NCBI GenBank assembly: GCA_018710985.1
Contig: DVIV01000011.1
Location: forward strand, 1 to 64,000
DNA: 64,000 bases
Direction of reading: 5' to 3'
DNA from: Candidatus Limiplasma pullicola
Lineage (GTDB): Bacteria; Bacillota; Clostridia; Christensenellales; Aristaeellaceae
The translations under genes were made by a program, and so were the position numbers. Shown here piece by piece: positions 1 to 64,000 of this stretch. The notes under the pieces are model-generated. The model was not told the DNA's origin. It saw only the letters and a program-made list of their open reading frames with translations, and did no database searches. Each line of letters begins with the position of its first letter. Position 1 is the first letter of the stretch.

Positions 1-2
1 CC

Positions 3-314
3 ACCGCCACCGCGGGCGTGGGCGAAATGCTGGGCATGATCCTGCCGCTGGTCCTCATGTTCGTGGTGTTCTACTTCCTGCTGATCCGTCCGCAGAAGAA
101 GAAGGACAAGAAGGTCAAGGAAATGCTGGCCGCCCTCAAGAACGGCGACCGCGTGTGCACCATCGGCGGCATCTACGGCACCATCACCTCCATCAAGGAC
201 GACACCATCGAGCTGAGCGTGGGCCGCGACAACGTCAAGCTGGTCTTTGCCCGCTGGGCCATCCGCAACGTGGAGGAAGTCGCTATCGAGAACGACAGCG
301 AGGTCCTCAACTGA
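3..314 (+). CDS. yajC: YajC, preprotein translocase accessory subunit (5' partial)
   Basis: Membrane subunit that associates with SecDF and the SecYEG channel. One hydrophobic helix (from about MLGMILPL to FLLIRPQ) is followed at once by the diagnostic RPQKKKDKK basic stretch. A small cytoplasmic domain with GDRVCTIGGIYGTI then follows, the family signature. The frame is open to the left edge of the window, so the first codons are missing; an in-frame GTG at 18 exists but is probably internal. In related genomes yajC follows tgt or precedes secD, neither of which is in this window. A TIGR04086 gene lies downstream, a common clostridial pairing. Family call is confident; only the true start is unknown. 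Confidence 0.93.
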   Translation, partial: TATAGVGEMLGMILPLVLMFVVFYFLLIRPQKKKDKKVKEMLAALKNGDRVCTIGGIYGTITSIKDDTIELSVGRDNVKLVFARWAIRNVEEVAIENDSEVLN

Positions 315-386
315 CGCTTTTCCCGGCATGAAGCCTCCCCCTGTCCGCATATCCTGTATCAAAGCGAACAGAGGGAGGTTTTTCTT

Positions 387-803
387 ATGCCTGCAACCTA
401 TGCCACCCCGGCCGCCGCCCGCCCCGCGCGCCGGCGCTCGCGCCGCAGCCGCGCCCCGCGCCTTCTGCGCGGCCTCCTGGCCGCCGTGGGCGTCACGCTG
501 GCGTGCGTGCTGCTCTTTGCCCTGCTGATGCAGTGGCTCAGGCCCTCCGATACCGCCGTGCGCGTGGTCAACCAGCTCGTCAAGCTGGCGTCCATCTTCG
601 CGGGCGTGTGGGTCATGGCGGGCCGCGGCGGCGACCGGAGCCTGATGTGGGGCGCGCTGCTGGGCCTTGTCTACATGGCGCTGGGCGTGGGCCTCTACGC
701 GCTGCTCTCCGGCCAGCAGCTGCCCTTCACCGCGTATTTGAGCGACCTGGCCATGGGCGTGGCCGGCGGCGGCATCGCCGGGGCCATCCTGGGCCGAAGC
801 TGA
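387..803 (+). CDS. TIGR04086 family four-helix membrane protein
   Basis: Small integral membrane protein of 138 residues. About 38 Arg/Ala-rich residues, including RRRSRRSR, precede four predicted helices: near residues 28-50, 62-80, 82-106 and 115-135. The last two carry glycine-rich faces (GLVYMALGVGLY, AGGGIAGAILG). The ribosome site GGGAGG sits about 8 nt before the ATG. The length and layout fit TIGR04086, a family of unknown function frequently encoded next to yajC in Clostridia, as here (73 bp downstream). A strong hairpin follows the stop. The arginine-rich N terminus is long for the family, so a later start cannot be excluded. Confidence 0.75.
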   Translation: MPATYATPAAARPARRRSRRSRAPRLLRGLLAAVGVTLACVLLFALLMQWLRPSDTAVRVVNQLVKLASIFAGVWVMAGRGGDRSLMWGALLGLVYMALGVGLYALLSGQQLPFTAYLSDLAMGVAGGGIAGAILGRS

Positions 804-810
804 CAAAAAA

Positions 811-834
811 GCCGGGGGACGCTCGTCCCCCGGC
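811..834 (+). terminator. GC hairpin after the TIGR04086 gene
   Basis: Perfect 10-bp stem GCCGGGGGAC/GTCCCCCGGC with loop GCTC, 7 nt after the stop at 803 and preceded by an A-run. No T-tract follows directly; instead the sequence TTTGTCAAAAA appears at 838-848, as in the dispersed element described elsewhere. It is likely the transcription end for yajC and its neighbour. Confidence 0.6.
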
Positions 835-950
835 TCCGTTTGTCAAAAACGTCCGCCTGCACCGCCCTTTTCCGACAGATGCTTACGAAATGGATGCGCC
901 CGGGGGCGCAAGCTCCCCGCCCCGCGCCGGAGGGAAGCGTGTGCCCCTGC
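811..950 (+). repeat. Half copy of the dispersed hairpin element (copy A)
   Basis: About 135 bp here align by eye with 18954-19100. Both have a GC hairpin, then TTGTCxAAAAA, then a GTCCG-type small stem, then CAGATGCTTAxGAAATG, then a TGCGCCC-GGGGCGCAA stem, then CCGGAGGGAAGCG. The second flanking hairpin seen in the other two copies is absent, so this looks like a left half or a decayed copy. The stretch 804-986 holds no gene beyond this element. Confidence 0.6.
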
Positions 951-986
951 GCCGCGGCGGTCCGTTTCCGGCCTGCGCCGGGCGCT

Positions 987-1244
987 TCACGCCCGGCCCA
1001 GCCCCGGCGCGGCGGGCGCGCATGCCGCGCGCGCCGGGCGGCAGGCCCGCATCAGCCGCGCGGCCGTGCCGAGCGTGCCCTTGAGCAGCCGCTTTGCGCG
1101 GCGCTTTCCGGGGTGGCGGATCTTCACGCGCCACGGCGTTTTCGGCCAGCGGAACGGTTCCCCCGGCACGGGGAAGGTGTCGTGCAGGTTGCCCTCCCGG
1201 TCCACCCGCAGGCCCCAGCCCATATATCCGCAGAATCTCTTCAT
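987..1244 (-). CDS. Small basic hypothetical protein
   Basis: An 85-residue protein beginning MKRFCGYMGWGLRVDREGNLHDTF... is preceded by a convincing ribosome site (AAAGGAGAAC, about 4 nt before ATG). The N-terminal half is proline/tryptophan-rich (PVPGEPFRWPKTPWRVKIRHPGKRR). The tail is Ala/Arg-rich with three cysteines and may be low-complexity. It lies 70 bp downstream of the phospholipase D gene on the same strand and is probably co-transcribed. I do not recognise a family. No signal peptide or membrane helix is visible. The ribosome site and operon position support a real gene; the Ala/Arg tail weakens it. Confidence 0.5.
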   Translation of the reverse strand: MKRFCGYMGWGLRVDREGNLHDTFPVPGEPFRWPKTPWRVKIRHPGKRRAKRLLKGTLGTAARLMRACRPARAACAPAAPGLGRA

Positions 1245-1314
1245 GGCGTTCTCCTTTCCGGCGGCCCGAAGCCGCGTTTTTCTCCGCCCCCACCGGGGCT
1301 TTTCTTCCTCCGCG

Positions 1315-2718
1315 TCACACCATGAACCGCACCAGCGATATCAGCGGCGACGCCATGAGAATCAGCACGTTTTTCAAAAGCGGCACGTCCAGCGCCTCCG
1401 CCTCGCCCTCGCCATAGCCGCCGTCCGCCTCCACGGGCAGCGCCATGGCGCGCATGTCCAGCATGTACGCCTCCACCAGGTCGTTGAGCGGCTCGCTTTT
1501 CACAGCCAGCATCACCTCGGTGTCCGCGTAGGCGCTGCGCATGTCATAGTTGAACGAGCCGAACACGCTGATGTCCCCGTCCACCAGCATGGCCTTGGTG
1601 TGCATGCTGCGCGGGGCCTGCAGCTCGTAGTAGGAAAGCGGCAGCGACAGCGCCATTCCCCGGTGGAACACCCCGTCCGCCGAGGCCACGATGTTGTTGC
1701 CCCCGGCGCGCGAATTGGTCAGGATCACCATCTCCGGCGCCTGCTCCGCCGCCGCCCGCAGGCTGTCGCGCATGGCGGCGTCCAGCACCACATACGGCGT
1801 CTGAATCCACACGCGCTCCTGCGCGCTCTTCATCAGCGCCACCAGCGAGGTCCACAGCGCCGGCTCCTTCACGCCGGGGTTGGTGGGGTTGGTCATCAGG
1901 GAGCAGCCCTCCACCGGCACGGTCAGCGCCTCCCAGTCCGCCGGGGCGATGGCCCGGGCATATTCCGCCTCCATGGCCTCCCAGCGGCTGCGCAGCTCGT
2001 CCTGCGTGCGCGCGGCGCCCGCCCTGCGCCACGCCGGCGCCCGCTCGTAGGCCGGGGCGCATTCCTCGTCCCACAGCCGGTCGAAATATGCCGTCAACAG
2101 GCTCGCGGCGCTGCCCTGCGCGGGCGTTTCGCGCCACATGAGCACATCCAGGTCGTAGTTGTAGGCGGGGTGCTCCTCGGGGGTGAGGAACTCGTCGGAG
2201 ATGTTGCGCCCGCCCAGCACAAAGGCCCTTCCGTCCGCGATGACGTACTTTTCATGGAAGCGCGCGCTCAGGCCCCAGGGCGCCAGCAGGTTTACGGGGT
2301 TGTAGAAGCGGATCTCGATGTTCTCATGCGTGCCCAGCGCGTAGCCCAGATCGCCGCCAAGGAAATTGAGCCGGCCCACCAGCCCGTCCACCACGATGCG
2401 CACCTTCACGCCCCGGTCCGCCGCGTCCAGCAGCGCCGCGGCCACGGCGTAGCCGCTTTCGTCGTCGGCGTAGAGATAGCTGCCCACGACGAGCGAGCTT
2501 TCCGCGTTGGCGATCAGGTTGAGCCGGGCGGCGAGCGCCTGCTCGCCCGTGGTCAGGATGGTGGCGCGGTCGCCCTCGGCGCCGTCCTCCACGGGCACGA
2601 ACGCCGCCTGCGCCCGCTCCGCGGCGGGCGGGAAGGCATAGGGCAGCGCCGCCAGCAGCACATAGACGCCCAGGGCGATTCCCACCACCGCCGCGATTCT
2701 GCGCCGCCGTTTCGGCAT
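1315..2718 (-). CDS. Exported phospholipase D family protein
   Basis: A 467-residue phosphatidyltransferase/phospholipase of the PLD superfamily. An N-terminal helix (residues 7-26, after MPKRRRR) anchors or exports it. Two HKD half-sites are visible: H155-K157-D162 followed by GGRN, and H373-K375-D380 followed by GSFN, so both catalytic halves are intact. Family members cleave or transfer phosphodiester head groups; cardiolipin synthases have the same two sites but usually two N-terminal helices. The start was chosen at the ATG after GGGAGG; the open frame continues upstream but that part overlaps the divergent gene. It is the first gene of a minus-strand pair with the small ORF at 987. A cardiolipin synthase role is possible but not shown. 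Confidence 0.85.
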   Translation of the reverse strand: MPKRRRRIAAVVGIALGVYVLLAALPYAFPPAAERAQAAFVPVEDGAEGDRATILTTGEQALAARLNLIANAESSLVVGSYLYADDESGYAVAAALLDAADRGVKVRIVVDGLVGRLNFLGGDLGYALGTHENIEIRFYNPVNLLAPWGLSARFHEKYVIADGRAFVLGGRNISDEFLTPEEHPAYNYDLDVLMWRETPAQGSAASLLTAYFDRLWDEECAPAYERAPAWRRAGAARTQDELRSRWEAMEAEYARAIAPADWEALTVPVEGCSLMTNPTNPGVKEPALWTSLVALMKSAQERVWIQTPYVVLDAAMRDSLRAAAEQAPEMVILTNSRAGGNNIVASADGVFHRGMALSLPLSYYELQAPRSMHTKAMLVDGDISVFGSFNYDMRSAYADTEVMLAVKSEPLNDLVEAYMLDMRAMALPVEADGGYGEGEAEALDVPLLKNVLILMASPLISLVRFMV

Positions 2719-2847
2719 ATCCGCCGCCTCCCTTCCTTCTCCATCATAATAGCAGGCAAAAATGAACAAACCAGCCGGGAAAGATGAACAAAGCGTAACC
2801 AAATCGGCCCCCGCGGAAAAAACGCCCTTCCTCCCTCCGCCCGGATG

Positions 2848-2856
2848 TGGTATGAT
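2848..2856 (+). promoter_or_regulatory. Extended -10 promoter of the AI-2E-family gene
   Basis: TGGTATGAT, an extended -10 (TG-n-TATGAT), is followed 30 nt later by the start codon with GGGAGGGG between. No good -35 is visible at the expected distance, which is usual for extended -10 promoters. Confidence 0.5.
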
Positions 2857-2886
2857 AAGGGTACCACGCACACGGGAGGGGACCGA

Positions 2887-4020
2887 ATGGAGCGCCGCAA
2901 ATTCCTGGCCATTCTGCTGCTGGCCACGCTGATCATCGGCATTTATTTTCTCTTTGAGCGGGGCAGCTCGCTCACGGGGCTGATGGTCAACCTCTGGGGC
3001 ATCCTGATGCCCTTTTTCCTGGGCGGCGTGCTGGCCTTCGTGCTCAACGTGCCCATGCGTTTTCTGGAGCGGCGGGTCCTGTTTTTCATGGACCGCACGC
3101 CCCGCCTCCGGCGCGCGCGGCGGCCGGTGGCCATGGCGCTGGTGCTGGCGCTGGTGGCGGGCGTGGTGTACGTGATCATGTCCATCGTGGTGCCGGAGCT
3201 GATCAACACCATCCTGTCGATCATCAAGGCCATTCCCGCGGCGCTCCAGCGCCTGGACGAGCTGATCGAGCCCTACGGCTTCAGCGTGTCCCAGATGCTC
3301 AGCGCCAGCTTCACCCTGCCCTCCGTCAGCGACGTGGACGCCAAGATCGCCGACATGGTCAACCTCCTGCTCAAGGGCGCGGCGTTCTCCACCACGGTCA
3401 TCGGCACGGTGTATCAGAACGTATTGAGCTTCTTCTTCACGGTGATGTTCACCATCTACTTCCTCTCCTCCAAGGAGCGCCTGCGCTCCCAGGTGAAAAA
3501 CCTGATGCGCGCCTACCTGAAGCCCCGCTGGGTCGAAAAGGCGCTGAGCGTGGCGGAGCTCAGCCAGCGCACCTTTTCCAGCTTCATCACGGGCCAGTGC
3601 CTGGAGGCGTGCATCCTGGGCGCCATGTTCTTTGTGACCATGACGCTGCTGCGCATGCCCTACGTGCTGCTCATCAGCGTGTTCATCGCGGTGACGGCGC
3701 TGATTCCGGTCATCGGCGCGTGGATGGGCTGCATCGTGGGTGCGATCCTCATTCTGGTCAGCGACCCCCTGCAGGCGCTGGGCTTCGTGTTGCTCTTTCT
3801 GGTCCTGCAGCAGATCGAGGGCAACCTCATCTACCCCCACGTCATGGGCAACGCCATCGGCCTGCCGTCCATCTGGGTGCTGTTCGCGGTGCTGCTGGGC
3901 GAGGGCCTGATGGGCATTCTGGGCATGCTGCTGTTCATCCCGCTCACCTCGGTGTGCTACACGCTCCTGCGCGAGCAGGTGCACAGGCGGCTCAAGACCG
4001 GAGAACGCGCAGAGCTTTAA
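2887..4020 (+). CDS. AI-2E family transporter (permease)
   Basis: Polytopic membrane protein of 377 residues, the usual size for the AI-2E/PerM family (PF01594). Two N-terminal helices (LLATLIIGIYFLF and ILMPFFLGGVLAFVLN) are followed by a long amphipathic stretch and then a C-terminal helix bundle. The family-typical region with GQCLEACILGAMFFVTM, ISVFIAVTALIPVIGAWMG and QQIEGNLIYPHVMG is clear. Members export small molecules or act as Na+/H+ antiporters; the substrate cannot be told here. The start was set at ATG 2887 after GGGAGGGG; the frame is open 42 bp further up but lacks a ribosome site. It is transcribed alone, divergently from the phospholipase D gene, and ends in a clean terminator. 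Confidence 0.9.
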   Translation: MERRKFLAILLLATLIIGIYFLFERGSSLTGLMVNLWGILMPFFLGGVLAFVLNVPMRFLERRVLFFMDRTPRLRRARRPVAMALVLALVAGVVYVIMSIVVPELINTILSIIKAIPAALQRLDELIEPYGFSVSQMLSASFTLPSVSDVDAKIADMVNLLLKGAAFSTTVIGTVYQNVLSFFFTVMFTIYFLSSKERLRSQVKNLMRAYLKPRWVEKALSVAELSQRTFSSFITGQCLEACILGAMFFVTMTLLRMPYVLLISVFIAVTALIPVIGAWMGCIVGAILILVSDPLQALGFVLLFLVLQQIEGNLIYPHVMGNAIGLPSIWVLFAVLLGEGLMGILGMLLFIPLTSVCYTLLREQVHRRLKTGERAEL

Positions 4021-4034
4021 AATCTCGAAATACG

Positions 4035-4060
4035 GGGGGAGGTAGCGCTTTACCTCCCCC
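4035..4060 (+). terminator. Rho-independent terminator of the AI-2E gene
   Basis: Stem GGGGGAGGTA/TACCTCCCCC with loop GCGCTT, followed by TTTCGTTT, 14 nt after the stop codon. Confidence 0.85.
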
Positions 4061-4090
4061 TTTCGTTTCCCCTCATGCCCGTAAACAAAG

Positions 4091-4132
4091 CAGCAGCGTC
4101 CCATGGGAGGTCAGCCCCATGGGACGCCGCTG
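4091..4132 (-). terminator. Terminator of the GLUG surface protein
   Basis: 17-bp stem with one mismatch (CAGCAGCGTCCCATGGG against CCCATGGGACGCCGCTG), 4 nt beyond the stop of the minus-strand gene. On that strand CTTTGTTTAC follows, a weak T-tract. Confidence 0.75.
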
Positions 4133-4136
4133 TTGC

Positions 4137-6578
4137 TTACCGGTGGCAGCTCCGCTTTCTCCAGCGGATTGCCGCGCCCGCCGCCGCGCCCGACAAAAGC
4201 AGCAGGGCGGTCCAAAGCGCAATATTTGCGCGGTCGCCGGTCTGGGGCGGCTTCGCGTTTTCAATCGCCTCGACCTGTTCAATCAGGGTGTCGAGCTTGT
4301 CCAGCGCCGCCTTGGAAACCAGCCGTTTTTCAACCTCCGTCAGGCGGTCATAGCGCGCCTTGACCGCCTTGACCCGTTCGATTCCCCCGGCGTCGCCCGA
4401 GGCCAGGGCGTCCGGCAGCGCCTCGATTTCGGCCTCGATCCCCTCCGCGTTTTCAATGCAGGAGATCATGGTCTCGATTTCCTCAAGCCGCTGCTCAAGG
4501 GCCTCCTTCTGGGCCTGCGTGTATCCGCCGGCGTTTTCCGCCAGCTCCTTTTTCAGGGCGTCGCGGGTTTCCTCCAGCGTTTCCTTGTCGTCCACCGTCA
4601 GGTTTTCCGGGGTGACGTCGTCCGTATCGTCCAGCGGATTGTCCTTGGGCGGGCCATACTCCCTTGCGCACACCTCGCACAGCGGCCCGTGATAATAGGT
4701 GGCCTCGCCGCCCCTGTGCGCCTCGGTTCCGTAGATTTCCGGGCATCCCTCGTTGGCGCAGGCGTACCAGTGCACGTCCGCATCGTCCTGAATCACCGTG
4801 AAGCGGTGCGCCGGCTTCTCGTCGAAAACGGCATTTTTGTCGTTGCTATAGGAAATGTCCGTCGAATAGCAGAAGGCATAGCCCGCGTAGACCGGCGCGC
4901 CCCCCAGCACGGGCGCAGTCTGCGTGCCCAGCGTCTGGCCCCAGACCGTCTCGCTCCTGCCAGCGTTGAGCAGATACGCCACCTCGCCGGAGGCGAACTG
5001 CGCGGCGGTTTTGCCGCCGTCGTTGTTTTCCGTGGTATTTGCGTAATAGGTATTCTGGAGGGTATAGGCCCCCAGACGTACCCCCGCGATCAGATGCGCC
5101 GTGGAGCCATAGCCGGGGGTTGCCGTAGCGGACCCGGCGCCATAGCAGTTTTGGATCGTCCCTCCGCTGAACTGGCCGCATATGCCGCCGACATACCATG
5201 AACCCGTGATATCGCCGGTGTTGTAGCAGTCGATGATTTCGCCGCCGTTGCTGTACCCGGCAATGCCGCCTATGGAAGAGCCGCTGGCGCTTGTAACGGT
5301 GCCGGTATGATAGCACCGCCTGATGATCCCCTCGTTCTCTCCGGCAATGCCGCCGCCATACACGGCGCCCACGGTGATCTCGCCGCCGAGATTGTAGCAG
5401 TTTTCAATCGTACCCTTGTTGGTCCCGCAGATCGCTCCGGCATAACCCGAATCCGGCTTCACGCTCGGCTGGATCAGGCCAAGGTTTTTCACCACGCCGT
5501 CCGGCCCGATCGTTTTGAACAGGCCCTCGTTGTTGTACACCCCCGCCATGGAGTCGCTTGCCGCGCTCAGGTTGGAAATGGTATGCCCCGCGCCGTCAAA
5601 CGTGCCGTTATAGGAGGTCCCATATGCGACCCAGTTCATGCCCTCCGGCATGGTGATATCGTCAACAAGGCGCGCGTTCAGCGTTGCGTTTGCATCGTCC
5701 TGGGCAAGCTTTTGCGCAAACCAGAACAGGTTGCCCGCGTTTTGGATCTGGTAGTACCCGTCGTCCCCCAGCGTCGCGGGCTGGAAGTGCTTCTTGTCCT
5801 CGGAGATGCCGTTTTCATCGTAAACAAGCGGCTGCACCTTGATGTATCGATAGTTGCCCCAGCTGTTTTCATTGTAGTCCTGAAGTTCTTCCCAGCTGTT
5901 GAGGATGGCGGTGGCCGCATATCCCTCGTAACCGCTGAGGTCCGGTTTGATATTGGTCGCGTTGCAATAATATGGCGTAGTGGACTGCGCGTTCAGCTCC
6001 ACCGTGCCGCCGTTGATCCGCAGATAGCGCGTGGGAAGCGTAGTGCCATACGAACCGTCCACGTATACGCCATATATCCCTCTGTCGCCTCTCGCCCTGG
6101 CCGTGATCGTGCCGCCGTTGATGACGACGCCGGCCTCATTCTCGGTGTATCCCGTTGAAAGGGCTCTGACTTCGCTTCCGGTGCTGGCCGCGTTGATGGT
6201 GAGCGAACCCTGACCGCTGATCTGCATGACGCCGTTGGCATGAATACCCGCGACGATCCTTTGGCCTGAAATGCTGATCGTGTTCTTGCCGGTCAACACA
6301 ACATTGATATCGCCCCCGGCATAGATGCCGGCTTGGTAATCAGCATGGACCGTGCCGGAATTCGGGATGGTGATTGCGGCGCCGTTGAGCGTCAGCGTAT
6401 TTGTCTGCGCATTGTAGGAAACGGCGCCGTTGCCCAGCACGTCTCCCGCGTTGTCCGATGTGACCTGCTCACCGTTTACCCACAGGTCATAGTTATCCGC
6501 CGCAAGGGCCGCGCCCGGCAACAGCGCAAGCAGCATGACGCATACCATCAGGCCCGCTACCCATCCGTTTCGTTTCAT
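4137..6578 (-). CDS. GLUG-repeat cell-surface protein with sorting-like tail
   Basis: Secreted protein of 813 residues. A signal peptide (MKRNG...PGAALA, cleavage near residue 27) leads into a region rich in NGxI/NGGT turns, like carbohydrate-binding-type beta-solenoids. Four GLUG-type repeats (for example YGGGIAGENEG..CYHTG and SIGGIAGYSNGG..CYNTG) then lie around residues 365-480. Next come a Cys-rich segment, a charged coiled coil near residues 640-760, and the tail PPQTGD plus a 20-residue helix and RWRKR. That tail resembles a sortase signal, though the canonical leucine is a proline. A surface adhesin or glycan binder is inferred. The start was set at MKRN. No sortase gene is in this window. 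Confidence 0.8.
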   Translation of the reverse strand: MKRNGWVAGLMVCVMLLALLPGAALAADNYDLWVNGEQVTSDNAGDVLGNGAVSYNAQTNTLTLNGAAITIPNSGTVHADYQAGIYAGGDINVVLTGKNTISISGQRIVAGIHANGVMQISGQGSLTINAASTGSEVRALSTGYTENEAGVVINGGTITARARGDRGIYGVYVDGSYGTTLPTRYLRINGGTVELNAQSTTPYYCNATNIKPDLSGYEGYAATAILNSWEELQDYNENSWGNYRYIKVQPLVYDENGISEDKKHFQPATLGDDGYYQIQNAGNLFWFAQKLAQDDANATLNARLVDDITMPEGMNWVAYGTSYNGTFDGAGHTISNLSAASDSMAGVYNNEGLFKTIGPDGVVKNLGLIQPSVKPDSGYAGAICGTNKGTIENCYNLGGEITVGAVYGGGIAGENEGIIRRCYHTGTVTSASGSSIGGIAGYSNGGEIIDCYNTGDITGSWYVGGICGQFSGGTIQNCYGAGSATATPGYGSTAHLIAGVRLGAYTLQNTYYANTTENNDGGKTAAQFASGEVAYLLNAGRSETVWGQTLGTQTAPVLGGAPVYAGYAFCYSTDISYSNDKNAVFDEKPAHRFTVIQDDADVHWYACANEGCPEIYGTEAHRGGEATYYHGPLCEVCAREYGPPKDNPLDDTDDVTPENLTVDDKETLEETRDALKKELAENAGGYTQAQKEALEQRLEEIETMISCIENAEGIEAEIEALPDALASGDAGGIERVKAVKARYDRLTEVEKRLVSKAALDKLDTLIEQVEAIENAKPPQTGDRANIALWTALLLLSGAAAGAAIRWRKRSCHR

Positions 6579-6823
6579 CTCTCCTGCCCTCTCCTTCCAA
6601 ACCATTCGTCAGCCTCTGCAACCCGGCGCTTTCAGACGGAAAGGCGGATCCCGCCTGTGGCAATCAGACGGTTCACGCCTTTCCGGGCTTTTCTCCTTTG
6701 ATCCGCAGCACAAAAAGGGACGTATCCGGTCCCCGTCTCCGTATGAGCAAACTCACATGCATGCCCGGTCCGCATCCTCATCCGCCCTTTTCGGCGAATT
6801 TTACACCTAATTGCGCAAGTCCA

Positions 6824-6852
6824 TTTATACCATAAAACCACCCGTTTTTCAA
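6824..6852 (-). promoter_or_regulatory. Sigma-A-type promoter for the surface protein
   Basis: On the minus strand: -35 TTGAAA, 17-bp spacer ending in TGG, -10 TATAAA. The predicted start near 6817 leaves a 5' leader of about 240 nt before the ATG at 6578. I saw no known riboswitch in that leader. The block 6579-6918 holds nothing else I can support. Confidence 0.65.
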
Positions 6853-6918
6853 CCTTTTTTTCCAGCCCCGCGCCACGCGAAGCAGGGGCGCGCGCCGGAC
6901 CCGCCGCCTGACAGAACC

Positions 6919-6954
6919 CGCCCCCTCCCCCGCCGTTAGGCGGGAGAGGGGGCG
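6919..6954. terminator. Hairpin downstream of livF
   Basis: 16-bp stem (CGCCCCCTCCCCCGCC/GGCGGGAGAGGGGGCG, loop GTTA) located 16 bp beyond the livF stop. The T-rich side (TTTCTTTTT) is on the plus strand and A-rich DNA lies on the livF side. It probably ends the liv operon, although the T-tract polarity is the other way round. Confidence 0.6.
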
Positions 6955-6970
6955 TTTCTTTTTGCGTTTG

Positions 6971-7678
6971 TCAGCCGCCCAGGTATGCCTTGCGCACGCC
7001 GTCGTCGGAGAGCACCTCCGCGGCGTTGCCGCTCATGGTGATGCGGCCCGTGCCCAGCACGTAGGCGCGGTCGGCGATGGACAGGGCCATCTGCGCGTTC
7101 TGCTCCACCAGAAGGATGGTGGTGCCCGCGTCGTGCAGCTCCTTGATGATATCGAAGATCTGCTCCACCAGAATGGGCGCCAGGCCCATCGAAGGCTCGT
7201 CCAGCATGAGCAGCTTTGGCTTGCTCATCAGCGCGCGGCCCATGGCCAGCATCTGCTGCTCGCCGCCGCTCAGGGTGCCGGCGACCTGCTTTTCGCGCTC
7301 CCTGAGGCGCGGGAAGCGGGTGAACACGTCCTCCAGCGAGCCCTCGATCTCCTGCGGCGGGCGGGAATAGCCGCCCATTTCGAGGTTTTCGCGCACGGTC
7401 ATCAGCTGGAAGATGCGCCGCCCCTCCGGGCACAGGGCCATGCCCTGGGACACCAGCTTGTGGGCCTTCATGCCCAGCAGGTTTCGGCCCTCGAAGGTGA
7501 TGGCGCCGCTGCGGGGCTTGAGCAGGCCGGCGATGGTGTTGAGGGTGGTGGATTTGCCCGCGCCGTTGGCGCCGATGAGGGTGACGATCTCGCCCTCGTT
7601 GACCTCGAAGGAGATGCCCTTGATGGCGTGAATCGCGCCGTAGTAGACGTGGATGTTGTCAACCTTGAGAAGGCTCAT
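6971..7678 (-). CDS. livF: Branched-chain amino acid ABC transporter ATPase LivF
   Basis: One of two ATP-hydrolysing subunits of the Leu/Ile/Val importer, 235 residues as expected. Walker A is GANGAGKST (residues 37-45), the signature is LSGGEQQMLAMGRAL, and Walker B is LLMLDEPSMGL. The PSMGLAP wording after Walker B and the short C terminus ending AYLGG are typical of LivF. The start codon overlaps the livG stop by 4 bp (ATGA) and has GGAGGGGG upstream. It is the last gene of the livKHMGF operon. Confidence 0.95.
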   Translation of the reverse strand: MSLLKVDNIHVYYGAIHAIKGISFEVNEGEIVTLIGANGAGKSTTLNTIAGLLKPRSGAITFEGRNLLGMKAHKLVSQGMALCPEGRRIFQLMTVRENLEMGGYSRPPQEIEGSLEDVFTRFPRLREREKQVAGTLSGGEQQMLAMGRALMSKPKLLMLDEPSMGLAPILVEQIFDIIKELHDAGTTILLVEQNAQMALSIADRAYVLGTGRITMSGNAAEVLSDDGVRKAYLGG

Positions 7679-8538
7679 TGTTCCCCCTCCTTCCGCTTGC
7701 CCAGATAGGCCTCGATGACGGTGGGGTTTTGCTGGATCTCGCTGGCCGTGCCCTTGGCGATGATGCGCCCGTAGTTGAGCACGCAGATGCCCTCGCAGAT
7801 GCCCATGACCAGGTTCATGTCGTGCTCGATGAGCATCACGGCGATCTGGAACCGGTCGCGGATCTTGATGATGTTCTCCATCAATTCCTCGGTCTCGTGC
7901 GGGTTCATGCCGGCGGCGGGCTCGTCCAGGAGCAGGAGCTTGGGGTGCGTGGCCAGCGCGCGCACGATTTCCAGCCTTCTCTGCGCGCCGTAGGGCAGCG
8001 ACCCGGCGCGGTACTGGGCCATGCCCTGCATGTCGAAGATGGAAAGCAGCTCCAGCGCCTTCTCGTGCTGCTTCTTCTCCTGCTTCCAGTAGGCGGGCAG
8101 GCGGAAGATGCCGGAGAACATGCCGTACTTGACCTGGTTGTGAAGGCCGATGCGCACGTTTTCCTCCACCGTCATGTTGCCGAAGAGACGGATGTTCTGG
8201 AACGTGCGGGCGATGCCCAGCTTGTTGGCCTGCACGGCGTTCATGCCGGCGGTGTCCTTGCCGTCGAGGATGACCACGCCGGTGGTGGGCTGGTAGACCT
8301 TGGTCAAGAGGTTAAACACCGTGGTCTTGCCCGCGCCGTTGGGGCCGATGAGGCCGGCGATCTCGGTGCGGCCGATGGTGAGGTTGAAGTCCTCCACGGC
8401 CTTCAGGCCGCCGAAGTCCACGCCCAGGTGGCGGGTTTCCAGCACGGGGCGCTTGTCCACATCCCGCTCCGGGACGATGGAATGGCTGGGCACGGGAACC
8501 ATCTTGGTATCGGATTGCCGCTTGCGCTGCTGGGTCAT
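7675..8538 (-). CDS. livG: Branched-chain amino acid ABC transporter ATPase LivG
   Basis: Partner ATPase of LivF, 287 residues. Walker A is GPNGAGKTT (residues 65-73). The signature segment is SLPYGAQRRLEIVRAL, the LivG-specific variant of the usual LSGGQ, and Walker B is LLLLDEPAAGMN. About 33 extra residues precede the conserved core (LETRHLGVDFGGLKAV), slightly longer than most LivG. The start is nevertheless supported by AAAGGAGG upstream. The gene overlaps livM by 4 bp and livF by 4 bp, showing translational coupling. Confidence 0.94.
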   Translation of the reverse strand: MTQQRKRQSDTKMVPVPSHSIVPERDVDKRPVLETRHLGVDFGGLKAVEDFNLTIGRTEIAGLIGPNGAGKTTVFNLLTKVYQPTTGVVILDGKDTAGMNAVQANKLGIARTFQNIRLFGNMTVEENVRIGLHNQVKYGMFSGIFRLPAYWKQEKKQHEKALELLSIFDMQGMAQYRAGSLPYGAQRRLEIVRALATHPKLLLLDEPAAGMNPHETEELMENIIKIRDRFQIAVMLIEHDMNLVMGICEGICVLNYGRIIAKGTASEIQQNPTVIEAYLGKRKEGEQ

Positions 8539-9602
8539 GCCGCCTCGCCCTCCTTTCCGGGGTTGGTCTTGCCGCGGCGGACCAGCGCCTTCACGCGCTG
8601 GAGCCGCACGCTCAAAAACGGGCTGTTGGTGGCCAGCATCACCAGAATCAGCACCACCGCGTACACCAGCATGCGGTAGTCGCTGAAGGCGCGCAGCACC
8701 TCGGGCAGAATGGTGAGGAGCGTGGCGGCGATGATGGAGCCGCGAATGGAGCCGATGCCGCCCAGCACCACGAACACCAGCACCAGAATGGAGGTGTCGA
8801 ACTTGAACTTGCTGGCGGCCACGGTGGAGAAGTTGAGGCCGTAGAGCGCGCCCGCCATGCCGGCGAGCACGGCGCTGGTCACGAAGGCCATCATCTTGTA
8901 CTTGGTGATGTTGATGCCCACGGACTCGGCGGCGATGCGGCTGTCGCGCGTGGCCATGATGGCGCGGCCGGAGCGGCTGTTGACGAGGTTCTGCACCACG
9001 AAGAGGGTGAAGAGGATCAGCGCGAAGCCCATACCGAAGGTGGCGATGGTGTCGATGCCCACGCCGCCCTTGGGGCCGCTGACGAGCAGCTCGCCGGGGA
9101 TGTTGCTGTCGTTGAAGGCGAAGTGCAGCCGTCCCTGGTCGATGGAAATATACAGGCAGTTGATCACGTTTCGGATGATCTCGCCGAAGGCCAGCGTCAC
9201 GATGGCCAGGTAGTCGCCGCGCAGCCTCAGCACCGGGATGCCGATGAGCACGCCCGCGATGCCGGCGAACACGCCGCCCACGATCATGGACAGAAGGAGG
9301 CGCACGACCTCGTTTTCAAGCTGGAAGGCGCCCAGCATCCAGCCGGAGGCCACGATGCCGGAAAACGCGCCCACGCTCATGAAGCCCGCGTGGCCCAGGC
9401 TGAGTTCGCCCGATACGCCCACCACGAGGTTGAGCGAAACCGCCATGACCACCCATACGCAGATGGGCACCAGCTGGCCGCGCAGCGAGCGGGTCATGCC
9501 GCCGGTCGCCAGCAGGTACTGGCACACCAGGTAGGCGGCGATCACCATCAGGTAGGTCACCAGGCTGCCGATGGCCCGTTTTTTTCTCATGCTCATGCTC
9601 AT
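8535..9602 (-). CDS. livM: Branched-chain amino acid ABC transporter permease LivM
   Basis: Second channel subunit, 355 residues with about ten predicted helices. The LivM hallmarks are AVSLNLVVGVSGELSLGHAGFMSVGAFSG in the first third and RLRGDYLAIVTLAFGEIIR in the middle. MAFVTSAVLAGMAGALYG and LGGIGSIRGSIIAA come near the end. The start was placed at the first of three closely spaced ATGs (MSMSMRKK) because GAGGTG lies 6 nt upstream. A longer frame runs upstream but sits inside livH. It lies 10 bp after livH and overlaps livG by 4 bp. Confidence 0.94.
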   Translation of the reverse strand: MSMSMRKKRAIGSLVTYLMVIAAYLVCQYLLATGGMTRSLRGQLVPICVWVVMAVSLNLVVGVSGELSLGHAGFMSVGAFSGIVASGWMLGAFQLENEVVRLLLSMIVGGVFAGIAGVLIGIPVLRLRGDYLAIVTLAFGEIIRNVINCLYISIDQGRLHFAFNDSNIPGELLVSGPKGGVGIDTIATFGMGFALILFTLFVVQNLVNSRSGRAIMATRDSRIAAESVGINITKYKMMAFVTSAVLAGMAGALYGLNFSTVAASKFKFDTSILVLVFVVLGGIGSIRGSIIAATLLTILPEVLRAFSDYRMLVYAVVLILVMLATNSPFLSVRLQRVKALVRRGKTNPGKEGEAA

Positions 9603-9612
9603 GCGCGCCACC

Positions 9613-10509
9613 TCACACTTTCTCATGCACGGTCTTGCCCAGCAGGCCGGCGGGCTTGACCAGCAGCACCACGATGAGCACCGCGAACACGAACGCGTCG
9701 CCAAGCTCCGTGGATACGTAGGCCTTGCCCAGAATTTCGATCACGCCCAGCAAAATGCCGCCCAGCATGGCCCCCGGAATGGAGCCGATGCCGCCGAACA
9801 CCGCCGCCGTAAAGGCCTTGATGCCCGGCATGGAGCCGGTGGTGGGCTGGAGCGTGGGATAGGCCGAGCACAGAAGCACGCCCGCGATGGCCGCCAGCGC
9901 CGAGCCGATGGCGAAGGTCACGGTGATGGTGAGGTTGACGTTAATGCCCATCAGCTCCGCCGCGCCCTTGTCCTCGGACACCACGCGCATGGCCTTGCCC
10001 ATCTTGGTCTTGCCGGTGAAGAGGGTCAGGGCGATCATGATGACCACGCACGCGGCGATGGTCACGATGGCCTCGCCGGAAATGGTCATCTGCCCGCCCA
10101 GCAGCGACAGGGAGCCCAGGCTCACCACGGAGGGGAAGCTCTTGGGGTTCGCGCCCCAGACGAGCAGGGCGACGTTCTGAAGCAGGTAACTCATGCCGAT
10201 GGCCGTGATCAGCACCGCCAGCGACGACGCCTGCCTGAGCGGCTTGTAGGCCGTGCGCTCGATGACCATGCCCAGCACCGTGCACACCACCATGGCCGCC
10301 AGCACCGAGATCACCGGCGGGAAGCCCCAGTACTGCATGGCGCAGAAGGCGATGTACGCGCCGATCATGATCACGTCGCCATGCGCGAAGTTGAGCATCT
10401 TGGCGATGCCGTAGACCATCGTGTATCCAAGGGCGATGATGGCGTACACGCTGCCCAGGCTGATGCCGTTGCACAGGTAGGACAGGAATTGTGTCATGCT
10501 CTCCCACAT
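9613..10509 (-). CDS. livH: Branched-chain amino acid ABC transporter permease LivH
   Basis: First channel subunit, 298 residues. The N terminus LCNGISLGSVYAIIALGYTMVYGIAKMLNFAHGD is the LivH signature. The C-terminal region with ALAAIAGVLL and AAVFGGIGSIPGAMLGGILLGVIE is also standard. About eight helices are predicted. It follows livK after a 140-bp gap containing two strong hairpins, and is followed closely by livM. Only a weak ribosome site is visible (AGGATGTGGGAG before ATG), which together with the hairpins suggests lower expression than livK. Confidence 0.95.
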   Translation of the reverse strand: MWESMTQFLSYLCNGISLGSVYAIIALGYTMVYGIAKMLNFAHGDVIMIGAYIAFCAMQYWGFPPVISVLAAMVVCTVLGMVIERTAYKPLRQASSLAVLITAIGMSYLLQNVALLVWGANPKSFPSVVSLGSLSLLGGQMTISGEAIVTIAACVVIMIALTLFTGKTKMGKAMRVVSEDKGAAELMGINVNLTITVTFAIGSALAAIAGVLLCSAYPTLQPTTGSMPGIKAFTAAVFGGIGSIPGAMLGGILLGVIEILGKAYVSTELGDAFVFAVLIVVLLVKPAGLLGKTVHEKV

Positions 10510-10533
10510 CCTTCGTCTCGTTTGAAACGCGAT

Positions 10534-10589
10534 AAGGTAATCAACGGTAGTCGGGCGTGCCTTCCCGTCAGACTACCGTTGGTTACCTT
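10534..10589 (-). promoter_or_regulatory. Large intercistronic stem-loop between livK and livH
   Basis: Two 19-base arms (10534-10552 and 10571-10589) are complementary except for one position that can form G-U in the RNA; the loop is 18 nt. There is no T-tract, so it is more likely an mRNA-stabilising or processing structure than a terminator. Confidence 0.6.
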
Positions 10590-10608
10590 GCGTCATGTTC
10601 GCTTGTAG

Positions 10609-10641
10609 GTTCCCTCCCGGCCGCGCGGGCCGGGAGGGAAC
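10609..10641 (-). terminator. Terminator-like hairpin directly after livK
   Basis: Perfect 13-bp stem GTTCCCTCCCGGC/GCCGGGAGGGAAC with a 7-nt loop, 8 nt beyond the livK stop. It lacks a T-tract. It probably attenuates readthrough into livHMGF, so that the binding protein is made in excess. Confidence 0.55.
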
Positions 10642-10649
10642 GGCAGGGC

Positions 10650-11774
10650 TTATTTCATGCCCACGTACACGCCGTTTTCGATCTTGACGGCGGTGGGGGT
10701 CTTGCTCACCTCGCCGGTGGCGGACCAGGTCATGGTGCCGGTCAGGCCCTCGATGGTGAGCTTCTGCATCTCGGCGATCATGATTTCGCAGGCTTCCTCG
10801 GGGGTGGTGTCGGCGGTGATGCCGCCCGCGACCATCGCCTCGTAGACGGCGTAGACCGCGTCATAGGCGTCGGCGGCGAACTGGTTGGGGGTGTCGCCGT
10901 AGAGCTCGACGTACTTGGTGACGAAGTTCACGGTCTTTTCGTCCTGCGCGTCGGCGCTGAAGGGGGTCAGCAGCAGCACGCCCTCGGCCAGGCTGGTGTC
11001 AAAGCCTTCCATGGTGAGGATGCCGTCCATGCCGTCCACGCCGAAGAAGATGGGCGCGTAGTTCATGGAGGCGGCCTGGGTGAGGATCATGGAAGCGGGG
11101 GTGTAGTAGATGGGCAGGAACACCAGCTCGGCGCCGGCGTTCTTGGTCTCGGTGACCTGCACGGAGAAGTCGGTGGTCTCGTCGGTGAAGGTGGTGACCT
11201 TCACGATCTCCAGGCCCAGCTCGGCGGCCTTCTGCTCGAAGGTCTGGTAGATGCCGGTGGAGTACACGTCGCCGTTGTTGTAGATCACGGCGACCTTGGT
11301 GGCCAGGCCGTGCTCGGCGATGTACTGGGCGGAAGCGGCGCCCTGGGCGGGGTCGGTGAAGCACACCTGGTAGACGTTGTCCTTGTCGGCGATGACGTCG
11401 GTGGAGGAGGCGGAGGGCGTCAGCATGAAGATGCGCTCCTCATACGCCTTGGCAGCCACGGCGGCGCAGGGGCCGGAGGTCACGGTGCCCACGATGACCT
11501 TGGCGCCGTTGTCCAGCACGGTGTTGTAGGCGTTGATGGCCTTTTCGGGGTCATGCTCGTCGTCCTGCGCGTCGATTTCGATCTGCAACCCGCCCAGGGC
11601 GTTGAGCTCGTCCGCGGCAATCTTGGCCGCGTTGGCCACGGCGGTGCCGTAAATGGCGGCGGGGCCGGTCAGGGGGCCGATCACGCCGATCTTGATCGCG
11701 TCCTCAGCCACGGCGGGCAGGGCCAGGCCCAGCGCCAGAGCGAGCGTCAGGATCACGGAGAGAACTTTTTTCAT
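10650..11774 (-). CDS. livK: Branched-chain amino acid ABC transporter substrate-binding protein
   Basis: Extracellular receptor of the importer (periplasmic-binding-protein type I fold), 374 residues. The signal peptide MKKVLSVILTLALALGLALPAVAEDA has an AVA-E signal peptidase I site and no lipobox cysteine, which is unusual for a single-membrane bacterium. The mature start IKIGVIGPLTGPAAIYGTAVANAAKI is the family hallmark. The middle (IAEHGLATKVAVIYNNGDVYSTGI) and the C-terminal TGTMTWSATGEVSK also fit. The start was set by GGGAGG before MKKV. First gene of the operon, with its own strong promoter. Confidence 0.94.
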   Translation of the reverse strand: MKKVLSVILTLALALGLALPAVAEDAIKIGVIGPLTGPAAIYGTAVANAAKIAADELNALGGLQIEIDAQDDEHDPEKAINAYNTVLDNGAKVIVGTVTSGPCAAVAAKAYEERIFMLTPSASSTDVIADKDNVYQVCFTDPAQGAASAQYIAEHGLATKVAVIYNNGDVYSTGIYQTFEQKAAELGLEIVKVTTFTDETTDFSVQVTETKNAGAELVFLPIYYTPASMILTQAASMNYAPIFFGVDGMDGILTMEGFDTSLAEGVLLLTPFSADAQDEKTVNFVTKYVELYGDTPNQFAADAYDAVYAVYEAMVAGGITADTTPEEACEIMIAEMQKLTIEGLTGTMTWSATGEVSKTPTAVKIENGVYVGMK

Positions 11775-11833
11775 CTTGGTTACCTCCCTACAATACTTCA
11801 TCCCATCCGGGAACGTCCCGAATGTTGTTGAAT

Positions 11834-11862
11834 ATTATAGCCGCTGCGTGCTTTCCGCGCAA
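11834..11862 (-). promoter_or_regulatory. Promoter of the liv operon
   Basis: Minus-strand -35 TTGCGC, 17-bp spacer, -10 TATAAT; predicted start near 11827, about 53 nt before the livK ATG. Nothing further is supported between 11863 and 12025. Confidence 0.75.
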
Positions 11863-12025
11863 GCGTCTTTGCGAAAATTGGCTGTATTTGCATTGTTTTT
11901 CCGTGAAGAAGCGGACGATTTTCGACCGGATGGTGCAGGGCGGCGGGAGATGGGGCGCGCAGGCCGGAAAACAACCTTCGCTAAGGACACGTCCGCCCGC
12001 AGCGCCCGCCTTCCGATTCGCACGG

Positions 12026-13096
12026 CTAGTCGTCGGCTTCCCCGCAGGTGTACTGGATGCCGTTGTCCACCGCGTACTGCATCGCATAGGAATCCTGGCC
12101 TACGGTCAGCACCAGGTTTTCAGCGCAGTCATCAAAAGCGCCTTTGCCGATGGAAGCCACGCTGTCGGGAAGGGTGACGCTGGTCAGGCTCTCACACGAA
12201 CGGAAAGCAGAATTGCCGATGGAGGTCACGCCGTCGGGAAGGGTGACGCCGGTCAGGCTGCCGCACCAGCTGAAAGCAGAATTGCCGATGGAGGTCACGC
12301 CGTCGGGAAGGGTGATACCGGTCAGGCTGCCGCAGGAATAGAATGCAGAACGGCCGATGGAGGTCACGCCGTCGGGAAGGGTAATGCCGGTCAGGCTGTC
12401 GCAGGAACTGAATGCAAAATCACCGATGGTGGTCACGCTGTCGGGAAGGGTGATGCCGGTCAGGCTGTGGCAGGCGCTGAAAGCGGCCTCGCCGATGGAC
12501 ATCACGCCGTCAGGGAGGGTGATGCCGGTCAGGGCGATGCAGAAACTGAACGCAGAATCACCGACCGCAGTGATTCCCGGCGGGATTTCATAATTGGCGG
12601 CATCGAGTCCCGCCGGATAGCAAATCAGCTTTTTTTCCGTTTTGTCAAACAACACGTTGTCTGCCACGGCCAGCCTGGGATGATCCGGGGAAACCGCAAT
12701 GGTTTGCAGTTTGCTGCAAGCCGCAAAAGGATTCCCGTCCATGGAAACGACGCTGTCGGGGAGGGTGACGCCGGTCAGGCTGCCGCAGGAATAGAATGCA
12801 GCCTCGCCGATGGAGGTCACGCCGTCGGGAAGGGTGATACCGGTCAGGCTGTCGCACCAGCTGAAGGCAGAATCGCCGATGGAGGTCACGGCATGGCCAT
12901 CCAACTCCCCGGGGATCTCCAGTTCCAAAGCCGCGCCGGCATAGCTTATGATCTCGGCAGAGCCATCTTCCAGCAGCCTGTAAGCATAATCCCCGCATTC
13001 ATGCGTTTCGTCGGGAACCGGCTGTATATTCTCCGCCGCCGCGCCGGCAGCGAAGCACAGCAGAAGGGAAATCACCAGCCATGCGATACGTTTCAT
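12026..13096 (-). CDS. Secreted BspA-type leucine-rich-repeat protein
   Basis: Exported protein of 356 residues with a signal peptide (MKRIAWLVISLLLCFAAGAAAEN). At least eight 23-residue LRR_5-type repeats of the form SLTGITLPDGVTSIGxxAFxxC follow, ending with a CAENLVLTVGQDSYAMQYAVDNG cap. A non-repeat insert (LQTIAVSPDHPRLAVADNVLFD...) splits the repeats, as is usual for BspA-like proteins. These act as surface or secreted binding proteins; the ligand is unknown. No sortase tail or membrane anchor is visible, so the protein may be released. The repeats are nearly identical at DNA level. The start MKRI has AAAGGA about 9 nt upstream. Confidence 0.85.
   Translation of the reverse strand: MKRIAWLVISLLLCFAAGAAAENIQPVPDETHECGDYAYRLLEDGSAEIISYAGAALELEIPGELDGHAVTSIGDSAFSWCDSLTGITLPDGVTSIGEAAFYSCGSLTGVTLPDSVVSMDGNPFAACSKLQTIAVSPDHPRLAVADNVLFDKTEKKLICYPAGLDAANYEIPPGITAVGDSAFSFCIALTGITLPDGVMSIGEAAFSACHSLTGITLPDSVTTIGDFAFSSCDSLTGITLPDGVTSIGRSAFYSCGSLTGITLPDGVTSIGNSAFSWCGSLTGVTLPDGVTSIGNSAFRSCESLTSVTLPDSVASIGKGAFDDCAENLVLTVGQDSYAMQYAVDNGIQYTCGEADD
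12152..12565 (-). repeat. Six tandem 69-bp repeats in the LRR gene
   Basis: Units begin at 12152, 12221, 12290, 12359, 12428 and 12497, each exactly 69 bp and encoding one 23-residue LRR. Several differ at only a few positions, far more alike than old LRRs usually are at DNA level. Confidence 0.85.
12743..12880 (-). repeat. Two further 69-bp LRR repeats
   Basis: Same unit as the block at 12152, separated from it by about 180 bp of unique sequence inside the gene. Together they give eight near-identical units. Confidence 0.8.
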
Positions 13097-13197
13097 TCTT
13101 TTGGGTCCTTTCTCCGCTTTTGGAAAAGCCTGTCCCTGTTGAGCAGAAAAGTCAAAGAGCCCCATTCATTCACCCTGTCCGTGCCGCCCGCGACGCC

Positions 13198-15602
<2,405 letters not shown>

Positions 15603-15695
15603 AGCGATCTCCTTTACCGTATGCAGTCAGCCGTCTGCCGCGCCCTTCGCGCGGCGGGGAATGGGGATGACGGCGGGGCCGCGGAGCCGCGCCCG

Positions 15696-15995
15696 CGCGG
15701 GAGCGGATGCGGCTCGCCGGTTCACAGGCGGATGTCCCGCCCGCGCCCGGTTGCGCGGGAGCGGATACGGCTCGCCGGTTCACAGGCGGATGTCCCGCCC
15801 GCGCCCGCAGGATGCGCCCTGCCGTTTCGCGGGGCCGCCGCGCCCGGTTGCGCGGGAGCGGATGCGGCGCGCGGGTTCACAGGCGGATGTCCCGCTCGCC
15901 CGCGCAGGATGCGCCCCGCCGTTTCGCGGACCCGCGCGACGCCCGCACGGGAGCGGATGCAACTTGCCGTTTCGCGGGCGGATGTCCGGCCCGCG
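15696..15995. repeat. GC-rich minisatellite between decarboxylase and HAD-tmk
   Basis: Four imperfect copies of a unit reading GCGGGAGCGGATGCGGCTCG then CCGGTTCACAGGCGGATGTCCCGCCCGCGCCCG in its first form. Copies start near 15696, 15752, 15849 and 15946. The spacing alternates between about 57 bp and about 97 bp because copies 2 and 3 carry an extra GGATGCGCCCTGCCGTTTCG-type half-unit. No gene is supported in 15603-16041. Open frames crossing it are compositional artefacts with Arg/Ala/Pro-rich translations. Confidence 0.75.
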
Positions 15996-16041
15996 CCCGC
16001 GGGGCGGAACCGGCGCCAAGCGGCCCATGCCCCCGCGCCCG

Positions 16042-17502
16042 TCAGCGCAGGCACCTTAGCGTGCCCTCCGGCCCCAGGCCGAAGGCGCGGCGCGGCCCCA
16101 GCGCGCGAAGGTACGCCGCCATCTCTTCCGTCACCCGCTCGCCGGGGGTGATCAGCGCCACGCCCGGCGGGTACGGCCCGGCCGGCACGGCGCTCACGCG
16201 CCCGGCGGCGCGCTCCAGCGGCACCGCCTCCGACGGCGCGAAAAACGCCTCCCGAAGCGGCACGGCGCGCTCCGCCGGCGCGGGCGGGGTCAGCCACGCG
16301 GCCCCGCCGCCCGCCCTGCATGCCCGCAGGCCGTCCGGAGGGGCCCCCTCCGCACCGCTGCTTCCATCCGCGCACGCCGCAGTCCCGCGCGCCGCGCCGG
16401 TCCCGTCCGACCCTTCGCGCCGCCTGTCCGCCGCGATGTCCCGCAGCGCCCGCGCCAGCCGCGCCAGCCGCTCCGGCCCGTCCACGGGCGAGAGGATGCA
16501 CACCACCCGGCAGGCGTCGCTCATCTCCACGTCCACGCCCCGCGCGGCCAGCGCCTCCGAAAGCGCATAGCCGCCCTGCGGGGCCCGGAGCACCACGCGC
16601 GTGCGGTCGTAGGCCCAGCCCGGCACGTCCTGCCCGTCGGCGTAGCCCAGCGCCGCCGCCTGCGCGTGAAAGCGCGCCGCCGCGGCCTTGAGCCGCGCGA
16701 GGGCCTGCGCGCCGCTGTGCTCCATCCAGGCGCGCGCGTCGTCCAGCGCCAGCAGCGTCACAAAGGAGGGGCTGCTGGTCTGCACCGCGCGCAGCATCGC
16801 CCGCAGGCGCGCCGCGTCCACGCCCGGCCCCGCGTGCAGCCATGCCGCGCCGTTGAGCGCGGGGAGCGTCTTGTGCGCCGACTGCACCCACACATCCGCG
16901 CCCAGCGCGCCCGCCGTGGGCACGTCCGCGTCCCAGTTCAGGTGCGCGCCATGCGCCTCGTCGCACAGCACGGGGATGCCCAGCGCCCGCGCCCGCGCCG
17001 CCGCGCGCGCCGGCCAGTGCAGCGCGCCGTAGTAATCCGGCCGCACCACCAGCAGCGCCCGCGCGTCCGGACGGCGCGCCAGCGCCTCCAGGTAGCTCTC
17101 CTCCGGGGTAAAGCACAGGCCCGACGATGTGAACGCAGGCCGGGCGAACACCGCCTCCAGCCCCGCCACCGCGCACAGGTGCAGCGCGGAAAGGTGCGCG
17201 TTTCTGGGCAGAATCACCGCCCCGCCGCCGCCCGCCGCATAGAGCAGCATGGCCTGCACCCCGGCGGTGGACCCGCCGGTGAGCATCAGGGTGTGCGCCG
17301 CGCCCGCGCACCGCGCCGCCAGCGCCTCCGCGCGGGCGATGGCCCCGCCGGGCGCGTAGAGGTCGTCGGTCGCGGGCAGCTCGGTGGTTTCCAGCCGGTA
17401 GGGGTCCACCGGCCCGAACGGCCCGCGCCCCTGCGCCCCCGGCATGTGCAAAGACAGCCGGTCCGCCGCCTTGGCCAGCATGTCGCGCATGGGCCGCTCC
17501 AC
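16042..17502 (-). CDS. Orn/Lys/Arg decarboxylase family protein (YaaO-like)
   Basis: PLP-dependent fold-type I enzyme of 486 residues. The active-site lysine is K211 in SAHKTLPAL, and the cofactor aspartate motif is DEAHGAHL (D181). The substrate-side motif TGGSTAGVQAMLL and the C-terminal domain sequence PYPPGVALITPGERV are family hallmarks. Members decarboxylate ornithine, lysine or arginine; the substrate cannot be decided. The start was chosen at a GTG (VERPMRDML) with AAAGGAGG 8 nt upstream rather than at the upstream ATG. The gene order decarboxylase then tmk is conserved in Bacillota. An Ala/Gly-rich low-complexity insert lies near residues 370-420. Confidence 0.88.
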   Translation of the reverse strand: MERPMRDMLAKAADRLSLHMPGAQGRGPFGPVDPYRLETTELPATDDLYAPGGAIARAEALAARCAGAAHTLMLTGGSTAGVQAMLLYAAGGGGAVILPRNAHLSALHLCAVAGLEAVFARPAFTSSGLCFTPEESYLEALARRPDARALLVVRPDYYGALHWPARAAARARALGIPVLCDEAHGAHLNWDADVPTAGALGADVWVQSAHKTLPALNGAAWLHAGPGVDAARLRAMLRAVQTSSPSFVTLLALDDARAWMEHSGAQALARLKAAAARFHAQAAALGYADGQDVPGWAYDRTRVVLRAPQGGYALSEALAARGVDVEMSDACRVVCILSPVDGPERLARLARALRDIAADRRREGSDGTGAARGTAACADGSSGAEGAPPDGLRACRAGGGAAWLTPPAPAERAVPLREAFFAPSEAVPLERAAGRVSAVPAGPYPPGVALITPGERVTEEMAAYLRALGPRRAFGLGPEGTLRCLR

Positions 17503-17629
17503 CGCCGCCGCCTCCTTTGGTTCCGCCGGGGGGCACGCCCCGGCACAGATGCACACAGCATAACAAAAAAAGCCGCTTCTTGCAAGTGCAAAAGGGCTGC
17601 CGGGCGGGGGTGCAACCCCGCGCGATCTG

Positions 17630-17638
17630 TGCTATAAT
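17630..17638 (+). promoter_or_regulatory. Extended -10 promoter of the MFS gene
   Basis: TGCTATAAT, with no convincing -35. The predicted start lies near 17645, giving a leader of about 135 nt before the MFS start. Confidence 0.55.
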
Positions 17639-17643
17639 GCTGC

Positions 17644-17697
17644 ATGGCCCCTATTTTTCAGGGAAAGGTCGCATCTGCCATGAACCGTCCCATCTGA
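17644..17697 (+). CDS. Possible leader peptide ahead of the MFS gene
   Basis: A 17-codon frame (MAPIFQGKVASAMNRPI, stop 17695-17697) ends exactly where the large stem of the MFS leader begins. No ribosome site precedes the first ATG, which lies at the predicted transcript start. A shorter internal start at 17680 has GGGAAAGG upstream. Reported only because of its position; coding is unproven. Confidence 0.25.
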   Translation: MAPIFQGKVASAMNRPI

Positions 17698-17761
17698 TTT
17701 TTGTGCCTGCCGCCGGCCATGTCTTTGCAGAGCCGGCAGGTGTGTTTGCCATGCACAAAAA
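17698..17761 (+). promoter_or_regulatory. Structured leader (possible attenuator) of the MFS gene
   Basis: An outer perfect 9-bp inverted repeat TTTTTGTGC/GCACAAAAA (17698-17706, 17753-17761) encloses an inner stem CCTGCCG/CGGCAGG. The outer 3' arm ends 4 nt before the GGAGAGG ribosome site of the MFS gene. The layout resembles ribosome-mediated attenuators of Bacillota resistance genes, by inference. Confidence 0.45.
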
Positions 17762-17781
17762 CCGGAGAGGACTTCTTTTTC

Positions 17782-18930
17782 ATGAAAAAAAACCGAATCA
17801 TCCTGTACGCCGTCGCGTTTTTGCAGGGCATGGTCTTTTACGGCCCCATCGCAACGCTGTACCGTCAGGCGCGGGGCGTGACCCTCTTTGAGATCACCGC
17901 GATGGAAAGCGTCTCCCTCGCCCTGGAGGTGCTGCTGGAGGTTCCCTGGGGCCTTCTGGCCGAGCGGCTGGGCTACCGCCGGACGATGGTCGTTTGCTGC
18001 GGGCTGTACTTCGCCTCCAAAATCGTTTTCTGGCAGGCCGCCGGACTGGCCGGCTTTCTGCTGGAGCGCGTCATGCTCAGCGTGGTGCTGGCCGGGATGT
18101 CCGGCGTGGACGCCAGCATCCTCTATCTCTCCTGCGAAGGCGGGGAGAGCCAGCGCGCCTTCGGCCTCTACGCCGGCATCGGCATGCTGGGCCACCTCGT
18201 GGCCGCCGGAATCTTTGCCCTCTTTGTCCGGGACCGCTATTCGCTGGCCGGGCTGCTCACGGTTGTCAGCTACGGCCTTGCGGCGGCGCTTTCGCTTGGG
18301 CTTACGGAGGTGCGCAGGCCGGAGGCGGCCCGGCCCCCGGCGCAGGCCTTCGGGGAAGCCCTGCGGCAGACTTTCGCCAACCCGGCGCTGCTGCTGTTTC
18401 TGATCGCGGCCGCGCTTCTGTCCGAAACTCACCAGACCATCACCGTGTTCCTCAACCAGCTCCAATACCGGCTGTGCGGCCTCGACAGCGCCGCCATCGG
18501 CTGGGTCTACCTCGCCGCCACCGTTCTGGGCACGCTGAGCGTTGGTTCGTCCCTCGTCACCCGGCGGACGGGCGTGCGCGGCGCGCTGCTCCTGTGCGGC
18601 TCGGCGGCGGCCCTGTCCGCCCTGACGCTGGCCCTGTCGCGGCGCGCCGCCGCGTCCGTCGCGGCCGTCCTGACCCTGCGCGTCTCCCATGCGCTCTTTG
18701 AGCCGCTGCAGGCCGAGATCCAGAGCCGGGAGATCCGAACCGCCCACCGCGCCACGGCCCTGAGCATCCACGCCATGCTGATGAACGGCGTCGCCATCGC
18801 CACCAACCTGATCTTCGGCGCGCTGTCGCAGCGGAGCCTGCCCTCCGCCTTTCTCTTCGGGGCGGGCATCCGCGCGGCCGGCCTGCCCCTCTTTCTCGCC
18901 TGGTACCGCCGCAGCGCCGCCCGGCGCTGA
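17782..18930 (+). CDS. MFS transporter
   Basis: Major-facilitator permease of 382 residues with about 11-12 predicted helices. The region EVLLEVPWGLLAERLGYRRTMV, between helices 2 and 3, is the MFS motif A (G-x-L-a-D-r-x-G-r-R). YLSCEGGESQRAFGLYAGIGMLGH is typical of small drug-exporter-like MFS proteins of Clostridia. The substrate is unknown; the structured leader hints at induction by a ribosome-active compound. The start was set at MKKNR after GGAGAGG; longer frames upstream overlap the leader stems. It is monocistronic, facing the FMN-binding-like gene across the hairpin element. Confidence 0.87.
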   Translation: MKKNRIILYAVAFLQGMVFYGPIATLYRQARGVTLFEITAMESVSLALEVLLEVPWGLLAERLGYRRTMVVCCGLYFASKIVFWQAAGLAGFLLERVMLSVVLAGMSGVDASILYLSCEGGESQRAFGLYAGIGMLGHLVAAGIFALFVRDRYSLAGLLTVVSYGLAAALSLGLTEVRRPEAARPPAQAFGEALRQTFANPALLLFLIAAALLSETHQTITVFLNQLQYRLCGLDSAAIGWVYLAATVLGTLSVGSSLVTRRTGVRGALLLCGSAAALSALTLALSRRAAASVAAVLTLRVSHALFEPLQAEIQSREIRTAHRATALSIHAMLMNGVAIATNLIFGALSQRSLPSAFLFGAGIRAAGLPLFLAWYRRSAARR

Positions 18931-18953
18931 GCCCGCGCCCGGAGCGCGCAAAA

Positions 18954-19310
18954 GGGCCGCCGGGGGAATGCTCCCCCGGCGGCCCCCAGCTTGTCGAAAA
19001 AGTCCGGCTGCGCCGGACTTTTCCGCCAGATGCTTAAGAAATGTTTGCGCCCAGGGGCGCAAACTCCCCGCCCGCCCGGCACCGGAGGGAAGCGTCAGCC
19101 CTGTGGGCTGTTGCGCGAAGCGCAAAGCGACCCGAAGGTGGGGAGCGAAACGAGCGGAGGGCGCGGCCAGCGTCCTCCGCGAAGATTGAGCGACCGGGGA
19201 AAACCGGGCGATACGAATTGACTTTGGAGGGCCTGCGGGCCCTCCAAACCTCCCGAAAAGGTTTTGTCAGCGGTCTGAGGGCCGCCGGGGGAATGCTCCC
19301 CCGGCGGCCC
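18954..19310. repeat. Dispersed intergenic element, copy B, flanked by identical hairpins
   Basis: The 32-bp sequence at 18954-18985 (13-bp stem GGGCCGCCGGGGG/CCCCCGGCGGCCC) is repeated exactly and in the same orientation at 19279-19310. Between them lie about 293 bp containing CAGCTTGTCGAAAAAG near the left end. TTTTGTCAGCGGTCTGAGG, close to its reverse complement, is at the right end. Internal stems include AGTCCGG/CCGGACT, TTTGCGCC/GGCGCAAA and GGAGGGCC/GGCCCTCC. Each outer hairpin also serves as the end of one of two convergent genes. No protein-coding gene is supported inside. Confidence 0.7.
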
Positions 19311-19325
19311 CGTGCGTTGCGTCTC

Positions 19326-19844
19326 TTACTTCGCGGCGGCCTTGGCAGCCTCGATCAGGCCGCTCACATAGCCCAGCGTGTCCACCAGCGTGCAGCCGGC
19401 CACGGCGTCCACCATTTCCTCGGCGGTCTTGCCTTCCACGGCGGCTTCCAGCTCCTCGATGGTCTTGCCGGTCACAAAGTCCTCGATGGCGGCATAGTTC
19501 ACATCCAGCGCCACGGTGGAGCCGGCGGCGGCCATGTTGCTGCTGTAGAGCTCGGCGTTCTCGCGCTTGGAGGCCAGCACCTTGCCCTCGGGATAGCTCT
19601 GGCCGAAGTCGGCGTCGCTGTTGGGCACGCCCACGGCCTCGCCCGCGGTCATGAACTGGAACTCGTCGATGTAGGCGTCGGCGATCACGCCGTCCTGCAT
19701 GGCCACGGTCAGCACGGCGAAGCACTTGGTGCCGTGCGCGGCGTAGAGGGCCTGTCCGATGGTCACTTCACCCTCGGCCACGGCGGGGAGGATCAGGCAC
19801 AGCGCCAAAAGCGCGGCCAGAGAAGCGGTCAGCAGTTTCTTCAT
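19326..19844 (-). CDS. Small secreted FMN-binding-like protein
   Basis: 172 residues with signal peptide MKKLLTASLAALLALCLILPAVAEG (signal peptidase I site; the cysteine lies too far inside to be a lipobox). The mature part begins VTIGQALYAAHGTKCFAVLTVAMQDGVIADAYIDEFQFM. It later has LASKRENAELYSSNMA and DAVAGCTLVDTLGYVSGLIEAAK. This pattern (VxVxDGxIxxAxxDE, then A-G-x-T-L-V near the end) resembles pheromone-precursor-type lipoproteins with a degenerate FMN-binding domain. The function is inferred to be cell-surface redox or binding. It is the second gene after the two-domain FMN-binding-like protein, 67 bp away. Confidence 0.55.
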   Translation of the reverse strand: MKKLLTASLAALLALCLILPAVAEGEVTIGQALYAAHGTKCFAVLTVAMQDGVIADAYIDEFQFMTAGEAVGVPNSDADFGQSYPEGKVLASKRENAELYSSNMAAAGSTVALDVNYAAIEDFVTGKTIEELEAAVEGKTAEEMVDAVAGCTLVDTLGYVSGLIEAAKAAAK

Positions 19845-19911
19845 AGATGATGTTCTCCTTTGCAGATGATTTTTTATTGTTTCACCGCCCGCAGGGGAGC
19901 GGCAAAGCGCG

Positions 19912-20724
19912 TTATTCCACGTGCCAGGCGTGGCGGTTGAGCGCATCCCAGATGGCGGAGATCACCTTGGGCGCGCGCAGGGTGGCGCCGCTGAAGCCGT
20001 CCACAGCCGGCGCGATGTCGCCGGGCTGGTAGAGGTCGTTGACGGCGTCCACGGGCTGCCCCTGAAGATGCGCAAGCAGCGCCTCAAACTGGCCGGCCAC
20101 CCGCTTTGCGTCCTCCGGGGCGTCGGGGCTGAGATAGTCCACGCCATGGTAGCTCAGCGCGCGGTAGTGCGCCTCGGAAAAAACGTTGCCTTCCAGCGTG
20201 AACTCCACCGCCACCTCTTCCTCGCCGTCCTCCATGTAGGACCCGCGGTACACCCCGTCGGCGAAGTCGCCGGCCTCGGGCAGCTTGGCGGTGCTGATGA
20301 GCTTGAAGGGGCGCCGGTTGAGCCCGTCCCACAGGGCCGAGATCAGCTTGGAGGACTGCATCGTGGCGGTGGTGACCGCGTCGATGTCCTCCACGATGCC
20401 GTAGGGGGCGTAGAGGTCGTCGATGGCGTCCACGCCCTTGCCCACCAGGTAGGCGGCCAGCTCGCGGTACTGGCGCAGGGCGGCCTTCTGGGCGTCGCTG
20501 GCGTCGTCGCTCATGTAGTCGCCGTCCTTGTATTTGACCCCGCGGTACACCACGGACTGAAACACGCCGTCCTGCAGCTCGAACTGGATGGCGATCTGCT
20601 CGATGCCGCCGTCGTAGTAAAAGCCGCGGTAGATTCCGTCGGCATACTGGCTTTCCTGCGCCGCCGCGCCGCCGGTCAGGGCCAGCGCAAGCGCCAGAAG
20701 CGCCGCCATGCAGATGCGTTTCAT
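19912..20724 (-). CDS. Secreted protein with two FMN-binding-like domains
   Basis: 270 residues with a signal peptide (MKRICMAALLALALALTGGAAAQE). Two similar halves of about 120 residues follow. Each starts ADGIYRG/ADGVYRG, then has a VxFxLxDGVF strand, and ends with SKLISALWDGLNR or PKVISAIWDALNR. The second half carries VDGFSGATLRA, the SGAT motif to which FMN is covalently attached in FMN_bind (PF04205) proteins. The first half has TTATMQS instead. Such domains take part in extracellular electron transfer. It has a good ribosome site (AGGAGGAGACGGAGG) and is divergent from the two-component system. Confidence 0.65.
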   Translation of the reverse strand: MKRICMAALLALALALTGGAAAQESQYADGIYRGFYYDGGIEQIAIQFELQDGVFQSVVYRGVKYKDGDYMSDDASDAQKAALRQYRELAAYLVGKGVDAIDDLYAPYGIVEDIDAVTTATMQSSKLISALWDGLNRRPFKLISTAKLPEAGDFADGVYRGSYMEDGEEEVAVEFTLEGNVFSEAHYRALSYHGVDYLSPDAPEDAKRVAGQFEALLAHLQGQPVDAVNDLYQPGDIAPAVDGFSGATLRAPKVISAIWDALNRHAWHVE

Positions 20725-20807
20725 CCTCCGTCTCCTCCTGATCACAAACGTAAGCTTACACGCCGATTGTGGCAAAAGTGTGGCTTTTTGAAATTTTCGT
20801 TGAAAAT

Positions 20808-20836
20808 TTGACAATCTGATCCCAACCTTCTACAAT
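20808..20836 (+). promoter_or_regulatory. Promoter of the two-component system
   Basis: Consensus -35 TTGACA, 17-bp spacer, -10 TACAAT, about 30 bp before the GTG start. Confidence 0.8.
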
Positions 20837-20866
20837 GTCCCTGATGAACGCCGGGGAGGGACGGAT

Positions 20867-21550
20867 GTGAACCCCATATTGATCGTGGATGACAACGAGC
20901 AGATCGTGGAGATCCTCTCGCGCTACATCGGCGCGGAGGGCTGGCCGCTTTTGTGCGCGCGCTCGGGCGAGGAAGCGCTGTCCCTCTTTGACGCGGCGGA
21001 CCCGTCGGTGATCCTTCTGGACATTCTGCTGCCGGGCATTGACGGGCTGGAGGTGTGCCGGCGCATCCGGCGGGTGTCGGGCGTGCCGATTCTGATGATC
21101 ACCGCCCGCGACGAGGACGCCGACCGCATTTTGGGCCTGGACATCGGCGCGGACGATTACATCGTCAAGCCCTTTTCCCCCGGCGAGGTGATGGCGCGCA
21201 TCCGGGCGGTGCTCAGGCGCATGCCCGCGCCCACGGGGCAGGAGACGCTGGTGGTGGGGAGCCTGTCGATCCACCTGCCGTCGCTGAGCGTGACGCTGGA
21301 CGGGCACAGGCTGGACCTGACCCGCCGCGAGACGGAGCTGCTCTACACCCTGGCCTCCGCGCCGGGCCGCGTGTTCACGCGCGACAACCTGCTCACGCTG
21401 GTGTGGGGCGTGGAGCACGCGGGCAACTACCGCGCGGTGGATTCGCACATCAAGCGCCTGCGGCAGAAGCTGGACGCCTGGCCACACGACTTTTTCTCCA
21501 TCGCCACCGTCTGGGGCACGGGCTACAAGTTTGAAAGGCGGCTGCCATGA
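20867..21550 (+). CDS. OmpR/PhoB-family response regulator
   Basis: 227-residue regulator. The receiver domain has the acidic pair D8-D9, phospho-acceptor D52 (LLDILLPG), T79 and K101 (VKPF). A winged-helix DNA-binding domain (about residues 130-225) follows, with LTRRETELLYTLASAPGRVFTRDNLL and VDSHIKRLRQKL. The GTG start is preceded by GGGGAGGG; an out-of-frame ATG overlaps it. The stop overlaps the kinase start by 4 bp. Its target is unknown; the divergent FMN-binding-like genes are an obvious candidate. Confidence 0.95.
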   Translation: MNPILIVDDNEQIVEILSRYIGAEGWPLLCARSGEEALSLFDAADPSVILLDILLPGIDGLEVCRRIRRVSGVPILMITARDEDADRILGLDIGADDYIVKPFSPGEVMARIRAVLRRMPAPTGQETLVVGSLSIHLPSLSVTLDGHRLDLTRRETELLYTLASAPGRVFTRDNLLTLVWGVEHAGNYRAVDSHIKRLRQKLDAWPHDFFSIATVWGTGYKFERRLP

Positions 21551-23010
21551 AGCGTTCGCTCACCATGCGGCTGATGCTGCTGTTTTCGCTGCTGCTGGCG
21601 GCCTTCACCATCCTCACCGCGGTGATCTACAACGCGCTGATGGTGCGCCAGTCCATCACCCACCACAGCCAGGCCATGCAGCGCGACGCCTTCGCCATCG
21701 CGCAGAACCTCGCCGAGCTGGTGGCGCCCTCGGCCTACGACGCCTCGTTGGACGAGACGCGCTTCATCGTCAGCGAGGAGACGCTCGCGCCCTACCTGGC
21801 CCTGACCGAGCAGCTCACCCGCTGCAACGTCTACCTCATCGACACGCGCCACAACGTGACCGGCTACTTTGACGGCGTGGTGCAGGTGCTTGACAGGCCC
21901 CTGCTGGCGGGCTATCTGGAGCAGAGCGTCGCGCTGGGCTTCATGGGCAAGACGCCCATCATCCATGCCGAGATGGACAGCGAAACCCGCCTGTGCGCCT
22001 CCATGCCCGTGATGGACGCGCACAGCCGTGTGCTGGGCGTGGTGCTTTTGGACGCCACGCTGCGCGAGCTGGGCTTTCAGCAGGTTCCCAGCGCGGCCAT
22101 CCTCATCTCCAGCGGCCTGATCGCCTTCGCGCTGTCGGCGGTGCTGGCGCTGGTGTTTTCGCGGCTGTTCGCGCGGCCCATCGTGGAGGTGGAAAAGGTC
22201 GCCGTGGCGCTGGCCTCCGGCCATCCGGCCCAGCCCCTGCGCGCCCGCCGGCACGACGAGGTGGGCTCGCTGGCCCGCTCGATGGACGTGCTGGCCCAGC
22301 GCCTGGAGGAGGCCCGCCGCCGCGACGAGCAGCACCGCCTGGCGCAGCAGCGGCTGTTTTCCGGCATCAGCCACGAACTCAAAACCCCGGTCACGGTGAT
22401 CCGCGGCTCGCTGGAGGCCCTGCGCGACGGCGTGGTGACCGGCCCGGAGGCCGTCAGCGCCTATTACGCGCAGATGATCGGAGAAACGCAGTGGCTCCAG
22501 CGCCTCATCCGCGACCTTCTGGAGCTTTCGCGCCTGCAAAGCGATGACTTTGCGCTGGAGCGCGCGCCGGTGGATCTGAGCGAGCTGCTGGGCGACGTGG
22601 CCATGAGCGCCCGCGCGCTGTGCACCCAAAAGGGCCTGATCTTTTCCTGCGAGGAGCCGTCCGCCCATCCCAAAGTCATGGGCGACTATTCGCGCCTGCG
22701 CCAGATGCTCATGACCGCCGTGGACAACGCCGTCAAGTTCACCGCGGAGGGGCGGGGCGTGCGCCTGTGGCTGGAGGAAGCGACGCGCGCCATCTCCGTG
22801 GCCGACGAGGGCCCCGGCATTCCCGCCGGCGAGCTGTCGCTGATCTTCGAGCGCTTCCACCACACCCGCGACCCCTCGCACGAGGGCGCGGGCCTGGGCC
22901 TGGCCATCGCGGCAGAGATCGCCCGCCGCCACGGCGTGACCATCTCGGTCAGCAGCGAGGAGGGAAAAGGCACCGTCTTTACCTTCACCTTTGCGCCAGA
23001 CGAAAGCTGA
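21547..23010 (+). CDS. Membrane sensor histidine kinase
   Basis: 487 residues. Helix 1 (8-30), an extracellular sensor of about 150 residues, helix 2 (183-206) and a HAMP linker (207-260) come first. The dimerisation/phospho-acceptor domain has H276 in GISHELKTPV. The HATPase domain has the N box (VDNAVKFT), G1 box (DEGPGIP) and G2 box (GAGLGLAI). Translationally coupled to the response regulator by an ATGA overlap. The sensor has no recognisable ligand motif. Confidence 0.95.
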   Translation: MKRSLTMRLMLLFSLLLAAFTILTAVIYNALMVRQSITHHSQAMQRDAFAIAQNLAELVAPSAYDASLDETRFIVSEETLAPYLALTEQLTRCNVYLIDTRHNVTGYFDGVVQVLDRPLLAGYLEQSVALGFMGKTPIIHAEMDSETRLCASMPVMDAHSRVLGVVLLDATLRELGFQQVPSAAILISSGLIAFALSAVLALVFSRLFARPIVEVEKVAVALASGHPAQPLRARRHDEVGSLARSMDVLAQRLEEARRRDEQHRLAQQRLFSGISHELKTPVTVIRGSLEALRDGVVTGPEAVSAYYAQMIGETQWLQRLIRDLLELSRLQSDDFALERAPVDLSELLGDVAMSARALCTQKGLIFSCEEPSAHPKVMGDYSRLRQMLMTAVDNAVKFTAEGRGVRLWLEEATRAISVADEGPGIPAGELSLIFERFHHTRDPSHEGAGLGLAIAAEIARRHGVTISVSSEEGKGTVFTFTFAPDES

Positions 23011-23013
23011 GCA

Positions 23014-23060
23014 ACGCGCGCGGCCGCCCTCCCGGCAGGGGGAAGGCGGCCGCGCGCGTT
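23014..23060. terminator. Bidirectional terminator between the kinase and lysA
   Basis: 16-bp stem ACGCGCGCGGCCGCC(C)/GGCGGCCGCGCGCGT, followed by TTTTT on the plus strand; it serves two convergent genes. Confidence 0.8.
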
Positions 23061-23067
23061 TTTGGTT

Positions 23068-24345
23068 TTATTTGAGCCAGCGCGCCTGAAGCGCCTGCCA
23101 GGCCGGGTCCACGTCCAGCGTGGCGAAGTAGTCGCGCGGGGTTTCGGCCCGGCGGATCAGCCTGAAGGAGCCGTCCCCGCACCAGAGGACCTCCTTGCAG
23201 CGCAGCTTGCCGTTGTAGTTGTAGCCCATGCTCAGGCCGTGCGCGCCGGTGTCGTGAATCACCAGCAGGTCGCCGATCTCGGTTCTGGGCAGCATGCGGT
23301 CCACGGCGAACTTGTCGTTGTTTTCGCACAGGCTTCCGGTCACATCCACCAGCTGGTCGTGGGGCAGGTATTCCCTGCCCGGAATGGTGATGTGGTGGTA
23401 CGCGCCGTACATGGCGGGGCGCATCAGGTCGCAGGCGCTGGCATCCAGGCCCAGGTAGTGCTTGTGGATGCGCTTTTCGTTGATGATGTGCGTCACCAGC
23501 CAGCCGTTGGGGCCGGTCATGTAGCGGCCCAGCTCGGTCTTGATGGCCACGCCGCGGATGCCGTTTTCGCTGAAGGCGCGGCGGTACTCGTGCGCCACGC
23601 CCTCGCCCACGGCGCGGATATCGGTTTCGGGCTGATCGGGCCGGTAGGGGATGCCGATGCCGCCCGACAGGTTGACGAAGGCCAGCGGCATGCCGCTCTC
23701 GTCCATCAGCTCGCGCCCGGTCTGGAACAAAAGCCTTGCCAGCGCGGGATAATAGGCGGGGTCGGTGGTGTTGCTGCTGAGGAAGGCGTGCAGGCCGAAG
23801 CGCGCGGCTCCAAGGTCCCGAAGGCGCAAAAGCGCCTGGCTCAGCTGCTCGCGCGTCATGCCGTACTTGGCGTCGCCGGGGTCGCCCATGATGGCGTTGC
23901 CGATGCGGAAGGTGCCGCCGGGGTTAAAGCGCAGGCACACCGTGTCCGGCACGCCGCCGTTTTGCGCCAGCGTGTCCACATGGGTGATGTCGTCCAGGTT
24001 GATATACGCGCCCAGCCGCCGGGCGAGGACGAATTCCTCCCCCGTCACGTCGTTGGCGCTGAACATGATGTCCCCGCCCTGAAAGCCGCAGGCGTCGGCC
24101 AGCATGAGTTCTGTCACGCTGGCGCAGTCCACGCCGCAGCCCTCCTCCTTCAGGATGCGCAAAATGGCCGGCGTGGGCAGGGCCTTGACCGCAAAATACT
24201 CGCGGAAATCCTCGATTTCGCCAAAGGCGTCCCTGAGCGCGCGCGCGGTGCGGCGGATACCGCGCTCGTCATAGAGGTGAAACGGCGTTTCAAACTTTTG
24301 CGCCGCCTCGAAAACCACCTGATCCTTCAGGGAAAAATTCGGCAT
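23068..24345 (-). CDS. lysA: Diaminopimelate decarboxylase
   Basis: Fold-type III PLP enzyme making L-lysine from meso-diaminopimelate, 425 residues. The PLP lysine is K54 (YFAVKALPTP). The glycine-rich phosphate loop is LSGGIGIPY, and the active-site segment is GSLCENNDKFAVDRMLP, a variant of the CES-D motif. TELGRYMTGPNGWLVTHI is also present. The CENNDKFA form is seen in a LysA subgroup of gut Bacillota and Bacteroidota. The start has GAGGAGG. It is divergent from guaA and carries its own promoter. Confidence 0.88.
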   Translation of the reverse strand: MPNFSLKDQVVFEAAQKFETPFHLYDERGIRRTARALRDAFGEIEDFREYFAVKALPTPAILRILKEEGCGVDCASVTELMLADACGFQGGDIMFSANDVTGEEFVLARRLGAYINLDDITHVDTLAQNGGVPDTVCLRFNPGGTFRIGNAIMGDPGDAKYGMTREQLSQALLRLRDLGAARFGLHAFLSSNTTDPAYYPALARLLFQTGRELMDESGMPLAFVNLSGGIGIPYRPDQPETDIRAVGEGVAHEYRRAFSENGIRGVAIKTELGRYMTGPNGWLVTHIINEKRIHKHYLGLDASACDLMRPAMYGAYHHITIPGREYLPHDQLVDVTGSLCENNDKFAVDRMLPRTEIGDLLVIHDTGAHGLSMGYNYNGKLRCKEVLWCGDGSFRLIRRAETPRDYFATLDVDPAWQALQARWLK

Positions 24346-24391
24346 GGAAACATCCTCCTCGCTGCGCCCCAGGCGCTATGGAAACGCAGCT

Positions 24392-24420
24392 ATTGTAACA
24401 CAGGCCCGGCGCGAGGGCAA
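24392..24420 (-). promoter_or_regulatory. Promoter of lysA
   Basis: Minus strand: -35 TTGCCC, 17-bp spacer ending TGT, -10 TACAAT. Confidence 0.65.
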
Positions 24421-24494
24421 CGGCAAATCCCTCCTAGCCTCCCGCTTTTTTTCGGCAAAACCCGCGCCGGGCACTGGCGCTTTTTCGCCCGGTA

Positions 24495-24503
24495 TGCTAT
24501 CAT
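24495..24503 (+). promoter_or_regulatory. Extended -10 promoter of guaA
   Basis: TGCTATCAT, 37 nt before the start codon; the -35 region is weak. No purine riboswitch is visible in the 150 bp upstream. Confidence 0.5.
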
Positions 24504-24540
24504 ATGCCATGAAATCAACCGGTGGAAGGAGACGGTCCTC

Positions 24541-25521
24541 ATGGAAACCAACAAGCGGCCCGACAGCATGGCGCGCATCAACACGCGGGAGCTGGCGCAG
24601 GCCTTTATCGACGAACAGGTGGCGGCCCTGCGCGCCCAGGTGGGCGATAAAAAGGTGCTTCTGGCCCTGAGCGGCGGCGTGGACAGCTCGGTGGTGGCGG
24701 CGCTGCTCATCCGCGCCATCGGGCAGCAGCTGGTGTGCGTGCACGTCAACCACGGCCTGATGCGCAAGGGCGAGAGCGAGCAGGTGGTGGAGGTGTTCCG
24801 CAACCAGCTGGGCGCCAACCTGATCTACGTGGACGCGGTGGACCGCTTCCTCACCCGTCTGGAGGGTGTGAGCGACCCGGAGCAGAAGCGCAAGGTGATC
24901 GGCGCGGAGTTCATCCGCGTGTTCGAGGAGGAGGCCCGCAAGCAGGAGGGCATCGAGTTTCTGGCGCAGGGCACCATTTACCCCGACATCGTGGAAAGCG
25001 CCGGCGTCAAGGCGCATCACAACGTGGGCGGCCTGCCCGACGACCTCAAGTTCGACCTGGTGGAGCCGCTTCGCCTGCTCTTCAAGGACGAGGTGCGCCA
25101 GGTCGGCGCAGCCCTGGGCCTGCCCGATACCATGGTGTACCGCCAGCCCTTCCCCGGCCCCGGTCTGGGCGTGCGCTGCCTGGGCGCCATCACCCGCGAC
25201 CGCCTGAACGCCCTGCGCGAGTCCGATGCCATCCTGCGCGAGGAGTTCGACCGCGCCGGCCTGACCTCCAGGGTCTGGCAGTTCTTCACCGTCGTGCCCG
25301 ACATGCGCTCCACCGGCGTGCGCGGCGGCGCGCGCGTCTTTGACTGGCCGGTGATCATCCGCGCCGTCAACACCGTCGACGCCATGACCGCCACCGTGCC
25401 CGAGCTGCCCTGGGCCCTCCTTCAGCGCATCACCGACCGCGTGCTCAGCGAGGTCCCCGGCGTGTGCCGCGTGCTCTACGATTTGAGCCCCAAGCCGGTG
25501 GCGACGATTGAATGGGAATAA
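24541..25521 (+). CDS. guaA: GMP synthase, stand-alone ATP pyrophosphatase subunit
   Basis: Converts XMP to GMP. The 326 residues comprise only the ATP-PPase domain (PP-loop LSGGVDSS, residues 43-50; HVNHGLMRKGE) and the dimerisation domain (YRQPFPGPGLGVRCLG, KPVATIEWE C terminus). Typical bacterial GuaA has about 510 residues, with an N-terminal glutamine amidotransferase of about 190 residues that is missing here. The upstream DNA is lysA on the other strand, and a clean promoter and AAGGAG site precede the ATG, so this is a real short form. The glutaminase would have to be a separate protein, or free ammonia is used. Confidence 0.9.
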   Translation: METNKRPDSMARINTRELAQAFIDEQVAALRAQVGDKKVLLALSGGVDSSVVAALLIRAIGQQLVCVHVNHGLMRKGESEQVVEVFRNQLGANLIYVDAVDRFLTRLEGVSDPEQKRKVIGAEFIRVFEEEARKQEGIEFLAQGTIYPDIVESAGVKAHHNVGGLPDDLKFDLVEPLRLLFKDEVRQVGAALGLPDTMVYRQPFPGPGLGVRCLGAITRDRLNALRESDAILREEFDRAGLTSRVWQFFTVVPDMRSTGVRGGARVFDWPVIIRAVNTVDAMTATVPELPWALLQRITDRVLSEVPGVCRVLYDLSPKPVATIEWE

Positions 25522-25615
25522 GCAAAGGTTGAACACCAGGATATCTCTGAAATAGGCGTTAGCGGCCCAGGGCTTCCAGGGTAGCCCCGGAGGAGACACG
25601 GAGCGAAGCCAGTGG

Positions 25616-26200
25616 ATGCGCTCGGAAAAAGAGCCGCTTTCTCTGGTCATGGAGCAGCACGGGATTGAGTGGGAGGACAAGGTCACCCACGACAATCACC
25701 GGTCTGCGTTGGACTATAAGAAGAAACAACGGACAAAGGAGATCGCCGCCTTCGAGACGGTCAAGGCAGCGAAAGAAAGCCAGGTGGAAAGCCCGGAACG
25801 ACGGCTCAAAGCACTTGCCCCGGCGGTAAAGAACATGGCGCGGTTGGCAGCGGACTTCTCCGCTGAACCGGAGGAAATTCTACCGGAGGCCGGGACGCCG
25901 GAGAGCGCCAAGTCCTACCGGGAGAAAAAAGCCGAGCTTCTGTCGGCCCAAATCGTCAAGGTGCTGCCCTCCCTGCATCTGGTCTATGTGGCGCTGTGGG
26001 GAAAACTTGAGCCTCTGTGGCGAGTGAGGGAAAGCAACGCCCGCCTGTCTGACCGTTTGCAGGAAGTTTAGCTGGAGAATAAGGCCCTACGGTAAGTCTC
26101 CGCTGACTATGCACGGTTCAAGCGGGTCTTTGGCCCGGAACAAGTGGAGACGGCGATGGAGGCCGACAAACATCGAAAGCAGGCGGAGAAAGCCAGATTA
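25616..26200 (+). pseudogene. Decayed MobV/Pre-type relaxase C-terminal fragment
   Basis: Reading this frame gives LVMEQHGIEWEDKVTHDNHRSALDYKKKQRTKEI, close in style to the C-terminal half of plasmid recombination/mobilisation (MobV, Pre) proteins of Bacillota transposons. A charged coiled-coil region follows. In-frame stops occur at 26069-26071 and about 24 bp later. The frame nevertheless continues with relaxase-like ADYARFKRVFGPEQVETAMEADKHRKQAEKA before breaking into AT-rich DNA near 26195. The N-terminal catalytic part is absent. Interpreted as the remnant of an integrated mobile element beside guaA. Sequence 25522-25615 shows no gene. Confidence 0.6.
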
Positions 26201-26228
26201 TTTTTGTTTCATATGGGGGCTTTTAAAA

Positions 26229-27152
26229 ATGAGGAAATCAATAGTATTTATATGCATCTTATCCCTTATAGTTTTGACAACAGCTTGCGACGGCAACGCA
26301 ACGTCGCAAAGTGTTTTAACGCCGAAAACTTCTGCTGAAGCAGTTCAGCAGAACACAACTCTGACTTATACAAATTTGGGTGATAAAACTGTACAGAGCG
26401 AAGTTAGAGACATTCTAATTTCCGGAGGCATCCCGGAGAAATATATCGACAAGGTGTTTGTATGGATAAATGACTTTAATGAATGCATGGGGAGTTGTGA
26501 ATCTTATAGTATCGAGAATTCATGGATAACAGCTGCAGTACCTGTGGTTGATTATGGAGAATATGCTCCAATGTCGGAGTTATGGTATAAGCAGAACAAC
26601 CGCCAGTATAGCGACGTGCTGTGCCGGATAGCAGCTTATCAACTTATACAGGATAACGTTGATATTCAGCAACCTATTAACAAAAAAGACTGGGAATGTT
26701 ACTCCGATACGCAATGGCTGTATAGCGACTGGGATGCTATTAGCAACTTTTCGCTTATAGCTTTTGATGAACAGGAAACGTCTGAGTATTTTACCCTATT
26801 TAATCCCGTTACCATTTCTGCGGGCTGTTCCCAAGATGAAATGTATCAAGCAATACAATCAGCATGGAAAAGCAGAAAAATCTCTTTTGCACAAAACAAG
26901 GTTTCCCTAATCACTATTTGGACACAGTCCGAAAGCCAGACTGCTGCCGCTCACGCGGCGGTTCTCATTCAGGAAGATCAAGGCTATTTGCTTTTTGAAA
27001 AGACAAATCCCCAGTCACCTTATCAGGCCACAAAGTTTTCCACTATAGAACAAGTCAAACAATACATGTATGAAGCCATTCACATTGATGATGCGCGATA
27101 TGGTTTTGAGACAGGAGATTATATCGTTATGCAAAATGATAATCTACTATAA
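26229..27152 (+). CDS. DUF4300-like lipoprotein, horizontally acquired
   Basis: 307-residue exported protein. The signal peptide MRKSIVFICILSLIVLTTAC ends in a lipobox-like TTAC. The mature part TYTNLGDKTVQSEVRDILISGGIPEKYIDKVFVWINDFNE resembles DUF4300 proteins of streptococci and clostridia. Function unknown. Base composition is roughly 42% GC, far below every neighbour, and codon use is AT-rich, so it came from another genome. It directly follows the relaxase remnant, with no obvious ribosome site (GGGGGC 10 nt upstream). It is the only clear lipoprotein in the window. The DUF assignment is from memory of the family pattern. Confidence 0.6.
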   Translation: MRKSIVFICILSLIVLTTACDGNATSQSVLTPKTSAEAVQQNTTLTYTNLGDKTVQSEVRDILISGGIPEKYIDKVFVWINDFNECMGSCESYSIENSWITAAVPVVDYGEYAPMSELWYKQNNRQYSDVLCRIAAYQLIQDNVDIQQPINKKDWECYSDTQWLYSDWDAISNFSLIAFDEQETSEYFTLFNPVTISAGCSQDEMYQAIQSAWKSRKISFAQNKVSLITIWTQSESQTAAAHAAVLIQEDQGYLLFEKTNPQSPYQATKFSTIEQVKQYMYEAIHIDDARYGFETGDYIVMQNDNLL

Positions 27153-27250
27153 AATGAATACAGCCCTACTTCGTTTTATTGGTACAAGGCGTATTTGCGT
27201 AGCCGGGAAAGTAGTAAAAACCGAGCCAATCTTTATTGATGGGTAATCAA

Positions 27251-27281
27251 GGCGGTCAAGCCCCAAGGGTGCTTGACCGCC
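27251..27281 (+). terminator. Hairpin after the acquired lipoprotein gene
   Basis: 11-bp perfect stem GGCGGTCAAGC/GCTTGACCGCC about 100 bp after the stop. No T-tract. Confidence 0.45.
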
Positions 27282-27307
27282 TCCTCCAATTTGGGCCGGA
27301 GACTGAT

Positions 27308-27344
27308 TGACTGAATCGGTCTCAAATTGAAATCAATTCAGTCA
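27308..27344. repeat. Inverted repeat at the right edge of the foreign patch
   Basis: TGACTGAAT at 27308-27316 and ATTCAGTCA at 27336-27344, perfect 9-bp arms, in AT-rich sequence that switches to GC-rich DNA a few bases later. It could be an end of the inserted element. Apart from this and the hairpins, 27153-27511 holds no gene. Confidence 0.4.
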
Positions 27345-27425
27345 GAACTGCGCAGGCCCGCCCCTCCCGTTTTCCCGCAAGCGTCTCCGTATCCTTGCGC
27401 AGCATTCTATTCTCATCGCACAAAA

Positions 27426-27451
27426 GGACCGCTGGCCTTGGCCAACGGTCC
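27426..27451 (-). terminator. Terminator of the sugar-acid kinase operon
   Basis: Minus-strand stem GGACCGttGGCC/GGCCagCGGTCC followed by TTTTG. A second stem (27455-27464 with 27476-27485) precedes it. Confidence 0.7.
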
Positions 27452-27511
27452 ACAGGGGCCGGACGTGCCGTATTCGTCTGGCCCCTCGCCTGTTCTCCGG
27501 CGGTTTTTCGC

Positions 27512-28954
27512 TCATTCTCCCCGCAGGCGCCTGACCACCTGCAAAAGCGTGGTCCGGTCGCCCACGTTGCCCGGGAAGATGATGTAGGGAATGTAGGGGA
27601 ACTTGCTTTCGCCGTCCGTGCGCCACACGGGCACGCCGGGAGCGATCTGCCCCATCACCAGCGCGCGCCGCACGCGCAGGGCGCGCACGCCGATGTCGCT
27701 GGAGGTGATGCCGCCCTTGGCCACGATAAAGGCCGGCTGAATCTGCAAATCCGCCACCACGGAGGTAACCGCGTTGGAGATGTCCACCGACAGCTTGAGC
27801 TGCTGCTCCTTGTCCAGCCCGGCCACGTCCATGCGCTTGCGCGAGGTGTACACCAGCGTGTCCCGACCGGCGCGCAGGCTTGCCTCCGCCAGCTCGCGCA
27901 CCCGGGCGGCCTCCTCTTGCAGGCCGCCGTCCTCCAGCGCCCGGCTCACGTGGAACTCGATCTGCTCAAGGTCCGGCAGGCCCGCCGTCAGCTCCGCCAG
28001 CTGATCCGTGGTTTTCTGCACGTGGGAGCCCGCCACGATCAAACCGCCGTTGGGGCTGCGCTCCCCCTCAAGCTCGCTGCGCGTGAGCAGCGGCTTGTCC
28101 GAAACGCCGCCCAGCAGCTTGGGCACCGCCGCCGCCGTGCGGAACATGAAGCGCTTGCCTGCCGCGCACGCCTTGAGATACCCCGCCAGAAAAACCTTCA
28201 CGTCCTCATAGGCGGCCGCGTTGACCACCACTTTTCGGAAGCCGTGCACCCCCGCCAGCAGCTGCGCCACGCCATCCACATCCAGATTGCGCAGCATCTC
28301 CAGCGGAATGCACGTGGTTTCTGCGGCCGTGTAGGCCCCGCCGGTCTTTTCCTCGCACCATTCATCCAGCCGCGAATGCGTGTAGCCGAACGACCGGTCG
28401 CGCGCAAATTCCGTCTGTCCGGCGGGGATCAGCCGGTCGCCCTCCTTGACGTAGTGAACGTTTCCCAGCGTATAGCGCCCGCCTTCGCAGAAGAAGGGGC
28501 ACAGGATCTCGCCGTCATAGGGCTGTTCGCCGGCGCGCTCGATCTCCTGGCGCAGCGTTTCCGTCTCCAGGGGGAAGTGGCCGCGCAGGGTGGAATCGCT
28601 CCGGCTGATGATGACAAACGGCTTGCCGGTTGCCCTGGAAGCCTGCACCACGCCGCGGGCGATCTGCTCGTGCACCTCGCGGGTCTCCTTCCGCGACATG
28701 CTGCGGGAGTTGGTGAGCAGGAAAAACATGCGGTTTTCCTCCTCAAACCCCTCCAGAATGCTCTGTTCCGTCCAGTCCGTGTAGACATGGATGCCATGCA
28801 CGGTCTGAACCCCCGTGGGATCGTCGTCAATCACGACGACCTTTTCCCTTTGTCCCTCCAGCGCGTGTTTCAGCAGCGCGTCGGCCTTTTCGGGCTGAAG
28901 CGGCGCGAATTCATCCAGCACCGATATCGGAAGCGATTGTTCATTCATGGCCAT
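27512..28954 (-). CDS. Four-carbon acid sugar kinase family protein
   Basis: 480-residue two-domain kinase (PF07005/PF17042 family, formerly DUF1537). The N-terminal substrate domain has VVIDDDPTGVQTVHGI, LLTNSRSMS and IISRSDSTLRGHFPLE. The C-terminal nucleotide domain has GLIVAGSHVQKTTDQL, FIVAKGGITSSDIGVRAL and GVPVWRTDG. Members phosphorylate D-threonate, D-erythronate or 2-oxo/3-oxo-tetronates. Substrate choice cannot be made from sequence. AAAGGAG lies just before the first ATG; a second in-frame ATG two codons on is equally possible. It lies 72 bp downstream of the dehydrogenase gene, likely one operon. Confidence 0.88.
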   Translation of the reverse strand: MAMNEQSLPISVLDEFAPLQPEKADALLKHALEGQREKVVVIDDDPTGVQTVHGIHVYTDWTEQSILEGFEEENRMFFLLTNSRSMSRKETREVHEQIARGVVQASRATGKPFVIISRSDSTLRGHFPLETETLRQEIERAGEQPYDGEILCPFFCEGGRYTLGNVHYVKEGDRLIPAGQTEFARDRSFGYTHSRLDEWCEEKTGGAYTAAETTCIPLEMLRNLDVDGVAQLLAGVHGFRKVVVNAAAYEDVKVFLAGYLKACAAGKRFMFRTAAAVPKLLGGVSDKPLLTRSELEGERSPNGGLIVAGSHVQKTTDQLAELTAGLPDLEQIEFHVSRALEDGGLQEEAARVRELAEASLRAGRDTLVYTSRKRMDVAGLDKEQQLKLSVDISNAVTSVVADLQIQPAFIVAKGGITSSDIGVRALRVRRALVMGQIAPGVPVWRTDGESKFPYIPYIIFPGNVGDRTTLLQVVRRLRGE

Positions 28955-29026
28955 GTTACTCCTTTCGGTTGAGGCATGCGGCCGAAGGCGGCGCCTGCGG
29001 CCTCCCTTGCGCGGACCGGTTCCGTT

Positions 29027-29911
29027 TTATTGCGGCCGCACTTCCACGCCGGCCAGGCGCTCATAGTACTTCACAATGCCCGAATGGTCGTTGTCCAGGC
29101 AGCCCATGTTTTTGAGCGCGGTCATGATCTCATACAGTTCCGCGGACAGCGGCAGCGGAACATCCGCCTGATGCGCCGTCGCCAGCACGTTTTTGATGTC
29201 CTTCATGTTGATGGACAGCTTGCCGCCCGGCTGGAAGTTGCGCGCCAGCATCATGGGCGCCTTGGCGTCCAGCACGGTGCTGCCCGCCAGCCCGCCCCGG
29301 ATGGCCTGATACACCTTCTCCGGGTCCGCGCCCGCCTTGGTGGCCAGCACAAGCGCCTCGGACACCGCCGCAATCGTCAGGTTGACGATGATCTGGTTGG
29401 CCAGCTTGGTCACGCAGCCCGCGCCGCCCTCGCCCACCAAAGTGAGGCTGGTGCCCATATACTCCAGCAGGGGCCTGGCCGCCTCAAAAGCCTCCTGCGT
29501 GCCGCCGATCATGAAGGCCAGCGTGCCGTCGATGGCCTTGGGCTCTCCCCCGCTGACCGGCGCGTCCAGGAAGTGGATGCCCCGCTCCCCCGCGAAGCGA
29601 TGGCAGGCCTTGGCCTCCTCCGGCGTGATGGAGCTCATGTCCACCGCCAGCGTGCCGGGAGCCATGTGGGCCAGCATGCCGTTCTCCCCCAGCAGGACCT
29701 GATGCACGATGCTCCCGTTGGGCAGAATGGTGAACACCGCCTCGCAGCATTCGGCCATCTGCGCCTGGGAAGCCGCCCTGGCCCCCTTGTCGCACAGGGC
29801 TTTCACCGCCTCCTGGTTCAGGTCGTTGACATAGAGCTCGCACCCCGACCGAAGCAGATTGAGCGCCATGGGCCGGCCCATGATCCCCAGTCCCACAAAT
29901 CCGATTTTCAT
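29027..29911 (-). CDS. 3-hydroxyisobutyrate/tartronate-semialdehyde reductase family dehydrogenase
   Basis: 294-residue beta-hydroxyacid dehydrogenase. The Rossmann motif GFVGLGIMGRPMA is at residues 4-16, the substrate motif is DAPVSGGEPKAIDGTL, and the catalytic lysine lies in GAGCVTKLANQIIV. The C terminus has KDIKNVLATA. This is the family of GarR (2-hydroxy-3-oxopropionate reductase), 3-hydroxyisobutyrate dehydrogenase and L-threonate dehydrogenase LtnD. The adjacent four-carbon-acid kinase favours a sugar-acid role (LtnD-like), by inference. First gene of the operon, with a promoter at 30057-30085. The long leader 29912-30056 contains no gene. Confidence 0.88.
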   Translation of the reverse strand: MKIGFVGLGIMGRPMALNLLRSGCELYVNDLNQEAVKALCDKGARAASQAQMAECCEAVFTILPNGSIVHQVLLGENGMLAHMAPGTLAVDMSSITPEEAKACHRFAGERGIHFLDAPVSGGEPKAIDGTLAFMIGGTQEAFEAARPLLEYMGTSLTLVGEGGAGCVTKLANQIIVNLTIAAVSEALVLATKAGADPEKVYQAIRGGLAGSTVLDAKAPMMLARNFQPGGKLSINMKDIKNVLATAHQADVPLPLSAELYEIMTALKNMGCLDNDHSGIVKYYERLAGVEVRPQ

Positions 29912-30056
29912 ATCCGCATTCCTCCTTTATCTTTCGCGCATGCATTTCCCTTCCAGCCGTCCGGCATGGGCTGCCGGCGCCATACCACGCCGGCAGGATA
30001 CGGTTTCTTCCGCTCAGCCCATGCGCAGGGGAACCCGTGTCCTTTTCCATGTGCGT

Positions 30057-30085
30057 AGTATAAAGCAATCGCTTCCGTTTGTAAA
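30057..30085 (-). promoter_or_regulatory. Promoter of the sugar-acid operon
   Basis: Minus strand: -35 TTTACA, 17-bp spacer, -10 TATACT; about 140 nt of leader before the dehydrogenase start. Confidence 0.65.
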
Positions 30086-30181
30086 TGGCAGAAGCGGTTT
30101 TCCCCGCCCGGAGAAGCGCAGGAATATCCCCAAAGCGAAAGTCCCCGGGCACCCCCCTGCCGGTTCTGTCCGGGAAACAAG

Positions 30182-30209
30182 AAAAAGCACCTGCGTTTCT
30201 GCAGGTGCT
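30182..30209 (-). terminator. Terminator of the tRNA-Thr gene
   Basis: Stem AGCACCTGC/GCAGGTGCT with a 6-nt loop, followed on the minus strand by TTTTTC, one base after the encoded CCA. Confidence 0.85.
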
Positions 30210-30210
30210 G

Positions 30211-30286
<76 letters not shown>

Positions 30287-30411
30287 CTGTTCCCCTCAAA
30301 CGGGCAACGATGATATTATACACAACCTCCCCTGGTTTGGCAAGGGGGAATTTGCGTTTTTTTTGAAAAGAGAGCCCCATGCCGCAAAAATGTCACGAAT
30401 CCATGCCACCC

Positions 30412-30441
30412 TTGACTTTCCAGTCCGGTTCGTCGTATCAT
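30412..30441 (+). promoter_or_regulatory. Promoter of the zinc-ribbon/ABC/ManA operon
   Basis: -35 TTGACT, 18-bp spacer, -10 TATCAT; 21 nt later the ATG with GAGGAGG upstream. Confidence 0.65.
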
Positions 30442-30462
30442 AACGTGAGGAGGTATGGGTCT

Positions 30463-31197
30463 ATGACGCAAAAAGAAACGTTTACCGCCTGTCCGCGCTG
30501 CGGCAAGCCGGTGGAGATCGCCGGTGCGGCGTTCTGCCCGCATTGCGGAGCCCCCGTGTCCGCGGCTCCGGCCGCTCCCGTTCCGGAAGGCGCGCTGGCC
30601 CTTTTGGAAAAGGCCGGGCGCCAGACCGATCCCGTCAAAAAGCACAAGCTGCTTCTGGAGGCGCAGGCGCAGTATCCGGATTGTCTGGAAGTGGCGCAGG
30701 AGCTGCTGTTTCTGGGCCGCCTGTACGAGCGCAGCCCCAGGAAGCTGGACTTTTCCGTCATCAAGTGCCACCTGCTGCATTTTTACCTGACCCCGGACGA
30801 CTTTTCCGCCGCCCAGCAGCAACAGATGCGCACGGAGCTGTTCGAGCATCCGGACCTGAGGCGCTGCCAGGAGCTCGCGCCCGACGCGGACGCCTTTACG
30901 CGCAAATATCTGGAGCGGCTCAGCCGCGATTTTATCAACGTGTTTCTGCGCGGCAGCAACCGCTATATGCACAGCTTCTTCGGCCTGAGGCTGGACAACC
31001 GCATCGCCAAGGTGCTTGCTTCGCCCATGGCGCAAATGCTCAGCCGCGTCCACGGCGATACGGATTTGGACTTTGAGCGGCGCGCCATGCTCTATGACGC
31101 GCTCTACCGCGCCTTTTTGCTGGAGGCGGGCAACGACGCCAAATGGCTGGACGCCCTGCTAAGCGAGGGAGGGCTCCCCCTCCCGGCCAAGCCGTAA
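30463..31197 (+). CDS. Zinc-ribbon hypothetical protein
   Basis: 244 residues. The N-terminal double zinc-knuckle ACPRCGKPVEIAGAAFCPHCGAPV (four cysteines, CxxC-x12-CxxC) is typical of zinc-ribbon-containing regulators. An all-helical region follows (LEKAGRQTDPVKKHKLLLEAQAQYPDCLEVAQELLFLGRLYERS), reminiscent of a tetratricopeptide-like hairpin. I do not recognise a named family for the remainder. No membrane segment. The start has GAGGAGG and a nearby promoter. First gene of a five-gene operon. Confidence 0.65.
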   Translation: MTQKETFTACPRCGKPVEIAGAAFCPHCGAPVSAAPAAPVPEGALALLEKAGRQTDPVKKHKLLLEAQAQYPDCLEVAQELLFLGRLYERSPRKLDFSVIKCHLLHFYLTPDDFSAAQQQQMRTELFEHPDLRRCQELAPDADAFTRKYLERLSRDFINVFLRGSNRYMHSFFGLRLDNRIAKVLASPMAQMLSRVHGDTDLDFERRAMLYDALYRAFLLEAGNDAKWLDALLSEGGLPLPAKP

Positions 31198-31219
31198 CGA
31201 TTCAGGAAGGAGCAAGCGC

Positions 31220-31951
31220 TTGGAGCACAGCAAACATTCTTCCCCGCCTCGCGGCATGCCCGCCGAGGCGCCCCGCCCGCGCAGGGGGATTCTGCACGGC
31301 CGGCAGAAGCCGGGCGCTCCGCTTGCGCAGCAGCAGCCGGTCACGGATGAGGAGCCCGTCGAAAAGAAGCCCTCCCGCCTGCGGCTGATCCTGCTGCGCG
31401 TGGCGGTGGCGGTGCTGCTGGTGATCGCGCTGGTGTTCGCCTATATCTTCCTGCTGCTGGGCGAGCCGGACGAGGAGGCCAAGTATGTGGACCTCCCCGA
31501 CGAAGAGCTGATCACCATGCCCATGTCCGCCCTGGAGATTCCCGGCGAGGCCAACCTGCAAAACCTGGCCAACACCTTCGGTCAGCCGGTGATGGCGTTC
31601 TATGGCGGTCCTACCTTGCAGCGCGCCCGCGTGTATGACACCGCCTTCGGCGGCGGCTATGCCCGCCGGGTGACGCTCACCTATGCCTTTGAGGACGGGA
31701 CCCAGCTCACGGTGGAGAGCATCCGCCCCACGTCCGCCGTTACCCTCCTGGGCAGCGGCTACAGCCTCAGCGCCATTTCGCTCTACGCGCTGGGCGGGCT
31801 GGACGCGGCGCGCATGGACGGAGGCGGCCGGATCTGCATCTTCGGCGAGAGCGACACCGCCGCCTATGCGGTGCTGTGTCCCGAAAGCCACGAGGACGAC
31901 CTGAGCAGCCTGCTCAGGCAAACCACGCTGATTGCCCCCGAAAGCGAATGA
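31220..31951 (+). CDS. Single-pass membrane protein of unknown function
   Basis: 243 residues. A basic, proline-rich cytoplasmic N terminus of about 50 residues is followed by one helix (residues 54-79, LILLRVAVAVLLVIALVFAYIFLL). An extracytoplasmic domain of about 160 residues comes next, with GQPVMAFYGGPTLQRARVYD and RVTLTYAFEDGTQLTVESIRP. No family recognised; the exposed domain looks like a compact beta-rich fold. TTG start with AAGGAG 7 nt upstream. It lies 22 bp after the zinc-ribbon gene and 22 bp before the ABC exporter. Confidence 0.6.
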   Translation: MEHSKHSSPPRGMPAEAPRPRRGILHGRQKPGAPLAQQQPVTDEEPVEKKPSRLRLILLRVAVAVLLVIALVFAYIFLLLGEPDEEAKYVDLPDEELITMPMSALEIPGEANLQNLANTFGQPVMAFYGGPTLQRARVYDTAFGGGYARRVTLTYAFEDGTQLTVESIRPTSAVTLLGSGYSLSAISLYALGGLDAARMDGGGRICIFGESDTAAYAVLCPESHEDDLSSLLRQTTLIAPESE

Positions 31952-31973
31952 ACACAAAGGAGCGGCCGGACCC

Positions 31974-33743
31974 ATGCATCACCAGACCTCGCGTTCCATG
32001 AAAACCTCAACGCTCATCCGGCGGTTTCTGCCCTATTTTAAAAAGTACCGGGGCATGCTGCTTCTGGACCTGGCGTGCGCGGCGCTGACCACCGTGTGCG
32101 ACCTAGTGCTGCCCCTGATCGTGCGCGACGTGACCGATCTGGCCGCCAACAACCTCTCCGCGCTCACGGTGAGCTTCGTGCTGCGGGTGGGCGGCATCTA
32201 CGTGCTGCTGCGCATCGTGGATGCGCTGGCCAACTTCTACATGGCCTCGCGCGGGCACATCATGGGCACCTTTATCGAGCGCGACATGCGCAACGATCTT
32301 TTCGCCCACCTGCAAACGCTGGGCTTCGCCTATTACAGCAATGCCAAGGTGGGCCAGATCATGGCCCGCATCACCAGCGACCTGTTTGAGGTGACGGAGT
32401 TTGCGCACCACTGCCCGGAGGAGTTCTTCATCGCGGGCATCAAAATCGTCATCCCCTTCATCATTCTGATGGGGGCCAGCCCGGCGCTGACGCTGATCAT
32501 CTTCGCCATGCTGCCGCTGATGATGGCCTGCACGCGGTTTTTCAACAAGCGCATGCGCGCCGTCTACCGCGAGAGCCGCTACCAGGTGGGCGAGATCAAC
32601 GCCCAGGTGGAGGACAGCCTGCTGGGCATCCGCGTGGTCAAGAGCTTTGCCAACGAGCCGGTCGAAATGGAAAAATTCCATCGCGGCAACGACGAGTTCG
32701 TGCGCATCAACCGCCGGAAATACCTGTATATGGCCGGTTTCAACACCTCCACGCGCGTCTTTGACGGGCTGATGTACATCGTGGTGGTGGTGGTGGGCGC
32801 GCTGTTCATCATTCAGGGGTCCATCTCCGCGTCGGATTACATGGCCTATCTGCTCTACGTCAATACCCTGCTGACCTCCATCCGCCGCATCGTGGAGTTC
32901 ATGGAGCAGTTTCAGCGCGGCATGACCGGCATCGAGCGCTTCTGCGAAATCATGGACGAGACGCCCGATATCCAGGACGCGCCCGACGCCGTGGAGCTGT
33001 CCCACGTGCGCGGCGACGTGACGTTCGACCATGTCAGCTTTCACTACAGCGACAACGACAAAAACGTGCTGGCCGACATCAACTTCCACGTCAATGCCGG
33101 CGAGCGGGTGGCGCTGGTCGGCCCCAGCGGCGGCGGCAAGACCACGCTGTGCAACCTGATCCCCCGCTTTTACAACGTATCCGGCGGCCGCATCCTCATC
33201 GACGGGCAGGACATCACCCATCTGACGCAGCACAGCCTGCGCGAGAACATCGGCATGGTCCAGCAGGACGTGTACATGTTCTCCGGCACCATCTTTGACA
33301 ACATCGCCTACGGCATGCCCGGCGCCACCCCCGAAAAGGTGATGGAGGCCGCGCGGCTGGCCGGGGCGCACGAGTTCATCACCCAGTTGCCCGATGGCTA
33401 TCAGACCTTCGTGGGCGAGCGCGGCGTGAAGCTCTCCGGCGGGCAGAAGCAGCGCATTTCGATCGCGCGCGTATTTCTGAAAAATCCGCCCATCCTGATT
33501 CTGGACGAAGCCACCAGCGCCCTGGATAATGAAAGCGAGCGCCTGGTGCAGCAGTCCCTGGAAAAGCTGTCCGAGGGACGCACTACCTTTACCATCGCCC
33601 ACCGGCTCACCACCATCCGCAACGCCACCACCATCTGGGTGCTGACGGAAAACGGCATCGTGGAGAAGGGCACGCATCAGGAGCTGCTGGAGCTGGGCGG
33701 CATCTACGCGCATCTGTACCAAATGTATACGGAGGTGGCCTGA
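31974..33743 (+). CDS. ABC exporter (fused permease-ATPase, MsbA/LmrA type)
   Basis: Half-transporter of 589 residues. An N-terminal six-helix membrane domain (about 25-320) is followed by an ATPase domain. The latter has Walker A GPSGGGKTT, Q-loop MVQQDVYMF, signature KLSGGQKQRISIARV, Walker B ILILDEATSALD and H-loop IAHRLTT. It works as a homodimer exporting lipids, drugs or peptides; the substrate is unknown. The N terminus is soluble (MHHQTSRSMKTST), with AAAGGAG 11 nt before the ATG; a second possible start is the ATG of MKTST. It overlaps the next gene by one base (TGATG), implying coupled translation. Confidence 0.92.
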   Translation: MHHQTSRSMKTSTLIRRFLPYFKKYRGMLLLDLACAALTTVCDLVLPLIVRDVTDLAANNLSALTVSFVLRVGGIYVLLRIVDALANFYMASRGHIMGTFIERDMRNDLFAHLQTLGFAYYSNAKVGQIMARITSDLFEVTEFAHHCPEEFFIAGIKIVIPFIILMGASPALTLIIFAMLPLMMACTRFFNKRMRAVYRESRYQVGEINAQVEDSLLGIRVVKSFANEPVEMEKFHRGNDEFVRINRRKYLYMAGFNTSTRVFDGLMYIVVVVVGALFIIQGSISASDYMAYLLYVNTLLTSIRRIVEFMEQFQRGMTGIERFCEIMDETPDIQDAPDAVELSHVRGDVTFDHVSFHYSDNDKNVLADINFHVNAGERVALVGPSGGGKTTLCNLIPRFYNVSGGRILIDGQDITHLTQHSLRENIGMVQQDVYMFSGTIFDNIAYGMPGATPEKVMEAARLAGAHEFITQLPDGYQTFVGERGVKLSGGQKQRISIARVFLKNPPILILDEATSALDNESERLVQQSLEKLSEGRTTFTIAHRLTTIRNATTIWVLTENGIVEKGTHQELLELGGIYAHLYQMYTEVA

Positions 33744-35203
33744 TGAGCATTCGGTTTTCGCCGGCAACGCCCGAGCGGTTTCAGGAGGTTTGCGCGCTGT
33801 ACCAGGATGTGATCCGCGACATGCACAGCCGCGGCCTGAAGCAATGGGAATGGGACGTCTATCCCACCCGCGCCCAGCTGGAGGAGGACGTCACGCATGG
33901 CCGGCTGTACCGCGTGGAGGATGAGGGGCGGCTGATCGCCGCCTTTGCCCTGGGCGATGCCATAGAGCCGGAATATGCGCGCATCGTGTGGGAGTACGGG
34001 GTTCGGCCCGCCACGCTGCACCGCTTCGCCATGGTTTCCGAAAGCCTGGATCTGGCCTCGCAGGTGCTGGCCTTTGTCAAGGAGGAGGCGCTTCGGCTGG
34101 GCTATGACAGCCTGCGCCTGGACACCTGCGTGGAGGACCGCCCCATGCTGGAGGTCTTTTCCTCGGCCATGACGCGGGAGGCCGGCCGCACCTTCTTTGA
34201 AAATCCGGGCGTGACGAGCGTGTGCTTTGAAGCGCCCTTAAGCGGCGCGTGCCCCATGCTGCCGCTGCGCATGTATCCCGCCTACCGCCATGGCGATATG
34301 ACGCCCTGGGGAGGCGACGCGCTGCGCGCGGTCTACGGCCGGGACATTCCCGACGAGCGCACGGGCGAGGCGCTGGAGATCAGCGCCATCCCGCATCTGG
34401 AAAGCCGCACCGTCACGGGCGAAACACTGCCGCAGCTGCTGGAGCGGGACGGGGCGCGCCTGTCCGGCGACTATGCGGGGCAGGAATTTCCCCTGCTGCT
34501 CAAGCTCCTGGCAGCCCGCGATTCGCTGAGCGTGCAGGTCCATCCCGACGATGCCTATGCCCGCGAGCATGAGGGCAAGCTGGGCAAGACCGAGGCGTGG
34601 GTCATCCTCAAAGCCGAGGAAGGCGCGAGCATCCTCTACGGCCTGAAGGAGGACGTGACGCTGGAGGCCCTGCGCGCCGCGCTGGAGGGCGGCGGGGACG
34701 TCGAGGGGCTCATCCGGCGCGTGCCCGTGAAGCCCGGCGACGTGTACTATATGCCCAGCGGGATGGTGCACGCCATCGGCGGCGGCATTTTGCTCTATGA
34801 GATTCAGCAGTCCAGCGACGTGACCTACCGCCTGTGGGACTTTAACCGCGTCAACGCGGCGGGGGAAAAGCGTCCCCTGCACATCCGTCAGTCGCTGGAC
34901 GTGATCGTGCCCGGACTGACCGGGCAGATCGCCCGCATGCCCGCCAACGACGGCTGCGGCCTGGTGAATCTGCTGGATGTGCCCGCCTTCCGGCTGGACT
35001 GCGCAAATGTCAACGGGGAATGCGAGCTGGCGTCCCAGCCGCACGCCTTCCGCATGCTGACGGCGCTGGCCGGGCTGCTGCTGAGCTGGCAGGGCGACGC
35101 CATCGAACTCAAGGCGGGCGACAGCGTGCTTCTGCCCGCCTCCTGCCCGCCGGTCACGCTCATGGGCGTGGGTCAGGCGCTTATCTCCAGTCCGCCCGCA
35201 TAA
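33743..35203 (+). CDS. manA: Fusion: GNAT acetyltransferase + class I mannose-6-phosphate isomerase
   Basis: 486 residues in one frame. Residues 1-168 form a GNAT-like acyltransferase domain (RLIAAFALGDAIEPEYARIVWEY, then the CoA-proximal helix region LASQVLAFVKEEALRLGYDSLRLDTCVEDRPM). Its usual Q/RxxGxG/A loop is poorly conserved. Residues 175-486 form a cupin-type phosphomannose isomerase. The zinc ligands are visible in QVHPDD (265-270), KTEAW (E284) and GMVHAIGGG (H343). ManA interconverts mannose-6-P and fructose-6-P. Coupling of the two activities is not known to me. Fourth gene of the operon. Confidence 0.87.
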   Translation: MSIRFSPATPERFQEVCALYQDVIRDMHSRGLKQWEWDVYPTRAQLEEDVTHGRLYRVEDEGRLIAAFALGDAIEPEYARIVWEYGVRPATLHRFAMVSESLDLASQVLAFVKEEALRLGYDSLRLDTCVEDRPMLEVFSSAMTREAGRTFFENPGVTSVCFEAPLSGACPMLPLRMYPAYRHGDMTPWGGDALRAVYGRDIPDERTGEALEISAIPHLESRTVTGETLPQLLERDGARLSGDYAGQEFPLLLKLLAARDSLSVQVHPDDAYAREHEGKLGKTEAWVILKAEEGASILYGLKEDVTLEALRAALEGGGDVEGLIRRVPVKPGDVYYMPSGMVHAIGGGILLYEIQQSSDVTYRLWDFNRVNAAGEKRPLHIRQSLDVIVPGLTGQIARMPANDGCGLVNLLDVPAFRLDCANVNGECELASQPHAFRMLTALAGLLLSWQGDAIELKAGDSVLLPASCPPVTLMGVGQALISSPPA

Positions 35204-35237
35204 GCGCTGGAAAATGATGCAAAGGAGGCGGCCGGGC

Positions 35238-37040
35238 ATGAAGGCTTGGTCGAAAGGCGTCAGAATGGCAGCGGGCCTCGGCTACCTGCTGCTTGCGGCG
35301 GTGCTGTTCCTGGCCTCGCCATGGATTCGGCCCGTCCTGTCCACGGGGATTTTTCTGGCGGCGCTCTCCGCCGTGGTGCCATGGGCCTGCATGCGTCTGG
35401 GCACAGAGGGCTGGCTCCGCGGACGCGCGCTGGCCGGCCTGCTGGCTGCGGCGCTGTACGCGTCGTTCGCCTCCTTCGGGTACCACCTGTTTCTCTCCGG
35501 CGAGCGCATGGTGTTCAGCATAGGCCGCGTCGGCATGCTGCTGCTGGGCACGGCCTGGTTTGTGCCGGTTTTGCTGGTCCTGCTGGGGCTGCTGGAACGT
35601 GCCTGCGTGCGCATGTCCGGGCGCGCCGAGCCGTCCGGGCGCGCTTTGCGGCGGGCCTTCGGATGCCTCTGGGCCGTGGCGCTGGCCTGCCAGGCGGTGA
35701 TTGTCGTCAGCTTCTGGCCGGGCGGCTTTCCGCTCGACGCCATTTTGCAGCTTTATCAGGCGCTGGGGCTGGAGCCGCTCAACGACTGGCATCCCGTGCT
35801 GCACACGCTGCTGCACCGCTTCTTCCTGTTGTTCTTTGACCACCCCGGATATCTGGTGGCGGTACAGGGATTCTTCTTCTCGCTGGTGGTGGCGCGCGCC
35901 GCGCTGACCGCCTGCCGGTTTGGCGCCAGGGTGCGCACGGTGGCGCTGGGCGTGGCGGTGTTCTGCCTCCTGCCCAGTCAGGCGCTGAGCAACATCGGCC
36001 TGCTCAAGGACTTCCCCTTCACCTACGCGCTGGTGTGGGGCACGCTGCTGCTGGCCGAGCTGGCGCAGAGCCCGGAGAGGCTGCGCCGGCCGGGCTTCGT
36101 GATCCAGCTGGGGCTGTGCATGTTTCTAGTGGGCGGCCTGAGACACAACGGCATTCTGCCGATGCTCTTCATGGCGGCTGCGCTGGTCGTGGTGGGCGTG
36201 CGGCGGCGGCTTTTCGTCCGGGCGGCGGCGTGCGCGCTGGTGCCCGTGCTGCTGCTGGCGGGGTTCAGGGGGCCGGTGTACCGGCTGCTCAAGGTCCAGC
36301 CCAATACGGCTTCGATCTACACCACGATGTTTTGCGGCGTGGCCGCGTGCCTGCATCAGGGCAAGGACCTGAGCGACGAGACCATGTCCACGCTGCAGCG
36401 GGCCATGACGCTGGAGGAGTGGCGCACCTATTACAGCCGTTTTGAAGGTCATGACCAGTATCTCTACGCCCTGCCGAACGGGATGAATCTGACGCAGTAC
36501 ACCGCAGCCGAAGCCTTTTCCATCTATCTGGAGGCCCTGGCACGCTATCCCGATATTGTGATCAAGGACCGGCTGGACGGCATGAACCTTCTGTGGGACG
36601 TGACGCAGCCCGACGAAAGCTACAATACCGACTATTCCGACCACGCCTTCATCGAATCCGATATCGGGCTGGTGGTTCCGGGCGCTGAGCAGGGAGAGGC
36701 GTATCGCAATCCCTCTCTGATCGCGCGGGCATACCGCTGGGCTTCCGCCTTTCATTTCCCCGGTGAAGCGCTGACCGGCCAAGTGCACAACATGCTCCTG
36801 TGGCGCTCTGGCGCATGGCTGATCCTGCTGTGCGTGCTGGTGCTCTACTGGATCCGGCGGCGTCTTGCCGGCATGTGGCTGTGCGCCGCGCCGCTGCTGG
36901 GGAACCTGCTGGCCATGGTGCTGGTGCTCTACCACCAGAGTTTCCGCTACGTGTATTTCGTGCAGCCGCTGACGCTGTGCCTGCTGCTTCTGACGGTGCT
37001 CTTCGACGCGCGGCTAAGGCGCGCGGCCGTCCGCTCCTGA
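35238..37040 (+). CDS. Large polytopic membrane protein (DUF6020-like)
   Basis: 600 residues with about 12 predicted helices. A loop after the fourth helix reads FWPGGFPLDAILQLYQALGLEPLNDWHPVLHTLLHRFFL, a pattern of acidic and histidine residues. It recalls GT-C-type glycosyltransferase-like families of gut Clostridia (DUF6020). The soluble segment near residues 370-510 (CLHQGKDLSDETMSTL... to NPSLIARAYRWASAF) is probably extracytoplasmic. The role in envelope glycan assembly is inference. The start was set at MKAW after AAAGGAGG, 8 codons into the frame. Last gene of the operon, ending in a strong terminator. Confidence 0.65.
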   Translation: MKAWSKGVRMAAGLGYLLLAAVLFLASPWIRPVLSTGIFLAALSAVVPWACMRLGTEGWLRGRALAGLLAAALYASFASFGYHLFLSGERMVFSIGRVGMLLLGTAWFVPVLLVLLGLLERACVRMSGRAEPSGRALRRAFGCLWAVALACQAVIVVSFWPGGFPLDAILQLYQALGLEPLNDWHPVLHTLLHRFFLLFFDHPGYLVAVQGFFFSLVVARAALTACRFGARVRTVALGVAVFCLLPSQALSNIGLLKDFPFTYALVWGTLLLAELAQSPERLRRPGFVIQLGLCMFLVGGLRHNGILPMLFMAAALVVVGVRRRLFVRAAACALVPVLLLAGFRGPVYRLLKVQPNTASIYTTMFCGVAACLHQGKDLSDETMSTLQRAMTLEEWRTYYSRFEGHDQYLYALPNGMNLTQYTAAEAFSIYLEALARYPDIVIKDRLDGMNLLWDVTQPDESYNTDYSDHAFIESDIGLVVPGAEQGEAYRNPSLIARAYRWASAFHFPGEALTGQVHNMLLWRSGAWLILLCVLVLYWIRRRLAGMWLCAAPLLGNLLAMVLVLYHQSFRYVYFVQPLTLCLLLLTVLFDARLRRAAVRS

Positions 37041-37045
37041 CACAC

Positions 37046-37095
37046 AAAACAGGCACGCCGCCCCGGCGCTAAGCCGCGGGCGGCGTGCCTGTTTT
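37046..37095. terminator. Bidirectional terminator between the ManA operon and the UPF0597 gene
   Basis: 18-bp perfect stem AAAACAGGCACGCCGCCC/GGGCGGCGTGCCTGTTTT with a 14-nt loop, A- and T-rich at its base on both sides; it serves convergent genes. Confidence 0.9.
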
Positions 37096-37101
37096 GCGCC
37101 G

Positions 37102-38379
37102 TCAATTCTGGGTCATGATCTGCAAAATCTTGCGGTCGGTTTCCCGCATGCCGTCGCGGCCCAGCTCGCCCACGTTGCGGATGGTATTCTCGATCCCCTT
37201 GGAGAGTATGCCGTCGCCGCCGTAGAACTGATGGCCCTTGCGGTACATCTCAAAGCCCAGGATGCCCGCGTCCACCGCCGAGGCGATCTTGGCGGCGCAG
37301 GAGGGCTTGGCGCCGTCGCAGACGATGCCGCTGACGATGGCCAGCGCGTTGACGATGGTGTGGGCCACGGTTTTGTAGTCGCCCGTGAGCAGATAGGCGA
37401 TGCCCGCGCCCGCGCCGCTGCCCGCCGTCACGGCCCCGCAGTAGGCCGAGAGCTTCCCGATGGCCGTTTTCTGATGGATGGCGCACAGGTTGGCCACGGC
37501 CAGCGCGCGATAGAGCGCATCCCGGCTCTTGCCGTATTCACGGGCGTATTCCACCACGGGCAAAGACACCGTCAGCCCCTGATTGCCGCTGCCGGAATTG
37601 ATGACCACGGGCATTTCGCAGCCGCTCATGCGCGCGTCGCTGCCGGCGGCAGCGCGCGCCCGGGCGCGCACGCGCACGTCTGTGCCGTAGGTGTCCAGCA
37701 GCACGTTGCCGATGTCCGCGCCCCAGCCGCTTTTGAGCCCCTCTGCGGAAATGGCGGTGTTGCACTCGATCTGCCGGTCCAGCACCTCGCGCACGTCGTC
37801 CGGGTCCAGGCAGTCGGCAAACGCGCAGATGTTCTCCACGGTGAGCAGCGCATAGTCGACGGTCGGCTCGGCGCTTTCCACGCTGCCGTCCTCGCTGAAG
37901 AGCGTCTCCCCATCCACGCAAATGCTGACGATGTGCGTATGGCTGTGGCTGATGCGCACGCTGGCCTCATGCTCCCCGCTCCATACGGTCACGATCATGT
38001 CCAGCAAAATGCCGCTTTCCAGCGGCAGCACCTCGATGGGCGTCTCCGCGGCATAGCGCTCGATGGCCCCGATCTGCTCCTGGGTCACGCGGCCCAGCGC
38101 CTCCAGCCCCGCGCCCTCGTCGCCCGCGACGATGCCGGCGGCCACCGCCGCGCGGATGCCCTTCTGCCCGCCGGTGTTGGGCACGGTCACGCTTTTGACG
38201 TTCTTGATGATGTTTCCGCTGACCTGCGCGCGCACGCGTTCCGGCGTCCGTCCCAGGGCGTGCCGCGCCTTGGCCGCGCAGTAGGCCAAAGCGATGGGCT
38301 CGGTGCAGCCGGTGGCCGGCACCAGCTCCTCCCGCAGGATGGCGCAATAGGCCTGATACAGGGCGTCGTTTCGCTCCAT
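37102..38379 (-). CDS. UPF0597/CyuA-like protein (L-serine dehydratase/cysteine desulfidase family)
   Basis: 425 residues. The N-terminal LVPATGCTEPIALAYCAAKAR is the family signature. SGNIIKNVKSVTVPNTGGQKGI, VINSGSGNQGLTVSLP and GIVCDGAKPSCAAKIASAVDAG are also family motifs. Conserved cysteines in ATGCTEP, CDGAKPSC and nearby would ligate an Fe-S cluster. Characterised members split L-cysteine to pyruvate, sulfide and ammonia, or dehydrate serine. The start was set at MERNDAL after AGGAGG. Located 78 bp after cimA on the same strand; both touch pyruvate metabolism, which may explain the pairing. Confidence 0.85.
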   Translation of the reverse strand: MERNDALYQAYCAILREELVPATGCTEPIALAYCAAKARHALGRTPERVRAQVSGNIIKNVKSVTVPNTGGQKGIRAAVAAGIVAGDEGAGLEALGRVTQEQIGAIERYAAETPIEVLPLESGILLDMIVTVWSGEHEASVRISHSHTHIVSICVDGETLFSEDGSVESAEPTVDYALLTVENICAFADCLDPDDVREVLDRQIECNTAISAEGLKSGWGADIGNVLLDTYGTDVRVRARARAAAGSDARMSGCEMPVVINSGSGNQGLTVSLPVVEYAREYGKSRDALYRALAVANLCAIHQKTAIGKLSAYCGAVTAGSGAGAGIAYLLTGDYKTVAHTIVNALAIVSGIVCDGAKPSCAAKIASAVDAGILGFEMYRKGHQFYGGDGILSKGIENTIRNVGELGRDGMRETDRKILQIMTQN

Positions 38380-38457
38380 GGTTTGTCGCCTCCTGTTCAT
38401 TGTAGCAACAGCATACCATAAATCGCGGCCGTTGTACACGTTTTGCGGCCGGCGCCG

Positions 38458-40020
38458 CTAGGCCACGAAGGTCAGAAAATAGGTCAGCGAATCCTCAAGC
38501 GCCGCCAGGCACGCCTGGATGATGTTGGAGCTGACGCCCGTGGTGGTCCATACGTGCCCGCCGTCGGTGCTTTCAATCAGCACGCGCACCACGCTGGCCG
38601 TGCCGCCGCTGTCGATGACGCGCACCTTGAAATCGCGCAGGTGCATGCGCTCCACCTGCGGATAGAACACCAACAGCGCCTTTCTCAGCGCCAGGTCCAG
38701 CGCGTTCACAGGTCCGTCGCCCTCGGCGGCGTTGATCTCCTCGCGTCCGTCCACGCTTACCTTGATGTATGCCTGGGCGCTGCGCTCATCGCGCTGGTTG
38801 CCCGAAAGCACATGGAAATCCCGCACTTCAAAGTATTTTTTGCTCAGGCCCAGCGTGTCCAGCGCCATCAGGTCAAAGCTGCCGTCGGCGCTCTCGTAGG
38901 CGTAGCCGCGCAGCTCGCGCAGCTTGAGGCGTTCGGTCACCTGCTTGACGCGCGGGTCGTCCCGGCTGATATCGGGCAGCAGACGCTTGAGGCGCGCATA
39001 TACGCCCGTGCGCCCCACCTGCTCGCTGAGCAGAAAGCGCCGCTGGTTGCCCACGCTTTCCGGGGCGATATGCTCAAAGCTGGCCGCGTCCTTCACCACG
39101 CCGTCGATATGCATGCCGCCCTTGTGCGCAAAGGCGCTGTACCCCACGTAGGGGGCGCGGGGATTGGGGGTGAGGTTCATCACTTCCAGGATCTCGCGCG
39201 TGGTCCGGGTCAGCGTGTGCATCTTTTCCGGGGGCACCACCTCATAGCCCATCTTCAGCTGCAGCGTGGCCAGCAGCGTGCTCAGGTTGGTATTGCCGCA
39301 CCGCTCGCCCACGCCGCCCACGGTGGCCTGCACCATGTCCGCGCCCGCGCTGACGCACGCCAGGCTGCCCGCCACGGCCAGGCCCATGTCGTCATGGCAG
39401 TGGATGCCCACATGCACGCCGTCCAGCGCGCAGCATACCTCCGCCGTCCGGGCGCGCAGGGTTTCGGGCAGCGTGCCGCCCTTGGTATCGCACAAAACCA
39501 GCACGTCCGCGCCGCCCGCGCGCGCCGCCCTGAGGGCCTCCATGGCATAGTCCCGGTCATATTCCGCGCCGTCGAAGAAGTGCTCGGCGTCAAAGAGCAC
39601 GCGCCGCCCCTGCGACGCCAGAAAGGCGACGCTTTCACGGATCATGCGCAGGTTTTCCTGCGGCGTCACGCGCAGCACCTCCGTCGCCTGGCGGATATCC
39701 GCCTTGCCAAAGAGGCTCACCACCGGCTGCTGCGTGCGCAAAAGCGCGGCCAGCCCCGCGTCCCGCGCGGGGTCCGCACCCGCGCGGCACGTGCTGCCAA
39801 AGGGCACCAGCACGGCACGGGTCAGAAAGGGGGCCTTGCGCGCCTCCTCGAAGAAGGCCTCGTCCTTGGGGTTTCCGGTGGGGTTTCCCCCCTCGATGAG
39901 CGGGATGCCCAGCCGGTCCAGCGCCAGGGCGATCTTGCGCTTGTCCGAAAGCGAATGTTCCACACCCTCGCCCTGCGCGCCGTCGCGCAGAGTGGTATCC
40001 AAAAGCTCGATGCGCTGCAT
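38458..40020 (-). CDS. cimA: (R)-citramalate synthase
   Basis: Condenses pyruvate and acetyl-CoA to citramalate, the entry to isoleucine synthesis that bypasses threonine. It has 520 residues: a TIM-barrel HMGL domain with DTTLRDGAQGEGV, VGIHCHDDMGLAVA and GERCGNTNLST, then a LeuA-type regulatory domain (about 390-520). KGGMHIDGVVKDAASFEHIAPESVGNQRRFLLSEQVGRTGV is the pattern distinguishing CimA from LeuA. The start has AAAGGAG. It follows the serine hydrolase gene by 13 bp. Confidence 0.9.
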   Translation of the reverse strand: MQRIELLDTTLRDGAQGEGVEHSLSDKRKIALALDRLGIPLIEGGNPTGNPKDEAFFEEARKAPFLTRAVLVPFGSTCRAGADPARDAGLAALLRTQQPVVSLFGKADIRQATEVLRVTPQENLRMIRESVAFLASQGRRVLFDAEHFFDGAEYDRDYAMEALRAARAGGADVLVLCDTKGGTLPETLRARTAEVCCALDGVHVGIHCHDDMGLAVAGSLACVSAGADMVQATVGGVGERCGNTNLSTLLATLQLKMGYEVVPPEKMHTLTRTTREILEVMNLTPNPRAPYVGYSAFAHKGGMHIDGVVKDAASFEHIAPESVGNQRRFLLSEQVGRTGVYARLKRLLPDISRDDPRVKQVTERLKLRELRGYAYESADGSFDLMALDTLGLSKKYFEVRDFHVLSGNQRDERSAQAYIKVSVDGREEINAAEGDGPVNALDLALRKALLVFYPQVERMHLRDFKVRVIDSGGTASVVRVLIESTDGGHVWTTTGVSSNIIQACLAALEDSLTYFLTFVA

Positions 40021-40033
40021 GGAGCGTCTCCTT

Positions 40034-41092
40034 TCAGCGGCTGGCCGCCGCATAGACCGCATTGTGCAAAAGCCGCCTCACCCGGTAGATCTCCAGGCTG
40101 TCGCGCGAGGGACAGATGCGGTTGGTCAAAAAGATCACATACAGGCCGCTCGCGGGGTCCAGCGCGAAGCTGGTGCCGGTAAAGCCCGTATGCCCCACGG
40201 TTTCGCGGGGGAAGAGATCGCCGGTGTAGCCGTTGTCATACGCCGGCAGGTAGAATGACAGGCCGCGCCCCTGCGCCATGCCGGGGGTATGATTGCGCAT
40301 GGCCAGGTCCACCGTGGCGAGGCAGAGGTAGCAGGTGCCGTCGGGCAGCTGACCGCGGTGACAGAGCATCTGCAAAAACAGCGCCAGATCGTCCATGTTG
40401 CCAAACACGCCCGCGTTGCCCGCCACGCCGCCCAGGAAGCGCGCGTTTTCGTCATGCACCACGCCCTGCAGGCAGCGGCCGTCGTCCTGCATCTCGGTGG
40501 CGGCAATGTTGCCGTCCTGGGGCAGGTAGCCGGTATCGCGCATCTTGAGGGGCCAGAAGACCTCCTTCATGGCCAGTTCCTTCAAATCCATGCCGTAGAG
40601 GCATTCCAGCAGCTGCCCCAGCAAAATGAACCCCGCGCAGCAGTACCGCACCCGCGCGCCCGGCGGGGAGGCCAGCGGCGCCCGAAGGATCGTTTCCGCG
40701 CTGTTTTCCGGCTGGCCCGACAGTTCCCACAGGTGCAGCCCCGTGGGAAAGCCCGCCGTGTGCGTCAGGATCTGCGCGATAGTAATGTCGCTCTTGTCCG
40801 GCGGCGCATCCAGAAACGTGCCCAGCTTGTCCCACAGGCACAGCTTGCCCGCCTCCATGGCGCGCAGCGTCAGCATGCCCACCACCAGCGGCTTGGTGAT
40901 GGAAGCCAGATCATAGCGGGTATGCTCGTTGGTCAGCGGCGCGTCGTCGTCGATGGAGAGCCGCCCGTAGGCGCGGCGGTAGAGCACGCGCTCGCCGCGG
41001 CCTACCAGCAGACAGGCCGAGGGAAACGCGCCCGCCTCCAGCGCCCGGACAACCACCTCGTCCGCCAGCGAAAAATTGGGGCTATTGCGCAT
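40034..41092 (-). CDS. Serine hydrolase of the beta-lactamase/esterase (class C-like) family
   Basis: 352 residues, cytoplasmic by absence of a signal peptide. The catalytic S-x-x-K is SITK in YDLASITKPLVVGML. The YxN position reads YCCAGF, so the asparagine is replaced. The third motif is near HTGFTGTSFALDP (H-T-G in place of K-T-G). The pattern matches family XII esterases and AmpC-fold peptidases rather than true beta-lactamases. Natural substrate unknown; cell-wall peptides are plausible. The start MRNSPN has AAAGGAGG and overlaps the HAD gene stop by 11 bp. Confidence 0.83.
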   Translation of the reverse strand: MRNSPNFSLADEVVVRALEAGAFPSACLLVGRGERVLYRRAYGRLSIDDDAPLTNEHTRYDLASITKPLVVGMLTLRAMEAGKLCLWDKLGTFLDAPPDKSDITIAQILTHTAGFPTGLHLWELSGQPENSAETILRAPLASPPGARVRYCCAGFILLGQLLECLYGMDLKELAMKEVFWPLKMRDTGYLPQDGNIAATEMQDDGRCLQGVVHDENARFLGGVAGNAGVFGNMDDLALFLQMLCHRGQLPDGTCYLCLATVDLAMRNHTPGMAQGRGLSFYLPAYDNGYTGDLFPRETVGHTGFTGTSFALDPASGLYVIFLTNRICPSRDSLEIYRVRRLLHNAVYAAASR

Positions 41093-41780
41093 CTGCGCGC
41101 CTCCTTTGCGTTTCATTGGACCAGTGCACCACGGAAAAGCCGTCCGCGCCCTTCATCCGCCGCACCAGCTTTCGTTTGGGGTTGACGCCCACCTTGTGGG
41201 CGCACAGGGCCAGCATGGGCGCGTCGCCCGCGCTGTCGCCATAGGCCCAGGAGGCGGCATAGTCCACCATGTCGCCGTGCGCGGCCAGGTCCTCGGCCAG
41301 GCGCAGGGGCTTTTGCACGCCGCGGCAGTTTTCGCCCGCGATGAGGCCGGTATATACGCCGTTTTCCACATGCAGGCGCGTGCCGATGACGCGCCGGATG
41401 GGCAGCTCCTCTTTGAGCGCCTCCAGATAAAAGGCGGGCGATGCCGTAATCAGCAAAACCTCCGCCCCCTCGGCATGCCGCTTCCGCAGCTCCTCCACGC
41501 CCCGGGGATACAGCCGGGGAATCAGCTCCTCCCGGCAGAAGACGCGTCCCAGCGCCTCAACCTCAGCCTGTCCCCTCCCCGCCAGGAAGGACAGGCTCTC
41601 CCGCTTCGCCCGTTCCGCCGTGGTCAGGCGCAGGCCGTAGGCGGCCGCCCACAGCGCCGCGCGCGCCAGTCCGCCCGCGCCGGTCAGGCCTTTCGCATGG
41701 GCGTAGCGCACAAAGCGCACGATGGAATCGCCCCGGATCAGCGTCCCGTCAAAGTCAAAAAGCGCATAGGGCTTTTGCAA
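41082..41780 (-). CDS. HAD-IB family phosphatase (SerB-like)
   Basis: 232 residues. Motif I is FDFDGTL at residues 8-14. A helical cap follows, then motif II TAS in LLITASPAFYLEAL, K near QKPLRLAEDL, and motif III YGDSAGDAPML. HAD-IB members include phosphoserine phosphatase and phosphocholine phosphatases; the substrate is open. First gene of the run HAD, serine hydrolase, cimA, UPF0597. Confidence 0.85.
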   Translation of the reverse strand: MQKPYALFDFDGTLIRGDSIVRFVRYAHAKGLTGAGGLARAALWAAAYGLRLTTAERAKRESLSFLAGRGQAEVEALGRVFCREELIPRLYPRGVEELRKRHAEGAEVLLITASPAFYLEALKEELPIRRVIGTRLHVENGVYTGLIAGENCRGVQKPLRLAEDLAAHGDMVDYAASWAYGDSAGDAPMLALCAHKVGVNPKRKLVRRMKGADGFSVVHWSNETQRRRADAQ

Positions 41781-41826
41781 GTTCCTTCCCCTCCTGCCGG
41801 CATCGCGGACAAGCCGCTCCGTTGCG

Positions 41827-41835
41827 AGTATAGCA
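41827..41835 (-). promoter_or_regulatory. Extended -10 promoter for the HAD-cimA run
   Basis: Minus strand TGCTATACT, about 47 nt before the HAD start; the -35 is weak. Confidence 0.5.
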
Positions 41836-41863
41836 CGATTTGCGCAAAAACGCCACCGTCCGC

Positions 41864-41892
41864 TTGCATTCGCGGCGCAGGTATGATATAAA
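41864..41892 (+). promoter_or_regulatory. Promoter of the acyltransferase gene
   Basis: -35 TTGCAT, 17-bp spacer, -10 TATAAA; about 40 nt to the ATG at 41933. Confidence 0.6.
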
Positions 41893-41932
41893 AGGCAATG
41901 GAATCCGTTTTTTTGCTAGGTTGGAGGCGCTT

Positions 41933-42586
41933 ATGGGGAAGCTGTATACCGTTTTGCGCGGCGCTGCGCGCGTTTTGCTGCCGAAGATGCAGACCGAGTG
42001 GGCCGTGCCCTTTGACGGGCAGCCCAGCGTTTTTTGTCCCAATCACGCGGGCGCGTTCGGCCCCATCGACATGTGCGCGCTTTTCCCCCTGAGCGACCAC
42101 TGCCACCCCTGGCTCAACGCCGCCGTGATGGACCCCAAGCTGGTGCCCGCCTATGTGCGGCAGGACTACTGGTGGCGGCCCGGCTGCAGGCTGGAGCCGC
42201 TGTACAACGCGACGCTCCCCTATCTGGCGGCGGCGGTGCTGCCGCCCATCCTGCGCAGCGTGCCGGGCGTGCCGGTGTACCACGACATGCAGGTGATCAA
42301 AACCTTTCGCAAAAGCATCGAATACCTTCGCCAGGGGGAGCATCTGATCATCTTCCCCCAGCAGCCGTCGGGCTTTCAGGCCCATTACCAGGCGCTGAAC
42401 AAGGGCTTTTTGCAGATCGCGCCCATGGCCTGGCGCACGCTGAACCTGCGCCTCAAGTTCTACCCCGTGCATATCGACTACAAAAAGCACTTCTTCCGCA
42501 TCGGCGCCCCGGTGGAATACGACCCGGAGGTGAGCCTCAAGGAGCAGGAGCAACGCCTGCTTGACGGCATCGCGGCGGGGATCTAG
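41933..42586 (+). CDS. Putative lysophospholipid acyltransferase-like (PlsC-type) protein
   Basis: 217 residues. CPNHAGAFGPIDMCALFPL near residues 32-52 and LRQGEHLIIFPQQPSGFQ near 130 occupy the places of the NHxxxxD and FPEGTRS motifs of PlsC enzymes. The histidine-aspartate spacing is longer and the second motif lacks the glutamate, so this is a divergent member. It would acylate a glycerolipid at the membrane; no clear transmembrane helix is seen. The start MGKLYT has TTGGAGG. Monocistronic, convergent with the ROK kinase gene. Confidence 0.6.
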   Translation: MGKLYTVLRGAARVLLPKMQTEWAVPFDGQPSVFCPNHAGAFGPIDMCALFPLSDHCHPWLNAAVMDPKLVPAYVRQDYWWRPGCRLEPLYNATLPYLAAAVLPPILRSVPGVPVYHDMQVIKTFRKSIEYLRQGEHLIIFPQQPSGFQAHYQALNKGFLQIAPMAWRTLNLRLKFYPVHIDYKKHFFRIGAPVEYDPEVSLKEQEQRLLDGIAAGI

Positions 42587-42588
42587 GC

Positions 42589-42632
42589 AAAGCAAAAGGG
42601 ACCGTTTCCAGACGGACGGTCCCTTTTGCTTT
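42589..42632. terminator. Bidirectional terminator between the acyltransferase and ROK genes
   Basis: 17-bp stem AAAGCAAAAGGGACCGT/ACGGTCCCTTTTGCTTT; its right arm touches the last codon of the ROK gene. Confidence 0.85.
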
Positions 42633-43518
42633 ATCCCCGCTCCTCCAGCGCGCGCTTTCCGATGAGGTAGCTGCCCACCAGCCCGCTCACCGGGAACAGC
42701 GCCGGGGCCACGATGTACTCGTCGATGTGCTCCAGCACCGCGGGCGACTGCACGTAGCCGCCCAACAGGCGCAGCGTCTCCGCCCGCACCATGGGCAAAA
42801 GGGCCGCCCGCTGCATCACGCCGCCGCCCAGCAGAATGCGCTGGGGGCTGACGGTCAGGATCAGGTTGACGCACATCTGCGCCAGGTAATGCGCCTCGAT
42901 ACGGAAGGTGGGGTGATCGTCGGGCAGGTCGCGCGCGTCGCCGCCGATGCGCGCGCCGATGGCCGGGCCCGCGGCCAGCCCTTCCAGGCACCCGTCATGG
43001 TAGGGGCATACGCCGCGCGGGTTGGGATCGTCGGGATGCGGCCTGAGCAGCATGTGCCCCACCTCGGGATGCAAAAGGCCGTGCACCGTGCGGCCCCCCA
43101 CGTACACGCCGCCGCCCACGCCCGTGCCGATGGTCACATACACCGCGCTTTCGCAGCCCATCGCCGCGCCGCGCTCCACCTCCGCAATCACGGCGGCGTT
43201 CACGTCGGTGTCGATGGCGGCGGGGATGTCGCGTCCGTCCAGCAGGCCCTTGAGCAGCGGATAATTGCGCCACTTGAGCTTGGGCGTGGTGGTGATGTTG
43301 CCGTAGGTGGGCGAGGCGGGGTCAAGGTCCAGCGGGCCGAAGCTGCCCACGCCCAGCGCGTCGACGGCATGGTCGCGGAAAAACCCGGTCATGCGCGGCA
43401 TGGTGATCTCCGGGGCCTCGGTGGGAATCGTCAGGCGCTCCAGCTCCTGCCCGTCCCCGTCGTACACGGCCAGCACCATCTTGGTGCCGCCCGCTTCCAG
43501 CGCTCCGATTCTGGTCAT
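42631..43518 (-). CDS. ROK family sugar kinase (fructokinase-like)
   Basis: 295 residues. The N-terminal ATP motif IGALEAGGTKMVLAV, DTDVNAAVIAEVERGAAMG, and the phosphate-binding TIGTGVGGGVYVGG are present. The metal-binding HPEVGHMLLRPHPDD...GVCPYHDGCLEGL follows (Zn motif H-x11-C-x-C-like, here CPYHDGCLEG). This arrangement, with the YHDGCLEG segment, matches the fructokinase branch of ROK. The gene overlaps the upstream membrane-protein stop by 4 bp. A role in fructose, mannose or glucose phosphorylation is likely. Confidence 0.88.
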   Translation of the reverse strand: MTRIGALEAGGTKMVLAVYDGDGQELERLTIPTEAPEITMPRMTGFFRDHAVDALGVGSFGPLDLDPASPTYGNITTTPKLKWRNYPLLKGLLDGRDIPAAIDTDVNAAVIAEVERGAAMGCESAVYVTIGTGVGGGVYVGGRTVHGLLHPEVGHMLLRPHPDDPNPRGVCPYHDGCLEGLAAGPAIGARIGGDARDLPDDHPTFRIEAHYLAQMCVNLILTVSPQRILLGGGVMQRAALLPMVRAETLRLLGGYVQSPAVLEHIDEYIVAPALFPVSGLVGSYLIGKRALEERG

Positions 43519-45248
43519 GAAATTCCATCTCCTTTATCTGCCGTTTCCGTGGTGAACGCATAAATCGCAAAGCCGCCCTCCTCCGCCTCCAGCACGGCGG
43601 TCACGGGCCGGTCCAGCTGCTGCTCAAGGCAGGCCATGAACGCCTCCGACGGCTCCGCGCCCGCGCCGGTCACCAGCCTGAGGGCGCTGTCCGCGAAATC
43701 CGCGATGCGAAAGCCATCGTGCTCGTAGCCAAAGCGCGCGAACGCCGCGCAATAGCCATCGGAATGGTTGTTCCAGCCGCCCCAGGCCATAAGGAGGTTG
43801 TCCGGCTTTCCCGCGCTCCAGTCCGGGAAGATCGAGCGGTCGTCGCCGAGGGACAGGTCGGTGATGAACAAACGTTCCTCATGGGCCAGGGCATAGCGCT
43901 CCAGCCGGGTACAGGCGGATTCGCCCTGTCCGGGATAAGGGTTGTAGGTACTATGATACGCCGTCTTGACGCAGGGCGCAAGCAGCAGGGCGCACATCGC
44001 AACCGCCGCAGCCGCCATCGCCCGGCGCGGGCCGCGCCCGGCGCCCCACAGCCCCGCCGCGCCATGTAGCACCAGCCACAGCGCCAGCGCGGCGGCGGGC
44101 AACAGCACCGTCATGGCCGCGCGGGCAGGCAGCCGTCCCATCCAGGCCAGGTACACAAGCATGACCGCCGCCGCCAGGCCTGTCCCGGCCGAGGCCAGAA
44201 ACGGCCACAGCCGCGAGCCGCGCGGGCCCGCCAGCGCCAGCAGCGCCGCCATGGCGCACAGCCCGGCCAGCGCCGCGCAAGCCCAGTACGCGCCCCGGCT
44301 GCGCCTAAAGAGCACGCGCAGGGTTTCCAGCGCCTCCTCCGGGGTATGCGCCTCCGCCGGCGGCTCAAGTGCTGCCAGCGCCTCCATGGTCACGCTTTCG
44401 TCCAGCAGACAGCCGGTGAGCGCCAGCTCCGCCATCTCGGGGGTCCAGCCGGCGGCCTCCAGCGCCTGCGCGTCCGCCGCGGCCAGGCCGCCATAGTCGA
44501 TGGCCTGCGTGCGCGCCGCCTGCCAGGCCAGGTAGGAGGCCCGTTCCGGCGCGGCCAGCTGCGCCGCGCGCACCCCGGCCGATATGCCAAAGAGCATGGC
44601 CACCGCCGCGGCCCCGGCCCCCAGCGCGCGCCAGGAAGCCCGTTTCATCAGCCCCAGCGCCACCAGCGCGCCCGCCCAGATGCACAGCGAGGGCAAAAAC
44701 GCCTGTGCGCGCAGCAGATAGGCCGCGTAGAGCAGCGCGCCGGACCCCAGCGCGCCACGGACGGCGGCTTTGCGTCCGGCCTGCCAGTCCACCGCAGCGA
44801 GCCGCCACACCGCCGCGCCGCCCGCCGCTGCCGCCGTGAGGGTATAGGTGACGCTGGTCAGCCCCTCGGCGGCCAGGCCCAGCAGATACGCTGTTCCGGC
44901 CAGCCAGCCGCACCAGGCGGGCAGCGCCAGCCGCCTGGCCGCGCGCATGGCAGAGAGCAAGGCGGCATAGGCGCTCGTCCACAAAAGCGCCGCCTGCGCC
45001 ACGCTGAACCAGGCCACGCCCGGCCACAGCAGCGTCAGCCCGTGCAGCAGCCAGCCCAGAAACGTATGCGTAATATAGTTGAAGCTCTCATCAACGCCGC
45101 CCACCATGCCCCCGAAGGAACGGGCCAGCAGCACGTCGTCCCCCAGGTCATAATGCGGGTTGGTGCAACAAAGCACATAGGCAAGGAGCGCGGCCACGGT
45201 TGCCGCCGCCGCAAGGCGCTGCGGCCATCGCTTTTCAACGCATCGCAC
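43515..45248 (-). CDS. Polytopic membrane protein, GT-C glycosyltransferase-like
   Basis: 577 residues with about 11 predicted helices. After the first helix comes CTNPHYDLGDDVLLARSFGGMVGG, an extracytoplasmic loop with adjacent aspartates like the catalytic loop of GT-C glycosyltransferases. A soluble C-terminal part (about 455-577, with RLFITDLSLGDDRSIFPDW and GGWNNHSDGYCAAFARFGYEHDGF) completes it. The family name is not known to me. GTG start with GGGAGG 8 nt upstream. It overlaps the ROK gene by 4 bp, hinting at a link between sugar phosphorylation and glycan assembly (inference). Confidence 0.6.
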   Translation of the reverse strand: MRCVEKRWPQRLAAAATVAALLAYVLCCTNPHYDLGDDVLLARSFGGMVGGVDESFNYITHTFLGWLLHGLTLLWPGVAWFSVAQAALLWTSAYAALLSAMRAARRLALPAWCGWLAGTAYLLGLAAEGLTSVTYTLTAAAAGGAAVWRLAAVDWQAGRKAAVRGALGSGALLYAAYLLRAQAFLPSLCIWAGALVALGLMKRASWRALGAGAAAVAMLFGISAGVRAAQLAAPERASYLAWQAARTQAIDYGGLAAADAQALEAAGWTPEMAELALTGCLLDESVTMEALAALEPPAEAHTPEEALETLRVLFRRSRGAYWACAALAGLCAMAALLALAGPRGSRLWPFLASAGTGLAAAVMLVYLAWMGRLPARAAMTVLLPAAALALWLVLHGAAGLWGAGRGPRRAMAAAAVAMCALLLAPCVKTAYHSTYNPYPGQGESACTRLERYALAHEERLFITDLSLGDDRSIFPDWSAGKPDNLLMAWGGWNNHSDGYCAAFARFGYEHDGFRIADFADSALRLVTGAGAEPSEAFMACLEQQLDRPVTAVLEAEEGGFAIYAFTTETADKGDGIS

Positions 45249-45334
45249 GGGCAGTTCCTCCCTTTGCTCACTCTCTCAAAGCATAGCGGGGCCGGGAGAA
45301 AAAGTCAAGGGAGGTTTCGCCCTTTTTCGATCTG

Positions 45335-45343
45335 TGGTATAAT
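45335..45343 (+). promoter_or_regulatory. Extended -10 promoter of the DUF6056-like gene
   Basis: TGGTATAAT with weak -35 TTTCGC 17 bp upstream; 37 nt before the ATG. Confidence 0.6.
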
Positions 45344-45380
45344 CAGGCGGAGCAGGATTGACTTTGAAGGAGGGCCTCCG

Positions 45381-46892
45381 ATGTCGAAGGTTTTTTCGCG
45401 GCTGTGTTCCCTGAGCCTTTCTCGGCGCACGCTTGCGCGGGTCATGGCCGCCGTCTTTTTTGTTTCGCTCATTCCGCTGATCGTGATCGCATGTTACAAC
45501 TATCCGGCGGATGACGATTTCAACTTCGTCCTGCCCGTAGCGGACGCCTGGGTGCGCACCGGCTCTCTGGCGGAGGTCGCAAAGGCCATCTGGAACAAGG
45601 GCGTGGATACCTATGCCTCCTGGCAGGGGGATTTTGTCTCCACGGCCCTGTTCAGCATCACCCCCCTCATCTTTGACATCCGGCTCTATTTTCTGAGCAA
45701 CTGGTTCACGCTGGCGCTGCTGTGCCTGTCGGCGGGCTACCTGATCAAGGGCGTGGTCCGCGTCCACCTCAGGGCGGACCGCGCCACCTTCTGGATCGTC
45801 TATGTGGCGGCCATGCTGCTGGCGCTGCAGTTCATGCCGGCCATCGGCTGGAGCGTCTACTGGCACAACGGCGGCATCTATACCGTGACCGCCTGCTTTC
45901 TGGCGCTGCTGCTGGGCGTGCTTCTGCGCTGCGCCGCGCCCATGACGCGCGCCCGGAGCATTGTGCGCGGCGTTCTGGCGCTGCTGCTGGGCTTTCTGCT
46001 GGGCGGCAGCTTTTACGGGCCGATGCTGGGCGCGCTGGTATTGCTGACGCTGACCACCGCAGCCGCGTTTCTGCTCAGGCAGCGGCATCGCTGGCACAGC
46101 CTGGCCGCCCTCGCGGGGTTCGCGGTGTCGCTGGTCATCAGCATCACCGCCCCGGGCAACGCCGTGCGCCAGGGCCTCAACGGCGACCCGATGAACCCGG
46201 TGCAGGCCGTGGTTGTTTCGGTGCTGGAATCCTTCGACTGGGCGGGCGAGTGGATGGGGCCCCAGCTATGGGGCATGCTGCTGCTCATTCTGCCCGCGCT
46301 GTGGAAGCCCCTTCGGGACAGCCGCTTCCGCTTCCGCAGGCCGCTTTGGGTGCTGATCGCGCTCTACGGGCTGTACTCGGCGGCCATCGTGCCCGGCGTC
46401 TACACCCGCGCGGGCTATGACACGCAGCGCTATCTGAACGCCCTGTACCTGTATTTCCTGATTTTTGCGATCGGCGGAGCGATTTATCTGGAAGGCGCGA
46501 TCATCCGCTGGCTGGAGCAGCGAAGGGCCGAGGGCGGCGCGGCCAACCTGCTCGCCGCCGCGCAGGGCCTGGGCCGGCGCTATTGCGCGCTGCTGCTGGC
46601 CGCCTGCGTGGCGCTGACCGCGCTGGGCGGATTCGCCTTCACGATCATGAACACCTCGTCGCTCAGCGCGGCCAAATCGCTGGTCACCGGCGAGGCGGCG
46701 CGCTTCCGGGAGGAGATGGCCGTGCGGCAGGAATACATCCGCGTGACCGACAGCGACGAGGTGGATGTGCCCGCGCTGTCCGGCCAGCCGTATGTGTTCA
46801 AATACGACCGCCTGCCCCTGCAGGGGATCTACGGAACGGTGCGCTACATGCGGATGTACTTTGAACTGTTCTACAACGCGCAGAACCCCTGA
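45381..46892 (+). CDS. Polytopic membrane protein, DUF6056-like
   Basis: 503 residues with about 12 helices. Helix 1 ends in CYNYPADDDFNFVLPVADAW, a DDD/F loop typical of DUF6056 and related GT-C-like proteins. WHNGGIYTVTACFLALLLGVLL and ITAPGNAVRQGLNGDPMNP are further landmarks, and a soluble tail (about 435-503) ends the protein. It is expected to sit in the cytoplasmic membrane with a glycosyl-transfer or lipid-sugar role, by fold analogy only. The start MSKVF was set by GAAGGAGGG. Divergent from the 43515 gene, which has a similar architecture. Confidence 0.65.
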   Translation: MSKVFSRLCSLSLSRRTLARVMAAVFFVSLIPLIVIACYNYPADDDFNFVLPVADAWVRTGSLAEVAKAIWNKGVDTYASWQGDFVSTALFSITPLIFDIRLYFLSNWFTLALLCLSAGYLIKGVVRVHLRADRATFWIVYVAAMLLALQFMPAIGWSVYWHNGGIYTVTACFLALLLGVLLRCAAPMTRARSIVRGVLALLLGFLLGGSFYGPMLGALVLLTLTTAAAFLLRQRHRWHSLAALAGFAVSLVISITAPGNAVRQGLNGDPMNPVQAVVVSVLESFDWAGEWMGPQLWGMLLLILPALWKPLRDSRFRFRRPLWVLIALYGLYSAAIVPGVYTRAGYDTQRYLNALYLYFLIFAIGGAIYLEGAIIRWLEQRRAEGGAANLLAAAQGLGRRYCALLLAACVALTALGGFAFTIMNTSSLSAAKSLVTGEAARFREEMAVRQEYIRVTDSDEVDVPALSGQPYVFKYDRLPLQGIYGTVRYMRMYFELFYNAQNP

Positions 46893-46907
46893 CGGGTGAT
46901 GAAGAAG

Positions 46908-47133
46908 GAGGCCGCCGTCCCGGCATGGGGCGGCGGCCTCAGGTTGCCGACAAAGTGCGGGGTGCAGGGGCCTCAGGCCCCTGCCGGGGTTTGGGGCAGA
47001 GCCCCAAAGCCTTATGCCGCAGCATTTTTCGCGAGCGTTGCGAGCGCCCAAAGGGCGCAAGAAACGCGGCTCTCCCCAAAACCAGGGGTTTTTCAACGGT
47101 CTGAGGCCGCCGTCCCGGCATGGGGCGGCGGCC
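46908..47133. repeat. Dispersed intergenic element, copy C, flanked by identical hairpins
   Basis: The 31-bp sequence at 46908-46938 (stem GGCCGCCGTCCC..GGGGCGGCGGCC) recurs exactly, same orientation, at 47103-47133. The 164 bp between begin TCAGGTTGCCGACAAAG and end GGTTTTTCAACGGTCTGAGG, imperfect terminal inverted repeats shared with copy B. Inner stems include GCAGGGGCC/GGCCCCTGC and TTTGGGGC/GCCCCAAA. The right hairpin is followed by TTTTTT on the plus strand. Lies between convergent genes; no gene inside. Confidence 0.7.
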
Positions 47134-47158
47134 CCGTTTTTTCCGGCGGCGCGTCCGT

Positions 47159-48367
47159 TCACACCCGCTGCCAGAGCACCTGATAGGTATGCCCGTCCGT
47201 GCCTCTGGCCGGGCGATAGGGACGGCCGCCCGGCGGCGGCGTTTCCGAGCGGTGGGCATAGGCCACGCGGCATACGCGCCCGTCCACCTGCTGCATGCCC
47301 ACCCACAGCCCGTCCGGCCCGCCCGCCTGCGCCGCGTTGACAAACCGCCAGCCGGGCAGGTCGAACAGGCGGCAGGGAAGGCCCCTGTCAAAGTAGGCGC
47401 GCAGCGCCTCAAACCCGCGCGGCCACACGAGCGGCCGCAGCCGGTCCGCCGGCGGCGCCTTGGGCGCGGGCGTGAACCCCGGCGGCAGCTCCGGCTCCTC
47501 CCCGTCGTCCTCGGTCTTCTCGCAGCCGGTCTGTGCCGGCGAATCCGCACGCGCGGACTTCCCCTCCGGCACGGGGCACGGCATGGAAACAGGGCCTTGC
47601 TCCGCGCTGCGCGCCTCCTGGTCGGGTGTTGCAGCCATCGGTTCCCGGCCGGCGGGCTGCGGCGGACAAGCGGGTTCCTCGCCGTACTCCGCTTCCTTTG
47701 CCTGCGCGGCCGCCTGCGGCCCGCCGCACCCCGGCGCCTCCCCCATGGCCCGCCGGGCGGCGTCCACATAGGGAAGCGGGTCAATGGCCGGCAGGAAGAT
47801 TTCCCGCGGCAGCTCCCTTTCCTGCTTTTTGGGCCGCCGCACCAGCGCATACTGCGGCTGGGGCGCGGGCCGGATGGGCGGGGGCGCCGGCTCCGCGGCG
47901 GGACAGGCCGACGGCTCCGAACCAGCGCCGGAAACCGACTGGCCGGGCGTTCTGGTGGCGCTTTGCGCCTGCTGTGCCCGCGCCAGCCGCTCGCACAGGG
48001 CCAGCGCGGCATTTTTGGCGTCCAGCAGGCTCCCCGCGCTCTGCCTCACACATAAGCCGATCATCAGCGGCGCGGGGTTCTTTCCGCCGCTGAGCAGCAG
48101 CACGGCCTGCAGGCGCTCCGGCGCGAGCGCGTCCCGGGGAAGCTCCGTCGTGAGGGATGCCTCCCCGTGCGCATTCACGCGCGTGGCGCCCATCAGCCGC
48201 GCCTCGCCGCCCGCGCCGTACCAGTAGGCCTGCACGCCGTCCACATCCAGCCCGCGCGCGTTGAGCTGGGCCAGCAGCGTGCCCCGTTCGCTCTCCAGCC
48301 GCGCATAGCCGCTCACGCCCGGGCGCATGGGTTTGAAGAGAATCAGTCGTTGGCGAAAATCCGGCAT
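47159..48367 (-). CDS. Hypothetical protein with a proline-rich middle
   Basis: 402 residues, no signal or membrane helix. The N-terminal domain of about 130 residues reads FRQRLILFKPMRPGVSGYARLESERGTLLAQLNARGL...VQAYWYGAGGEARLMGATRVNAHGEA and is predicted beta-rich. A Pro/Ala/Glu-rich disordered linker (about 135-320) follows. A C-terminal domain of about 80 residues ends it (RGFEALRAYFDRGLPCRLFDLPGWRFVNAA... to YQVLWQRV). I do not recognise the family; both ends look like conserved domains joined by a variable linker. The start MPDF has AAAAGGAGG. Divergent from recD2. Confidence 0.6.
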   Translation of the reverse strand: MPDFRQRLILFKPMRPGVSGYARLESERGTLLAQLNARGLDVDGVQAYWYGAGGEARLMGATRVNAHGEASLTTELPRDALAPERLQAVLLLSGGKNPAPLMIGLCVRQSAGSLLDAKNAALALCERLARAQQAQSATRTPGQSVSGAGSEPSACPAAEPAPPPIRPAPQPQYALVRRPKKQERELPREIFLPAIDPLPYVDAARRAMGEAPGCGGPQAAAQAKEAEYGEEPACPPQPAGREPMAATPDQEARSAEQGPVSMPCPVPEGKSARADSPAQTGCEKTEDDGEEPELPPGFTPAPKAPPADRLRPLVWPRGFEALRAYFDRGLPCRLFDLPGWRFVNAAQAGGPDGLWVGMQQVDGRVCRVAYAHRSETPPPGGRPYRPARGTDGHTYQVLWQRV

Positions 48368-48461
48368 GGGCGCGCCTCCTTTTGGGCAAGGATATGCCCC
48401 GTGCCCGCCGCGCATGCCTGCCCGCGACGTCCGCACCGCGGTTCCCCTCCCGGGGGAAATA

Positions 48462-48470
48462 TGCTATAAT
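48462..48470 (+). promoter_or_regulatory. Extended -10 promoter of recD2-comF
   Basis: TGCTATAAT, 33 nt before the GTG start of recD2; poor -35. Confidence 0.55.
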
Positions 48471-48503
48471 ATCCCCATCACGACGAGAGGGGGGAAGCGG
48501 GGC

Positions 48504-50738
48504 GTGCAGGAGCTTGAACAGCTGACCGCCGTAGTGCAGGAAACCACCTTTCGCAACGAGGACAACGGCTATACCGTGCTGCGCGTGGGCGCGGGACGCG
48601 CCCAGCAGACCGTGGTGGGAACCATGCCGGAGCTCAGCCCCGGCGAGAACGTCACCTTTGAGGGCTTCTGGACCGAGCACCCGGTCTATGGCCGCCAGTT
48701 CAACGCCAAAACCTGCGCCATCACCCCGCCCTCCGGCAAAAGCGCCATCGAAAAATACCTGGGGTCCGGCCTCATCCGCGGCATCGGCCCGGCCACGGCC
48801 AAGCTGATTGTAAACCGCTTTGGCGAAAAAGCCCTCGACATTCTTGACGAGCAGCCCCAGCGCCTGACCGAGCTGCCCGGCATCGGCCCCAAAAAGGCCG
48901 CCATGATCGCCGAAAGCTACCTGCAGCAGATGGGCATGCGCCGCGCGCTGGTATTTTTGCAGAACTACGGCATCAGCCCCGCGCTGGCCATGCGCATCGC
49001 CAAATACTACGGCGAGGCGACGGTCGAAGTGGTGCGCACAAACCCCTACCGCATGGTGATGGACGTGGAAGGCGTGGGCTTTCTCACGGCGGACCGCATG
49101 GCGCTGAGCATGGGCATCGACCCGCAGAGCGATTTTCGCGTCCGGGCGGCGCTGTTTTACCTGATGGGCGAGGCGGCCGCAAACGGCGGCCACACCTACC
49201 TGCCGCGCGAGGTGCTTTTGGACCGTGCCTGCCAAATGCTGCGCGCCGAAGCCGACCTGGTGGACCGCCAGATCTCCGAAGCCCTTCTGCAAAAGATGCT
49301 GATGGGCTTTTCCCTGCCGGATTGCGAGCAGGCGCTGTGCCTGCCCCTGTACTTCCACGCCGAGCAGGAGATCGCCCTGCGCCTGGCTCAGCTGATGCGC
49401 GCCAGGCCCTACAAGCGCGTAGCGGGGCTGGACAAGCGCATCGCGCAATATGAGGAGACGCTGGGCGTGCGCTTTGACGCGCTGCAAAAGCGCGCCATCA
49501 CCAGCGCCGTGGAGGAAGGCGTGCTGGTGGTGACCGGCGGCCCCGGCACGGGCAAGACGACCCTCATCCGGTGCATCATCAGCCTTTTGAAGGACGAAAA
49601 CGAGATTCTGCTCTGCGCACCCACGGGCCGCGCAGCCAAGCGCATGAGCGAAGCCACGGGCGAGGAGGCCCGGACCATCCACCGCATGCTGGAATACGGC
49701 GGCGACGGAGACGCCTTCGCAAGGGGCGAGGACTACCCGCTGGAGGCGGACTGTCTGATCGTGGACGAAATGAGCATGGTGGATGTCATCCTCATGCGCA
49801 GCCTTTTGCGCGCAGTGGTGCCGGGCACGCGCCTGATTCTGGTGGGTGACGCGGATCAGCTGCCCAGCGTGGGCGCGGGCAACGTGCTCAGCGACATCCT
49901 GCAAAGCGACGCGGTGCCCAGCGTGCGCCTGACGGAGATCTTCCGCCAGGACGAGAGCAGCATGATCGTATGGAACGCCCACCGGATCAACGGCGGGGAG
50001 ATGCCCGTCCTTCGCACGCGGGACACGGACTTTTTCTTTGAGCGCAAGGTCCTGCAGTCCGAGGCAGCGCGTACCATCTCGGAGCTGCTCACCGCGCGCC
50101 TGCCCAAATACCTGGGCTTTTCCCAGGAGAGCTGGCGGGATCAGTCCGTGCGTTCCATCCAGGTGCTCAGCCCCGCCAAAAAGGGCGATTGCGGGGCGAT
50201 TGCCCTCAACCATCTGCTTCAGGAAGCGCTCAACCCGGAGCGCGAGGGATTGGACGCCATTGTGCACGGCGAAACGGAGTTTCGCGTGGGCGACAAGGTG
50301 ATCCAGACCAAGAACGACTATCAGCTGGAATACACCCGCCTCACGCCCTTGGGCACGGAGAGGGGCGCGGGCGTGTTCAACGGCGACGTGGGCTATGTTC
50401 GGCATATCGACCCGGCAGAGCACCTCCTGACGGTGTGCTTTGACGACGACCGGCTCGTTACCTACCAGAAGCAGCAGCTCGACGCGCTGGAGCTGGCCTA
50501 CTGCCTGACCGTGCACAAGAGCCAGGGCAGCGAATTTCCCGTGGTGGTGATGCCCGTGGTAGGCGGACCGCCCATGCTGATGGCGCGCAACCTGCTCTAC
50601 ACCGCGCTCACGCGCGCGCGGCGGCTGGTGGTGCTGGTGGGCCGCGAGGAGGTCATCGCTCAGATGGTGCGCAACGATCATGTGGCCCGGCGCTACACCA
50701 CCCTATGCGACCGCCTGCGGGCGGCGGTCCTGCTGTGA
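48504..50738 (+). CDS. recD2: RecD2-type 5'-3' DNA helicase
   Basis: SF1B helicase acting without RecBC, 744 residues. The N-terminal extension holds an OB-like domain and tandem helix-hairpin-helix segments (IRGIGPATAKLIV, LPGIGPKKAAMIA), which mark RecD2. Walker A is GGPGTGKTT (345-353, K351), motif II LIVDEMSMVD, motif III GDADQLPSVGAGN, and the C-terminal 2B/UvrD-like motifs include AYCLTVHKSQGSEFPVV. Takes part in repair and mismatch-related processes. GTG start after GAGGGGGGAAG. Overlaps comF by 4 bp. Confidence 0.94.
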   Translation: MQELEQLTAVVQETTFRNEDNGYTVLRVGAGRAQQTVVGTMPELSPGENVTFEGFWTEHPVYGRQFNAKTCAITPPSGKSAIEKYLGSGLIRGIGPATAKLIVNRFGEKALDILDEQPQRLTELPGIGPKKAAMIAESYLQQMGMRRALVFLQNYGISPALAMRIAKYYGEATVEVVRTNPYRMVMDVEGVGFLTADRMALSMGIDPQSDFRVRAALFYLMGEAAANGGHTYLPREVLLDRACQMLRAEADLVDRQISEALLQKMLMGFSLPDCEQALCLPLYFHAEQEIALRLAQLMRARPYKRVAGLDKRIAQYEETLGVRFDALQKRAITSAVEEGVLVVTGGPGTGKTTLIRCIISLLKDENEILLCAPTGRAAKRMSEATGEEARTIHRMLEYGGDGDAFARGEDYPLEADCLIVDEMSMVDVILMRSLLRAVVPGTRLILVGDADQLPSVGAGNVLSDILQSDAVPSVRLTEIFRQDESSMIVWNAHRINGGEMPVLRTRDTDFFFERKVLQSEAARTISELLTARLPKYLGFSQESWRDQSVRSIQVLSPAKKGDCGAIALNHLLQEALNPEREGLDAIVHGETEFRVGDKVIQTKNDYQLEYTRLTPLGTERGAGVFNGDVGYVRHIDPAEHLLTVCFDDDRLVTYQKQQLDALELAYCLTVHKSQGSEFPVVVMPVVGGPPMLMARNLLYTALTRARRLVVLVGREEVIAQMVRNDHVARRYTTLCDRLRAAVLL

Positions 50739-51391
50739 GCCGCTTTCTGCCTGCGCTGCTGTTTCCGCAGGAGGCGTCCTGTCACCTGTGCGGGCGGTCG
50801 ACGGCGCGCGCAGGCGCCCTCCTGTGCCCTGCGTGCGCGGCGGCGCTTCGGTCCCGTCGCATCCCGGCGCGCGACGCCTTCACCCTGCACGAGCCGCTGG
50901 TTGCCTGCATTTCGGCCTATTTTCATGACAGCGAGGCCCGCGCTCTGTGCCACCTGCTCAAATTCCGCTGGGACGCGGCGGCCGCGCTGCCGCTGGCCGA
51001 CGGCATGGCCGAGGCGCTCGCCCTGTCCGGCCTGGCGGATGGGCCGGACGGCGCGGTCCCGGTGCCGCTCCATCCCCTGCGCCTGCGGGAACGCGGCTAC
51101 AATCAGGCCGGGCTGCTCGCCCGCGCCCTGTGCGGGCGTACAGGGCTTCCCCTGTGGGAAGACGCGCTGGCGCGCACCCGTTACAGCGCATCCCAGCTTA
51201 CCCGAATCCGCGAGGAACGCCTCACCGCCCTGAGCGGCGCCTTTGAGGCGGACGGCGCGCAGGTGGCCGGGAAGCGCGTCCTGCTGGTGGACGACGTGCT
51301 CACCACCGGCGCCACCGCCGTCTCCTGCGCGAAAGCGCTGCTGAACGCCGGGGCTGCGAGCGTGTGTCTGCTCACGGCCTGCCGCGCGTAG
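50735..51391 (+). CDS. comF: ComF family phosphoribosyltransferase-like protein
   Basis: 218 residues. The N-terminal zinc finger CHLCGRS...CPAC is followed by LLKFRWDAAAALPLA. PVPLHPLRLRERGYNQAGLLAR and the PRTase PRPP loop VLLVDDVLTTGAT are also present. This is the family of ComF/GntX, linked to DNA uptake and single-strand handling. The GTG start overlaps the recD2 stop (GTGA), so the two are translationally coupled; a start 10 codons earlier is possible. No other competence genes are in the window. Confidence 0.88.
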   Translation: MSRFLPALLFPQEASCHLCGRSTARAGALLCPACAAALRSRRIPARDAFTLHEPLVACISAYFHDSEARALCHLLKFRWDAAAALPLADGMAEALALSGLADGPDGAVPVPLHPLRLRERGYNQAGLLARALCGRTGLPLWEDALARTRYSASQLTRIREERLTALSGAFEADGAQVAGKRVLLVDDVLTTGATAVSCAKALLNAGAASVCLLTACRA

Positions 51392-51403
51392 CCCATCCAA
51401 AGG

Positions 51404-51440
51404 CAGAAGCCCCGGCCGGAATGTCCGGCCGGGGCTTCTG
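51404..51440. terminator. Bidirectional terminator between comF and ccdA
   Basis: 17-bp perfect stem CAGAAGCCCCGGCCGGA/TCCGGCCGGGGCTTCTG, loop ATG, then TCCTTGTTTTTTT. Confidence 0.9.
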
Positions 51441-51451
51441 TCCTTGTTTTT

Positions 51452-52144
51452 TTACACCAGCGTCCGAATGATCAGATACGCGCCGTAGGCAATCATCAGC
51501 CCGCCGCCGATCCGGCGGATGATCTGCTGATGGTTGCGCAGCCATCCCAGGGCGCCCTTGAGCCACTGGTACATCAGCATCACGGCCAGCATGGGCAGGC
51601 TCAGCCCCAGGGCGAACACGGCCAGCGACACGATGCCCGTCCACATGGTCGCGTTGTCCGCGCTGGCGGCCAGCACCAGCGCATTGGCCAGTACCGGGGT
51701 GAGGCAGGGGGTCCAGGAAATGGCGATGACCAGTCCAAAGAGAAACGACCCCACAAAGCCGTTCATGGACGGCTGCCGCCCGCTCAGGCCCGGCACGGCG
51801 GGCAGGTGGATGTGAATCACATCCAGCATCCACACGCCAAAGAGCAGCATCAAAACGCCCGTGACGATGTCCAGCGTGCCGCGGTCGGTGCTTTTGAGCA
51901 GCGAGCCCAGCGCGCCCGCGCCCGCGCCCATGAGCGTAAAGAGCAGCACAAACCCCATCAGCAGCCCCAGGCACCGCCGGAGCACCTGCAGGCGGCCGGG
52001 CGCGGCGTCCGTGCCGCCCAAAAGGTACATGGCGTACACCGGCAGCATGGGCAGCACGCACGGGGATACAAACGCCAGCAGCCCGCCGCCCAGCATGGCC
52101 CACAGGGACATGGGCTCGGGCGCCGCGCCAAACAGGCCCGTCAT
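51452..52144 (-). CDS. ccdA: CcdA/DsbD-family thiol-disulfide electron carrier
   Basis: 230 residues with six predicted helices. It passes reducing equivalents across the membrane to extracytoplasmic thioredoxins. The two redox cysteines are in FVSPCVLPMLP and SWTPCLTPVL, the conserved P-C-x-x-P context. The start overlaps the stop of the thioredoxin gene by 4 bp. The TlpA-like partner is its likely electron acceptor. No cytochrome c maturation genes are visible, so the pathway probably serves general protein disulfide reduction. Confidence 0.92.
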   Translation of the reverse strand: MTGLFGAAPEPMSLWAMLGGGLLAFVSPCVLPMLPVYAMYLLGGTDAAPGRLQVLRRCLGLLMGFVLLFTLMGAGAGALGSLLKSTDRGTLDIVTGVLMLLFGVWMLDVIHIHLPAVPGLSGRQPSMNGFVGSFLFGLVIAISWTPCLTPVLANALVLAASADNATMWTGIVSLAVFALGLSLPMLAVMLMYQWLKGALGWLRNHQQIIRRIGGGLMIAYGAYLIIRTLV

Positions 52145-52659
52145 TCCTCCGCCGCCTTTCTGGCCACGCCCATGGCGTCCAGCTGGCCCGTCATCTGCTC
52201 CAGGGTGAGCATGTAGTTGGCCGCCGCCTCCAGCGTGCCGTCAGGGTTGAGGAACAGGCTCGCCGGATAGCCCTGCAGACCCACCAGGCTGGCCACCATC
52301 ATGTCCTCATCCTCAAAGAAGGTCATCTCCTCCATGCCGTACTTCTCCTTGACGGAGGCTGTGTTGTCGGCGTTTTCGCCGTCCCACACGTGCACCAGCA
52401 CGATGGCCAGCTCATCCTCGCTGTAGGTATCGTAGAGGGTTTTGATGTCAGGCATCTCCTGCATGCAGTAGAAGCACCATTCGGTGAAGAAGTTGATAAA
52501 AACCGTCTTGCCCAGATAGGGCGAGAGGTCCAGTTCGGTGTAGCTGTTCATCAGCTGGGTCACGTTGGGCGCTTCCTCGGCCGGCGCAAGGGGCGCGGCG
52601 GCCAGCAGCACCGTCAGCACAAGCAGGCCCGCGAGCCTCCGGAGCGACGATTTGTTCAT
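52141..52659 (-). CDS. Exported TlpA/ResA-like thioredoxin
   Basis: 172 residues. The N-terminal hydrophobic segment (LAGLLVLTVLLAAAPLAPAEE) is a signal peptide or anchor. The thioredoxin fold follows, with the active site FFTEWCFYCMQEMP (CxxC = CFYC) and the cis-proline region LQGYPASLFLNPDG. The WCFYC dipeptide FY is unusual compared with WCxPC; the proline is missing. Acts outside the membrane with CcdA. Good AAGGAGG site and own promoter. Confidence 0.9.
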   Translation of the reverse strand: MNKSSLRRLAGLLVLTVLLAAAPLAPAEEAPNVTQLMNSYTELDLSPYLGKTVFINFFTEWCFYCMQEMPDIKTLYDTYSEDELAIVLVHVWDGENADNTASVKEKYGMEEMTFFEDEDMMVASLVGLQGYPASLFLNPDGTLEAAANYMLTLEQMTGQLDAMGVARKAAEE

Positions 52660-52694
52660 CCTTCGGTACCTCCTTCTGGTTTGGTTACTTATGA

Positions 52695-52703
52695 ATTATA
52701 CCA
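52695..52703 (-). promoter_or_regulatory. Extended -10 promoter of the thioredoxin-ccdA operon
   Basis: Minus strand TGGTATAAT; a weak TTGTTT lies 18 bp upstream. Start codon 36 nt downstream. Confidence 0.6.
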
Positions 52704-52834
52704 TTTCGTATCGGAGTGAAACAATCTTTTGCATGTTACAATTTGTCCGCGTACGTTTTTCCGTCCAAAAATGCAATTTCTCGATTGAAAAATTCATTTT
52801 CGGGAAAAAAGCCAAAAAACCCCGCCGCCCGCAC

Positions 52835-52863
52835 TTTACGCGAAAAACGAAATATGATATAAT
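52835..52863 (+). promoter_or_regulatory. Promoter of the aminotransferase operon
   Basis: -35 TTTACG, 17-bp spacer ending TGA, -10 TATAAT; about 110-nt leader to the ATG. The AT-rich block 52704-52834 shows no gene or recognised RNA. Confidence 0.7.
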
Positions 52864-52980
52864 GTCAATCGTTCCTTTCGCGCCGCCGCGCCGGCCCGTG
52901 CGCGGCAGTCGCGTTTTGCAGGGATAAATCCTTTATCCTTCATCTTGTCAGACGAATGTCAAATCAGGGAGGAAACCGCC

Positions 52981-54180
52981 ATGCCGCTTGGACTGTCCAG
53001 AAAATGCAGTGCTATCGCCCCCTCCGCCACCCTGGCCATGGATGCCAGGGCCAAGGAGCTTCGCAGCCAGGGCGTCAACGTGATCGGCTTTGCCGCGGGC
53101 GAGCCGGATTTTGAAACCCCCGCCCCCATCCGCGAGGCCATGAAGGAGGCCATGGATCTGGGCATGACCCGTTACACCCCCGTGGCGGGCACGCTGGAGC
53201 TGCGCCGCGCCATCGCCGCGCGCCTGCTGGAGGACCACGGCCTGGTCTACGGCATGGATGAAATCGTCGTGTCCAACGGCGCCAAGCATTCGCTTTACAA
53301 CGCCTTTCAGGCCATTCTGGACCCCGGCGACGAGGTGATCGTCGACAAGCCCTGCTGGGTGAGCTACCCGGAGATGGTGCGCATGGCCGGGGGTGTGCCC
53401 GTGTTCCTGGACTGCCCCGAAAGCCAGGGTTTCCTGCCCTCGATGGAGGATTTTGAAAAGCTCATCACCCCGCGCACCAAGGCCTTCATCCTCAACACGC
53501 CCTCCAACCCCAACGGCTGCATGTGGTCGCGCGAGCAGCTTGAGCAGCTGGCGGATCTGGCCGTGAAGTATGATTTCTACATCGTCGCCGACGAGATCTA
53601 CGAAAAGCTGGTCTACAGCGGCGAAAAGCACTATTCCATCGCCACCTTCGGCCCCGAGGTCAAGGAGCGCACCATCCTCATCAACGGCGTGAGCAAGTCC
53701 TACGCGATGACCGGTTTCCGCATCGGCTACGCCTGCGGCCCCCGCGACGTGATCAAGGGCATGGTCAACTACCAGAGCCAGGCGACCTCCGCCCCCAACA
53801 CCGCCGCGCAGCACGCCGCGGCCGTGGCGCTCACCATGCCGCAGGACTGCGTGGAGGAGATGCGCCGTGCCTTTGAGCAGCGGCGCGACCGGCTGGTGGA
53901 GCTGATCAACGCCATTCCGGGCCTGAGCTGCCGCAAGCCCCACGGCGCCTTTTACGTGATGATGAACATTCGCGGCATCACCGGCAAGCGCTATCACGGC
54001 ACGGAGCTCAGCGGCAGCACGGCCATCGCCGAGGCGCTGCTGGAGCACGCGCACGTGGCCCTTGTTCCCGGCGCGGCCTTCCTGGACGAGGGCTTCTGCC
54101 GCATCAGCTATGCCACGTCCATGGAGAACATCGAGGAGGGACTGCGGCGCATCGCCGCCTTTGTAAAGGAGCTGGACTAA
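52981..54180 (+). CDS. Class I pyridoxal-phosphate aminotransferase (AspC/AspB type)
   Basis: 399 residues. The PLP lysine is K239 (NGVSKSYAMTGFRIGY). LNTPSNPNGCMWS carries the substrate-ring asparagine, IVADEIYEKL the aspartate, and YATSMENIEEGL the C-terminal segment. FAAGEPDFETPAPI near residue 40 is typical of aspartate/aromatic aminotransferases of the AspB branch. It likely links oxaloacetate/2-oxoglutarate with aspartate/glutamate. ATG set by GGGAGG. The next gene starts directly at its stop codon. Confidence 0.93.
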   Translation: MPLGLSRKCSAIAPSATLAMDARAKELRSQGVNVIGFAAGEPDFETPAPIREAMKEAMDLGMTRYTPVAGTLELRRAIAARLLEDHGLVYGMDEIVVSNGAKHSLYNAFQAILDPGDEVIVDKPCWVSYPEMVRMAGGVPVFLDCPESQGFLPSMEDFEKLITPRTKAFILNTPSNPNGCMWSREQLEQLADLAVKYDFYIVADEIYEKLVYSGEKHYSIATFGPEVKERTILINGVSKSYAMTGFRIGYACGPRDVIKGMVNYQSQATSAPNTAAQHAAAVALTMPQDCVEEMRRAFEQRRDRLVELINAIPGLSCRKPHGAFYVMMNIRGITGKRYHGTELSGSTAIAEALLEHAHVALVPGAAFLDEGFCRISYATSMENIEEGLRRIAAFVKELD

Positions 54181-55572
54181 ATGCTGGAATACAGCCGCAA
54201 AACCAACCAGCTGATGCAGGCCAAGTATCAGTACGAGTTGCAGGACGTGCCTGACCCCAACCTCTACCGGGAGATCTTCGACTACGAGTCCATTCCGAAG
54301 ATCGCCTTCAACAACCGTCTGGTGCCCATCAACATGCCCGCGGACATCTGGATGACCGACACCACCTTCCGCGACGGCCAGCAGAGCGTCAGCCCCTTCA
54401 AGCCGGAGCAGATCGAGCACCTCTTCAAGCTGGAAAGCCGCCTGGGCGGCCCCAGGGGCCTGATCCGCCAGAGCGAGTTCTTCCTCTACACTGACCGCGA
54501 CCGCGAGGCGCTGGAGCGCTGCCAGGCGCTGGGGCTGAAATACCCGGAGATCACCACCTGGATTCGCGCCAACGAAAAGGACTTCCAGCTCGTCAAAGCC
54601 GCGGGCGTGCGCGAGACGGGCATTCTGGTTTCGTGCAGCGACTACCACATCTTCAAAAAGATGCACCTCACCCGCGCGCAGGCCATGGACAAATACCTGG
54701 GCATCGTCAAGGCCGCGCTGGCGCAGGGCATCGTGCCCCGCTGCCACTTTGAGGACATCACCCGCGCGGACTTCTACGGCTTTGTCCTGCCCTTCGCCGA
54801 GCAGCTGATGCGCCTGTCCGAGGAAAGCGGGCTGCCCATCAAGGTGCGCGCCTGCGACACCATGGGCTACGGCGTCAGCTATCCCGGCGCGGCCCTGCCC
54901 CGCAGCGTGCCCGGCATCATCTACGGCCTCAACCACTACGCCCGCATCCCCTCCGAGCAGCTCGAGTGGCACGGCCACAACGACTTCTACAAGGTCGTCT
55001 CCAACGCGGGCACCGCCTGGCTCTACGGCTGCGCCAGCGTCAACTGCTCGCTGCTTGGCATCGGCGAGCGCACGGGTAACTGCCCGCTGGAGGCCATGGC
55101 CATCGAGTATCAGGCCCTGCGCGGCACCACCAACGGCATGGACCTGACCGCCGTGAGCGAAATCGCCGAGTACATGGAGCGCGAAATCGGGCTGGAGATC
55201 AGCCCGCGCCAGCCCTTTGTGGGCCGCCACTTCAACGTCACGCGCGCCGGCATCCACGCCGACGGCATGCTCAAAGACGAGGAAATCTACAACATCTTCG
55301 ACACCGCAACCATTCTCAACCGCCCCGCCTCCGTGGCCGTGGACAGCCACAGCGGCCTGGCCGGCATCGCCCACTGGCTCAACAGCTACTTCCGCCTCAA
55401 GGGCGAAAACGCCGTGGGCAAGCAGGACCCGCTGGTGGTAGCCGTGAAGGAGCAGGTGGACGCCCTCTACGCCGAGGGCCGCAACACGGTCATGGGCGAC
55501 GAGGAGCTGGAGGTCATGGTCCGCGACGCGGATCAGGAGCGCTTCGAACGGCTGCTGTTCCACAGGAGCTGA
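54181..55572 (+). CDS. HMGL-family acyl-CoA condensing enzyme, Re-citrate synthase-like
   Basis: 463 residues. A TIM-barrel condensing domain has MTDTTFRDGQQSVSPF, CHFEDITRADFYGFV, EWHGHNDFYKVVSNAG and LLGIGERTGNCPLEAM. Then come FVGRHFNVTRAGIHADGM and DSHSGLAGIAHWLNSYF. The N terminus (LYREIFDYESIPKIAFNNRLVPINMPADIW) and the absence of a LeuA regulatory domain set it apart from IPM synthase and CimA. This layout is the one I associate with clostridial Re-citrate synthases (oxaloacetate + acetyl-CoA), often mis-annotated. Starts at the aminotransferase stop; its ribosome site AAAGGAG lies inside that gene. Specific substrate unproven. Confidence 0.75.
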   Translation: MLEYSRKTNQLMQAKYQYELQDVPDPNLYREIFDYESIPKIAFNNRLVPINMPADIWMTDTTFRDGQQSVSPFKPEQIEHLFKLESRLGGPRGLIRQSEFFLYTDRDREALERCQALGLKYPEITTWIRANEKDFQLVKAAGVRETGILVSCSDYHIFKKMHLTRAQAMDKYLGIVKAALAQGIVPRCHFEDITRADFYGFVLPFAEQLMRLSEESGLPIKVRACDTMGYGVSYPGAALPRSVPGIIYGLNHYARIPSEQLEWHGHNDFYKVVSNAGTAWLYGCASVNCSLLGIGERTGNCPLEAMAIEYQALRGTTNGMDLTAVSEIAEYMEREIGLEISPRQPFVGRHFNVTRAGIHADGMLKDEEIYNIFDTATILNRPASVAVDSHSGLAGIAHWLNSYFRLKGENAVGKQDPLVVAVKEQVDALYAEGRNTVMGDEELEVMVRDADQERFERLLFHRS

Positions 55573-55592
55573 TTCCCTTTCTGTCGTCGCAT

Positions 55593-55636
55593 AACGCAGC
55601 GCCCATGCCGGGCTGTCCCGGCATGGGCGCTGCGTT
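55593..55636 (+). terminator. Terminator of the aminotransferase operon
   Basis: 20-bp perfect stem (55593-55612 with 55617-55636, loop CTGT) followed by TGTATGGG; about 20 nt after the stop. Confidence 0.85.
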
Positions 55637-55678
55637 TGTATGGGTGCCTGGCGCGCGCGGCTGCCGCGCCTCCTCGGC

Positions 55679-55819
55679 TCAGCGGGCCGCGCGGCGGCGG
55701 GCGGCGCGGGCGAGGGCATAGAGGCCGCCCAGGCTGAGCAGCAGCGAAAGCCACAGGCCCGTATGGCTGCTTGGGGCGGGGGGCGGCCCACTCGCCGGCC
55801 CGCACGGCAGGTCAAACAT
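55679..55819 (-). CDS. Small protein or remnant of a sortase-type tail
   Basis: 46 codons too short for most gene callers: MFDLPCGPASGPPPAPSSHTG then LWLSLLLSLGGLYALARAARRRAAR and stop. The pattern proline-rich linker, S-x-T-G, about 18 hydrophobic residues, Arg-rich end is that of a wall-sorting signal. No ribosome site is evident (CCGGAAA before ATG). It could be the last piece of a lost surface protein or a genuine small membrane protein. Otherwise 55637-55902 holds no gene. Confidence 0.4.
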   Translation of the reverse strand: MFDLPCGPASGPPPAPSSHTGLWLSLLLSLGGLYALARAARRRAAR

Positions 55820-55902
55820 TTTCCGGCTCGGAGGGCAGGCGCTAACGCACCGTTAAGATTTTCCTTTTTTGGGCCGGGCAAGTGGGCTTTCCGGTCCGGC
55901 TG

Positions 55903-55911
55903 TGGTATACT
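55903..55911 (+). promoter_or_regulatory. Extended -10 promoter of the DUF368 gene
   Basis: TGGTATACT, about 35 nt before the chosen start; -35 weak. Confidence 0.5.
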
Positions 55912-55946
55912 GATTTTGTTTATGCATACGAAAGGATGTGCTTGCA

Positions 55947-56798
55947 TTGCAGGATACCCCCCGTCAAAGCCCCCTGCTGGGCATTCTCAAGGGCGCGGTC
56001 ATCGCCATCGGCGCGTTGCTTCCGGGCATCAGCGGCGGCGCCCTGTGCGTCATCATGGGCATCTACAAGCCGATGATGGCCCTCCTGGCCGACCCCATCC
56101 ACCAGTTCAAAAAGCAGATCGGCTTCTTCTGGCCCATCGCAATCGGCATGCTGGTGGGCACGCTGGGCATTTCCAGGCTCCTGGGCGACTTTCTGGAGCG
56201 GTCCGAAACGGCGGCCATCTTCCTCTTTATCGGCCTGATCGTGGGCACGCTGCCCAGCCTTCTGCGCGAGGCGCGGCAGGAGGGCGTGGCCCGCGGCTCC
56301 CTGGCCGCGCTGGTGATTACGCTGCTGGTGATGCTCGCCTGGATGATTCCCATGTCCCTGGGCGGTCAGGCCAACGTGGTCCCCAACTTCGGCTGGTGGT
56401 GCCTGTGCGGCGTATTGTGGGGCCTCGGCATCATCGTGCCGGGCATGAGCCCCTCCAATATCTTCTTTTTCCTGGGGCTGGCCACGCCCATGTACGCCTC
56501 CATCGGCGCTTTGGACCTGGGCGTGATTCTGCCCATGGGCGTGTGCCTGCTCTTGACCGTTGTGCTGCTCTCCCGCGGCGTGGGCTACTGCCTCAGGCGC
56601 TGGTACTCCCTGTTCATGCATGCGGTGGTGGGCGTGGTGCTGGCCTCCACGGTGGTCATACTGCCGCCGGTCAAGCTGCTGATCTCGCCCGGCTACACCT
56701 TCGCCATGGGCGCGGGCGACTGGCTGGTGTACGCGGCCTGCTTCGCGGCGGGCGCGGCGCTGGCCTGGGCGCTTGGGAAGGTGCAGGGGAAGGAATAA
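55947..56798 (+). CDS. DUF368 family membrane protein (polyprenyl-phosphate translocase-like)
   Basis: 283 residues with about 9 helices. The hallmark sequence LKGAVIAIGALLPGISGGALCVIMGIY comes near the N terminus and a second GLGIIVPGMSPSNIFFFLGL in the middle. These are two inverted halves typical of DUF368. Recent work links this family to recycling of undecaprenyl phosphate across the membrane (PopT/UptA-type), so a cell-envelope carrier-lipid role is likely. The start was taken at TTG 55947, 10 nt after AAAGGA; a GTG at 55938 is in frame but too close to that site. Confidence 0.88.
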   Translation: MQDTPRQSPLLGILKGAVIAIGALLPGISGGALCVIMGIYKPMMALLADPIHQFKKQIGFFWPIAIGMLVGTLGISRLLGDFLERSETAAIFLFIGLIVGTLPSLLREARQEGVARGSLAALVITLLVMLAWMIPMSLGGQANVVPNFGWWCLCGVLWGLGIIVPGMSPSNIFFFLGLATPMYASIGALDLGVILPMGVCLLLTVVLLSRGVGYCLRRWYSLFMHAVVGVVLASTVVILPPVKLLISPGYTFAMGAGDWLVYAACFAAGAALAWALGKVQGKE

Positions 56799-56820
56799 GG
56801 CGGCTTTATTCGATAAACTA

Positions 56821-56849
56821 AGGCCCCGGAGCGGCATGCTCCGGGGCCT
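56821..56849. terminator. Bidirectional terminator between the DUF368 and phosphoglucomutase genes
   Basis: 12-bp stem AGGCCCCGGAGC/GCTCCGGGGCCT; weak T-tract. Confidence 0.8.
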
Positions 56850-56865
56850 TTGCCGTTTGTCCGCG

Positions 56866-58584
56866 TTATTTGAGCAGCTTCTGCGCCTCGGCGGTCAGGT
56901 GGTCAAGCAGCGCCTGCGCCCTGGCCTGATCGCGGTCGTTGACGTTGACGTAGAGCTTGATCTTGGGTTCGGTGCCGCTGGGGCGCACGCACACGAAGTG
57001 CCCGCCCTCCATGGCGAAGTAGAGCACGTCGCTCTCCGGGTAGTCCAGCTTCGTCACCTTGCCGGTGGCCACGTCGGTTTCCGTGCCGGCCATGATGTCC
57101 AGCACGCGGGCCACCTTCACCCCGCCGATCTCAGCGGGCGGGTTTTTGCGAATGCGGGCCATGATGTCCGCCATCACCTTGAGGCCGTCGATGCCCGGCA
57201 GCGTGGTGGACTCCACATGCTCCAGATAGTAGCCGTAGCGCTCGAAGATTTCGGCCATCACGTCGCAGAGGGTCTTGCCCTGGGTGCTGTAGTAGCAGGC
57301 GGCCTCGGCGATGAGCAAAGAGGCGTTGACGCCGTCCTTGTCGCGCACAAAGGTGCTGGAGAGGAAGCCGTAGCTTTCCTCAAAGCCGAACAGGAAGGTA
57401 TGGCTGCCGGTGTCCTGGAACTGCTGAATCTTTTCGCCGATGAACTTGAAGCCCGTCAGCGTGTCGAACAGCGCCACGCCGAAGTCCTTGCAGATGGCGC
57501 GCGCCAGCTCGGTGGAGACGATGCTCTTGACCACGGCGCCGTTCTTTGGCAGCTTGCCCTGCGCCTTCTTGCAGCTGAGGATGTAGTAGAGCATCAGGCA
57601 GCCGATCTGGTTGCCGGTCAGCAGGCGGAAGCTGCCGTCCTTCTCGCGCACGGCCACGCCCAGGCGGTCGCAGTCCGGGTCGGTGCCGAAGATGGCATCC
57701 GCGCCGACCTCGTTGGCCAGCTTGATCGCCAGCGTGAAGGCCGCGGGGTCCTCGGGGTTGGGCACCCGGACGGTGGAGAAGTTGGGGTCGGGGGCCTCCT
57801 GCTCCTTGACCACGCTCACGTTGGTGATGCCGATCTCGCGCAGGATGCGGCGCACGGGCACGTTGCCGCTGCCGTGGATGGGGGTGTAGACGATCTTGAG
57901 GTTCTTGCCCGCTTCCGCCACGATCTCCGGGTTGATGGAAAGGGTCTTGACCCGCGCGATATAGTCGTCGTCCACCTCTTTGTCGCCGATGATGCTGAGC
58001 AGCCCGGCGGCCTTGGCGGCGTCCTCGTCCATGCGTCTGGGAGCCGTGAAGCTGAGCGCGTTGATCTTTTCCGTCACGACGGCCGCAGCCTCCGGGCCCA
58101 GCTGGGCGCCGTCCTCGCCGTAGACCTTGTAGCCGTTGTACTGGGGCGGGTTGTGGCTGGCGGTGATGACCACGCCGGCCGCGGCGCTTAGGTGCCTCAC
58201 GCCGAAGGAGAGCAGCGCCACGGGCCTGAGCGCGTCAAACAGGTACGCCTTCACGCCGTTGGCGCAAAGCACCAACGCGGTCTCCTTGGCAAACTCGGCG
58301 CTCATGCGGCGGCTGTCATAGGCGATGACCACGCCGCGCTGCTTCTCCGCGTCGCTGAGATAGTCCGCCAGGCCCTGGGTCGCGCGACGCACGGTATATA
58401 TGTTCATGCGGTTCATACCCGCGCCCAGCACGCCGCGCATGCCCGCGGTACCGAAGCTGAGATTTTTGTAGAAGCGGTCTTCAATTTCCTTTTCGTCTCC
58501 CGCGATGGCCTGAAGGTCGGCAACAGTCGCCTCATCGCTGGCAAAGTCGCGGAGCCACGCCTCGTAGTTGTCACGATAGCCCAT
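56866..58584 (-). CDS. Phosphoglucomutase/phosphomannomutase (alpha-D-phosphohexomutase)
   Basis: 572 residues, four-domain phosphohexomutase of the long PgcA type. Catalytic phosphoserine S143 is in VITASHNPPQYNGYKVY. The metal loop is GTDPDCDRLGVAVRE, the sugar-binding loop FGFEESYGFL, and the phosphate-binding loop RPSGTEPKIKLYV. An N-terminal KNLSFGTAGMRGVLGAGMNRMN begins domain 1. It interconverts hexose 1- and 6-phosphates for glycan precursors. Start MGYRDN with AAGGAGAGG. It complements ManA and the ROK kinase elsewhere in the window. Confidence 0.94.
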   Translation of the reverse strand: MGYRDNYEAWLRDFASDEATVADLQAIAGDEKEIEDRFYKNLSFGTAGMRGVLGAGMNRMNIYTVRRATQGLADYLSDAEKQRGVVIAYDSRRMSAEFAKETALVLCANGVKAYLFDALRPVALLSFGVRHLSAAAGVVITASHNPPQYNGYKVYGEDGAQLGPEAAAVVTEKINALSFTAPRRMDEDAAKAAGLLSIIGDKEVDDDYIARVKTLSINPEIVAEAGKNLKIVYTPIHGSGNVPVRRILREIGITNVSVVKEQEAPDPNFSTVRVPNPEDPAAFTLAIKLANEVGADAIFGTDPDCDRLGVAVREKDGSFRLLTGNQIGCLMLYYILSCKKAQGKLPKNGAVVKSIVSTELARAICKDFGVALFDTLTGFKFIGEKIQQFQDTGSHTFLFGFEESYGFLSSTFVRDKDGVNASLLIAEAACYYSTQGKTLCDVMAEIFERYGYYLEHVESTTLPGIDGLKVMADIMARIRKNPPAEIGGVKVARVLDIMAGTETDVATGKVTKLDYPESDVLYFAMEGGHFVCVRPSGTEPKIKLYVNVNDRDQARAQALLDHLTAEAQKLLK

Positions 58585-58636
58585 GGAAAAGCACCTCTCC
58601 TTATGTTCTTTTTGGCCGGTGGGATTCGCAACTATC

Positions 58637-58665
58637 ATTATAATGGATTTTCCGGCCATTTGCAA
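58637..58665 (-). promoter_or_regulatory. Promoter of the phosphohexomutase gene
   Basis: Minus strand: -35 TTGCAA, 17-bp spacer, -10 TATAAT; about 47 nt before the ATG. Confidence 0.8.
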
Positions 58666-58737
58666 TGCTTTCTCCCCCCTGAAACGGCATAGGAACAAAG
58701 CCCCCGGGCATACTGGAGCACAGAGGAGGGACCGCGC

Positions 58738-59409
58738 TTGATTCGCATGCAGGGCATCGTCAAAACCTATCCCGGCCGCGGCGGGCAGCCGCCGCAATGC
58801 GTGCTGCACGGGGTGGACCTGCGCATCCGTCCGGGGGAATACGTAGCGTTTGTAGGGGCCAGTGGCTCGGGCAAGAGCACGCTGATGCACATCCTGGGCT
58901 GTCTGGACACGCCCACCGGCGGCCGCTACGTGCTGGACGGCGAGGACGTGAGCCGCCTGGACGCCCGGGCGCTCTGCCGCGTGAGGCGGGAAAAAATCGG
59001 CTTCGTGTTTCAGGGCTACCAGCTTTTGAGCAAGCTGACGGCGGCGGACAACGTGGCCTTTCCGCTGATGCTGCGCGGCGTGCCGGAAGCCGAGCGCGCG
59101 CGCCGGGCGGCCGAGGCCCTCGCGCGCGTCGGCCTGGCCGGGCGCGGGCAGAGCCGACCCTGCGAGATGAGCGGAGGCCAGCAGCAGCGCGTGGCCGTGG
59201 CGCGCGCGCTGTGCTATTCGCCTCGGCTGCTTTTGTGCGACGAGCCCACCGGCGCGCTGGACGTGGACAGCCGCAACGAGCTTCTGGACCTGTTTGACCA
59301 GCTGCATCATAGCGGGCATACAGTAGTGCTCATCACGCACGACCCGTTTGTGGCCGCGCGGGCAGACCGGCGCTACCGCGTGGAGGGCGGGCTGGTGCGC
59401 GAGGGATGA
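58738..59409 (+). CDS. ABC transporter ATP-binding protein (MacB/LolD type), no adjacent permease
   Basis: 223 residues. Walker A is [10 protein letters not shown]-loop VFQGYQLL, signature [15 protein letters not shown], Walker [14 protein letters not shown], and H-loop LITHDP. The [23 protein letters not shown] stretch is characteristic of MacB/LolD/FtsE-type ATPases that work with extracytoplasmic-loop permeases. No permease gene is adjacent; the next gene is convergent. TTG start with GAGGAGG 8 nt upstream. Partner must be elsewhere. Confidence 0.9.
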
Positions 59410-59416
59410 CGCGCGC

Positions 59417-61054
59417 CTACCACAGCAGGCGGTTGTCGCGGCGGTCCGATTCCACCGAGGAGGCCAGGTTATCCGCATGGTCGGCGATGCGCTCCAGGTT
59501 GTTGAGCATATCCAGATAGAGCATGCCGTTTCTCGGCGTGCACTTTTTGTTTTTCACACGGTCAACGTGGTGGTCCGCCAGGCTTTCGCACAGCTTGTCC
59601 ACCTGGCTTTCCAGCTCGATCACCTCGCCTATGATCTCAACGTCGGTGATCTGCCGCCTTACGATATGAATGCTCTTGTCCAGCATGCTGGTCACGATGC
59701 CGCTGAGCTCCTCGATCTCGCGCTCGGCCTTGCCGGAGAAGCGCAGCTTCTCCTTCTTGCGCGCCGAGCCGATCTCCACAATGTTCATGCTGTGGTCGCC
59801 GATGCGCTCCAGATCGTTGACCACGTGAAACAGCGAACCCACCAGCCGGATGTCCTCGCCCCGCAGGTTGAGGCCCTTGAGCTCGATCAGGTTCTGGGTG
59901 ATTTCGGCGTTGAGGAAGTCGATCACCTGCTCGCGGTTGTCAAACTCATCCACGGCCAGGTCCTTGGGCGCAAAGTAATACTGCATGGCGAAGCGGTAGT
60001 TGGCGGTCACGATGTCCGCCATGCGCTGCACCTCGCGGAACAGCTGCTGCACCGCCACCGGCGGCGTGGAAAACAGGCGTGCGTCGAAGTATTCCAGGCG
60101 CATGGGCTCCTGCTGCTTGTCCTCCCCGCGTACCACCAGGTACGCCAGCTTTTCCAGAAGGCTGCTGAGCGGCAGCAGAAGAAGCGTCGTCACCACGTTG
60201 AAGATGATGTGCGCGAAAGCGATTTGCAGCCGCAGGTTCTCCCCCGCCAGCGCTTCAATCCACGAGGCCAGCGGCAATGCGAGCGCCAGAACGATGAAGA
60301 TGGCCGCGCCGATCACGTTGAAGAGCAGGTGCACCACCGCGGCGCGCTTGGCCGTGCGGTTGGCGCCCACGCTGGCCAGCAGCGCCGTCACACAGGTGCC
60401 GATGTTCTGGCCAAAGAGGATGAACAGCGACGCCTGCAGGCTGATCGCGCCCGTCGCCGCCAAGGCCTGCAGAATGCCCACGCTGGCCGAGCTGCTCTGC
60501 AAAAGCGCCGTGACCCCCGCGCCCACCAGTACGCCCACAAACGGGTTCTTGGCCAGCTCCATCATGTCGCGGAAACCCTGCCAGTCGCGCAGCGGCTCCA
60601 TGGCGGCGGTCATGGCGTCCATGCCCACAAACAAAATGCCCAGTCCCATCATGATCTGCCCAAACAGCTTGAAACTGGACCGGGTGCCCGCCAGCTGGCA
60701 AATCGCACCCACGGCGGTAAACAGAACGCCGAAATTCAGTTTGACCGACAGCATCAGGGAGGTCACGGTGGTGCCGATGTTGGCGCCCATGATCACCCCG
60801 ATGGCCTTGCTCAGGGACAAAAGCCCCGCATTGACGAAGCCCACCACCATCACCGTGGTGGCGCTGGAGGACTGAATCACCGCCGTTACCAGCAGGCCCA
60901 CCAGCACAGCCGTCAGCTTGTTGCGGGTGAGGGCCTCCAGCAGGCGCTTCATTTTGCTGCCGGCCGCCTGCTCCAGGCCGTCGCCCATCGTCTTGATGCC
61001 GAACAAAAACAGTCCCAGGCCGCCCAGCAATGATAAAACCGTCATCACATCCAT
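59417..61054 (-). CDS. Na+/phosphate cotransporter family protein with PhoU-like domain
   Basis: 545 residues. Two Na/Pi-cotransporter repeats each carry the QSSSA signature: AVIQSSSATTVMVVGFVNAG near residue 60, and ALLQSSSASVGILQALAATG near 190. A cytoplasmic PhoU-like helical domain (about 340-540) follows, with VVNDLERIGDHSMNIVE and LNNLERIADHADNLA. It imports phosphate, or regulates its flux, with sodium. Start MDVMTV with AGGAGG. Its end meets the orphan ABC ATPase gene with only 7 bp between stops. Confidence 0.93.
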   Translation of the reverse strand: MDVMTVLSLLGGLGLFLFGIKTMGDGLEQAAGSKMKRLLEALTRNKLTAVLVGLLVTAVIQSSSATTVMVVGFVNAGLLSLSKAIGVIMGANIGTTVTSLMLSVKLNFGVLFTAVGAICQLAGTRSSFKLFGQIMMGLGILFVGMDAMTAAMEPLRDWQGFRDMMELAKNPFVGVLVGAGVTALLQSSSASVGILQALAATGAISLQASLFILFGQNIGTCVTALLASVGANRTAKRAAVVHLLFNVIGAAIFIVLALALPLASWIEALAGENLRLQIAFAHIIFNVVTTLLLLPLSSLLEKLAYLVVRGEDKQQEPMRLEYFDARLFSTPPVAVQQLFREVQRMADIVTANYRFAMQYYFAPKDLAVDEFDNREQVIDFLNAEITQNLIELKGLNLRGEDIRLVGSLFHVVNDLERIGDHSMNIVEIGSARKKEKLRFSGKAEREIEELSGIVTSMLDKSIHIVRRQITDVEIIGEVIELESQVDKLCESLADHHVDRVKNKKCTPRNGMLYLDMLNNLERIADHADNLASSVESDRRDNRLLW

Positions 61055-61125
61055 GCGCAAACTTCCTCCTGTGCACGCTCCCTTTGGCATGCATTCCGAT
61101 TCTCTCCCATTTTACTACGTCCTAC

Positions 61126-61155
61126 AGCATACCATACCGACGGCCCGGCTGTAAA
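61126..61155 (-). promoter_or_regulatory. Promoter of the Na/Pi gene
   Basis: Minus strand: -35 TTTACA, 18-bp spacer, -10 TATGCT. Confidence 0.5.
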
Positions 61156-61227
61156 TAGAATCTGTCGAATGATACACTTTTTAAAGCGTAATTGTCGTTT
61201 CAACCCCCCCGCACACACAAATGGCGC

Positions 61228-61256
61228 TTGTTTTTTTGGAAAATACGGGCTATAAT
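61228..61256 (+). promoter_or_regulatory. Promoter of the structured RNA/zinc-ribbon transcript
   Basis: -35 TTGTTT, 17-bp spacer, -10 TATAAT. The predicted start, 7 nt on, is 61263, the first base of the closing helix of the RNA. Confidence 0.8.
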
Positions 61257-61262
61257 GTGGAC

Positions 61263-61475
61263 GTTGCATCCGGGTCTGTGGTTGCAAGCCGATGCCAGAC
61301 GCGGGCAAAACGGTCCACGTAAGCCGGGCAAAGCCCCGGTGAGCATGGCGCGTTCTAGGTGTAAGACCGACCGCCGCCCAGGCGGCGAGAGAAGGCGAGT
61401 AGGGCGCGGAAGCGATGAGCAGACCTTCCCGTCGGCGAGTGTGGGGTCAAAGACCAGGTCAGCCGGATGCACAAC
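61263..61475 (+). ncRNA. Structured RNA (long leader) upstream of the zf-trcl gene
   Basis: About 213 nt without coding potential. The 5' end GTTGCATCCGG (61263-61273) pairs with CCGGATGCACAAC (61463-61475), closing the whole RNA. Inside are helices GTCTG/CAGAC (61274-61278, 61296-61300) and CCGGG/CCCGG (61324-61328, 61335-61339). CGCCG/CGGCG (61372-61376, 61383-61387) and GGTC-AAA-GACC (61445-61455) follow. The linkers are purine-rich. A ribosome site GGAGG follows at 61487, outside the structure. Size, closing helix and clostridial context resemble large RNAs such as the raiA motif, but I cannot confirm a family. It may be a separate sRNA or a leader. Confidence 0.65.
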
Positions 61476-61501
61476 ATCATTGGATCGGAGGATACCCTAT
61501 C

Positions 61502-61780
61502 ATGTACCAAGACAAGACGCTGGTTTGCCGTGACTGCGGCGCTGAATTCGTGTTTACCGCCGGCGAGCAGGAGTTCTACGCCGAGAAGGGCTTCCAAAAC
61601 GAGCCCACCCGCTGCAAGGAATGCCGTGCGGCCCGCAAGGCGAACCGCGCTTCCGCTCCTCGCGAGATGTACGAGACGACCTGTGCCGCCTGCGGCGCGC
61701 CCACGACCGTCCCCTTCATCCCCAAGAGCGACCGCCCCATCTACTGCAGCGAGTGCTTCGCCGCTCACCGTCAGGCCTGA
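61502..61780 (+). CDS. zf-trcl zinc-ribbon protein
   Basis: 92 residues containing two zinc sites. The N-terminal probable-zinc-ribbon motif is TLVCRDCGAEFVFTAGEQEFYAEKGFQNEPTRCKECR, the zf-trcl signature, and a second CxxC pair is TTCAACGAP...IYCSECF. Proteins of this type are short, probably nucleic-acid-binding, and often co-occur with cold-shock-like proteins. Function unproven. ATG with GGAGG 10 nt upstream, 26 nt after the structured RNA. Ends with a strong terminator, so RNA and gene form a single unit. Confidence 0.85.
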   Translation: MYQDKTLVCRDCGAEFVFTAGEQEFYAEKGFQNEPTRCKECRAARKANRASAPREMYETTCAACGAPTTVPFIPKSDRPIYCSECFAAHRQA

Positions 61781-61790
61781 TCGGGGTCAG

Positions 61791-61833
61791 AAAACAGACG
61801 AACCCGCGTATGATACGCGGGTTCGTCTGTTTT
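61791..61833. terminator. Terminator between the zinc-ribbon and BlaR1 genes
   Basis: 20-bp perfect stem (61791-61810 with 61814-61833), then TTT; serves convergent genes. Confidence 0.9.
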
Positions 61834-61862
61834 TTCGTCTGCCCCGGCGCGCCCGGAGCTCT

Positions 61863-63416
61863 TCAGCCGGCCGATTCGTTGAGATAATACAGCACGCGGG
61901 CTGCGGGCTCCACCTGCAGCGTCAGCTGGTACGCCGGGCTTCCGTCCGCATCCCTCATCGCCACATCCACCAGGCGCACATTCCCTGCGCGGACGTCCGC
62001 CGTCGCTCCGGCGCTGTCCCATTCGGCCCCCGGCACCAGCGCATCCATAAACGCCTGAATGTACCGGTCCACGCTGTCGGTCAGGGTCCGGTGCGTATAG
62101 GACGTGTCCGTGAAGGACAGGCCGTTCAGGGCGCGGGTGCCGTCGTATTCCAGCACATAGCCCTCCCTGGAAAACCGCATGACAATCGGCAGCGAATCCA
62201 GCGAGAGGCGGGCCTCCACGCGCCATTCCCCGTCCACCAGCGCGGCGGTAAAGGCGTAGCGGTCGGTGTCCTCCAGAACGAAGGCGCTTTCAAAAAAGCG
62301 CTTGGCGCATGCGATGGCCGCGTCCCCGTCCTCCAGAGGCGAGGCGGACGCCGTCCAGGACACCTCCGGCACCTCCGCCACGGTGGGCAAAGGCTCGCTT
62401 TCGCTGGTGGCAAATGAAACCAGCAGTACGGCCGCCGCCGCAAAGGAGCCCAGGGCGATGGCCCAGCGGTTCCCCCGCACGCAGCGGATCACGGCGGTCA
62501 CGCGCTTTCTCAGATGCCTGCCGGTGAGCGTGGTGCCGGTAGCATGCACGCAGGCCGCGTTTCCGCCCCGGTCGGAGCCGCTTACGATGCTGTTGGCATA
62601 GGCCAGGCGGTCAATGTCCTGCAGCCTGGCGGTCACGCGGTCGTCGCAGGCCATTTCGCCGTCCACGCGGCTGAGGCGCGCGCCCAGCCACACCAGGGGA
62701 TTGAACCAGTGCAGCGCCACGCAGCAGTTGCGCACGATGCTCCACAGCGGATCATGCGCGCGCCGGTGGCACAGCTCATGCGCCAGCACCAGCGACAAAT
62801 GCTCCGGCGCGGTGTCCAGCGGGACGGCGATAAAGGGATGTACCACCCCGATCAGGCACGCGGAGGGGATGCGGTCCACAAAATACACGGGTACGGGCTT
62901 GACCCGGTAGCGCTGGCACAGCGCTTCCAGCATGGCCTGCTCATCGCCTTCCAGGGTACGCACGCGGTCGCGCTGCACCCGTGCCCGGAAGCGCACGTTA
63001 TGCCACGCCATCACGCCGCCCAGAATCAGCGCCACGCACAGCCAGCCCAGCAGAATCCACTTTCCGGCCTCGCCGCTGCTGGTATGCTGGGCCAGCGCCT
63101 CCAGGGCGCCGCCTTCCGCGCCGTCCAGCAGGCTGGAGGCGCTGTAGCTGGCGTCAATCACGCGCTGACGCACCTGGTCCGCCACGGGGCGGGCGGCCAC
63201 GTCCACGGAAAAGCCGGGACGGAATTCATCCATCGCCGGGTTGGGCAGGGAAAGCGGCAGCAGCAGGCGCAGCGCCACCAGCAGCCAGGCCACATAGATG
63301 GCGCGGCTGCCCAGCCGCTCGCGCAGGAGCGCGCGCACGGCGATCACCAGCAGAATCATCACGCTGCCGATAACGGTGGCTTCCAGCAGATAGTTGAAAA
63401 CGGTCATGCTCCGCAT
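61863..63416 (-). CDS. BlaR1/MecR1-type M56 metallopeptidase sensor
   Basis: 517 residues. Helices at about 12-30, 40-58 and 120-138 are followed by a cytoplasmic zinc-protease domain with HELCH (H213, H217) and DGEMACDD (E254). A fourth helix lies at 318-336. The C-terminal extracellular domain (about 340-517) is not a penicillin-binding sensor; it lacks SxxK/KTG and has repeats of beta strands such as WRVEARLSLDSLPIVMRF. Signal transduction by cleaving BlaI is expected, but the inducer is probably not a beta-lactam. Start MRSM with AAGGGAGG. It is 61 bp downstream of blaI. Confidence 0.88.
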   Translation of the reverse strand: MRSMTVFNYLLEATVIGSVMILLVIAVRALLRERLGSRAIYVAWLLVALRLLLPLSLPNPAMDEFRPGFSVDVAARPVADQVRQRVIDASYSASSLLDGAEGGALEALAQHTSSGEAGKWILLGWLCVALILGGVMAWHNVRFRARVQRDRVRTLEGDEQAMLEALCQRYRVKPVPVYFVDRIPSACLIGVVHPFIAVPLDTAPEHLSLVLAHELCHRRAHDPLWSIVRNCCVALHWFNPLVWLGARLSRVDGEMACDDRVTARLQDIDRLAYANSIVSGSDRGGNAACVHATGTTLTGRHLRKRVTAVIRCVRGNRWAIALGSFAAAAVLLVSFATSESEPLPTVAEVPEVSWTASASPLEDGDAAIACAKRFFESAFVLEDTDRYAFTAALVDGEWRVEARLSLDSLPIVMRFSREGYVLEYDGTRALNGLSFTDTSYTHRTLTDSVDRYIQAFMDALVPGAEWDSAGATADVRAGNVRLVDVAMRDADGSPAYQLTLQVEPAARVLYYLNESAG

Positions 63417-63477
63417 GGGGGGATAGCCTCCCTTCAGAGGACGCATTTGTAAAAACCGATCTATATATGTTAGACGC

Positions 63478-63894
63478 TCAGGAAGGATCGTTTGGTTCCA
63501 CTTTCCTGTTTTTTTTCTGTTTTTCCGCACGGTTGATGATATTCTGAAGCTCCCGCAGCTCCTCATCATCCAGCTCGCCCTGTTCCACCATATCGTTGAC
63601 CAGCAGCGAGGCCCGTCCCGAAAACAGCCGCTTGAGAAGCGTCTGCGTCTGTTCGCGCGCCACCCGGTCCTTGCTGACAGCCGGGAAATACGTCTTCACC
63701 GGTCCGTCCTCGCAGATGCGCACAGTTCCCTTCACGGCCATGCGCTTGAGCATGGTGATGACCGTATGCTTGCTCCAGCCCGTATCCTCAGCCAGAGCGC
63801 GGGTCAGCTCCATCATGGTCCACGGGCTTTTTTCCCACAGAAGCAGCATGATCTTCCATTCCGCCTCCGTCAAGGCCACATGATCGCGGTTCAC
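63478..63894 (-). CDS. blaI: BlaI/MecI-family repressor
   Basis: 138-residue winged-helix repressor: LTEAEWKIMLLLWEKSPWTMMELTRALAEDTGWSKHTVITMLKRM is the family DNA-binding domain. VREQTQTLLKRLFSGRASLLVNDMVE belongs to the dimerisation domain, where the BlaR protease cuts characterised homologues. GTG start with AAGGAGG 7 nt upstream. Likely autoregulates through the operator at 63927-63940. First gene of the blaI-blaR1 operon; no beta-lactamase gene is in the window. Confidence 0.93.
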   Translation of the reverse strand: MNRDHVALTEAEWKIMLLLWEKSPWTMMELTRALAEDTGWSKHTVITMLKRMAVKGTVRICEDGPVKTYFPAVSKDRVAREQTQTLLKRLFSGRASLLVNDMVEQGELDDEELRELQNIINRAEKQKKNRKVEPNDPS

Positions 63895-63923
63895 CGAATC
63901 GCCTCCTTAAGCGTGGATAAATC

Positions 63924-63952
63924 TATTGTACATATGTGTACCTTTTCTGTCA
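63924..63952 (-). promoter_or_regulatory. Promoter of blaI-blaR1 with overlapping BlaI-type operator
   Basis: Minus strand -35 TTGACA, 17-bp spacer, -10 TACAAT: near consensus. The dyad GTACA-TATG-TGTAC (63927-63940) covers the spacer and the upstream half of the -10, matching the TACA..TGTA core of BlaI/MecI operators. Bound repressor would block RNA polymerase. Confidence 0.8.
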
Positions 63953-63963
63953 ATCGGCTGTGC

Positions 63964-63994
63964 AAAAAAAAGCGCCCGTCCTGACGGGACGGGC
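63964..63994 (-). terminator. Terminator of a gene to the right of the window
   Basis: Minus strand stem GCCCGTCC/GGACGGGC, loop CGTCA, followed by GCTTTTTTTT. Its gene lies beyond 64000. Confidence 0.85.
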
Positions 63995-64000
63995 ACGCAG

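Follow-up and report, generated by a model that had tools for sequence, protein, structure and literature searches.

Riboswitch leaders are structured RNAs that lie upstream of one gene at a short and constant spacing. The raiA/ModT RNA is an abundant, widespread and elaborate bacterial RNA for which cryo-EM structures are available and no biochemical activity is known. ModT is described as abundant and stable and as complementing in trans in C. difficile and C. acetobutylicum, with two C. difficile isoforms of 215 and 260 nt that end at two termination sites; the same source gives comFC (74%) and raiA (66%) as the published neighbours of the RNA, a synteny that its authors do not regard as a good indicator of function (PMC11706538). 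Periplasmic-binding proteins are also named as neighbours (PMC11477304), and in published accounts the downstream neighbour of the C. difficile RNA is a PTS operon. Transcriptome work lists raiA among five families in which riboswitch-mediated termination is clearly evidenced, at 12 loci (PMC12121620), and 4,875 raiA sequences have been gathered at a looser cut-off (PMC12286853).

The raiA RNA and its local transcription unit

The window analyzed here is a stretch of 64,000 nucleotides from Candidatus Limiplasma pullicola (contig DVIV01000011.1, forward strand). A cmscan search of the whole window matched positions 61265-61471 of the plus strand to Rfam family RF03072 (raiA/ModT RNA) across the complete model (1-209 of 209) with 177.2 bits (E 5.4e-45), far above the gathering cut-off of 101.3 bits, and no second RF03072 match was found in the source genome assembly (66 contigs, 95% complete). 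On this comparison, assignment of the RNA to the raiA/ModT class is near certain. The original prediction, which had itself proposed a cmscan against Rfam, had left the choice between a class already known, for instance the raiA motif, and a new class tied to zf-trcl (zf_Tbcl) genes. It is the former that the full-model match bears out. The gene neighbourhood alone speaks for a new class specific to zf-trcl genes, against which stand both the full-length match and the presence of the raiA fold and sequence core in the window; with the same fold recovered in relatives, we regard this reading as ruled out for practical purposes. The elements of the locus are as follows.

61228..61233, plus strand: weak -35-like hexamer TTGTTT, 17 nt before the -10 box, identified by eye
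61251..61256, plus strand: -10 box TATAAT of the RNA promoter
61265..61471, plus strand: raiA/ModT RNA (RF03072), full length, from cmscan
61487..61491, plus strand: ribosome-binding site GGAGG of the zf gene, outside the RNA, read in the sequence
61502..61780, plus strand: zf_Tbcl gene, 92 aa, four CxxC (PF13451 and PF23477/TIGR04272)
61794..61836, plus strand: strong intrinsic terminator downstream of the zf gene, a 17-pair stem with TTTTTT behind it

When the longer ORF 61415-61780 was scanned, the zf_Tbcl domains scored above their curated cut-offs (PF13451, 92.8 bits against 24; PF23477, 68.2 against 27; TIGR04272, 68.3 against 36), and a search for solved structural relatives of the protein returned none that was significant (best E 0.13). 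The ribosome site lies outside the closed structure, as had been predicted, with the ATG at 61502. Because the flanking long ORFs (59417-61090, 557 aa, and 61863-63569) are both on the minus strand, the RNA and the zf gene stand alone, and no terminator was detected between them in the window. The terminator downstream of the gene is absent from the list of a simpler scan. The genome holds a second zf_Tbcl gene (L032, G000:C18:34676-34816), which is not behind a raiA RNA. The common neighbours of raiA RNA, comFC upstream and raiA downstream, are not adjacent in the window and are not defining for the class; the hpf/raiA gene of this genome is on another contig. About 10 kb away, 50780-51385 on the plus strand gives a ComF-like phosphoribosyltransferase match (TIGR00201, 94.1 bits against a cut-off of 233.55), which is weak given that TIGR00201 also matches in 14 of 14 control genomes.

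The TATAAT ends 8 nt before the RNA, with a predicted start at about 61263, the base of the closing helix. A good promoter with a start at 61263 had been claimed beforehand; the -10 box does place the start near there, but the -35 element is poor and a generic promoter scan of the window did not list the 61228-61256 site. Across 90 zf-type loci in relatives (distinct RNAs with at least 140 nt of upstream sequence), a TATAAT with at most one mismatch ends 2-16 nt before the RNA in 80 and is perfect in 70, compared with 46 and 0, respectively, of 360 control windows placed farther upstream. Judged from these sequences, conservation of the -10 box in relatives is real.

The locus resembles the riboswitch leaders in placement and spacing and differs from them in having no visible expression platform. 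Set against RF03072 raiA/ModT RNAs, it is alike over the whole model, in P1, P3, pk-1 and P4-P8 pairing and in the -10 box right before the 5' end. It differs in that zf_Tbcl is found downstream rather than raiA or the C. difficile PTS operon, in that the upstream ORF is on the other strand, and in that no terminator was found directly after the RNA. C. difficile ModT, as described in PMC11706538, shares the RNA class and a sigma-A-type promoter at the 5' end, whereas it has two termination sites where the present locus shows no terminator ahead of the zf gene.

Fold and covariation

Pairing was counted cell by cell in an alignment of 33 full-length raiA RNAs comprising the window's own and those of relatives, on which all counts in this section are based. 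The helices P1, P3a/P3b, pk-1, P4, P5 and P6-P8 were derived from the account of the cryo-EM structure in the text of PMC11751092 and are located in the window as follows.

61265..61283, plus strand: P1 5' strand (TGCATCCGG, CTG, TGGTT)
61288..61314, plus strand: P3a (61288-61291 with 61311-61314) and P3b (61294-61296 with 61304-61306)
61297..61303, plus strand: pk-1, P3-loop half, pairs with 61349-61355
61315..61318, plus strand: P4 5' strand CCAC, pairs with 61441-61444
61324..61339, plus strand: P5 hairpin
61349..61355, plus strand: pk-1, pk-loop half
61367..61435, plus strand: P6-P8 domain (P6 61367-61371 with 61431-61435, P7 61372-61387, P8 61391-61428)
61441..61444, plus strand: P4 3' strand GTGG
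61452..61471, plus strand: P1 3' strand

The closing helix comprises nine contiguous pairs, 61265-61273 with 61463-61471 (TGCATCCGG/CCGGATGCA), and extends inward through CTG/CAG and then TGGTT/GACCA. Covariation of this helix had been suggested as a check, and 10 of the 12 pairs of the outer closing helix in the Rfam structure are changed on both sides, with 90.2% of cells paired; the inner five pairs of P1 show no two-sided changes. Of the 11-nt closing arm originally drawn from 61263, the nine contiguous pairs from 61265 stand. The outermost two, 61263-61264, do not: they form only across a bulge, and just 50% of cells pair there, so that the conserved closing helix begins at 61265.

Taken as a whole from the cmscan alignment, the Rfam structure is paired in 83.5% of cells. 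The cryo-EM-type helices together with pk-1 reach 94.3%, a gain that is due partly to a one-base shift of P5 and the omission of the two outer pairs, and their covariation is 0.366 compared with 0.045-0.091 for slid partners. Two-sided changes occur in 32 of the 59 pairs of this fold (pk-2 lies outside the count), a result reached by none of 500 shuffles. All five P5 pairs show such changes, with 99.4% of cells paired, as do three of the seven pk-1 pairs, with 89.6% paired and the outermost pair an A-C in the window. P3a and P3b are paired in 100% of cells, P3a having one pair with CG/UA covariation. P4 and P3b fit the fold yet provide no covariation test because both are invariant in the 33 RNAs. 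In the window's own sequence, P1, P3a/P3b, pk-1, P4 and P5 consist of standard pairs with one exception. The further internal helices that had been anticipated are present: the window's sequence can form P3-P8 and pk-1, and covariation among relatives is seen for most helices.

The argument from folding energy failed, in that 61263-61510 does not stand out from its shuffled versions in minimum free energy (z -0.65; equalled in 43 of 200 shuffles); with so small a z, the support for the RNA is the family match and the covariation, not stability. We also note that the structure line of RF03072 draws the halves of pk-1 (agccGcg/cgCggcu) as an ordinary helix and is without the P3a/P3b and P4 pairs as derived from the cryo-EM text, pairs that are kept in 100% of cells.

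The zf_Tbcl neighbourhood and a reduced raiA RNA

All matches in 60 relatives, 398 genomes of the phylum and 200 of the order gave 140 raiA loci, two partial fragments from genome G032 being left out; the sampling is confined to the window's phylum, and searches covering more than 40 genomes used stricter filters, at which some weak matches are lost. A zf_Tbcl gene (PF13451) is next downstream on the same strand at 93 of the 140 loci (92 distinct RNAs), an arrangement found in 19 of 30 families by group code. The tie to zf-trcl genes that had been foreseen is therefore present, but as a gene neighbourhood of the raiA RNA. The gap between RNA and gene is 28-55 nt with a median of 35; the value of 55 (L068) arises from the choice of a later in-frame ATG, and the next largest is 53. 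At 45 of the other loci there is no zf_Tbcl gene in the fetched downstream stretch, which for one of them (L045) is only 432 nt long, and two loci are at contig ends.

Terminators were defined by a perfect stem of at least six pairs including four G-C, a loop of 3-9 and at least six T in eight. By this rule the gap contains an intrinsic terminator at none of the 93 loci, although only about 50-77 nt could be scanned there, as against 125 nt behind the gene; downstream of the zf gene, 68 of the 93 have one inside the first 120 nt. From this distribution, RNA and gene appear to be transcribed together as a single unit. Of 22 zf-less loci, 5 gave a terminator no farther than 250 nt from the RNA.

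Downstream proteins were scanned at 18 of the 45 zf-less loci (20 proteins, three of them without a family). The genes behind the RNA encode cold-shock protein, RaiA/HPF and solute-binding proteins and, as single cases, HAD, DUF218, PfkB and thioesterase proteins. A cold-shock gene follows the RNA at L033, L035, L054 and L061 and a RaiA/HPF gene at L034, L035, L036, L059 and L061; at these loci, it is RNA- or ribosome-related genes that occupy the place of zf_Tbcl.

In a tree of 144 zf proteins, 93 behind a raiA RNA and 51 not, the state of being behind the RNA changes 8 times, compared with at least 35 in 200 label shuffles. As the proteins are short and the RNA-less set is the top of the match list, we take this clustering to reflect old common inheritance rather than independent gains. 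Co-occurrence gave no signal: zf_Tbcl is present in 265 of all 398 genomes and in 35 of the 47 that bear the RNA, and a general presence/absence link was dismissed. The two are adjacent in 28 of the 47 RNA-bearing genomes of this 398-genome phylum sample. We also rejected the idea that raiA-linked zf proteins are more basic, and hence more RNA-binding, as the median net charge is 2 both for the 83 behind full raiA and for the 51 without the RNA; it is 4 for the 10 behind the reduced form described next, and the corresponding figures for the zf linker are 3, 4 and 5.

The reduced form, mini-raiA, is 117-129 nt long and is represented by 16 distinct sequences. It is without P6-P8 and consists of P1, P3a, P3b, pk-1 of at least four pairs, P4 and a small hairpin, and the start of a zf gene follows directly in all 16 sequences.

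L065-L067, L069-L075, L147, L150-L152, L154-L156, L242: mini-raiA before zf_Tbcl

Ten mini-raiA RNAs, from two families, are weak RF03072 matches of 42-59 bits, all below the cut-off, and a pattern scan of one genome per species (84,980 species), whose exact pattern misses variants, found 13 mini-raiA loci. The carriers are Thermosediminibacter, Tepidanaerobacter, Fervidicola, Thermovorax and related or unplaced Bacillota MAGs. Within the carriers' class, the mini model matches 22 of 26 genomes, leaving four without. Nineteen of these matches (114-138 bits) are mini-raiA, every one followed by a zf gene; the other three (44-50 bits; G333, G379 and G632) match only part of what are full-length raiA RNAs, which likewise have a zf gene behind them. 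That one class has full-length copies before the same gene, including one (L244) whose closing helix is nearly as in mini-raiA, suggests from the sequences compared that mini-raiA is a derived form. In the single-contig genome G096, the RF03072 search with stricter filters found only mini-raiA.

Covariation within the mini-raiA set is almost nil (one pair, with a single clade-wide change), and for this reason its structure is supported chiefly by homology with full-length raiA. Its pk-1 is unevenly aligned (72.5% of cells), yet at least GCCG/CGGC is possible in all 16 sequences. Interpreting the mini helix UCCC/GGGG as a pseudoknot proved wrong; by cryo-EM numbering it is P4. The short form may sit unremarked in published raiA sets such as the one that PMC12286853 describes.

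A search with default filters for diverged mini-raiA before 55 zf loci that do not adjoin an RF03072 match returned only L131, weakly (E 0.031), and when 20 such loci were scanned against Rfam, the six weak matches included no raiA and seemingly none placed before the zf gene. At L131/L160 (G138; 1207-1281, minus strand, in L131) the closing helix GGCATTCTAA/TTAGGAATGCC is kept before the zf gene and the raiA core is gone; these are of the same family as mini-raiA and possibly an end stage of the reduction. By eye, the leaders before the zf genes of L112 (G337) and L123 (G383) are strongly diverged and raiA-like (CTTGTTCAGACCTGTGGTCGAAAGCC... in L112), and both were missed by Rfam and by the mini model. 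At L093 (G094), the leader before the zf gene retains AAAACCAGGTCGGCTAAGCAA, the 3' end of raiA, as well as a closing helix (TTGCTTAG/CTAAGCAA); it is otherwise unlike raiA and matched in neither the mini model search nor the Rfam scan. Inspection by eye further showed that several zf_Tbcl genes without raiA RNA have a TATAAT-like box some 70-150 nt ahead of the start codon, leaving room for a leader. Alike leaders form the groups L097/L098, L129/L135/L138, L101/L121 and L111/L120/L126/L133, which are possibly other structured leaders.

Possible roles of the raiA-zf_Tbcl pair

We lean towards a reading in which raiA is a trans-acting noncoding RNA cut from a transcript that it shares with the zf_Tbcl gene. 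A housekeeping-type promoter would start transcription near 61263, at the base of the closing helix, and transcription would probably run through zf_Tbcl (61502-61780) to the terminator at 61794-61836. The RNA would fold into the compact raiA core, be set free when the shared transcript is processed within the 30 nt that follow the closing helix, and act in trans as a stable housekeeping-type RNA; the remainder of the transcript would be translated into the zinc-finger protein. Because no terminator was found before the zf gene, a free RNA would need to be cut from the transcript, presumably in this gap, and the same finding suggests that the RNA is here at least transcribed as a leader. The fixed neighbourhood suggests in turn that the zf protein acts together with the RNA or takes part in the process that the RNA serves. 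We infer the read-through, the processing, the action in trans at this locus and the partnership with the protein. What favours an independent RNA is trans complementation in C. acetobutylicum and C. difficile, as described for ModT, which also argues against a purely cis role (PMC11706538). Counting against the reading are the 45 of 140 loci that are zf-less, the missing co-occurrence of zf_Tbcl and the RNA, zf proteins that are not more basic, and the listing of raiA among the families with riboswitch-mediated termination (PMC12121620).

The absent gap terminator and the near-constant spacing would equally fit a cis-acting leader, in which the raiA fold senses a ligand or the zf protein and so sets how well the zf_Tbcl mRNA is translated or how stable it is. 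Such a role would account for the shared strand, the 28-55 nt spacing, the 0 of 93 gap terminators and the retention of the shortened mini-raiA in its place before the same gene. No expression platform was seen, however, with the gap free of terminators and the ribosome site outside the closed helix, and inspection by eye for pairing of the ribosome site gave one candidate, with the P3/P4 region in one mini-raiA family, which is not kept in the other; together with the trans complementation reported elsewhere, these points leave a cis-acting leader rather unlikely. We would also be somewhat surprised if the zf gene were simply a housekeeping neighbour, expressed from the strong raiA promoter but functionally unconnected to the RNA. 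The variety of genes that raiA RNA precedes elsewhere (cold-shock, RaiA/HPF, solute-binding, HAD, DUF218, PfkB and thioesterase) is what such a neighbour would predict, as are the missing co-occurrence signal and the frequency of zf_Tbcl without raiA (265 of 398 genomes, compared with 47 of 398 with the RNA), but the adjacency is kept in 19 of 30 families and even where the RNA is cut to 117-129 nt. The three readings overlap, as the trans-acting RNA from a shared transcript does not require an RNA-protein partnership.

A further proposal we put forward only tentatively: the zf_Tbcl protein could be a dedicated partner or regulated product of the raiA/ModT RNA, the two forming a unit inherited together across much of the phylum, and the RNA of Thermosediminibacter and Tepidanaerobacter could have been cut to the minimal core that is needed (P1, P3, pk-1, P4 and a short P5). 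The link between zf_Tbcl and raiA RNA was not found in the papers searched and may be unreported, although the neighbour tables of Soares 2024 PNAS and Weinberg 2017 NAR may list it. For the raiA/ModT family, zf_Tbcl offers a concrete candidate partner that follows the RNA by 28-55 nt, with no intervening terminator found, at 93 of the 140 loci and in 19 of the 30 families sampled, and mini-raiA, which occurs in cultured organisms (Thermosediminibacter litoriperuensis, Fervidicola ferrireducens and Thermovorax subterraneus), shows which part of the raiA fold is dispensable, namely P6-P8.
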